Below, piece after piece: positions 1 to 32,675 of a DNA stretch of 32,675 nt. Where the stretch lies: positions 1-32,675 of the forward strand of contig JAERRW010000049.1 in the NCBI GenBank assembly GCA_016735235.1, given 5' to 3'. Position 1 is the first letter of the stretch. Each line of letters begins with the position of its first letter. The position numbers and the translations under genes were made by a program. The notes under the pieces were generated by a model that was given only the letters and a program-made list of their open reading frames with translations, was not told the DNA's origin and did no database searches. Origin of the DNA: Sulfurospirillum sp. Lineage in GTDB: Bacteria; Campylobacterota; Campylobacteria; Campylobacterales; Sulfurospirillaceae.

Positions 1-221
1 TTAGACTTTTTAGATGCATATTTTCTTCTTGTAACTGAAACTTTATTGGCATTTATTGCACTATAGCTTTTTGTTTGGCTACTGCTATTTCTTTTTAACT
101 CTCTACTAATTGTTCCAGGATTTACACCCAGTTCATTAGTAATAAATTTTTGACTATATCCTGCCTTTTTATAAGCTTGAATATGATACCTTTCTTCCAT
201 GGTTAAATATTTATATTTCAA
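1..221 (-). CDS. IS30-family transposase, N-terminal part (runs off the left edge)
   Basis: The minus strand reads from a TTG at 221 as MKYKYLTMEERYHIQAYKKA, followed by GYSQKFITNELGVNPGTISR and ELKRN. This is the N-terminal helix-turn-helix of IS30-type transposases (compare the usual 'LTLEERYQI ... LGRSPSTISRELKRN'). It stays open to base 1, so only about 73 codons are visible and the DDE catalytic domain lies outside. The TTG start is chosen because AAGGAAG sits just upstream at about 228-236; an internal ATG at 200 would lose the conserved first residues. I could not delimit the terminal inverted repeat in 222-449, so whether the element is intact is unknown. It borders a region of other broken mobile elements. 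Confidence 0.85.
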   Translation of the reverse strand, partial: MKYKYLTMEERYHIQAYKKAGYSQKFITNELGVNPGTISRELKRNSSSQTKSYSAINANKVSVTRRKYASKKS

Positions 222-449
222 TCTTTACTTCCTTATATTCTGTGGTTAGAATTGAAGAAAGATTTTAACATTTAACCTCTTCAAATCCAAAATTACAATT
301 TTTATTTTTAAATTTTAAAAAATTGCACTTCAGGTTTAAATTTTGGAAACATTTTAGCAATTGAGTTTTTATGGAATGTAAAGTGTGTTGGTGCTAAAAT
401 GCTGATTAACTAAATCGTTATTTTTGCACATAGATTAAGGAGAATAATT
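222..449. other. Gene-free AT-rich stretch between the IS30 transposase and the first cassette gene
   Basis: No open frame with a start and ribosome site is visible. It should contain the end of the IS30 element and the promoter of the gene at 450. A perfect 7-bp inverted repeat (TTGAAGA at 252-258, TCTTCAA at 278-284) lies just upstream of the transposase start and could be a transposase operator or part of the element end. No convincing -10/-35 pair for the rightward gene was found. Confidence 0.5.
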
Positions 450-1676
450 TTGATTCAAATAACACTATCAATATTAATACTAATTGTTATATTTATGATA
501 TATAGAAAATTAAGTGATATTAATATACAAATAATTTCAAATAATGAAATTATTGATAAACAAGTTAGCATACTATCCGATTCAAAAGAGGTCGACAAAT
601 TAGATAAAATCAATTCAAACCTAAAAAAAATAAATAATACTATTAATCATAAATCAGAAAAAAATAAAAATAAATTAGAGTTGGTAAACTTTGATACAAA
701 TATGAGCAGATTTAGAGAATTCCTAAATCAATCTAAAGTATTTAACAAATTAGATATTGTCGATAGATTTCAAGCAATCAAAGTAAATAATGATTCAGAG
801 GACCATAAACTATTCTTTTTATCTCAATTTTCAAAACTACTATTATCAAATAATTATACTTTCAGTGATTTGGATATAAACACAGAATATTATGGATATG
901 GACCATCTAATGCCGATTCCATTTGGTTTGATGTTGAAAATATAAATGAAACTAAAGATGGCGTTGATTATAAAGTTTATGAAGCAGATATTGTATTTAC
1001 ACTTAAAGATAAAAGTAAACTAATTTTAAAATACGAATTCTTTGATGATACTATTGAGCAGTTTGATAAATGTTATGATAAATTTTGTTTTATTGATTTC
1101 GAAAGAGACTCTGAACCATACTATTATAATGATTCACATAGAAATAATGGTAAATATAGAATAGTGCTAAATGATTTATATCAATATATAGATTTTATAG
1201 GAAAAAATTACTTTAATAAATCATTTTTTAAAGTTAAATGGCTCATTTTTCCACAATATGAATATGAAAGTTTACTTCACTATAGTCAATTTACTGATAT
1301 GAATTGGCAAATTGATAGTACAAATTTTGAATATTTAGACGATATTGTTAATGATAAAGAATTAGAAATCATTGATTCTATGTCAAATGATGAATTGTTT
1401 ATTTATTTATTGAAAATTTATTATAAAGAATATCCTACGTTTGATATGAAACCTAAGATATTTAAAGTTATTAAATATTTAAATAAACTTATTGAAGATA
1501 ATTATCCAATGGCATTTATTGTGAAAGCATTATTACATTTAGATGGAAAAATAGTTTTAAAAGATTATGAAGAAGCTAAGATATTACTAAAAAAAGCTTA
1601 CAGTTTAGGATTAAATAGTCCGTCTATGTTGATATGGAATGAAAATAATTTATACAGAAAAGGAATGTTAAAATGA
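450..1676 (+). CDS. Membrane-anchored protein of unknown function with a Sel1/TPR-like tail
   Basis: A 408-residue protein starting at TTG (450), preceded by AAGGAG at 437-442. Residues 1-20 (MIQITLSILILIVIFMIYRK) form one hydrophobic N-terminal anchor, followed by a charged, Lys/Asn/Asp-rich linker of coiled-coil character to about residue 80. The middle (about 85-330) is acidic and aromatic and I do not recognise it. The last 60 residues resemble a Sel1-type helical repeat (PMAFIVKALLHLDG...KDYEEAKILLKKAYSLG). The gene overlaps the ATPase gene that follows by ATGA, so the two are probably translationally coupled and work together. Codon use is very AT-rich with many ATA and AAT codons, which fits foreign DNA between mobile-element remnants. 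A defence-type or other accessory role is only an inference from location and partner. Confidence 0.75.
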   Translation: MIQITLSILILIVIFMIYRKLSDINIQIISNNEIIDKQVSILSDSKEVDKLDKINSNLKKINNTINHKSEKNKNKLELVNFDTNMSRFREFLNQSKVFNKLDIVDRFQAIKVNNDSEDHKLFFLSQFSKLLLSNNYTFSDLDINTEYYGYGPSNADSIWFDVENINETKDGVDYKVYEADIVFTLKDKSKLILKYEFFDDTIEQFDKCYDKFCFIDFERDSEPYYYNDSHRNNGKYRIVLNDLYQYIDFIGKNYFNKSFFKVKWLIFPQYEYESLLHYSQFTDMNWQIDSTNFEYLDDIVNDKELEIIDSMSNDELFIYLLKIYYKEYPTFDMKPKIFKVIKYLNKLIEDNYPMAFIVKALLHLDGKIVLKDYEEAKILLKKAYSLGLNSPSMLIWNENNLYRKGMLK

Positions 1677-2154
1677 TTTATACTTTTTTGAAAGATATAG
1701 AAATAAAACAATATAAATGCTTTAAAAATTTTAATGTTAATGGACTTAAAAGAATAAACTTAATTGGTGGAAAAAATAATATTGGTAAGACTGCTTTTTT
1801 AGAAGCTTGTTATCTTTATTATAATTCATTTAATATAATTCGAACATCAAAAGATTATAAAATTAGGACATCATCGGCACTACTGAATAACAATAGAGAA
1901 TATTTAAATTTTAAAATACTAGAATTAATGTTATTTATTGAACAAACAAGAAAACAAAATAATTTTTATATTGATTGGATTAGAGAAGAATTTGATTTTA
2001 CAAATTTTCCAGAATTTGAAATCAATGTCAAAGATGAATGTAGTATAATTTTAAAAGACAATCTGTTAACATTAGACCAAATAGTTGGAAATGGGTTTTG
2101 GAATTATGGTGCTTATGATGTATCAGATTTTAGAAATAATAAAAATTTCTCTCA
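1673..2154 (+). pseudogene. OLD/RecF-like AAA ATPase, truncated by a REP hairpin
   Basis: The N-terminus reads FLKDIEIKQYKCFKNFNVNG then INLIGGKNNIGKTAFLEACY: the first strands and Walker A (GKNNIGKT, about residues 33-40) of OLD/RecF/SMC-like ATPases that sense or act on nucleic acids. Family members usually run to 350-600 residues. Here similarity ends near residue 160, where the frame enters the palindrome at 2155-2176. The frame continues to a stop at 2354-2356, but those last 67 codons read antisense through transposon debris, so they are not native. No signature motif, Walker B or TOPRIM domain is present, so ATP hydrolysis should be lost. It overlaps the upstream gene by four bases. 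The ATPase identity is fairly secure; its role is unknown. Confidence 0.75.
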
Positions 2155-2176
2155 TTCCCAAGCTCCAGCTTGGGAA
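2155..2176. repeat. REP-type palindrome
   Basis: A perfect 10-bp stem, TTCCCAAGCT (2155-2164) and AGCTTGGGAA (2167-2176), with a 2-nt loop, inside the flanks ctca and cgca. Imperfect versions of GTTCCCAAGCT...AGCTTGGGAAC are a known type of repetitive extragenic palindrome mobilised by TnpA-REP (RAYT) proteins. The tail of such a transposase lies 78 bases away, reading towards this hairpin, which is the usual order of gene 3' end then REP. Confidence 0.8.
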
Positions 2177-2254
2177 CGCATACATACATCACTTATATTT
2201 AAACACTTCACACCTACCAAACCCTCTCAATCTCAATCAAACCATCAACCTCAT

Positions 2255-2349
2255 CTAGTCCATAGCACTACTATATCTCCAATGAGATGCTTCATCTACA
2301 TAGCCTCTTTTTACAGGATTGTTATGAATATATACTGCCCTCAAAATCT
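2255..2349 (-). pseudogene. 3' remnant of a REP-associated tyrosine transposase (TnpA-REP/RAYT)
   Basis: Read on the minus strand from about 2349 the sequence gives ILRAVYIHNNPVKRGYVDEA followed by SHWRYSSAMD and a TAG stop at 2255-2257. This matches the conserved C-terminal part of Y1/HUH REP-associated transposases (YIHNNPVK.GYV...HWRYSS). The catalytic HUH motif and tyrosine would lie upstream and are missing; an in-frame TAG precedes the fragment. About 32 codons of an original 150-200 remain. Its 3' side still carries the REP hairpin, so this looks like the right end of a decayed unit whose 5' part was deleted. Confidence 0.8.
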
Positions 2350-2394
2350 AAAATAACTTTTTAACTAGATTAATTCCACCTCTTGACTACAACT

Positions 2395-2580
2395 TCACCT
2401 AACATGTTTTAAATATTTAAGATAAACATTCATAGGTTTTTTATAATTTAAACTTGAATGAAATCTTTAAGCTCGTTTATTGATTTATAATCACTAATGT
2501 AGATATTGCCATATTTGAATATCATCTTGTTTTAAAATTTAGTATGTTCATTGCTTGTGTATTGGCTATCTTGAGCAATT
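2395..2580 (-). pseudogene. Shredded IS3-family transposase (OrfB integrase core) remnant
   Basis: Two blocks on the minus strand match IS3-type OrfB. IAQDSQYTSNEHTKF (from 2579) corresponds to the HSD.GSQYTSNEF..F segment around the second catalytic Asp. RFHSSLNYKKPMNVYL (from about 2466), ending at a TGA at 2395-2397, corresponds to the C-terminal ERLHSSL.YK.P..VY. Between them are frameshifts and deletions, including loss of the last catalytic Glu region. The pieces are far closer together than in an intact OrfB, so the element is dead. Confidence 0.7.
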
Positions 2581-2585
2581 AAAAC

Positions 2586-2614
2586 AATACGCTCGATTAT
2601 TTATCAAGCGTATT
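2586..2614 (-). terminator. Rho-independent terminator of the Sel1-repeat gene
   Basis: AATACGCTCGAT (2586-2597) and ATCAAGCGTATT (2603-2614) form a 12-bp stem with one mismatch and a 5-nt loop, starting 10 bases past the TAG stop of the leftward gene. On the minus strand it is followed by GTTTTAATT, a moderate U tract. Confidence 0.7.
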
Positions 2615-2623
2615 TAGTTTATG

Positions 2624-5600
2624 CTATTTTACGCCGGCCTCGTTGAGTAGACGATAGCTATCGCAACCATTTTCAATTCCACCATCACAAGCTTTTCCGA
2701 ACAACTCTTTCGCAACTCCTTTGTCTCTTCGAATGTTGTCTCCATTTTTGTACATGTTTCCTAAACTGTAACAACTCAACATGTTTCCACCATCACATGC
2801 TCTAGAGTATAATTTTGTTGATTTTTGTTTGTTTCTTGTAACACCGTTACCTTTATAGTACATGTCTCCTAAAATATAACAAGCACCCATAAATCTTTTA
2901 TCACAAGACTCCGTATAGAGTTTTATAGCTTTCCTTTTGTCTTGCTTTACACCATTTCCATTGCTATACATAGTTGCTAAATTACTACAACCTCTCATGT
3001 TTTTGCTGTTGCAAGCTTTTGCATACAATATTACTGCCTTTTGGTTATCTATTCGAATGCCCTCGCCTTTTTCGTATACAGATCCTAGATTATTACAACC
3101 ATTCATAAATCCACCATCACATGCTTTTTCATATAATTTTACTGCTGTTTTTATGTTTTTGCGAACTCCAAAACCATTTTCATACATAATTCCTGAATTA
3201 TTACATCCATCCATAATTCCGCCATTACAAGATTTTGTATATAATTTTACTGCTTTTTCTCTATCATTACGAACTCCAAAACCATTCTCGTACATAAAGC
3301 CCAAATTATTACAACCATCCATAAACCCACCGTTACATGCTTTTGAGTAGAGTGTTACTGCTTTTTTGCTATTTTTGCGAATACCGTATCCATTCTCATA
3401 CATAACTCCAGAATAGTAACAACCGTCCATAACTCCGCCATCACAAGATTTTGAGTAGAGTGTTACTGCTTTTTTGCTATTTTTGCGAATACCATCTGCT
3501 TTGGCATACATAGCTCCTGAGCTATAACAACCAAGCACAACTCCACCAGCACATGATTTTGTGTATAGTGTTACTGCTTTTGATTTATTTTTACTAACAC
3601 CGTCTCCTCTATAGTGCATGTTTCCTAAAATAAAACAACTTTTCATATCTTTGCCATTACATGCTTTTGTGTATAGTTTTACTGCTTTTTTGCTATTTCT
3701 AACAATACCATCTGCATTGTGATACATACTTCCTAAATTACTACAACCACTCATATACTTGCCATCGCATGCTTTTGTAAACAGTCTTGCTGCTACTTTG
3801 CTATCTTTTTTAACACCATATCCATGGCGATACATGTTTCCTGAAAGAAAACAACTCTCCATATTTCCACCATTGCAGGCTTTTGTATATAGTTTTATTG
3901 CTCTTTTGCTATCTTTGCTTATGCCATCGCCTCTTTCATACATAATTCCCAAATTATTACAACTATCCATAAACCCGCTACTGCATGCTTTTGAGTATAG
4001 TAATACTGCTTTTTGTTTGTTTTTACGGACACCATTTCCATATTCATACATAATTCCCAAACTATTACAACCATCTACGAACCCGCCATTACAAGCTTTT
4101 GCATATAGTTTTGATGCGTGTTTTTTATCTTTTTTAATACCGCGTCCAATTTCATACATAACACCAGAACTATAACATGCTCTCATATTTCCGCCACTAC
4201 ATGCTTTTGTGTATAAACTTATTGCTTTCTTATTGTTTTTTTGTACCCCATGTCCTTTCCTGTGCATAACACCAGAACTATAACATGCTCTCATGTCTCC
4301 GCCGTTACAAGCCTTTGTGTAGAATCTCACTGCTTTTTTGTTGTCTCTGGTAATACCATCTGCCGTGCGATACATCTCTCCAGAACTATAACATGCTCTC
4401 ATATGCCCGCCATTACAGGCTTTTGTATATAATTTAATAGATTTTTGTTTGTTTTGACGAACACCATTTCCATCACGATACATGTCTGCTGCAAAGAAAC
4501 AAGCTGACATAACTCCACCACCACATGCTTTTGAATATAAATGTGCTGCTTTTTGTTTATTTTTACGAACACCATACCCGTTGCTATACATATTTCCTGA
4601 GATAAAACAGCCTTTCATGTATCCGCCATCACAAGCTGTTGAGTATAATTCAATTGCTTTTTCTCTATTTTGACTAATGCCATTGCCTTCACGATAGATA
4701 TCAGCTGCAAAAAAACAGCCTGCCATAATTTCGCCATCACATGCTTTAGAGTATAGTTTTACTGCTTTTTGTTTGTTTTTTCGAATACCGCTACCATTGT
4801 CGAACATAGCTCCTAAATTATAACAACTAGTCATGTTTCCACTATTACATGCTTTAGAGTATAGTTTTGCTGCTTCTTGACTATTTTTGCGAATACCGCT
4901 ACCTCTCTCATACATAACTCCTAAATTATAACAACTAGTTATGTTTCCGCCATTACAAGCTTTTGCATATAATTTTACTGCTTTTTTGCTATCTTTTTTA
5001 ATACCACTACCCTTTTGATGCATAACTCCTGAATTGTAACAACCTTTCATGTTGCCACCATTACATGCTTTTGAGTATAATCCTGCTGCTTTTTTACTAT
5101 TTTTGCGTATACCATGTCCATTAAAATACATGTTTGCTAAGTTGTAACAACCAGACATGTACCCACCATTACAAGATTTTGAGTATAATTTTGCTGCTTT
5201 TTGTCTATCTTTAAGAACCCCGAATCCATTATTATACATGTTTGCTAAAAGAAAACAGCTAGTTATATTTTTGCCATTACAAGCTCTAGAGTATAATTTT
5301 GCTGCTTTTTGCCTATTTTGGCGAACACCATCTCCGTTACGGTACATGTTTGCTAAAAGAAAACAGCTAGTTGTATCACCGATATCGCATGCTTGTGTAA
5401 ATAATTTTCCAGCTTTTTGCTTATCTCTGCCAATACCATCACCCTTGTAATACATGTCTGCTAAATTATAACAACCATTTGAAAATCCAGAATCACAAAC
5501 TTTTGAAAATAGCCTTGATGCCTTTTCTCTGTTTTGATGAAGGCCATCTCCCTTACGATACATAACTCCCGACTCATTACAGCCGCCTATGACTCCACCA

Positions 5601-6274
5601 TCACATGCTTTTACAAATAGTTTTCCAGCTTGTTTTTTATTTTGACGAATACCGTCTCCCTTGCTATATAAAAATGCTAAATTATAACAACCATTCATAT
5701 CTCCGCCTTCACAAGCTGCTGAATATAATTTTATTGCTTTTTTACTATCTTTGCGAACACCATCTGCTTTGTCGTACATAAGGGCTAAACTATAACAGCC
5801 TCTTACATAGCCACCATCACATGCTTTTGTAAATAGTTTTATTGCTTTTTGTTTATTTTTGGGAACACCGTCTGCAACATCATACATGTTTCCTGCAAGA
5901 AAACATCCGTTCATGTCCATGCCATCACAGGATTTTAAAAATAATTCTAGTGCTTTTTGTTTACTTTGGCGAATACCGTCTCCATTATAATACATATTTC
6001 CTGAGATAAAACAGCCTCCCATGTCTCCACCATCACATGCTCTAGAATATAGCTTTATTGCTTTTTTTTTATTTTTACGAACACCATCTCCATCTTCGTA
6101 CATTGCTCCTAGAAGAAAACAGCCATTCATATTTCCGTCATTACATGCTTTTGCAAATAATTTTACTGCTGTTTGCATGTTTCCTTCAATGTAAGCTTTA
6201 TAAGCATCGTCTGAAATATCGGCAAATAAATTAATATTTAATAAAAGCAACATTACACATAATTTTTTTAACAT
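2624..6274 (-). CDS. Giant secreted Sel1-repeat, cysteine-rich (Hcp-like) protein
   Basis: A 1216-residue protein. Residues 1-18 (MLKKLCVMLLLLNINLFA) are a Sec signal peptide with a plausible cut before DI. From residue 35 the rest is 32 consecutive 36-residue repeats with no insertion or deletion, plus a 30-residue final one. The consensus is KAVKLYSKACNGGNM.GCYNLG followed by .MYENGDGVRKNKQ. Every repeat has two cysteines with seven residues between them, 66 in all, which in Helicobacter cysteine-rich proteins (HcpA, HcpC) form one disulfide per repeat. Expected product: an oxidised, right-handed alpha-solenoid in the periplasm or outside the cell, probably a protein-interaction scaffold. 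Hcp proteins known to me have about 4-10 repeats, so this one is very long. ATG at 6274 is preceded by AAAGGG and a -10 at 6303-6308. It is a single-gene unit beside transposon debris. Substrate or partner unknown. Confidence 0.93.
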   Translation of the reverse strand: MLKKLCVMLLLLNINLFADISDDAYKAYIEGNMQTAVKLFAKACNDGNMNGCFLLGAMYEDGDGVRKNKKKAIKLYSRACDGGDMGGCFISGNMYYNGDGIRQSKQKALELFLKSCDGMDMNGCFLAGNMYDVADGVPKNKQKAIKLFTKACDGGYVRGCYSLALMYDKADGVRKDSKKAIKLYSAACEGGDMNGCYNLAFLYSKGDGIRQNKKQAGKLFVKACDGGVIGGCNESGVMYRKGDGLHQNREKASRLFSKVCDSGFSNGCYNLADMYYKGDGIGRDKQKAGKLFTQACDIGDTTSCFLLANMYRNGDGVRQNRQKAAKLYSRACNGKNITSCFLLANMYNNGFGVLKDRQKAAKLYSKSCNGGYMSGCYNLANMYFNGHGIRKNSKKAAGLYSKACNGGNMKGCYNSGVMHQKGSGIKKDSKKAVKLYAKACNGGNITSCYNLGVMYERGSGIRKNSQEAAKLYSKACNSGNMTSCYNLGAMFDNGSGIRKNKQKAVKLYSKACDGEIMAGCFFAADIYREGNGISQNREKAIELYSTACDGGYMKGCFISGNMYSNGYGVRKNKQKAAHLYSKACGGGVMSACFFAADMYRDGNGVRQNKQKSIKLYTKACNGGHMRACYSSGEMYRTADGITRDNKKAVRFYTKACNGGDMRACYSSGVMHRKGHGVQKNNKKAISLYTKACSGGNMRACYSSGVMYEIGRGIKKDKKHASKLYAKACNGGFVDGCNSLGIMYEYGNGVRKNKQKAVLLYSKACSSGFMDSCNNLGIMYERGDGISKDSKRAIKLYTKACNGGNMESCFLSGNMYRHGYGVKKDSKVAARLFTKACDGKYMSGCSNLGSMYHNADGIVRNSKKAVKLYTKACNGKDMKSCFILGNMHYRGDGVSKNKSKAVTLYTKSCAGGVVLGCYSSGAMYAKADGIRKNSKKAVTLYSKSCDGGVMDGCYYSGVMYENGYGIRKNSKKAVTLYSKACNGGFMDGCNNLGFMYENGFGVRNDREKAVKLYTKSCNGGIMDGCNNSGIMYENGFGVRKNIKTAVKLYEKACDGGFMNGCNNLGSVYEKGEGIRIDNQKAVILYAKACNSKNMRGCSNLATMYSNGNGVKQDKRKAIKLYTESCDKRFMGACYILGDMYYKGNGVTRNKQKSTKLYSRACDGGNMLSCYSLGNMYKNGDNIRRDKGVAKELFGKACDGGIENGCDSYRLLNEAGVK

Positions 6275-6302
6275 ATTTTCCCTTTGAAAATTATTTACTC
6301 AA

Positions 6303-6308
6303 AGTATA
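6303..6308 (-). promoter_or_regulatory. Likely -10 of the Sel1-repeat gene
   Basis: On the minus strand TATACT lies 29 bases upstream of the ATG, followed by AAAGGG as ribosome site at 6280-6285. No clear -35 is present, as is common in Campylobacterota, where the upstream region is instead AT-rich. Confidence 0.55.
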
Positions 6309-6493
6309 GCATATTTTTGCACCTTTAATGAATAATTTTTATTAATATCTTAAATATTAAGAACAATAAAGGCTTATCTTTTTTTGTTTTGAAATAATAT
6401 AATGTAATTCAATCATGATTAGTAAAAATCTTATGAATATAATCTATATTAGAAAACAAATATAATCACAAACATGTAAATTAGTTCAAAAAA
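6309..6493. other. Gene-free spacer between the Sel1-repeat gene and rarA
   Basis: AT-rich, with no open frame, tRNA or strong hairpin. It contains one ACATGT hexamer at 6472-6477. It should hold the 3' end of the long operon that ends with rarA, but I see no clear terminator stem. Confidence 0.5.
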
Positions 6494-7678
6494 TTAACTT
6501 TTTATCTTGCTTGTCCACTCTTCTAAAGTTTTTTCAAATCCTATTTTAGAGTTATTGTAAAAATTTAAATTTTTCTCAAGATACTCTTGTTCTACCCATC
6601 CACCAAAGTCATGTGGATATTTATAATTTTTTGGGCTTGGGCTTTTTAGTTGAGATGGAATTTTTAATGGCTTCTCTTTTTTGACATAACTCAATGCTTT
6701 ATTTATAGCTTGATAACAACTATTTGATTTTGGGCTACATGTTAAATAGATTAGAGTTTGTGTTAGTATAATTCTTGATTCTGGAAAACCTATCTTGCTT
6801 ACACTTTGTAGACAACTATTTGCTAAATTTAGTGCATTTGGATTAGAATTTCCTATATCTTCACTTGCTAAAATAACCAAACGACGAGCTATAAAATCGG
6901 CACTCTCTCCGCCATCAATTAAACGAGCGAGATAATATATGCCTGCATCAATATCGCTACCTCTTATACTTTTTATCATGGCACTTATAAGATTGTAATG
7001 AACTGCACTTGAGCTAACTCCATCTTTAAGTGCATTTGGTCTTAAAGCTTTTAAGGTGCTAAGGGTTACATGTGAATCAGTTTTTATTGCATACTCAAGA
7101 AGATTTAAAAGTGAACGACTATCTCCAGCTGAAGAACTAATGAGATACTCTCTTGCATCATTGTCTATTTTAAACTCTACAACTCTTTTAGATCTCTCTA
7201 TAATACTTTGCAAATCTTTCTCATCTAAATGAAAAAATTCAAAAAGCATCGAACGAGAGCGTACTCCTTGAGAGAGTGTAAAGTATGGATTTTCTGTAGA
7301 TGCTCCGACTATAATAGCTTCTTTATTTTCCATAGGAAGAAGTAGTACTTCTTGCTGGGTTCTACTAAGCCTATGAATTTCATCTATAAAAATAAAAGGT
7401 TTTGCTAAAGAGTTTTTATGTTTAACAAATATATTTCTAAAATTATCTACTTTTATACTGGTTGCATCAAGTTCATAAAAAGGGAGTTCTAACTCTTTGG
7501 ATATAATTCTTGCAAGTGTTGTTTTGCCAACTCCAGCTGGACCAAAAAAGATACAATGCGGAATTGTGCCAGATTTTAAAAGTTTAAAAAAAGGACTATT
7601 TTTACTACATATGTGCTTTTGTCCAATCATCTCACTTATGTTAGTTGGTCGAAGTTTAAGAGCTAGATTATCGACCAC
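6494..7678 (-). CDS. rarA: Replication-associated recombination protein RarA (MgsA)
   Basis: A 394-residue AAA+ ATPase of the clamp-loader-related RarA/MgsA/WRNIP1 family, which acts at stalled replication forks. Visible: Walker A GPAGVGKT (46-53), Walker B FIFIDE (95-100), the GASTENPYF segment typical of the family (sensor 1 region), SRSMLFEF, and C-terminal helices with DIDAGIYYLARLIDGGE and a conserved PHDFGGWVEQEYL stretch. Length fits the family, though it is slightly short of the E. coli protein. The start is GTG at 7678, four bases after the rluB stop, with a poor ribosome site, so it probably depends on coupling. It is the last gene of the ksgA-rnj-kdsD-rluB-rarA operon. Confidence 0.93.
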   Translation of the reverse strand: MVDNLALKLRPTNISEMIGQKHICSKNSPFFKLLKSGTIPHCIFFGPAGVGKTTLARIISKELELPFYELDATSIKVDNFRNIFVKHKNSLAKPFIFIDEIHRLSRTQQEVLLLPMENKEAIIVGASTENPYFTLSQGVRSRSMLFEFFHLDEKDLQSIIERSKRVVEFKIDNDAREYLISSSAGDSRSLLNLLEYAIKTDSHVTLSTLKALRPNALKDGVSSSAVHYNLISAMIKSIRGSDIDAGIYYLARLIDGGESADFIARRLVILASEDIGNSNPNALNLANSCLQSVSKIGFPESRIILTQTLIYLTCSPKSNSCYQAINKALSYVKKEKPLKIPSQLKSPSPKNYKYPHDFGGWVEQEYLEKNLNFYNNSKIGFEKTLEEWTSKIKS

Positions 7679-7682
7679 TTTT

Positions 7683-8450
7683 TTACTTTTTTATGTAGTT
7701 AAGATAGTCTCTTAATGCTTTGTATTCTTGCGATTCAAGATACCTACTTTTTGAGGGTTTTAACATGCCTAAATTCACTATGCCATAACTAACACGTTTT
7801 AAATCAACTACATCAACATCAAAATACCCAAAAAAACGCCTAAGTTCTCTATTTTTTCCCTCATTGATGGTTACTTTTATTGTAGAAAAACTTACTCTGT
7901 TTTTAATAATACGATAATTTACAAAAGGAGCAAAATCCATAGAGTAAATAGTGCTACTGCTATGTCCGCCTCTTCTTGCATCTTCTGCATGAAATCCTTT
8001 GAGCATAGCTTCTTCCATTGAAGGCGTAATTTCTCCATTTAATTTTATGTAATAAACTCTCTCCAAATCACCATGCATTAATGCACTTACAACTTTAGGG
8101 GAATCGCATAACATTAATAAACCTTCGCTACTATAATCAAGTCTTCCGACACTCAAATAGTTGGCATATTTACTAGGTAAACTATCGTAAATAGTCTTTC
8201 TTCCTCTATCGTCTTTTTTGCTAACTAACTCACCTTTTGGTTTGTTATAAACTATAACTGTATAACCATCTTTTTCATAAAGGTTTTTACCATTTACATT
8301 TACTTTGTCATCAAAATTTACTTTAGTAGATAAGTCTACTGTAACTTTGCCGCCTACTTTTACCAAACCTTTTTTTATAATATCGTCTGCTTCTCTTCTT
8401 GAGTAGTGAGTGTTATGAGAAATTATTTTATTTAATCTAATTTTTTCCAC
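7683..8450 (-). CDS. rluB: RsuA/RluB-family pseudouridine synthase
   Basis: A 255-residue protein with an N-terminal S4 RNA-binding domain (about residues 3-60, RLNKIISHNTHYSRREADDI) and a synthase domain with the family signature GRLDYSSEGLLML, whose Asp is the catalytic residue. NEGKNRELRRFFGYFDVDVV is the conserved C-terminal motif of RsuA/RluB/RluE/RluF. RluB (23S rRNA helix 89) is the likeliest member because Campylobacterota usually carry one such gene beside rnj, but RsuA or RluE specificity cannot be excluded. The GTG start shares one base with the TAG stop of kdsD, so it is translationally coupled. Confidence 0.88.
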   Translation of the reverse strand: MEKIRLNKIISHNTHYSRREADDIIKKGLVKVGGKVTVDLSTKVNFDDKVNVNGKNLYEKDGYTVIVYNKPKGELVSKKDDRGRKTIYDSLPSKYANYLSVGRLDYSSEGLLMLCDSPKVVSALMHGDLERVYYIKLNGEITPSMEEAMLKGFHAEDARRGGHSSSTIYSMDFAPFVNYRIIKNRVSFSTIKVTINEGKNRELRRFFGYFDVDVVDLKRVSYGIVNLGMLKPSKSRYLESQEYKALRDYLNYIKK

Positions 8451-9412
8451 TATTTTATACCTGCTTCTACAAGTGCATGTATGTGTAAAACACCATCAAT
8501 ATAGCCTTTTTTATCTGTTACAACTAAAAGTTGTATTTTATATTGTTCTACAATCTTCAATGCATCACTAGCTAACAAATTTTGATTATTTAATACTTTT
8601 GGATTCAAACAAGCATATTTTAAAACTCTGTCTTCCAATGAGAAGTCATTTTTTAAAAGAGCCCTTCTTAAATCGCCATCACTAAGAAGTCCAGCTAATT
8701 TTTTATCTTTGTTAGTGATAAGAACATTGCCTAATCTGCCCTCACTCATAATCACTATTGCATCTTTTAGTTTTGTATCTTCACTAACAATTGGTATATT
8801 ATTTACTCTCATCAAATCACTAACTTTTATAAAAAGCTGTTTACCTAAACTTCCACCTGGATGAAAAGATGCAAAATCAGATTTTTTAAACTTTCTTTTT
8901 TTCATTAAACATACAGCCAATGCATCACCAACACCAAGTGTTAGTGTAGTAGAAGAGGTTGGAGCAGTATCAAGCGGACATGCTTCTTTATCTATTTTTA
9001 TAGATAAAAAAACATCGCTATACTTTCCTAGTGAGCTATTTTTGTCTTTTGCCATACCAATAAGTGGTATATTAAATCTCTTTATATGAGGAAGAATTTT
9101 AATAAGCTCTTCACTCTCACCACTATAACTAATAGCTAAAACTCCATCATCATGCCCTATCATGCCCAAATCTCCATGCATGGCTTCTGTTGGATGTAAA
9201 AAGAAACTGCTTGTTCCAGTACTAGCTAATGTTGCAGCAATTTTTGCTCCAACTAATCCACTTTTACCAACACCTGTAACAATAAGTTTGCCTTTTATTT
9301 TCATAATAATATCGATAGCACTCTCTATTTCGCTACCTAGATTGTTCGCATACTTAAGTAACTCTTTAGCCTCAATTTCTAAAACTTCTTTTGCTATTTT
9401 TATAAAATCCAT
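8450..9412 (-). CDS. kdsD: KpsF/GutQ-type arabinose-5-phosphate isomerase
   Basis: It interconverts D-ribulose 5-phosphate and D-arabinose 5-phosphate, the first step to Kdo of lipopolysaccharide. The N-terminal SIS domain shows TGVGKSGLVGAKIAATLAST and HPTEAMHGDLGMI, with SYSGESEE as sugar-phosphate loop. HPGGSLGKQL leads into two C-terminal CBS domains (about residues 200-320). Length (320 aa) is typical. ATG at 9412 is preferred over the adjacent in-frame TTG at 9415 because the AAAGG ribosome site is then six bases away. It starts nine bases after the rnj stop. The neighbours are housekeeping genes, so KdsD fits better than the capsule paralogue KpsF. Confidence 0.9.
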   Translation of the reverse strand: MDFIKIAKEVLEIEAKELLKYANNLGSEIESAIDIIMKIKGKLIVTGVGKSGLVGAKIAATLASTGTSSFFLHPTEAMHGDLGMIGHDDGVLAISYSGESEELIKILPHIKRFNIPLIGMAKDKNSSLGKYSDVFLSIKIDKEACPLDTAPTSSTTLTLGVGDALAVCLMKKRKFKKSDFASFHPGGSLGKQLFIKVSDLMRVNNIPIVSEDTKLKDAIVIMSEGRLGNVLITNKDKKLAGLLSDGDLRRALLKNDFSLEDRVLKYACLNPKVLNNQNLLASDALKIVEQYKIQLLVVTDKKGYIDGVLHIHALVEAGIK

Positions 9413-9421
9413 CAAACACCT

Positions 9422-11362
9422 TTACATTACAAATATTGTAGGGACAATAGTCGGATATTTTTTCATCTTTCTAAATATATGTTTTCTTACTACTTGTCTT
9501 AACTCATTTTCAAAAGCTCTTGAATTTTGAATTAACTCTTTTTTTGAATTTACTACAAACTGGTCTATTACACCTTCCATGTCTTTACTAAATGCATGGT
9601 CTTTGCTATCTGGCACCAAACCATAACTAGCTACTTTTGGTTTACTTATTAATTTGTGTTCGCTTTTATCTATCTGTGCTACTATCATAACAAGTCCAGA
9701 ATCTGCCATTTTTTGTCTATCAATTACTACATCACTAGAAATTTGTTGGTTTATCATATTATCAATAAAAACTTTTCCTACTTTTACAGTTTTAACTTTT
9801 TTCACATACTTTTGACATATTTCTATCTGATCGCCATCTCCCATAAGAAGTGTATTTTGAGCATTAATACCACAAGTTATAGCAGTCTCTCTATGTTTAA
9901 CTATATGATTGTATTCACCATGAACTGGTAAAAAGAACTTCGGTTTTGTAAGTCTTATTATTAATTTTTGCTCTTCTTGTGCTGCATGTCCACTTACATG
10001 TATTTCGCTAAAATCTTGATAAGCTACGCTTGCACCACTTTTTAGTAAAAAATTAAGAACTCTTGATACGCTTGCCTCGTTTCCAGGGATTGCCTTAGCT
10101 GATATAATTATCTGATCACTAGCTTTTATCTTTATGTGTCTATGTTCATCTATTGCCATTCTATAGAGTGCACTCATGGTTTCGCCTTGACTTCCTGTAG
10201 TAACTATCAACACATCTTTATCGCTATATTTATTCACTTCATGGGGATCAATAAATATACTTTTATCAAATTTAATATAACCTAAATCCATAGCTATAAA
10301 AAGATTTCTCTCCATAGAACGACCTATTACACAAACTTTTCTGCCATGTTTTGAGCCGTGATCTATAGCTTGGTATACTCTATGAATATTTGATGAAAAT
10401 GTAGACATAATAACTCTACCTTTTGCTTTAGAAAAAATAGCATCAAAAGTTTTTCCAACTGTACTCTCACTTCTTGTTATTCCACTCTTGTAAGAGTTTG
10501 TGCTATCACTCAAAAGTGCTAAAACACCTTTTTCGCCATAATAAGCAAACCGATTTAAATCAGTTACATAACCATCTATTGGTGTATGGTCTATCTTAAA
10601 ATCGCCAGTATGAATTATAGTTCCTGCTTGGGTTGTGATAGCTAACGAAGAAGCATCTATAATAGAGTGCGTTATGTGTATCCACTCTACACTAAAATCG
10701 CCTATGTTTATAATTTTTCTTTTTTCTACTGGACGGAACATCTTCTTTTGTGCTTTTAATCCATGTTCATCAAATTTATTTGAAATCATACCAAGTGGTA
10801 ATGGAGTTGCATAAATAGGAAATTGCATCTCTTTAAAAAGATACGGTAATGCACCTATATGATCTTCATGAGCATGAGTAATAACAATACCTTTTATCTT
10901 TTTCTTTATAGTTCTCAAATATGTAAAATCTGGTATAAGTATATCTACACCATGCATGTCTTCACTAGGAAAACTCATACCAACATCTAATATAATTGCG
11001 CTAGTATCTGTTTCAAATACACAAATATTTCCTCCAATTTCACCAAGCCCTCCCAAAGGAGTTATGCGTATTTTATTATCTGTTTTTTGATTAATTTGAT
11101 TAAATTTTTCAAGTCTATTTTTATGCATTTTCTCATTTGCTTCAATGGTTCTACGCATGTCATTTTGCCACTTCTCGTTTCCCTCTAAAGAGCTAGGTCT
11201 ATTTTTTGCACTTTGAAATTTTCTATTGCTCCTTTTTTGTTGTGGCTTTTTACTCTTAATATTACCATCTTTATCTTTGGGTGGTGCTACTTTTTTATTT
11301 CCATTGTTATCTTCTTGTCTTTGGTTGTTTTGAGGCATTTGCCTCTCTTTCTTCTCTTCCAT
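9422..11362 (-). CDS. rnj: Ribonuclease J with basic N-terminal extension
   Basis: A 646-residue metallo-beta-lactamase/beta-CASP nuclease, the main mRNA decay and rRNA maturation enzyme in bacteria lacking RNase E. The core begins near residue 97 (KIRITPLGGLGEIGGN) and has the zinc motif HAHEDH (163-168), HTGDFKIDHTP, LSDSTNSYKSG, the beta-CASP segment with GSQGETMSALYRM, and VHGEYNH near the C-terminal end of the core. The first 96 residues are Lys/Gln/Asn-rich and disordered; the Helicobacter pylori enzyme also has a long extension of this kind. ATG at 11362 follows AAGGA by ten bases, so the 76-base overlap with the 3' end of ksgA appears real. Five Met codons in the extension allow shorter forms. 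Confidence 0.93.
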   Translation of the reverse strand: MEEKKERQMPQNNQRQEDNNGNKKVAPPKDKDGNIKSKKPQQKRSNRKFQSAKNRPSSLEGNEKWQNDMRRTIEANEKMHKNRLEKFNQINQKTDNKIRITPLGGLGEIGGNICVFETDTSAIILDVGMSFPSEDMHGVDILIPDFTYLRTIKKKIKGIVITHAHEDHIGALPYLFKEMQFPIYATPLPLGMISNKFDEHGLKAQKKMFRPVEKRKIINIGDFSVEWIHITHSIIDASSLAITTQAGTIIHTGDFKIDHTPIDGYVTDLNRFAYYGEKGVLALLSDSTNSYKSGITRSESTVGKTFDAIFSKAKGRVIMSTFSSNIHRVYQAIDHGSKHGRKVCVIGRSMERNLFIAMDLGYIKFDKSIFIDPHEVNKYSDKDVLIVTTGSQGETMSALYRMAIDEHRHIKIKASDQIIISAKAIPGNEASVSRVLNFLLKSGASVAYQDFSEIHVSGHAAQEEQKLIIRLTKPKFFLPVHGEYNHIVKHRETAITCGINAQNTLLMGDGDQIEICQKYVKKVKTVKVGKVFIDNMINQQISSDVVIDRQKMADSGLVMIVAQIDKSEHKLISKPKVASYGLVPDSKDHAFSKDMEGVIDQFVVNSKKELIQNSRAFENELRQVVRKHIFRKMKKYPTIVPTIFVM

Positions 11363-12177
11363 GTCTCTTTTATCCTTAATTTGTTAAATAGTAAATGATG
11401 AGAATCAACGCTAAGCTCATGAGGTCGAATAGTAAGTGGAAGATTATATTTGTCTAGAAGTTGATGAATATACTCTTTATCAACCCACTGTGAAATATTT
11501 TTCAGCCATGTTTTTCTAGGAGCTTTAAATGAATTTCTTAGATACTTTTCAAACATATCTAACTCTTTATTCGTTTCAAAAACTCCAGAAAATTTACCCT
11601 TAATAAACTCTTTCTCTTTTTTAATCATAAGAACAGATGAGGTTACTTTTGGTTGTGGTTCAAAAGATTCAGGTTTAACATCAAATAGTATGCTAACTTT
11701 ACCAATAGTTTGTGCCAATACTGCTAAAGATGTAAACTCTTTTGTCTTGCAAGAAGCTGCAAATTTTATAGCAACCTCTTTTTGAATCATCACAATCAAA
11801 CTCTTGCAAAGTGGGTCTTTCAAAGCTTCAAGTATAATAGTCGTTGCAATATAATATGGTAAATTTGCTACCAAATCATATAGTTCATCGCTTAAACTAC
11901 CATTTTGAAACTTCTCTAGTACATCACCCTCAACTATAGAAAATCTTTCCTCATTTATCTCTTTAGAAAATTTATCCTTGAGAAAGGTAATCAAATTCTT
12001 GTCTACCTCATAAGCTAATACAGGTTTAACCTCTAGTAACCTTTGCGTCAAATCACCTAAACCAGGTCCGATTTCAATAAGCTTGTTACTGTTCACGGGC
12101 ATCGATTGGATGATTTTATGTAAAACGGAGGTATCTTTTAAAAAGTTTTGTCCAAATCTTTTTTTTGCTTTTAACAT
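11287..12177 (-). CDS. ksgA: 16S rRNA dimethyladenosine transferase KsgA (RsmA)
   Basis: It dimethylates two adjacent adenines near the 3' end of 16S rRNA during 30S maturation. The N-terminus AKKRFGQNFLKD, the SAM site LIEIGPGLGDLTQRLLE, the acidic EVDKNLITFL and the catalytic NLPYYIATTII are all present, followed by a C-terminal helical domain. At 296 residues it is about 25 longer than usual: the last part (KETWKRRKRGKCLKTTKDKK) is very basic and is encoded in the stretch that overlaps the start of rnj in another frame. ATG at 12177 has a GAGGTG about 11 bases upstream. First gene of the leftward operon, divergent from hisF. Confidence 0.93.
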   Translation of the reverse strand: MLKAKKRFGQNFLKDTSVLHKIIQSMPVNSNKLIEIGPGLGDLTQRLLEVKPVLAYEVDKNLITFLKDKFSKEINEERFSIVEGDVLEKFQNGSLSDELYDLVANLPYYIATTIILEALKDPLCKSLIVMIQKEVAIKFAASCKTKEFTSLAVLAQTIGKVSILFDVKPESFEPQPKVTSSVLMIKKEKEFIKGKFSGVFETNKELDMFEKYLRNSFKAPRKTWLKNISQWVDKEYIHQLLDKYNLPLTIRPHELSVDSHHLLFNKLRIKETWKRRKRGKCLKTTKDKKITMEIKK

Positions 12178-12212
12178 AATTTAATGCACCTCTATATACA
12201 ATTGATTAATTT

Positions 12213-12236
12213 AGCAAAATTTTGCTTATAGTAAGC
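12213..12236. promoter_or_regulatory. Overlapping dyads between ksgA and hisF
   Basis: AGCAAAATTTTGCT (12213-12226) is a perfect 14-bp palindrome, and GCTTA-TAG-TAAGC (12224-12236) is a second dyad sharing three bases with it. Both lie in the 141-base divergent spacer, where a regulator could act on either gene. The regulator is unknown. Confidence 0.45.
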
Positions 12237-12288
12237 ATAATATTTAAAAAACACTACTTCAATAATCGCTTTATAAATAATATTAGTG

Positions 12289-12294
12289 TAAAAT
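12289..12294 (+). promoter_or_regulatory. Likely -10 of the hisF operon
   Basis: TAAAAT, in the context AGTGTAAAATAG, lies 24 bases upstream of the hisF ATG, with AAGG at 12308-12311 as ribosome site. Confidence 0.45.
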
Positions 12295-12318
12295 AGAAGA
12301 AAATTACAAGGTAGCTAC

Positions 12319-13116
12319 ATGTATAAATCAAAAGGAAACTCTCTTTTAAAGCCACAATTGACTAATTTTGCAAAAAGAGTTATTCCTTGCTTGGATGTAA
12401 AAGATGGTAGAGTTGTAAAAGGGGTAAATTTTATTGGGCTTAAAGATGCTGGCGACCCTGTTGAAGTGGCCAAACGCTACAATGAAGAGGGTGCAGATGA
12501 GATTACATTTCTCGATATTGCAGCAACTCATGAAAATAGAGATACCATGATCAACATGGTTGAAAAAGTTGCAAAAGAGATTTTTATACCGCTCACTGTT
12601 GGAGGAGGCATAAGAACTTTAGAAGACATATACAGACTTCTAAAAGTTGGTTGCGACAAGATAAGCATAAACTCACATGCTATAAAAAACCCAAATTTTA
12701 TAAATGAATCTTCAAAACATTTTGGATCACAATGTATTGTTGTGGCTATAGACTCTAAAAAAACTAATGATAGCTGGAATGTCTATATAGATGGTGGGAG
12801 AGTAGATACTGGTATAGATGTACTAGAATGGTCAAAAGAGGTACAAAAAAGAGGAGCAGGAGAGATACTTTTAACTTCTATGGATTGTGATGGTGTAAAA
12901 ACTGGATACGATATTGTTCTGACTTCTAAAATGAGCAGTATTCTTGATATACCTGTTATAGCAAGTGGAGGAGCTGGAACAATGGAGCATATTAAAGAGG
13001 CATTTGAAAATGGAGCAGATGCTGCTTTGGCTGCTTCAATATTTCATTTTAAAGAGGTAAATATTATGGATTTGAAAAATTACTTAAAGAGTGAAGGGAT
13101 ACCAGTTAGATTATGA
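12319..13116 (+). CDS. hisF: Imidazole glycerol phosphate synthase cyclase subunit HisF
   Basis: A (beta/alpha)8 barrel that turns PRFAR plus HisH-derived ammonia into IGP and AICAR in histidine synthesis. Visible: [20 protein letters not shown] with the first catalytic Asp, the phosphate loop TVGGGIRT, the second catalytic Asp in [22 protein letters not shown], and the second phosphate loop ASGGAG. At 265 residues it carries about 13 extra residues before the usual FAKR start. ATG at 12319 has AAGG eight bases upstream; a TTG at 12358 would give the standard N-terminus but lacks a well-placed ribosome site. hisH is not in the window. Confidence 0.95.
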
Positions 13117-13658
13117 TAGTTTGTGCAGGAAGAGATGAAATTTTTGATTTTGCTTATCCAATTGGAGTAGGGCTTATTGAGAGTACTATGAATTTAACTA
13201 GACTTGCTTTGTTTGATAAGCCCGATTTTTTACTTTTTATTGGCAGTGCTGGTAGCTATGGAAAGCATAAAATATTTGATATTATAAGTTCAAAAACAGC
13301 GTCTAATATAGAATTATGTTTCTTAAATAACAAGTGCTATACGCCTTTGGAAAACATAATTTCAGCAGAAACAGATAAAGATGTTCCACGTGAAACATTA
13401 AACATTGTAAACTCTAGTAACTACATTACAACTGATAGTGTTAGTTCAAAAGAATTTCTAACACTTGGTTTAGGGTTAGAAAATATGGAGTTCTATGCAC
13501 TACTTAGCGTAGCTAAAGAGTATAACATACCTGTTGCTGGTATTTTTATTGTTACTAACTACTGTAACACTAACGCACATAAAGATTTTTTACACAATCA
13601 TAAAAAAGCAAAACAGTTACTAACAGATTATATTAGGAGTTATCGTGGAAAGAAGTAG
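13113..13658 (+). CDS. Nucleoside phosphorylase/hydrolase-superfamily (PNP_UDP) protein
   Basis: A 181-residue protein overlapping the hisF stop by ATGA. The N-terminus ([20 protein letters not shown], then LIEST) and [11 protein letters not shown] look like the base- and ribose-binding strands of the PNP/MTAN superfamily, and [20 protein letters not shown] corresponds to the EMEGAA...A...IP segment that carries the catalytic/ribose-binding Glu. It is shorter than MTAN (about 230) or futalosine hydrolase (about 220), so the strand order is reduced. Campylobacterota use a nucleosidase in menaquinone synthesis by the futalosine route, but nothing here ties this gene to it. Its overlaps with hisF and rlmN indicate co-translation rather than shared chemistry. 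Confidence 0.7.
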
Positions 13659-14727
13659 TATATTAAGTTACACAAAAGAAGAGTTATCTAAAAAAATAGA
13701 ACCGGCATTTAGAGTAAAACAGATTTATAACTGGATATATTGTCAATATGCTAACTCTTATGATGAGATGAAAAACTTACCAAAAATTATAAGAACAGAT
13801 CTAGAAAACAACTATGTACTAAACCCTTTAAAACTTCTAAAAAAAGAGTCCAGTAGCGATGGAAGTATAAAGTATCTTTTCATTTTAAATGATGGATACA
13901 CTATTGAAACAGTCCTACTTCCTATGAAAAAAGAGTTAATAAAAAATGGCGAAATAATAAGACATACAAGATACACTGTTTGCATCTCTTCACAAGTAGG
14001 GTGTAAAATAGGTTGTAGTTTTTGCTTAACAGCAAAAGAGGGTTTTAAAAGAAATTTAACAACTGGTGAGATAATAGCTCAAGTGCTTGAGATTAAAAAA
14101 GATAACTCTATTGCAAAAAATAGAAGAGTTAATATAGTCTTTATGGGTATGGGTGAACCGCTAGACAACTTGGAAAGTGTAGTAAAGGCAGTAAAGATAT
14201 TTAGCGACCCTGATGGGCTTGGGATTAGCACTAGACGACAAACTATATCAACAAGTGGATTAAGTAAGCAGATAGAAAAATTGGGCAAGATGGAACTAGG
14301 GGTTCTTTTAGCTATCTCTCTACATGCAGTAGATGATGAACTTAGAGAAAAATTAATGCCAATAAATAAGGCATACAATATAAAATCAATTATAAATGCA
14401 GTTAAAGCATTTCCAATTGATGCAAGAAAAAGAGTTATGTTTGAATATTTAGTTATGAAAAACATAAATGATGATATAAAAAATGCAAAAAAATTGGTTA
14501 AACTTTTGCATGGCATAAAAGTAAAAGTTAATCTAATTTACTTTAATCCATATAATGGCAGTAAATTTAAAAGACCATCATGCGACTCTGTTATAGCATT
14601 TCAAAAGTATCTACTCGACCATGGAGTGCTTTGTACTATAAGAGAATCCAAGGGCTTAGATATAAGTGCAGCATGTGGACAATTAAAAGAAAAAACTAAA
14701 AAGGAGTTAGAAAATGACAATTCTTGA
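13645..14727 (+). CDS. rlmN: Dual-specificity RNA methyltransferase RlmN
   Basis: A radical-SAM enzyme that methylates C2 of A2503 in 23S rRNA and A37 in some tRNAs. The cluster motif is CKIGCSFC, inside [29 protein letters not shown] is the SAM-binding GGE-like motif, and AACGQL near the C-terminus holds the cysteine that, with a second Cys, carries the methyl group. Length (360 aa) is normal. The GTG start at 13645 overlaps the previous gene by 14 bases; GGAG at 13636-13639 is the likely ribosome site. The gene's last 14 bases overlap the small membrane-peptide gene. Confidence 0.95.
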
Positions 14728-14812
14728 TTGGTCTCAAGTAGCATTTTTAGCAGTAGTTGTTTTAATAGGAATAGGTGGAATGATAAAAGTTCTATTCATA
14801 GATAAAGATTAA
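14714..14812 (+). CDS. 32-residue hydrophobic membrane peptide
   Basis: The frame encodes [20 protein letters not shown] then [12 protein letters not shown]: one transmembrane helix (about residues 8-28) with an acidic N-terminus and a short charged tail, predicted to sit in the inner membrane. ATG at 14714 has a strong AAGGAG seven bases upstream, inside the 3' end of rlmN, and the frame overlaps rlmN by 14 bases, so it should be co-translated. From memory, Campylobacter jejuni has an annotated 'small hydrophobic protein' directly after rlmN (Cj1713/Cj1714), which would make this a conserved but uncharacterised small protein. Function unknown. Confidence 0.75.
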
Positions 14813-14840
14813 AAACTCTACATGTTAGTGAAAATATACT

Positions 14841-15452
14841 TTATCTAGCTACCCATTTTTTTTGTGTAAGCAATTTATTGTCTTTGAATATTTGCCCAAG
14901 AAATTTATCGCCACTGTTGACTACTCCGACCCCTTTAGGAGTACCACTCATAATTATATCGCCGTCTTCTAAAGTAAAATACCTCTTTACTTCTTTCAAT
15001 ATATCTTCTGGTTTATATAACATGTTAGTAACAGAACCATCTTGTATAAGTTTATCATTAATAAAAAGTTTTACATGTAGAGAGTTTATGTCTCCATTAA
15101 ACTTAACAAAATCACTAAATACGCAAGCACCGTCAAATGCTTTAGCTCTCTCCCAAGGTAAGCCTTTCTCTTTTAATCTATTTTGAGTCTCTCTTTTTGT
15201 TAAATCAAGCCCAAAGGCAACACCTTTAATATCTCCATCAAAAACTATAAAAGATATCTCTCCCTCATAGTGAATTTTTTCATCTCTACATGTCATAAGC
15301 TTTGAATTTATAGATGAATTTGGCTTCATAAATATAACCATTGAAGATGGTATTTCATTAGTTAGCTCTTTTATATGCTCTATATAATTTCTTCCTATGC
15401 AAACTATTTTGCTTGGCACTATCTCGATAAAGTTAAAATTTACAATTTTCAT
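14841..15452 (-). CDS. Fumarylacetoacetate hydrolase (FAH) family protein
   Basis: A 203-residue single FAH fold. KIVCIGRNYIEHIKEL is the conserved entry strand, YEGEISFIV supplies two metal-binding acidic residues, RAKAFDGACVFSDFV resembles the usual KSFDT..P.GP loop, and GDIIMSGTPKGVGVV is the conserved C-terminal loop. Members cleave or decarboxylate acylpyruvates, fumarylpyruvate or oxaloacetate, or isomerise aromatic breakdown products; the substrate cannot be read from the sequence. It overlaps the 3' end of the upstream pseudouridine-synthase gene by 20 bases, forming a two-gene leftward unit that ends convergently with the rlmN operon. Confidence 0.88.
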   Translation of the reverse strand: MKIVNFNFIEIVPSKIVCIGRNYIEHIKELTNEIPSSMVIFMKPNSSINSKLMTCRDEKIHYEGEISFIVFDGDIKGVAFGLDLTKRETQNRLKEKGLPWERAKAFDGACVFSDFVKFNGDINSLHVKLFINDKLIQDGSVTNMLYKPEDILKEVKRYFTLEDGDIIMSGTPKGVGVVNSGDKFLGQIFKDNKLLTQKKWVAR

Positions 15453-16341
15453 AAAACTCTTTTTTTATATTTATTTTAGATCTAATATCATATTTAATAT
15501 TGTTATACTCAAAACAGATCCTATTAGAGTGAAGAAGAAGTCTTTTAGACCTAGTTAATTCTGCACCTCTTTTAAAACTCATATTGCCGTCTAAATACTC
15601 TTCTGCCAAATTTTCATCTAAGCCATAGAGAGTATCTCCAATTATAAAATGTTCCACGTGAAACAAGTGCGCTCTTATTTGGTGTTGTCTTCCTGTTTTT
15701 GGTATTACTTTTACTAAAGTTACACCATTCATTCTATCATACTCTATTGGTTCAACTCTTGAATAGGACTCTTTTCCATCTTTATGAATATGCATTTTAA
15801 TTCTTATTTTTGAGCTTGCTAAATTATGGAGCAACTTCTCATCTATATTCAATATCTCTTTTACTTCGCCATCAACTAAAGCAATATACTCTTTATATAC
15901 TTTTCTCTCTTCAAAAAGCTGTTTTAACTCTACTTCACTTCTTTTGTTTTTACTAATTACTATCAAACCGCTTGTGCCTTTATCGATCCTATGAACCGCA
16001 TTTGCATCTCTTCCAAAAAGGTACTTAATATCATCATTGAGTGTCTGCACCGTCTCAAGCTTTCTTGGATGAACCAAAATACCGCTTGGTTTTTCAAAAA
16101 CTGCAAAATCTTCTGTTTGAAAAATTGGATTAAGCCCTATTGGATTTGGTTTGAAAACTATAACTTCTATCTCTCCTTGAATTTTTTTTGCTTTATGTTG
16201 ATGCAATACTCCATTTAAAAATACTCTTTTTCTATCTACTATTTTTTGTGCTTCATGAATCGATATATCTAACTCATCTATTAAAATTTTAAATGTTTTT
16301 TTTAAATGTTTTTGAAAAAATCTTTTAGTGATATATGCCAA
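15433..16341 (-). CDS. RluA-family pseudouridine synthase
   Basis: An N-terminal S4-like region (about residues 15-60, FKILIDELDISIHEAQKIVD) precedes a synthase domain with GILVHPRKLET, the catalytic motif HRIDKGTSGL and a C-terminal KTGRQHQIRAHLFHV. This is the RluA/RluC/RluD/TruC family; which rRNA or tRNA uridine is modified is not evident. I prefer the TTG at 16341 (protein starting LAYITKRFF) because AAGAGG lies six bases upstream; an in-frame ATG at 16365 lies further upstream but has no ribosome site and overlaps the operator-like dyad region. Divergent from purB. Confidence 0.88.
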   Translation of the reverse strand: MAYITKRFFQKHLKKTFKILIDELDISIHEAQKIVDRKRVFLNGVLHQHKAKKIQGEIEVIVFKPNPIGLNPIFQTEDFAVFEKPSGILVHPRKLETVQTLNDDIKYLFGRDANAVHRIDKGTSGLIVISKNKRSEVELKQLFEERKVYKEYIALVDGEVKEILNIDEKLLHNLASSKIRIKMHIHKDGKESYSRVEPIEYDRMNGVTLVKVIPKTGRQHQIRAHLFHVEHFIIGDTLYGLDENLAEEYLDGNMSFKRGAELTRSKRLLLHSNRICFEYNNIKYDIRSKINIKKEFYENCKF

Positions 16342-16366
16342 ATTAACCTCTTTATAACCAACCATT

Positions 16367-16408
16367 TGTTAAAATCTAAACCTTCACATGTAGTGAAGTA
16401 TTTTAACA
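16367..16408. promoter_or_regulatory. Nested inverted repeats between the RluA-family gene and purB
   Basis: An outer perfect 9-bp pair, TGTTAAAAT (16367-16375) and ATTTTAACA (16400-16408), encloses an inner perfect 6-bp pair, CTTCAC (16382-16387) and GTGAAG (16393-16398), whose loop overlaps an ACATGT hexamer at 16386-16391. The outer right arm abuts the likely purB -10 (TAAAAT, 16409-16414). It could be an operator for one or both divergent genes or a structured leader. Confidence 0.55.
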
Positions 16409-16439
16409 TAAAATAGACACATTAAAAAGGTAACAGTAA

Positions 16440-17768
16440 ATGGTTAAACGATACTCTAAAAAAAAGATGAGTAAACACTGGACACAAAAAGCTAGATACA
16501 AAGCATGGCTAGATGTTGAAAAAGCGGTAGTTAAAGCATGGAATAAAATTGGATTAATTCCAGATGAAGATTGTAAAAAGATTTTAGAAAATGCTAAATT
16601 TTCTGTAAAAGATATAGAAAAAATAGAAAAAGTAACAAAACATGATTTAATTGCATTTACTTCATCTGTTTCTAAAAATTTAGGAGAAGAGTCAAGATGG
16701 TTTCACTACGGCATGACAAGCTCCGATGCTATTGATACTGGTGTAGCAATTCAAATAAAACATTCACTTAAAATTATTAAAAATGATATGAAACAACTTA
16801 TGAAATCTATCAAAAAAAGAGCAATAGAGCATAAAATGACTCTTATGGTTGGAAGAAGTCATGGTATTCATGGTGAGCCAATAACATTTGGTTTAACTTT
16901 AGCGATTTGGTATGATGAGATGAATAGACATCTAAAAAACTTAAAAGAGACTATGAAAGTCATAGGTGTTGGGCAAATAAGTGGGGCTATGGGTAATTTT
17001 GCTCACTCGCCTTTAGAACTTGAAGAGTATGCCATGAAAGAGTTAGGGCTAAAACCTGCTCCTATTTCAAATCAAATTATACAAAGAGATAGATATGCAA
17101 GACTAGCAACTACATTAGCTCTGCTAGCATCGACTATAGAAAAATTTGCTGTTCAAATTAGACATCTTCAACGCACAGAGGTTTATGAGTGTGAAGAGTA
17201 TTTTGCTAAAGGACAAAAGGGAAGTTCTGCTATGCCTCACAAAAGAAACCCTATACTAACAGAAAACATAACTGGACTTGCAAGAGTAATAAGAGCTTAC
17301 ACAACGCCTGCTATGGAAAATGTAGCTTTATGGCACGAAAGAGATATAAGCCACAGTTCTACTGAAAGATTTTGGTTACCAGATGTATTTATAACAACAA
17401 ATTTTATGTTAAATAGAATGAATAGTGTTATAAAAAACTTAACAGTAATGCCAAAAAACATGATGAAAAATCTTAACCTAACTGGTGGATTAGTATTTTC
17501 TCAAAGAGTTCTTTTAGAGTTACCGTTACAAGGAGTAGGCAGAGAAGATGCTTATAAAATTGTTCAAAGAAATGCTATGAAAGTTTGGGAAGAGATTCAA
17601 CAAGGAAAACCAACTATAAATGAAAAAGGTGAAAGTCTATATCTTAACCATCTGTTAAATGATAAAAAATTAAGAGAAAAATTAAGCGAACAGAAAATAA
17701 GAGAGTGTTTTAATTACAATTTCTACACTAAAAATATAGATAAAATTTTCGCTAGAGTATTTATATAA
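16440..17768 (+). CDS. purB: Adenylosuccinate lyase
   Basis: It catalyses two beta-eliminations of fumarate in purine synthesis (SAICAR to AICAR, adenylosuccinate to AMP). The 442-residue protein shows the fumarase/aspartase-superfamily signature GSSAMPHKRNP (about residues 261-271), the active-site MTSSDAIDT and GRSHGIHGEP segments with a catalytic His, and RDISHSSTERF. Length and the N-terminal KRYSKKKMSKHW match Campylobacterota PurB. AAAAAGG at 16424-16430 is the ribosome site. It is followed after 19 bases by nrdA, a purine-nucleotide to deoxynucleotide operon. Confidence 0.96.
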   Translation: MVKRYSKKKMSKHWTQKARYKAWLDVEKAVVKAWNKIGLIPDEDCKKILENAKFSVKDIEKIEKVTKHDLIAFTSSVSKNLGEESRWFHYGMTSSDAIDTGVAIQIKHSLKIIKNDMKQLMKSIKKRAIEHKMTLMVGRSHGIHGEPITFGLTLAIWYDEMNRHLKNLKETMKVIGVGQISGAMGNFAHSPLELEEYAMKELGLKPAPISNQIIQRDRYARLATTLALLASTIEKFAVQIRHLQRTEVYECEEYFAKGQKGSSAMPHKRNPILTENITGLARVIRAYTTPAMENVALWHERDISHSSTERFWLPDVFITTNFMLNRMNSVIKNLTVMPKNMMKNLNLTGGLVFSQRVLLELPLQGVGREDAYKIVQRNAMKVWEEIQQGKPTINEKGESLYLNHLLNDKKLREKLSEQKIRECFNYNFYTKNIDKIFARVFI

Positions 17769-17787
17769 TTTATTAGGAATAAACAAA

Positions 17788-20154
17788 ATGATAACTGTAA
17801 AAAAACGCAACGGAAGAACAGAAACTTTAGATATTTTAAAAATACAAAAAAATACTAGTAGAGCAGTAGAGGGTTTAAATAATGTAAGCCAAAGTGAATT
17901 AGAAGTAGATGCAAAGATTCAATTTAGAGATATGATTACAACTAAAGAGATTCAAATGACACTTATAAAAACAGCTGTTGAAAAAATAGATGTCGATAGA
18001 CCAAATTGGACTTTTGTTGCATCTCGCCTTTTTCTTTACGATTTATACCATAGAGTGAATCAATTTAGTGGGTATTGTAAACTTAGTGAGTATTTTAAAA
18101 AAGGAGAGTCAGAGGGTCGCTTAGTTCTTGGGCTAAAAGAGAAGTATGACTTATGCGATTTAGATAGCTACATAGAACCAGAACGAGATTTACAATTTAA
18201 CTACTTAGGAATGAAAACACTATACGATAGATACCTCATAAAAAATCATAAAGGCGAACCGATTGAGTTACCACAACACATGTTTATGGCAATTGCTATG
18301 TTCTTGGCACAAAATGAATTAGATTGTCAAAATTGGGCTAAGAAATTTTATGATCTCATAAGTAAGTTTGAAGTTATGTTAGCAACTCCAACACTATCAA
18401 ACGCAAGAACACATAGACACCAATTGAGTTCATGCTATATTGGAAGTGCTCCTGATAACATAGAAGGCATCTTTGATAGCTATAAAGAGATGAGTTTACT
18501 AAGTAAGTTTGGTGGAGGAATTGGCTGGGATTGGAATTTAGTCCGCTCAATGGGTGGAAGTATAGATGGTCATAAAAATGCTGCTGGTGGCATTATCCCC
18601 TTCTTAAAGATAGCAAATGACATAGCTATTGCAGTTGATCAACTAGGAACAAGAAAAGGTGCAATAGCGGTCTATATTGAGCCTTGGCATATGGATATAG
18701 CAGACTTTTTAGATCTAAAAAAGAACTCTGGAGAAGAGAGAAGAAGAGCCCATGATCTTTTTCCTGCAATATGGCTAAATGACCTCTTTATGCAAAGAGT
18801 TAGTCAAGATGAAATTTGGACTCTATTTGATCCACATGAAGTTAAAGACCTCTCAACTCTACATGGTGAAGAGTTTGAAAAACGCTATAAAATATATGAA
18901 AATGATACAACTATAGCAAAAGAGAGAATACATGCAAAAGAACTCTGGAAAAAAATGCTTACAGAGTTATTTGAAACAGGAAATCCATTTTTATGTTTTA
19001 AAGATACTGCAAACAGAACAAATCCAAATGACCATACAGGTTTTATAAGAAGTTCAAATCTATGTACTGAAATTTTTCAAAATATTGAACCAAACCACTA
19101 CAAAATAAAAATAGTTTTTCAAGATGGCACAATTGAGAGTTTTGAAGAGGATGATTTAATTAAAACAAACAATGGTATTGAAAAAAAAGCAAAAAAAATT
19201 ACTTCACTTGATACTATTAATAATAAAAAAATTTATATAGTTGAAAAAGAGGCAATAGAAGGAAAAACAGCAGTTTGTAATCTAGCAAGCATAAACCTTT
19301 CAAAAATTAATACAAAAGAGGATATAAAAAGAGTTGTACCAATAGCAGTGAGAATGCTTGATAATGTAATTGAGCTTAATTTCTATCCACATGCAAAAGT
19401 TAAAGATACAAATCTAAAATCACGAGCAATTGGGTTAGGCATAATGGGTGAAGCACAAATGTTAGCAGAAAATGAAATTAAATGGGGAAGTTATGAACAT
19501 TTTGTTAAAATTGACAATATTATGGAATCTATCAGTTATAACACTATTGAGTCTTCTGCAAATTTAGCTATAGAAAAAGAGAAGTATCCAGAGTTTGATG
19601 GATCAAAATGGAGCAAGGGAATTTTTCCAATAGATACAGCAAATGAAGAGGCGAAAAAAATAGTTGACCGTGGTGGACTATTTGGTTGCAGTTATGATTG
19701 GGAAGAGTTAAAAAAGAAAGTTAAAAAAACAGGCATGAGAAATGGTTATTTAATGGCAATAGCTCCCACAAGCTCTATATCTATTTTAGTTGGAACAACT
19801 CAAGCGATAGAACCTATATATAAAAGAAAATGGTTTGAAGAAAATCTCTCGGGCATGATTCCAGTAGTAGCTCCTAAGCTAAATCTGAAAACATGGCAAT
19901 ACTACACTTCTGCATATGAGATAGACCAAAAACTACTTATAAAAGCTGCTGCAATTAGGCAAAAATGGATAGACCAAGGGCAGAGTCTTAATATATTTGT
20001 ATCACCTGACAAAGTAAGTGGAAAAATATTAAATGATATATACATGTTAGGGTGGAAACTTGGAGTTAAATCAACTTACTATCTTAGAAGTCAGTCACCA
20101 AAAAATAAACTAGATATAGCAGACCGAACTATGGAGTGCGATAGTTGTCAATAA
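17788..20154 (+). CDS. nrdA: Ribonucleoside-diphosphate reductase, large subunit (class I NrdA)
   Basis: It reduces ribonucleoside diphosphates to deoxy forms with radical subunit NrdB, which is not in this window. An N-terminal ATP-cone (ITVKKRNGRTETLDILKIQK) comes first; LSSCYIGSAPDNIEG holds the first redox Cys; SSNLCTEI holds the thiyl-radical Cys (residue 426); AVCNLASINL holds the second redox Cys (residue 497); STYYLRSQ holds the radical-transfer Tyr pair; and CDSC at the C-terminus is the thiol shuttle. The two cysteines equivalent to E. coli C439 and C462 are 71 residues apart instead of 23, so about 48 residues are inserted between them. At 788 residues the protein is otherwise normal. 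Co-transcribed with purB. Confidence 0.96.
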   Translation: MITVKKRNGRTETLDILKIQKNTSRAVEGLNNVSQSELEVDAKIQFRDMITTKEIQMTLIKTAVEKIDVDRPNWTFVASRLFLYDLYHRVNQFSGYCKLSEYFKKGESEGRLVLGLKEKYDLCDLDSYIEPERDLQFNYLGMKTLYDRYLIKNHKGEPIELPQHMFMAIAMFLAQNELDCQNWAKKFYDLISKFEVMLATPTLSNARTHRHQLSSCYIGSAPDNIEGIFDSYKEMSLLSKFGGGIGWDWNLVRSMGGSIDGHKNAAGGIIPFLKIANDIAIAVDQLGTRKGAIAVYIEPWHMDIADFLDLKKNSGEERRRAHDLFPAIWLNDLFMQRVSQDEIWTLFDPHEVKDLSTLHGEEFEKRYKIYENDTTIAKERIHAKELWKKMLTELFETGNPFLCFKDTANRTNPNDHTGFIRSSNLCTEIFQNIEPNHYKIKIVFQDGTIESFEEDDLIKTNNGIEKKAKKITSLDTINNKKIYIVEKEAIEGKTAVCNLASINLSKINTKEDIKRVVPIAVRMLDNVIELNFYPHAKVKDTNLKSRAIGLGIMGEAQMLAENEIKWGSYEHFVKIDNIMESISYNTIESSANLAIEKEKYPEFDGSKWSKGIFPIDTANEEAKKIVDRGGLFGCSYDWEELKKKVKKTGMRNGYLMAIAPTSSISILVGTTQAIEPIYKRKWFEENLSGMIPVVAPKLNLKTWQYYTSAYEIDQKLLIKAAAIRQKWIDQGQSLNIFVSPDKVSGKILNDIYMLGWKLGVKSTYYLRSQSPKNKLDIADRTMECDSCQ

Positions 20155-20167
20155 ATAAAGGTAAGTC

Positions 20168-21148
20168 ATGACTTATAAATCTCTTAGAGTTGAAGAAATT
20201 GATGGAAAGTTTACACAAAATATAAAAGAACTCTCTCTTAAAGAATTAGATATTGAAGATGTTTTAGTACATGTAAAATATAGTGCCTTAAACTACAAAG
20301 ATGCTCTTAGTGCTAGTGGAAACAGAGGAGTTACAAGAGACTTTCCTCATACTCCCGGTATTGATGCTAGTGGCATTGTAAAGCGAAGTAGTAGCAATAA
20401 ATTTAGAGTTGGTGATAAAGTAATTGTTACTAGTTTTGATTTAGGAATGAATACAAACGGCGCTTTTAGTCAATATATATCTGTACCAGAAAGCTGGATA
20501 ATTCCTTTACCAAAAACCCTTACACTAAAAGAGGCAATTTGCATTGGAACTGCAGGGCTTACTTCTGCAATAGCAACATTTAAACTCATAGCTAATGGAC
20601 AAAAAACGGGCAATAATATGCTTGTTACTGGTTCAACTGGAGCAGTTGGTAGCTTTAGTGTTAAACTACTCTCTCATCTTGGTTTTAGAGTAACCGCTCT
20701 TACTAGCAAAATAGATAAAAAAGAGTTTTTAACTTCTATAGGAGCAGATGAAGTTATTTTAAAAGATAATTTTGAAACTCATGCAAAGAGACCTCTTTTA
20801 AAACCAAAATATGACGGTGCAATTGATGTTATTGGTGGCAAACTTTTAGAAAATATCTTAAAACAGATAAATTCCGAAGGAAGTGTTGCTACTTGCGGAC
20901 TAGTAGAATCGCCACAAATCAATACATCAGTTTTTCCTTTTATTCTTAGAGGAGTAAATCTTTTAGGAGTTGATTCAGCAAAAATTAATTTAAAATTTAG
21001 AAATACACTTTGGAACATGTTGTCAAATGAGTGGAGAGTAGAGACAAGCCAGATGATCCATGAACACAATCTCGAAGATCTTCCAAGTCTTATAGATGAG
21101 ATGCTTGCAGGTAAAAATATTGGGAAAGCCATTATAAAAATAGATTAA
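20168..21148 (+). CDS. acuI: YhdH/AcuI-type zinc-independent medium-chain reductase
   Basis: A 326-residue MDR-family enzyme. NYKDALSASGNRGVTRDFPH and TPGIDASGIV are the YhdH/YhfP/AcuI hallmark, and VTGSTGAVGSFSVKLL is the NADPH-binding Rossmann loop. No catalytic zinc ligands are evident. AcuI reduces acryloyl-CoA to propionyl-CoA, which detoxifies acrylate; other members are annotated only as quinone oxidoreductases, so the substrate is inferred. It starts 13 bases after nrdA with AAAGG before the ATG, so it is the third gene of the purB-nrdA unit, with no obvious functional link. Confidence 0.85.
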   Translation: MTYKSLRVEEIDGKFTQNIKELSLKELDIEDVLVHVKYSALNYKDALSASGNRGVTRDFPHTPGIDASGIVKRSSSNKFRVGDKVIVTSFDLGMNTNGAFSQYISVPESWIIPLPKTLTLKEAICIGTAGLTSAIATFKLIANGQKTGNNMLVTGSTGAVGSFSVKLLSHLGFRVTALTSKIDKKEFLTSIGADEVILKDNFETHAKRPLLKPKYDGAIDVIGGKLLENILKQINSEGSVATCGLVESPQINTSVFPFILRGVNLLGVDSAKINLKFRNTLWNMLSNEWRVETSQMIHEHNLEDLPSLIDEMLAGKNIGKAIIKID

Positions 21149-21205
21149 TGAATGTTATTCGTAACTTATTAGTTTAATATTTAACTTCATCGTTTATTAG
21201 AAAAA

Positions 21206-21293
21206 TGGAGGTTGAGAGGGGATTCGAACCCCTGGTAGAATTAACTACATAACCTTTCCAAGGTTACACCATCGACCACTCGGACACTCAACC
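21206..21293 (-). tRNA. tRNA-Ser(GGA)
   Basis: The minus strand folds as a class II tRNA: 7-bp acceptor GGTTGAG/CTCAACC, D arm with TCCGAG, anticodon loop TTGGAAA (anticodon GGA, 21257-21259), a long variable arm with a GTAG/CTAC stem, and TTCGAAT in the T loop. CCA is encoded at 21206-21208. The discriminator base reads T rather than the usual G of tRNA-Ser. A run of T residues follows the 3' end. Confidence 0.95.
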
Positions 21294-21312
21294 ATGTTTA
21301 AAAGAAAAAATA

Positions 21313-21318
21313 AGTATA
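21313..21318 (-). promoter_or_regulatory. Likely -10 of tRNA-Ser(GGA)
   Basis: TATACT on the minus strand (context TTGTATACTTATT) ends 19 bases before the mature 5' end of the tRNA. No strong -35 is seen. Confidence 0.5.
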
Positions 21319-21497
21319 CAAAAAATAAACTGTATCTTTATTAAAATAAAACAATCTATGACCAACATGTGGCAACACTAAAAATATATATTTTTGTTTA
21401 AAAGTAGATGAAAAATATTGATTTTTAAAAACATACAACTACATGTTTCTCGGTATCCCCTTGTTGGCTAATTCAACATTTGTTAATTAGAACTTTG

Positions 21498-21503
21498 TAT
21501 AAT
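21498..21503 (+). promoter_or_regulatory. Likely -10 of the fic gene
   Basis: TATAAT (context CTTTGTATAATTT) lies 67 bases before the preferred fic start. The rest of the gap from 21294 to 21537 has no gene; it holds three ACATGT hexamers (21365, 21441, 21511) and a 6-bp inverted repeat CTAATT...AATTAG. Confidence 0.55.
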
Positions 21504-21564
21504 TTCCTTTACATGTTAGTTTGTGCTGGAGATCTTAATGCAACACAAAAATAGGAGAGATTCT

Positions 21565-22311
21565 ATGCAAATAGATAGTGAAAAAATTAATAATATCAAA
21601 ATAGATAAATTGAGTATATTTATACCAAATAAAAAATTTTTTGTAGCGATGGCAAAGAAAGATAGGGTTGATTTTATATATAATACTTCTGCACTAGAGG
21701 GTAATATTATGACTTATCCAGATGTTGCTACGCTTTTAGATGGTGTAACGGTTGGAGGTCATAAGCTTAGTGATGAACAACAGATACTCAATCAAAATAG
21801 AAGTTTAAATCTTCTTTTTAGTATGATAGAAAATAAGAGTTTTGAACTAAACAAAAAGAGACTTTTGAAACTCCATAAAAAAGTGGGATTTGAAGAGGCA
21901 TTGAGTTGGGGAGAGTTTAGAAGTGGTGGTGTGCATATAGGTGGTACAGAGTTTTTGCCACCAAAAGCAGATCACTTAGATAGCCATTTCAATAATGGAA
22001 TAAATGAGATAAAGAAAATTTCAAATCCTATTGTACAGGCTATCACATATTTTTTATTTGGTGCAAAGTCTAAGTTTTTTTATGATGGAAACAAGAGAGT
22101 ATCAAGACTTATGATGAATGGTATTTTACTTCTCTATGGTTATCCTATTTTAAATATCAAAGTCAAAGACAAACTAGAGTTAAATAAAATGATGATTGAC
22201 TTTTACGATAATGATAATATTCAAAAAAGTATAAAATATTTGTGTGATTACTATCTGAAACAAAACAGAGTTTTTAAAGTAAAAGGTATTAAGATTAATG
22301 AAAAAAAATGA
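21565..22311 (+). CDS. Fic-family protein with an atypical active site
   Basis: Fic enzymes transfer AMP or another phosphate-containing group to proteins. From the ATG at 21565 (AGGAGA six bases upstream) the protein has 248 residues; ATG 21538, with GGAG upstream, and GTG 21523 are alternatives. Residues 41-46, TSALEG, match the N-terminal inhibitory motif [ST]xxxE[GN] of class II Fic proteins, and 121-133 form the target-docking flap (GGVHIGGTEFLPP). The Fic loop, HxFxDGNGRxxR in active members, reads KFFYDGNKRVSR (170-181): Lys replaces the catalytic His and the GNGR Gly is Lys, as in Doc (NKR). AMP transfer should therefore be impaired or use different chemistry. Single gene between two tRNA loci; no antitoxin gene adjoins. 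Confidence 0.85.
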   Translation: MQIDSEKINNIKIDKLSIFIPNKKFFVAMAKKDRVDFIYNTSALEGNIMTYPDVATLLDGVTVGGHKLSDEQQILNQNRSLNLLFSMIENKSFELNKKRLLKLHKKVGFEEALSWGEFRSGGVHIGGTEFLPPKADHLDSHFNNGINEIKKISNPIVQAITYFLFGAKSKFFYDGNKRVSRLMMNGILLLYGYPILNIKVKDKLELNKMMIDFYDNDNIQKSIKYLCDYYLKQNRVFKVKGIKINEKK

Positions 22312-22405
22312 AAATGTTTTGATAAATTTGTTTTAATGAAACCGTCAGTTAGTTTTATGATGACTTTATTAGCATTTGTTTTATTTTAGTGTTTAAAAAA
22401 AGTAG

Positions 22406-22493
22406 TGGCCGGGAGAGGGAGATTCGAACTCCCGGAGGTATTACCCTCGCTGGTTTTCAAGACCAGTGCATTCAACCGCTCTGCCATCTCCCG
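22406..22493 (-). tRNA. tRNA-Ser(UGA)
   Basis: Class II fold on the minus strand: acceptor CGGGAGA/TCTCCCG, discriminator G, encoded CCA at 22406-22408, anticodon loop CTTGAAA (anticodon TGA), long variable arm, GTTCGAAT T loop. Last gene of the four-tRNA cluster; a run of seven T follows the 3' end on the minus strand. Confidence 0.96.
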
Positions 22494-22511
22494 ATTAAAT
22501 TGCAATATATA

Positions 22512-22585
22512 TGGAGGCGACACCCGGATTTGAACCGGGGATCAGAGCTTTGCAGGCTCCTGCCTTACCACTTGGCCATGTCGCC
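22512..22585 (-). tRNA. tRNA-Cys(GCA)
   Basis: Acceptor GGCGACA/TGTCGCC, discriminator U as expected for Cys, encoded CCA at 22512-22514, anticodon loop CTGCAAA (GCA), T loop TTCAAAT. Third gene of the cluster. Confidence 0.96.
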
Positions 22586-22604
22586 AAAACAGTATTTATA
22601 GTAG

Positions 22605-22692
22605 TGGTGCCCGGGGCCGGACTTGAACCGGCACACTCAAAACGAGCGAGGGATTTTAAGTCCCTTGCGTCTACCAATTCCGCCACCCGGGC
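22605..22692 (-). tRNA. tRNA-Leu(UAA)
   Basis: Class II fold: acceptor GCCCGGG/CCCGGGC, discriminator A, encoded CCA at 22605-22607, anticodon loop CTTAAAA (TAA), D loop GGCGGAATTGGTAGACG typical of tRNA-Leu, T loop TTCAAGT. Second gene of the cluster. Confidence 0.96.
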
Positions 22693-22724
22693 TTTAAATA
22701 AATACTATATCTGTTTTAATATTA

Positions 22725-22799
<75 letters not shown>

Positions 22800-22817
22800 T
22801 AACAAAATTGAGACAAA

Positions 22818-22845
22818 ATTATATCATTTATTTTCTTAAATACAA
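22818..22845 (-). promoter_or_regulatory. Promoter of the four-tRNA cluster
   Basis: On the minus strand TTGTAT (22840-22845) and TATAAT (22818-22823) are separated by 16 bases, with the -10 ending 18 bases before tRNA-Gly; TGA just before the -10 gives a TGnTATAAT extended -10. This is the clearest sigma-70 promoter in the window. Confidence 0.75.
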
Positions 22846-22874
22846 TACAGATATGAGAAAAATATAATTTTCGT

Positions 22875-22880
22875 TATAAT
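22875..22880 (+). promoter_or_regulatory. Likely -10 of the ilvD-recQ unit
   Basis: TATAAT (context TCGTTATAATAAAAG) lies 23 bases before the ilvD ATG, followed by AAAGGA (22893-22898) as ribosome site. It is divergent from, and about 30 bases from, the tRNA-cluster promoter. Confidence 0.6.
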
Positions 22881-22903
22881 AAAAGAAAATTGAAAGGACA
22901 TGT

Positions 22904-24583
22904 ATGCGTAGCGACCAAGTAAAAAAGGGATACAATAGAGCCCCTCACAGAAGTCTATTTAGAGCAACAGGCATAAAAAATGAAGATTTTGATAAACCGT
23001 TTATTGGTGTAGCAAATTCATATATAGATATTATACCCGGTCATTTTTTCTTGCAACAATATGGTGCAATTATTAAAGATGAGATAAAAAAAAGTGGTTG
23101 TGTACCATTTGAGTTTAATACTATTGGTGTTGATGATGGAATTGCTATGGGTCATGATGGTATGCTTTATTCTCTTCCTAGTCGTGAACTTATAGCAAAC
23201 TCTATAGAGACTGTTATGAATGCACATAAGCTTGATGCTATGATTTGTATGCCGAACTGCGACAAAATAGTTCCCGGTATGATTATGGGAGCATTACGCG
23301 TAAATGTCCCCACTGTTTTTGTTAGTGGTGGTCCTATGAAAAAAGGTTATACAAAAGATGGTGATCCAATAGATTTAGCAACAGCATTTGAAGCGGTGGG
23401 TAAATTTGAAAATGGAGACATAACTAAAGAGGAGCTTACTGATATAGAGTGCAATGCATGTCCGAGTGGTGGGAGTTGTTCGGGTATGTTTACTGCAAAT
23501 AGCATGAATACTCTTATGGAAGCTATGGGAATTGCACTCTCAGGTAATGGGACTATTTTAGCCTTAACTTTAGAGAGGGAAGTACTCATAAGAGATGCAG
23601 CAAGAAGAGTTTGCGAGATAGCACTTGATAAAAGATATAACTTTAAAAATATATTAAATGAGAAAGCAATTAGAAATGCATTTGCAATTGACATGGCAAT
23701 GGGCGGAAGCTCAAACACTGTTCTTCACATGTTGGCAATTTCTAAAGAGGCAGGAGTCAATTTTAACATAGCAGATATTAATGAAATAAGTAAAAAAGTA
23801 TCTCATATAGCAAAAATTTCTCCATCACTCTCAACAGTCCACATGGAAGATATAAATAGAGCTGGTGGAGTTAATGCAGTCATGAAAGAGATAGCAAAAT
23901 GCGATAATGATTCTATGTATCTTGACAATTTAACAGTTACAGGGCAAACAATAGGCGAGCGTATAGAACATTGTAAAATTAAAGATACAGACATAATTCA
24001 TACACTAGATAACTCTTACTCAAAAGTAGGAGGATTAGCAATACTTTTTGGCAATTTGGCAAAAGCTGGTTGTGTTATAAAAACCGCAGGCATTATTGGA
24101 GAAAGAAGTTTTACAGGCAAAGCAGTATGTTTTAATTCACAAGATGAGGCAATTTTAGGAATTACAAACAATAGAGTAAAAGCTGGCGATGTTGTAGTTA
24201 TTCGCTATGAAGGACCAAAGGGGGGTCCGGGAATGCAAGAGATGCTAGCCCCTACAAGTCTTATTATGGGAAAAGGTCTTGGTAAAAGTGTAGCTCTTAT
24301 TACAGATGGTAGATTTAGTGGAGCGACTCGTGGGCTTAGCATTGGTCATATAAGTCCAGAAGCAGCCGAAGGAGGCATGATAGGACTTCTTGAAGATGGC
24401 GATAAAATATCTATTGATGTTGATGCTTATACTATAAAAGTGGAACTTAGCGAAGATGAAATTAGTTTAAGAAGAGCTAATTTTAAACCAATTGTAAAAC
24501 ATGTTAGCGGAAGTTGGCTAAAACAGTATAGATTGCTTGTAACTAATGCAAGTAGCGGTGCGGTACTAAAGACGGAATTTTAA
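22904..24583 (+). CDS. ilvD: Dihydroxy-acid dehydratase
   Basis: It dehydrates 2,3-dihydroxy-isovalerate and the 3-methylvalerate analogue, the penultimate step of valine and isoleucine synthesis, using an Fe-S cluster. The 559-residue protein contains [13 protein letters not shown], the Fe-S Cys motif [11 protein letters not shown], a second Cys in [17 protein letters not shown], the [12 protein letters not shown] segment and [15 protein letters not shown] near the C-terminus, all typical of IlvD rather than phosphogluconate dehydratase. ATG at 22904 lies six bases after AAAGGA. recQ follows after 14 bases in the same direction. Confidence 0.96.
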
Positions 24584-24597
24584 ACATAAGAGGCATT

Positions 24598-26388
24598 ATG
24601 AGTATAGAAGAAATTTTAGAAAAAAAATTTGGTTTTAATAGTTTTAGACCACTACAGCGTAAAAGTATAGAGGCTATTACTTCTAAGCAAGATTTGCTTA
24701 CTATACTCCCAACTGGTGGAGGGAAGTCTCTATGTTATCAACTTCCAGCACTCTACTTCAAGAATCAACTAACCGTTGTAATTTCTCCTTTAATAGCACT
24801 TATTAATGATCAAGTTATGGCACTCAAAGAGAATGGAATTAAAGCAGACAAATTAACAAGTGAGTTAAATAAGAAAGAGATAAGTAGAGTTTATGAAGAG
24901 TTACACAACAAAGAACTTTCACTTCTTTATGTCTCTCCAGAGCGTGCCAACATGTATAGTTTTAAATTACTTTTACAACAGCTTGATATAAGTTTTATAG
25001 TCATAGATGAGGCACATTGTGTAAGTGAATGGGGACATGAATTTCGTCCTGATTATCGTAAACTACATTTTCTAAAAGAGGAGTTTTCTCACATTCCTGT
25101 TGTGGCATTTACAGCAACTGCTACTTCAAAAGTTGCAGATGATATTGTAAACTCTTTAAGATTAAATAATCCAGTAAGATTAAAGGGGAGTTTTTTTAGA
25201 GATAACCTAATTTTAAATGTAAAAAAGAGAGTAAATAATGGCAGAGTGGAACTTATCAATTTTTTAAAAAACTACAAAGAAGAGAGTGGAATAATCTACA
25301 CTTTTACAAGAAAAGAGACTCAAGAGATAGCAAATTTTTTAAACAGTAAAGGTTTTGACGCTTTAGCTTACCATGCAGGGCTAAAGAGTGAGTTACGAAG
25401 AGAGACACAAGATAAATTCATAAAAGATAAAACAAAAATTATTGTGGCAACTATAGCTTTTGGAATGGGAATCGATAAAAGCAATGTTCGTTTTGTTGTT
25501 CACATGGATTTACCTAAAAGCATGGAGAGTTACTATCAAGAGATAGGTCGAGCTGGTCGTGATGGGCTTAAAAGTGAGTGTCTATTGCTTTACTCTATAA
25601 ATGATGTTGTTAAAAAGAGTGAGTTGATGAATACTATTGAAGATAAACAATATAAAAATTTTGCTAAAAATAAAATAGAAGAGCTTTATGCTTATGCAAA
25701 TTCAAGAGAGTGTAGACATAAAACAGTTACTGAATACTTTGAAGAGAGTTTAAATCAGTGTGAAAACCTATGTGATAATTGTCAAAAAGAGGATGTTGAA
25801 GAGTTAGATATTACCAAAGAGGCAAGAATGTTATTATCTACAATTTACAGAACAGGACAAAATTTTGGTAAAGCCCACATTATAGATATACTTAGAGGTA
25901 GTAAAAATGAAAAAGTACTCAATAATAGACATGACAAACTTAGTGTTTATGCTATAGGAGTTAAGATTACAAAGACAAGCTGGAACTTAATAATAGATAA
26001 ACTTTTTGAAATTAAAGCATTAAAAAGAGGTGGGTTTAGAGAGCTTGTTTTAACTTTATTTGGTGCGGATATACTTAAGGGCAATACTAAAGTAGGTGCT
26101 GAAGAAGATATATTTCAAAAACAAGATAGACATGTATCTTTGGTTAAAAAAGATGTTGGTTTTGAACATGTAGATAAATATTTTGAAGCATTTAAACAGT
26201 TAAGAAAGGAGATAGCTAGCAAAGCCAAAGTGCCTCCATATGTAGTTTTTTCGGATAAAACCTTAAAAGAGATAGCAAGTAAACTACCGCAAGATAAAGA
26301 GAGTTTTTTAAAAATTAATGGTGTTGCACAAGTTAAATTAGAACGCTATGGTGAACAATTTATACAAAAAGCAAAAGAGTTAATATAA
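24598..26388 (+). CDS. recQ: ATP-dependent DNA helicase RecQ
   Basis: A 3'-5' superfamily 2 helicase for recombination repair and fork processing. Motif I is TGGGKSL (residues 39-45), motif II DEAH (137-140) in IDEAHCVSEWGHEFRPDYRK, motif III AFTATAT, and motif VI QEIGRAGRDG. The RecQ zinc-binding region has CRHKTVTEYFEES...C...CDNC. A winged-helix region follows and a C-terminal HRDC domain fills about residues 525-596 (YFEAFKQLRKEIASKAKVPP). Length (596 aa) and domain order match E. coli RecQ. AGAGGC precedes the ATG; it is co-transcribed with ilvD. Confidence 0.96.
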   Translation: MSIEEILEKKFGFNSFRPLQRKSIEAITSKQDLLTILPTGGGKSLCYQLPALYFKNQLTVVISPLIALINDQVMALKENGIKADKLTSELNKKEISRVYEELHNKELSLLYVSPERANMYSFKLLLQQLDISFIVIDEAHCVSEWGHEFRPDYRKLHFLKEEFSHIPVVAFTATATSKVADDIVNSLRLNNPVRLKGSFFRDNLILNVKKRVNNGRVELINFLKNYKEESGIIYTFTRKETQEIANFLNSKGFDALAYHAGLKSELRRETQDKFIKDKTKIIVATIAFGMGIDKSNVRFVVHMDLPKSMESYYQEIGRAGRDGLKSECLLLYSINDVVKKSELMNTIEDKQYKNFAKNKIEELYAYANSRECRHKTVTEYFEESLNQCENLCDNCQKEDVEELDITKEARMLLSTIYRTGQNFGKAHIIDILRGSKNEKVLNNRHDKLSVYAIGVKITKTSWNLIIDKLFEIKALKRGGFRELVLTLFGADILKGNTKVGAEEDIFQKQDRHVSLVKKDVGFEHVDKYFEAFKQLRKEIASKAKVPPYVVFSDKTLKEIASKLPQDKESFLKINGVAQVKLERYGEQFIQKAKELI

Positions 26389-26426
26389 ATTTTATGTTAA
26401 AACATATAAAAGAATTAGGAGATAAG

Positions 26427-27353
26427 ATGAAAATAGTATTTTTAGATGCAAAAACCATAGGAGACGACATTAGCTTAGATGCTTTTAAAGAGTTTGGAGA
26501 GTTTGTTACCTACCACGCAACTTCAAAAGAGCAGACTGTAAAACATATAGGAGATGCTAAAATAGTTTTAACCAATAAGGTTATTATAGATAAAGATGTC
26601 ATAGATAGATGTCCTAAGTTGGAACTTATATGTATTGTGGCAACTGGTATGAATAATGTTGATTTAGATTATGCAAAGAAAAAAAATATTACTGTTAAAA
26701 ATGCTGCTGGGTACTCAACTGCATCTGTAACACAAATGACTTTTACTTTGGCTTTTTATTTGATAGCACAAAGTAAGTTTTATGATGAATTTGTAAGTAG
26801 TGCTAAGTGGTCAAGAAGTGGGCTTTTTACCAATGTAGAGCGACCACTCAAAGAGATAAAAGGCAAGAAATGGGGAGTTATAGGTTTTGGAACTATAGGT
26901 AAATCTGTAGCAAAAATAGCAGATGCATTTGGAGCTAATGTAAGTTATTACTCTACAAGCGGAGTAAATAATGATAAAACATTTACTAGAATGGAACTTG
27001 ATGAAATGTTAATAAACTGCGACATAATAACTATCCATGCGCCGCTTAATAAACAAACAGACAATCTTATAAAAAAAGAGCAGTTAAACCTTATGAAAAA
27101 AGGTGCAATTTTACTTAATCTTGGTCGTGGCGGTATTGTAAATGAAGATGATTTAGCCGATGCAATTGATAACCATGGAATACTAGCTGGAATTGATGTT
27201 ACTAAAGTTGAGCCTATAAATGAGAATAATAAACTTTTACATGTAAAGAAAAAAGATAATCTTATTATCACTCCTCATATTGGTTGGTCTAGTTATGAGG
27301 CTAGAGTTGAATTAATGAAAATAGTTGCTAATAATATCAAAGACTTTCTATAA
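26427..27353 (+). CDS. D-isomer-specific 2-hydroxyacid dehydrogenase
   Basis: An NAD(P)-dependent 2-ketoacid reductase of the hydroxypyruvate reductase/glycerate dehydrogenase type. ATG at 26427 is preferred to the one at 26394 because AGGAGA lies just upstream and the protein then begins with the first beta strand (MKIVFLDAKTIGDD); this gives 308 residues. Visible: GFGTIGKSVAKIADAFGANV (nucleotide-binding loop), LLNLGRGGIVNEDDL with the substrate-binding Arg region, a conserved Glu in DVTKVEP, and the catalytic His in TPHIGWSS. Substrate not determinable. In C. jejuni, from memory, a homologue lies beside yajQ (Cj0373/Cj0374), as here. Confidence 0.9.
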   Translation: MKIVFLDAKTIGDDISLDAFKEFGEFVTYHATSKEQTVKHIGDAKIVLTNKVIIDKDVIDRCPKLELICIVATGMNNVDLDYAKKKNITVKNAAGYSTASVTQMTFTLAFYLIAQSKFYDEFVSSAKWSRSGLFTNVERPLKEIKGKKWGVIGFGTIGKSVAKIADAFGANVSYYSTSGVNNDKTFTRMELDEMLINCDIITIHAPLNKQTDNLIKKEQLNLMKKGAILLNLGRGGIVNEDDLADAIDNHGILAGIDVTKVEPINENNKLLHVKKKDNLIITPHIGWSSYEARVELMKIVANNIKDFL

Positions 27354-27386
27354 TTAATTGAAACTGCACAAATTAGACTTATATTT

Positions 27387-27395
27387 TGGTAAAAT
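27387..27395 (+). promoter_or_regulatory. Likely extended -10 of the yajQ operon
   Basis: TGGTAAAAT (27387-27395) fits the TGnTAnAAT extended -10 pattern and ends 22 bases before the yajQ ATG; AAAGGC at 27407-27412 is the ribosome site. Confidence 0.55.
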
Positions 27396-27417
27396 AGATA
27401 AAAAATAAAGGCAAAAG

Positions 27418-27915
27418 ATGGCAAAAGAGCATAGTTTTGATATTACAGCAGAAGTAGATAAGCAACATCTAAAAGATGCTTATGAACAAGCAAAAAAAAT
27501 CATCACAAATCGTTGGGATTTCAAGGGTGTAACTTGTGAGTTTAATTTTAATGAAAAAGCAAAAGTTATTACACTCACTAGTGCAAATGATTCAAAGGCA
27601 GAAGCCATGTTTGATGCAATAGTAAGCGAAGCTATAAAGCGTAATATTAGCTCAAAAAGTATTAAGAAAGTTAGCCAAGATACTGTTGGAGGAGCTAATA
27701 TAAAAATAACAGTCAATATTAATGATACTCTAAATCAAAATGATGCAAAAGAGATAGTAAAAAAGATAAAAGAGTTGGGCTTAAAGGTGAAAACTTTAAT
27801 TCGTGGAGAAGAGGTTAGAGTTATAGGAAAGTCAATAGATGATCTTCAAGTTGCAATTAAGGCTCTCAATGACGCAGACATGGATATACCTCTAAACTTT
27901 GTAAACATGAAATGA
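27418..27915 (+). CDS. yajQ: YajQ family nucleotide-binding protein
   Basis: A 165-residue protein with the family start EHSFDITAEVDKQHLKDAYE, then NRWDFKGV and the C-terminal ALNDADMDIPLNFVN. The protein is two duplicated alpha/beta domains. A Xanthomonas homologue binds cyclic di-GMP and acts with a transcription factor, and other members bind RNA or tRNA; neither role is shown here. It is followed by an ATGA overlap with a small membrane protein gene and heads a four-gene run. Confidence 0.93.
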   Translation: MAKEHSFDITAEVDKQHLKDAYEQAKKIITNRWDFKGVTCEFNFNEKAKVITLTSANDSKAEAMFDAIVSEAIKRNISSKSIKKVSQDTVGGANIKITVNINDTLNQNDAKEIVKKIKELGLKVKTLIRGEEVRVIGKSIDDLQVAIKALNDADMDIPLNFVNMK

Positions 27916-28232
27916 TAGAAGAAGAGAGAATTTTCCAAATAGAAGTCATGCCTAAAATCAAAGGTTTTTGGTGTCTTTTTACTGTTTATGCTATCTATTT
28001 AACTATTGTTTTAGCCCCATTTTTAATAGCAATATTTTCTTGGCAGTATTCTCATAGTATATGGATAGGGTTTCTCTTTTTTCTTTTTTGCATGTTAATT
28101 AGTGGAGTAGTTGTTTCAAAATTAAGAGTAGGCTCAATTCCATTCGTTCAACGAGAGATGAACTATAGCACAATTGCTATTGTTATGATGTATGTTGGTA
28201 AAAACATATGTATAGAAAAATTAGAGGAATAA
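27912..28232 (+). CDS. Small two-helix membrane protein, function unknown
   Basis: A 106-residue protein whose ATG overlaps the yajQ stop by four bases. Two hydrophobic segments are visible: about residues 17-43 (FWCLFTVYAIYLTIVLAPFL onward) and 51-71 (WIGFLFFLFCMLISGVVVSK). The C-terminal 35 residues are soluble, with acidic ends. No family recognised. Coupling to yajQ is the only functional hint. Confidence 0.75.
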   Translation: MIEEERIFQIEVMPKIKGFWCLFTVYAIYLTIVLAPFLIAIFSWQYSHSIWIGFLFFLFCMLISGVVVSKLRVGSIPFVQREMNYSTIAIVMMYVGKNICIEKLEE

Positions 28233-28235
28233 AAA

Positions 28236-28832
28236 ATGGGTACAGAATTTTCAATTATAGGAACAGCGGTTTTATTGATGTTCATACTTGACCCTTTTGG
28301 AAATATGCCGCTACTTTTGTCAATTCTTAAGGAGTTTGATGAAAAAAGAAAAAAAATTATTATTATACGAGAATCAATTTTTGGATTAGCTATACTTTTA
28401 CTATTTTTCTTTTTCGGAGAAGCTTTTTTAAGCATTTTTAATTTAGAGACTGCATCGGTAACCATTGCAGGAGGTGTTATTCTTTTTATAATTGCATTAA
28501 AAATGATATTTCCAGGAGAGAAAGGGAATGTTGCGCTTTTTGGAGCTAACGAGCCTTTTGTAGTTCCTATTGCTATACCTCTTATTGTTGGGCCTTCAGC
28601 ACTTGCTACTATAATGGTAATGACAAAATCTTATAGCGATCATTATTGGGCGCTTTTTCTTGCAGTGCTACTAGCTTGGGCCTCTTCAACTCTTATACTA
28701 TACATGTCGCCATTTTTATATAAAGTTTTACGCGAAAAAGGACTTAGTGCCTTAGAGAAATTAATGGGCATGTTACTCTTAATGTTGGCAGTTCAAATGT
28801 TTGTTAATGGCATAAAAGATTTAATCAATTAA
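28236..28832 (+). CDS. MarC family integral membrane protein
   Basis: A 198-residue protein with six predicted membrane helices and the MarC/YhgN hallmarks: LLMFILDPFGNMPLLLSIL in the first hairpin, GGVILFIIALKMIFP, and PFVVPIAIPLIVGPSALATI in the second half. Family members are inner-membrane proteins once linked to multiple-antibiotic resistance in E. coli, a link later withdrawn; their real function is unknown. It starts four bases after the upstream stop. Confidence 0.92.
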   Translation: MGTEFSIIGTAVLLMFILDPFGNMPLLLSILKEFDEKRKKIIIIRESIFGLAILLLFFFFGEAFLSIFNLETASVTIAGGVILFIIALKMIFPGEKGNVALFGANEPFVVPIAIPLIVGPSALATIMVMTKSYSDHYWALFLAVLLAWASSTLILYMSPFLYKVLREKGLSALEKLMGMLLLMLAVQMFVNGIKDLIN

Positions 28833-28848
28833 TAAAAAATTAACAGGC

Positions 28849-29688
28849 ATGATACTTGCCTCAATCGGTATAGGAGTTCTTAGTTTTGATGCTCTTTTAG
28901 TGAGACTAGCAGATACCGACGCTTCTATTATAGCTTTTTATCGAGGTTTTTTTGTAGCGGTCATTATACTTTGCGTATGGCTTATAAAAGGAGAAAATAG
29001 AGTTATTATAAAAGTAAAAAAAGATATTTTTATGATGCTCTTTATAGCTATTATTTCTGGAACTGGAACTTCTTTATTTATTTTTTCCGTCAATAATACA
29101 GTTGCTGCAAATACAGTTATTTTTTTAGCAACTTCTTCATTTTTTGGTGCATTTTTCTCTTACATTATTTTTAAAGAGAAGGTAAGAAATGAGACAGTTA
29201 TTGCTATTTTAGTCTCTTTTCTTGGAGTGATAATTGTTTTTAAAAACTCTTTTGGTGTAGGAGGGACTTTATTGGGTGATTTTTATGGTATTTTATTGGC
29301 AGTTTTTATAGGACTTCAATTGACACTTCTTAGAAAATATACCCATTTTTCACACTATTTTATTATATTTGCAAGCGGGCTTATCATGATGATCGTTATG
29401 TATATTATAGAAGATAATATTTTTGATGTATCATTAAAAACTATATTTTTTATTTTCCTGATGGGATTAATGCAAGTTTTTGCTATGCTTTTTATATTTA
29501 GTGCAACAAAATATATAACTTCAGCCGAAGTTGGAATTTTCTCTACCATAGAGACCTCGTTTGCTCCAGTTTGGCTATGGCTTTTTATAGGAGAAGTTCC
29601 GCCTAGTTTAACTATTTTTGGAGGAGTATTTGTTGTGTCTGCAATTTTTATAAATGCATATCCTCAAATAAAGAGTAAAAAGCAGTAA
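28849..29688 (+). CDS. DMT-superfamily transporter (EamA type)
   Basis: A 279-residue protein of ten hydrophobic helices in two EamA repeats (about 1-130 and 145-275). The first helix, MILASIGIGVLSFDALLVRL, and VFKNSFGVGGTLLGDFYGIL at the repeat junction are typical. It probably exports small metabolites; the substrate is unknown. There is no good ribosome site before the ATG at 28849, which follows the marC-like stop by 16 bases, so initiation may depend on coupling. A slightly longer N-terminus with a rare start codon cannot be excluded. Confidence 0.88.
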   Translation: MILASIGIGVLSFDALLVRLADTDASIIAFYRGFFVAVIILCVWLIKGENRVIIKVKKDIFMMLFIAIISGTGTSLFIFSVNNTVAANTVIFLATSSFFGAFFSYIIFKEKVRNETVIAILVSFLGVIIVFKNSFGVGGTLLGDFYGILLAVFIGLQLTLLRKYTHFSHYFIIFASGLIMMIVMYIIEDNIFDVSLKTIFFIFLMGLMQVFAMLFIFSATKYITSAEVGIFSTIETSFAPVWLWLFIGEVPPSLTIFGGVFVVSAIFINAYPQIKSKKQ

Positions 29689-29692
29689 AAAT

Positions 29693-30133
29693 TTATGCTC
29701 TCTCTTCTTTTATAGCATTATAAGCTTCATTTAAATCTTGTGTTTTTTGTTTAGCAAATTTTAACATGTCTTCTGGTAAATTTTTACTTATAATAGAGTC
29801 GTAGTGATACTCTTTGATAAGTCTTCTATAATTTTTCTTTATTGTTTCCATGTTGTCAGTTGGTTGTGATTCTAACATTTCATAATATTTGTTTATAGTG
29901 TTGTCTGTTTGTTTAAAATTTTGATATTTAAAGTCTGTTCTATTTTGATATTTTTGACTTCCCAGCATTGATAAACCGATAATAAGAAAAAAATTAAATG
30001 GAAAAAAGAGTATTCTTGGTGCAAAAAGAAGAAGAACTATGCCAATTATAACACTACCAAAGCATACACCCAGCCAAGCAACCTCTAAAAAAACACCAAA
30101 AACTATTATTGAAAGTCCTAAAATTTTTTTCAC
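29693..30133 (-). CDS. Membrane-anchored protein with a degenerate J domain
   Basis: A 146-residue protein with two N-terminal hydrophobic segments (about residues 1-37 and 40-58) and a C-terminal J-domain-like region (about 95-146: METIKKNYRRLIKEYHYDSI and FAKQKTQDLNEAYNAIKE). The spacing matches DjlA-type J domains (KKAYRRLVKEYHPDKL...FA..K.Q.INEAY), but the HPD tripeptide that activates DnaK is HYD (110-112). It may therefore not stimulate Hsp70 in the usual way. The start overlaps the stop of the upstream glutathionylspermidine-synthase-like gene by four bases; the 3' end meets the DMT gene convergently, four bases apart. Confidence 0.75.
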   Translation of the reverse strand: MKKILGLSIIVFGVFLEVAWLGVCFGSVIIGIVLLLFAPRILFFPFNFFLIIGLSMLGSQKYQNRTDFKYQNFKQTDNTINKYYEMLESQPTDNMETIKKNYRRLIKEYHYDSIISKNLPEDMLKFAKQKTQDLNEAYNAIKEERA

Positions 30134-31308
30134 TCTATTACATGTCCTACAAATTTTGAGTAGTTATTTAAAATTAAACCACCTCTTCTAAAACCAAGTC
30201 CACATGCTTCATAAGCATAAAAAACACCTGCCTGATAACTCTTGTTCTCTTCGTCTACAAGAAGTTCCACATACTCTTGATAGATAGGGTCAAAGTTTTC
30301 GTATTCTCCTTTTTCTTGTGCAACTATATGATTTTTTTCATTTAGTATAACAGTATTTGCGCCCTCTCTTCCAAAAATTCTTTTTTCTACTTGCTTCTTG
30401 TTTTCAAGAGGTTTATATGAAGTCTCTAGTAGCAATGGATGGTTTGGGTATAGATCCCATAAAATTTTCATAAAAGCTTTACTTTGAAACATTAGAGTAT
30501 ATGCTGGATTTAAAATTATAGCCTTTTGATTTTCCATAATTTCTTCTAGCATTAATGCTAAGTCTCCTTCATCTATGCCTATATTTTCCCAAGGGATAAG
30601 TTTAAACCAGTATTCAAAATTTTTGTCATTTTTGAAAATTCCCTCTTTTGTATCAAATTCTACCTCATCAACAAAGGCAAAGTCTGTGTTAAATCCAGCT
30701 TCATTAGCAGCCGCTTGAAGTAGTTTTGTAGTATTTTCATCTTCTATATCACCTTTTATGCTTGAAAAAAGTATTTTCCATCCATTATAGTTTTTAGTAA
30801 AATTTTCAGTATCTCCATTGGTAACAATCAATCGTTTAAAATTCTCTTTTATCGCTTCATAAATATTGTTAAATTGACTTCTATTGTCCATTTTGTTTAC
30901 TTTCAATAGAGCCCATTGAACTATTGCCGTTTCAAAAAGAGCTGTTGGAGTGTCCGCATTAAACTCTATAAGTTTAATTGGTTTTCCGCCAATACCTCCG
31001 GCTAAATCAAATCTTCCATAAAGATGCCAATGTACATCATTTTCCCATGATTGTTTTACCATGTCTATAATATTGAAAGGGATGCCTATTTCATGAAGTA
31101 AATTATTTTTAATAACATGTTCCCCCGCTTCAATAAACATGTCATAAAGTTTATTAGTGGCATCGTAGTAATTGTCAGCCTCTTTTTGAGACACTACAAC
31201 AAGCTCATCTGCAACATAAGGAGTTTTATCTTCATCTGTGTGCCAATAAAATCCTATTGATTCTAAAAACTCATTTGTTAGAGGATTAACTCTCTCTAGC
31301 CTTATCAC
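30130..31308 (-). CDS. Glutathionylspermidine synthase-like (ATP-grasp type) protein
   Basis: From the GTG at 31308 it encodes 392 residues, starting VIRLERVNPLTNEFLESIGF. This is chosen because the open frame further upstream (to 31506) lies inside the lipoprotein gene, and the GTG lies one base after that gene's TGA stop. Visible family features are WHTDEDKTPYVADELV, HWHLYGRFDLAGG, IKLIEFNADTPTALFETA (nucleotide/metal-site region) and a C-terminal GLGFRRGGLILNN. Family enzymes ligate spermidine to glutathione with ATP; bacteria without glutathione also carry homologues, so the true substrates are uncertain. There is no N-terminal amidase domain. In C. jejuni, from memory, the same pair is Cj0371-Cj0372. 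Confidence 0.88.
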   Translation of the reverse strand: MIRLERVNPLTNEFLESIGFYWHTDEDKTPYVADELVVVSQKEADNYYDATNKLYDMFIEAGEHVIKNNLLHEIGIPFNIIDMVKQSWENDVHWHLYGRFDLAGGIGGKPIKLIEFNADTPTALFETAIVQWALLKVNKMDNRSQFNNIYEAIKENFKRLIVTNGDTENFTKNYNGWKILFSSIKGDIEDENTTKLLQAAANEAGFNTDFAFVDEVEFDTKEGIFKNDKNFEYWFKLIPWENIGIDEGDLALMLEEIMENQKAIILNPAYTLMFQSKAFMKILWDLYPNHPLLLETSYKPLENKKQVEKRIFGREGANTVILNEKNHIVAQEKGEYENFDPIYQEYVELLVDEENKSYQAGVFYAYEACGLGFRRGGLILNNYSKFVGHVIE

Positions 31309-31309
31309 C

Positions 31310-31906
31310 TCATCCGCCAAAGCTAGATCGTGATCTTGTAGTTTTTTTGTTTCCAAAAAACCCGCTACTTTTTTTAGTGTTTGATTTTGATGTGCCACTT
31401 TTTGCTTTTTTAAAGCTATCGTTACTTCTGCTATATGCTTGTGGAGTTTTATAATTTGTTCTTTTTTGATTTTGAAAGTTTTGATTATTAAAAAGTTTGT
31501 TACCAATATAACTTCCCAACATTGCCCCGGCTACACTTGAGAGTAGTATTGCTCCAAGTCCAGGAGCGCTGGAACTCATTGAAGGCTCTGTTAAAGATGA
31601 GGTTCCATTATCTATTTTAACCGCTTCTTGAGCAACTAGTCTGTCCATCTCATCTTTTGAAAGCATTCTCTCGTTTCCATCAAGTTCACGAACCACGACT
31701 CTAGTTGTAGCACTTGGATACTCTTCAACAATTGTATAACCACCATTTTCCATCTGTTCTATTACAACAAAAGCACCTTGTGGTTGAGTAGCTTGTGTTA
31801 ATGCATTTTGCTCATTGTTTTTCTCGCAACCCTGCATACCCGCAATAACCATGGCTCCAATACCGCCGGCTACTATATAATCAGAAATTTTTCTTACATA
31901 TTTCAT
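31310..31906 (-). CDS. UPF0323 family lipoprotein
   Basis: A 198-residue protein: a basic N-terminus (MKYVRKISDYI), a hydrophobic segment, then AGMQGC, a weak lipobox with Cys27 as the likely lipidated residue. A central region follows with VVIEQMENGGYTIVEEYPSA and RVVVRELDGNERMLSKDEMD, then a Gly/Ala-rich hydrophobic stretch (LGAILLSSVAGAMLGSYIGN) and a disordered Ser/Lys/Arg/Gly tail (KKTTRSRSSFGG). This matches the UPF0323 lipoprotein family, which I know only from Campylobacterota. Function unknown; the C. jejuni member has been tied to virulence traits. The ATG overlaps the stop of the upstream gene by four bases, and the downstream GTG start follows at once. Confidence 0.85.
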   Translation of the reverse strand: MKYVRKISDYIVAGGIGAMVIAGMQGCEKNNEQNALTQATQPQGAFVVIEQMENGGYTIVEEYPSATTRVVVRELDGNERMLSKDEMDRLVAQEAVKIDNGTSSLTEPSMSSSAPGLGAILLSSVAGAMLGSYIGNKLFNNQNFQNQKRTNYKTPQAYSRSNDSFKKAKSGTSKSNTKKSSGFFGNKKTTRSRSSFGG

Positions 31907-32553
31907 TTTTTTCCTATAATTTGCTTTAATTTTACATCTTTGTCTATATAGATTTTATCGTTGCTTATCTTTACATGTTGATTTTCGCCTATCTTTTGCT
32001 CTATTTTTTTTGTTATTTTTTTTCTATGAATATCAGCAAAACCTATCTTTTGAAGTCTATCTTTAAGAAGTTCCCACTCTATAAATGTTTTGCAAATCTG
32101 TTCTACTATATCTTCTTTTATATTTTCAGCAACTTCTATTGGTTTTTCTTGATATTTATGTTCTAAAGTTGGCATATTTGTCAATACAAGAATATTTTTT
32201 AACTGTTCATCTCTCTCTTTGTAGATTTTCTCTATTTTATTTTGTGATTCTATAAGTATATTCTCTTTCTCGTAATAGAGTCTGTCTCTAACACTTTCAA
32301 GCTTCTCGTTTTTCTCTTTTAACTCTTCAACTTGATTTTTTAAAAGGCTTACATACTCATTGTTTACAGAATTTGCAGCACCTCTTTTTTTAGGAAGTTT
32401 TGCTTCTTTTTCTACATTTGGTGTCAATAAAACATATTTTTTGCCATCTTGTGTAACAGATTCAAGAGTATTGCGCCTTAAGCGATTATAGATAGCTTCT
32501 TTACTAATACTTAAATATTTTGCCATGTCTGCAACAGTTAATTTTTTATCCAT
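31903..32553 (-). CDS. Helix-turn-helix/coiled-coil DNA-binding protein, function unknown
   Basis: A 216-residue protein. Residues 1-45 (KLTVADMAKYLSISKEAIYN then RLRRNTLESV) form an excisionase/MerR-like winged helix-turn-helix followed by a short hairpin (QDGKKYVLLTP). Residues about 65-130 are a heptad-rich coiled coil (EYVSLLKNQVEELKEKNEKL). The C-terminal 80 residues are charged and unassigned. AGAGGAG at 32561-32567 is a strong ribosome site. It heads the four-gene operon with the lipoprotein, the GSP-synthase-like enzyme and the J-domain-like protein, and its promoter is enclosed by a perfect split inverted repeat, which suggests autoregulation. No specific family assigned. Confidence 0.75.
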   Translation of the reverse strand: MDKKLTVADMAKYLSISKEAIYNRLRRNTLESVTQDGKKYVLLTPNVEKEAKLPKKRGAANSVNNEYVSLLKNQVEELKEKNEKLESVRDRLYYEKENILIESQNKIEKIYKERDEQLKNILVLTNMPTLEHKYQEKPIEVAENIKEDIVEQICKTFIEWELLKDRLQKIGFADIHRKKITKKIEQKIGENQHVKISNDKIYIDKDVKLKQIIGKK

Positions 32554-32568
32554 GAGCCACTCCTCTTT

Positions 32569-32610
32569 GGTAACATATTCTTATTATACAAAAAACCTAC
32601 AAATGTTACC
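32569..32610. promoter_or_regulatory. Split operator around the promoter of the HTH operon
   Basis: GGTAACAT (32569-32576) and ATGTTACC (32603-32610) are a perfect 8-bp inverted pair with a 26-base gap. The -10 (TATAAT on the minus strand, 32583-32588) lies inside and the dyad centre (32589/32590) is at its upstream edge. The downstream arm sits just before the ribosome site. Confidence 0.6.
32583..32588 (-). promoter_or_regulatory. -10 of the HTH-lipoprotein-GSP synthase operon
   Basis: TATAAT on the minus strand (context TTTTTTGTATAATAAG) lies 29 bases before the ATG at 32553. The AT-rich bases upstream of 32610 show no clear -35 and no gene to the window edge. Confidence 0.65.
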
Positions 32611-32675
32611 TTGAATTTATTAAAAATATGAAATAATAAAATAAAAGAGAAAAGATTTCTACATTTTTTAGAAGG

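What the first reader, a model, noticed from the sequence alone, without database searches (positions are those of the whole stretch)
21565..22311. Fic protein with the catalytic histidine replaced by lysine
The Fic loop is KFFYDGNKRVSR where active AMP transferases have HxFxDGNGRxxR, yet the inhibitory motif TSALEG, the docking flap GGVHIGGTEF and the rest of the loop are well kept. Conservation without the general base suggests altered chemistry, a binding-only role or regulation of another Fic. I recall related proteins with FFxDGNKR, so this may be a whole uncharacterised subfamily.
Basis: partly seen in the sequence, partly recalled or inferred. Interest (0 to 1): 0.55.

Follow-up and report, generated by a model that had tools for sequence, protein, structure and literature searches.

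The report
Histidine-less Fic protein, lysine variant
This bacterial gene makes an intact Fic-type protein that has lost the one residue such enzymes need to attach AMP to other proteins; it belongs to a widespread, still untested group in which that residue is normally glutamine, so it probably binds something rather than modifying it in the usual way.

Summary
In detail: window 21565-22308(+) encodes an intact 248-aa Fic protein with loop KFFYDGNKRVSR, so both the catalytic His (K170) and the second loop Gly (K177) are replaced. No conserved His elsewhere replaces it. Of 95 distinct relatives examined, 67 lack the His: 65 have Gln and 2 have Lys (the window and a Clostridium). All 67 have Lys in GNKR; 63 of the 65 that cover the column keep the inhibitory Glu. 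Selection is purifying. With the loop columns removed, the His-less set still splits from His-bearing Fics on one supported branch. The clade is already in print as "D2" (Khater & Mohanty 2015, Qx[FY]x[DE][GV]NKR), and one Gln member was reported non-toxic in E. coli (Vercammen 2013). The window is therefore a Lys variant nested in a known, biochemically uncharacterised clade. The predicted fold matches FICD (Z 26.2), with FICD's gatekeeper Glu kept. Relatives are patchy, often on plasmids or viral contigs, and in 5 of 67 loci sit inside type I restriction operons. Best guess: a binding module held in a state like FICD-H363A, which traps AMPylated target, rather than an AMPylator. This mechanism is inferred, not shown.

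The parts
21565..22311 (+). His-less Fic protein gene, 248 aa, single domain
   Evidence: model mean pLDDT 93.7
21553..21557 (+). AGGAG ribosome-binding-site-like motif, 7 nt before ATG 21565
   Evidence: sequence, (recognised by eye)
21685..21702 (+). class II inhibitory motif T41-S-A-L-E45-G46
   Evidence: Glu in 63 of 65 His-less relatives covering the column
21721..21762 (+). segment D53 to H66, aligned to the FICD dimer-relay residues Glu242 and Lys256
   Evidence: alignment; FICD residues from PMC6826200 passages
21925..21954 (+). flap region GGVHIGGTEF
22072..22074 (+). codon AAG = K170, the catalytic His position (Gln in 65 of 67 His-less relatives)
22072..22107 (+). Fic loop KFFYDGNKRVSR (K170-R181)
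22093..22095 (+). K177 of GNKR, Lys in 67 of 67 His-less relatives, Gly in 27 of 27 His-bearing ones

Best explanation
An intact, selected, FICD-like class II Fic protein, nested in the His-less clade that Khater & Mohanty called D2, in which the catalytic His is Gln (here Lys) and the loop reads GNKR. Shown: the sequence, its conservation, its place in the tree, the predicted fold. Inferred: it no longer AMPylates. The kept gatekeeper Glu, metal-site Asp, Asn, Arg and flap act as a binding site for a nucleotide or a modified protein target, held in a state like FICD-H363A, which binds AMPylated BiP tightly without turning it over. Carried on mobile DNA and sometimes inside restriction operons, it would work as a sensor or sequestering partner rather than as a classic Fic toxin.
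For: 95 distinct Fic relatives: 67 His-less (65 Q, 2 K); Lys of GNKR 67 of 67; gatekeeper Glu 63 of 65; loop Asp 62, Asn 65 and Arg 67 of 67. Tree without the loop columns, 90 of the 95 rows: His-less versus His split on one branch, SH-aLRT 98. dN/dS 0.055-0.203 in the 25 pairs printed of 31 with dS under 1.5; the Gln codon varies silently (13 CAA, 8 CAG of 22). Model pLDDT 93.7; FICD 4u04_B Z 26.2, rmsd 2.4 over 222 residues. FICD-H363A dimers bind BiP-AMP tightly with low off rates (PMC6826200 passages). [quoted passage not shown] A Gln member was not toxic in E. coli (PMC3948609 passages). Contexts: hsdR 6-7 nt downstream in 5 of 67 loci.
Against: No ligand or target is known. The Lys of GNKR may disturb AMP binding in the FICD orientation (inference from the Doc literature, recalled). 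22 of 67 members lack the last loop Arg, one has Gly for the metal-site Asp (L045), and the two zeta-fused members have Ala for the Glu, so no single nucleotide pocket is kept by all. Lack of toxicity is one 'data not shown' result on one Gln member. Most loci show no conserved partner gene.
Confidence: 0.45

Rival explanations
1. Altered transferase: the His-less loop still catalyses group transfer, with another residue or none as base and a different or inverted donor, as AvrB does with UDP-rhamnose or Doc with inverted ATP.
For: Loop Asp, Asn and Arg are kept in 62, 65 and 67 of 67 and GNKR Lys is invariant. AvrB, a Fido protein, is a rhamnosyltransferase (PMC10866546 abstract). HFFxDGNKR in the two viral-contig hits is carried by short Doc-type proteins, so the loop is Doc-like. 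Khater & Mohanty argue that D2 may not be dead.
Against: His is required in well-studied Fic enzymes. No new invariant acid or His specific to the clade was found near the loop; the clade-specific invariant Y (66 of 66) was not placed in the structure. Gln to Lys switches twice, unexpected for a tuned catalytic residue.
Confidence: 0.3
2. Antitoxin-like regulator of a canonical Fic through a Fic-Fic complex.
For: Fic1 neutralises Fic2 in Campylobacter fetus (PMC5651007 passages). L058 has a Gln-Fic followed about 22 nt later by the open frame of a canonical HPFIDGNGR Fic. All 12 carrier genomes searched had at least one other Fic place.
Against: 17 of the 20 other genomes in the same search also have Fic places, and most loci, the window included, have no Fic next door.
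Confidence: 0.12
3. One-way deAMPylase: Glu45 activates water and Lys170 protonates the leaving group.
For: In FICD, Glu234 aligns the water and His363 is the putative general acid (PMC8373988 passages); Lys could be an acid but hardly a base (inference).
Against: 65 of 67 relatives have Gln, which is no acid; deAMPylation needs the His in Fic-1.
Confidence: 0.06
4. Decaying enzyme; the Lys is random loss.
For: The window pair with L025 has the highest dN/dS of the 25 pairs printed, 0.203.
Against: Open frame, strong constraint, 67 relatives with the same loop design from several phyla, and a second independent Lys.
Confidence: 0.04

Closest known systems
Clade D2 of the Doc subfamily (Khater & Mohanty 2015, PMC4454073, section 6 read)
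   Same: Same loop except the first residue; single domain; bacterial; the tree places the window inside the Gln set
   Different: D2 consensus begins with Gln, the window has Lys; here the clade is shown to carry a class II inhibitory motif and an FICD-like body, which the section read does not mention
FICD/HYPE (human)
   Same: Fold over 222 residues, gatekeeper Glu, loop Asp, Asn and Arg, dimer-relay acid (D53 here, mostly Glu in the family, for Glu242)
   Different: No catalytic His, GNKR instead of GNGR, His66 in place of Lys256, no TPR domain
Doc (P1 type)
   Same: NKR loop
   Different: Doc keeps the His and takes its inhibitor from a partner (recalled); here the inhibitory motif is in cis and no antitoxin ORF is seen
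Vercammen ORF25 (PMC3948609, passages)
   Same: QFFFDGNKRTAR, non-toxic
   Different: Gln, not Lys; sequence not compared here
AvrB (PMC10866546, abstract)
   Same: Fido fold with unusual chemistry
   Different: Not compared by sequence here; plant-directed effector

Membership tests
Fic/Fido domain (PF02661) | Pfam profile match over the domain | tested here: met
   36.7 bits, cut-off 24, profile 2-93 of 93
Fic/Fido domain (PF02661) | Fic fold | tested here: met
   Model pLDDT 93.7; Z 26.2 to FICD 4u04_B
Fic AMP transferase | Catalytic His in HxFx[DE]GNGRxxR | tested here: not met
   K170; no conserved substitute His
Fic AMP transferase | Second Gly of GNGR | tested here: not met
   K177
Fic AMP transferase | AMP transfer activity | not testable with these tools
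   needs protein
Class II Fic | (S/T)xxxE(G/N) helix N-terminal to the Fic core | tested here: met
   T41xxxE45G46; helix 34-44 in the model
Clade D2 (Khater & Mohanty) | Gln at the His position | tested here: not met
   Lys
Clade D2 (Khater & Mohanty) | x[FY]x[DE][GV]NKR | tested here: met
   FFYDGNKR
Clade D2 (Khater & Mohanty) | Groups with Gln-bearing members in a tree | tested here: met
   Nested among Gln rows; 25-row set at SH-aLRT 95. Their own sequences were not in the tree
Doc toxin | His plus NKR | tested here: not met
   Lys for His
Doc toxin | Adjacent antitoxin gene | tested here: inconclusive
   ORFs of 60 aa or more listed: next to the Fic gene only one of 70 aa that runs through tRNA genes; smaller ORFs not excluded
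PADLOC SoFic / PDC-S04 | Profile match | tested here: inconclusive
   42.7 and 38 bits, weak, no cut-off given

The most novel reading that the evidence does not exclude
The His-less clade is a set of natural substrate traps: readers that recognise proteins modified by Fic enzymes or related transferases, or nucleotide-bound targets, through a gatekeeper-locked Fic pocket, and that mobile elements and restriction operons carry to sense or blunt such attacks. Lys versus Gln at position 170 tunes binding, not catalysis.
Probability: 0.12. Interest if true: 0.8.

Novelty: new variant of a known kind. Interest (0 to 1): 0.4.

Why it matters
A large, patchy, mobile group of Fic proteins has kept most of the active site but the catalytic His. 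Knowing what it does would show either a new chemistry of the Fido fold or a reader of protein nucleotidylation; the six listings read for this question named no such reader, in an open-access library only. The Lys variants give a simple test of whether position 170 is catalytic at all.

Tried and rejected
Shifted-loop His: rejected. Random decay: rejected. Regulation of another host Fic by co-occurrence: uninformative. More Lys variants: a DNA pattern for KFF, then F/Y or a codon like them, then DGNKR had 0 hits in viral contigs, the Gln pattern 19, the His pattern 2 short Doc-type proteins. A conserved partner gene: none general; the largest recurrent neighbour clusters were integrase-like (9 loci) and hsdR (5 loci) of 67. 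Insertion scar in the window: no flanking direct repeat beyond tRNA arms; G+C as in the surroundings; no terminator-like site, promoter-like sites below the shuffled mean. AvrB paper: a find for histidine or motif terms gave nothing; abstract and outline only. Coxiella CbFic2 passages did not settle the His question. A search for R-linked ORFs with Fic gave nothing on point; that C. jejuni restriction loci hold extra R-linked ORFs is recalled. Zeta-Fic fusions: paper search gave two papers, not opened, that by title are unrelated.

Full report
What is there. The gene at 21565-22311 (+) is intact, has a plausible ribosome-binding site, and encodes 248 aa with loop KFFYDGNKRVSR. It matches Pfam Fic (36.7 bits); a sequence search of solved structures gives FICD first (E 3e-12). 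The contig belongs to a 1.5 Mb draft genome with six Fic places. The gene lies between tRNA-Ser(GGA) at 21206-21293 and a four-tRNA array at 22406-22799.

Relatives. A scan of species genomes gave 23 loci; the full-length close ones have QFF[FYW][DE]GNKR (one has QLF), the Clostridium one has KFFYDGNKR. Adding plasmid, viral-contig and genome loci and keeping hits over 150 or more profile positions gave 122, of which 95 distinct. Of these, 67 lack the His (65 Gln, 2 Lys), 27 have it, and one canonical row (L002) has a gap in the column; L084 was counted as non-His through a one-column misalignment and is canonical. In the 67: Lys in GNKR 67, loop Arg 67, Asn 65, Asp 62, last Arg 45; inhibitory Glu in 63 of 65 that cover it, and 19 of those 63 keep the Glu without the last Arg that it usually pairs with (the pairing is recalled and is also described for Fic-1-AntF). 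In the 27 His-bearing Fics the loop has Gly, never Lys, at position 177. The set was collected with His-less seeds, so these are not frequencies among all Fics; Doc-type proteins do combine His with NKR.

Tree and selection. In a quick tree of 95 rows the His rows form one side of a branch (99), and Lys appears twice, on terminal branches next to Gln rows. One distant Gln row (L036, QPFVDGNKR) fell beside the His rows with weak support and on a long branch. With the loop columns removed and five rows dropped, one branch separates 65 His-less from 25 His rows (98). Both trees are quick searches and flag long branches; neither is rooted, so which state is ancestral is not shown. dN/dS is 0.055-0.203 in the 25 pairs printed of 31 with dS under 1.5 among 22 close relatives; the window pair is the highest.

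Distribution. In Campylobacterota 10 of 397 genomes match at 1e-40 and all ten carry Gln or Lys. In the phylum of the Clostridium carrier 38 of 398 match at 1e-25: at least 8 are His-less by loop, 22 of the 30 loci read are canonical, and 8 genomes were not read. In the phylum of the Chromatiales carrier 11 of 398 match, 9 of them Gln. The centres of the last two searches were chosen as carriers. Plasmids: 502 of 72,556 records match by tblastn; only eight plasmid or phage records were read for their loop, so not all of the 502 need be His-less.

Structure. The model of the window protein (32-row alignment) has mean pLDDT 93.7, pTM 0.90. FICD chains lead both comparisons: 4u04_B Z 26.2, rmsd 2.4, 222 residues. 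By the alignment, E45 matches FICD Glu234, D53 matches Glu242 and H66 matches Lys256 (FICD numbering assigned by me from the named residues). Glu242 and Lys256 form the relay from the dimer interface to Glu234 (PMC6826200, passages). The conserved block PEVQTLLxGxTVGGHKLSDE thus covers the relay. Whether the protein is a dimer was not tested.

Neighbourhood. In 5 of 67 loci (L007, L008, L009, L010, L041) the gene is followed by hsdR after 6-7 nt and has an AlbA_2 gene directly upstream; Pfam was run on the L008 hsdR and on the L041 and L007 upstream genes, the rest by similarity. Other single cases: AbiEii beside L019, TacA-like antitoxin and acetyltransferase after L015, IS200-like transposases beside L018 and L019, and GmrSD_N beside the second His-less Fic of the window's own genome. 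Most loci, the window among them, show no partner (whose output was cut in the middle, so part of the list was not seen). In five same-genus or same-family genomes fetched, the tRNA-Ser(UGA) end borders different genes (three) or a contig end (two), so the window's junction is a variable site.

Literature. Khater & Mohanty 2015 (section read) define D2, 45 sequences, Qx[FY]x[DE][GV]NKR, function unknown. Vercammen 2013 (passages) report that ORF25, QFFFDGNKRTAR, is not toxic in E. coli. No Lys variant and no function for the clade was seen in the listings, in an open-access library only; most of the papers listed were not opened.

Reading. The His is needed for AMPylation and, where tested, for deAMPylation, and FICD without it binds the AMPylated target tightly. 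A clade that drops the His, keeps the gatekeeper Glu and swaps Gln for Lys twice fits binding better than catalysis, but new chemistry is a serious rival, since the loop Asp, Asn and Arg are kept. Identity is firm (about 0.9); mechanism is open (0.45).

Noticed in passing
L051 3245-4744; L053 2425-3702: Acinetobacter plasmid proteins fuse an N-terminal zeta-toxin kinase domain to a C-terminal His-less Fic domain that has also lost the inhibitory Glu (AAVAGN) and reads NQFTFEGEKR; 96 Acinetobacter plasmid records match the query.
   Followed up: partly
L004 1309-2118 (G000 contig C48): The window's own genome has a second His-less Fic (QYFTDCNKR), 225 nt from a GmrSD_N restriction gene.
   Followed up: partly
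L058 3905-4618 and 4640-5401: Tandem genes: a Gln-Fic (QFFWDGNKR) followed about 22 nt later by a canonical Fic frame (HPFIDGNGR).
   Followed up: partly
L007, L008, L009, L010, L041: His-less Fic inside type I restriction operons, between an AlbA_2 gene and hsdR; L007 also holds an AbiJ_NTD4 protein matching PADLOC PDC-S32 (173 bits).
   Followed up: partly
L045 1456-2211: A His-less relative in which the metal-site Asp is Gly (QFFYGGNKR).
   Followed up: no
window 22904-24583; L020 2685-4544: ilvD lies downstream of the Fic gene both here (beyond the tRNA array, named by its likeness to L020's) and, 16 nt away, in a Chromatiales draft genome; may be coincidence.
   Followed up: no
L052 2956-3645: Campylobacter jejuni plasmid copy of a His-less Fic is interrupted by a stop and annotated as two genes.
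   Followed up: no
L009, L010: Contigs filed under Gracilibacteria and Desulfosporosinus carry near-copies of Campylobacterota genes; probably misbinned (inference).
   Followed up: no
window 21150-22420: The tRNA-Ser(UGA) end of the tRNA array borders different genes in related genomes, so the site is variable.
   Followed up: partly
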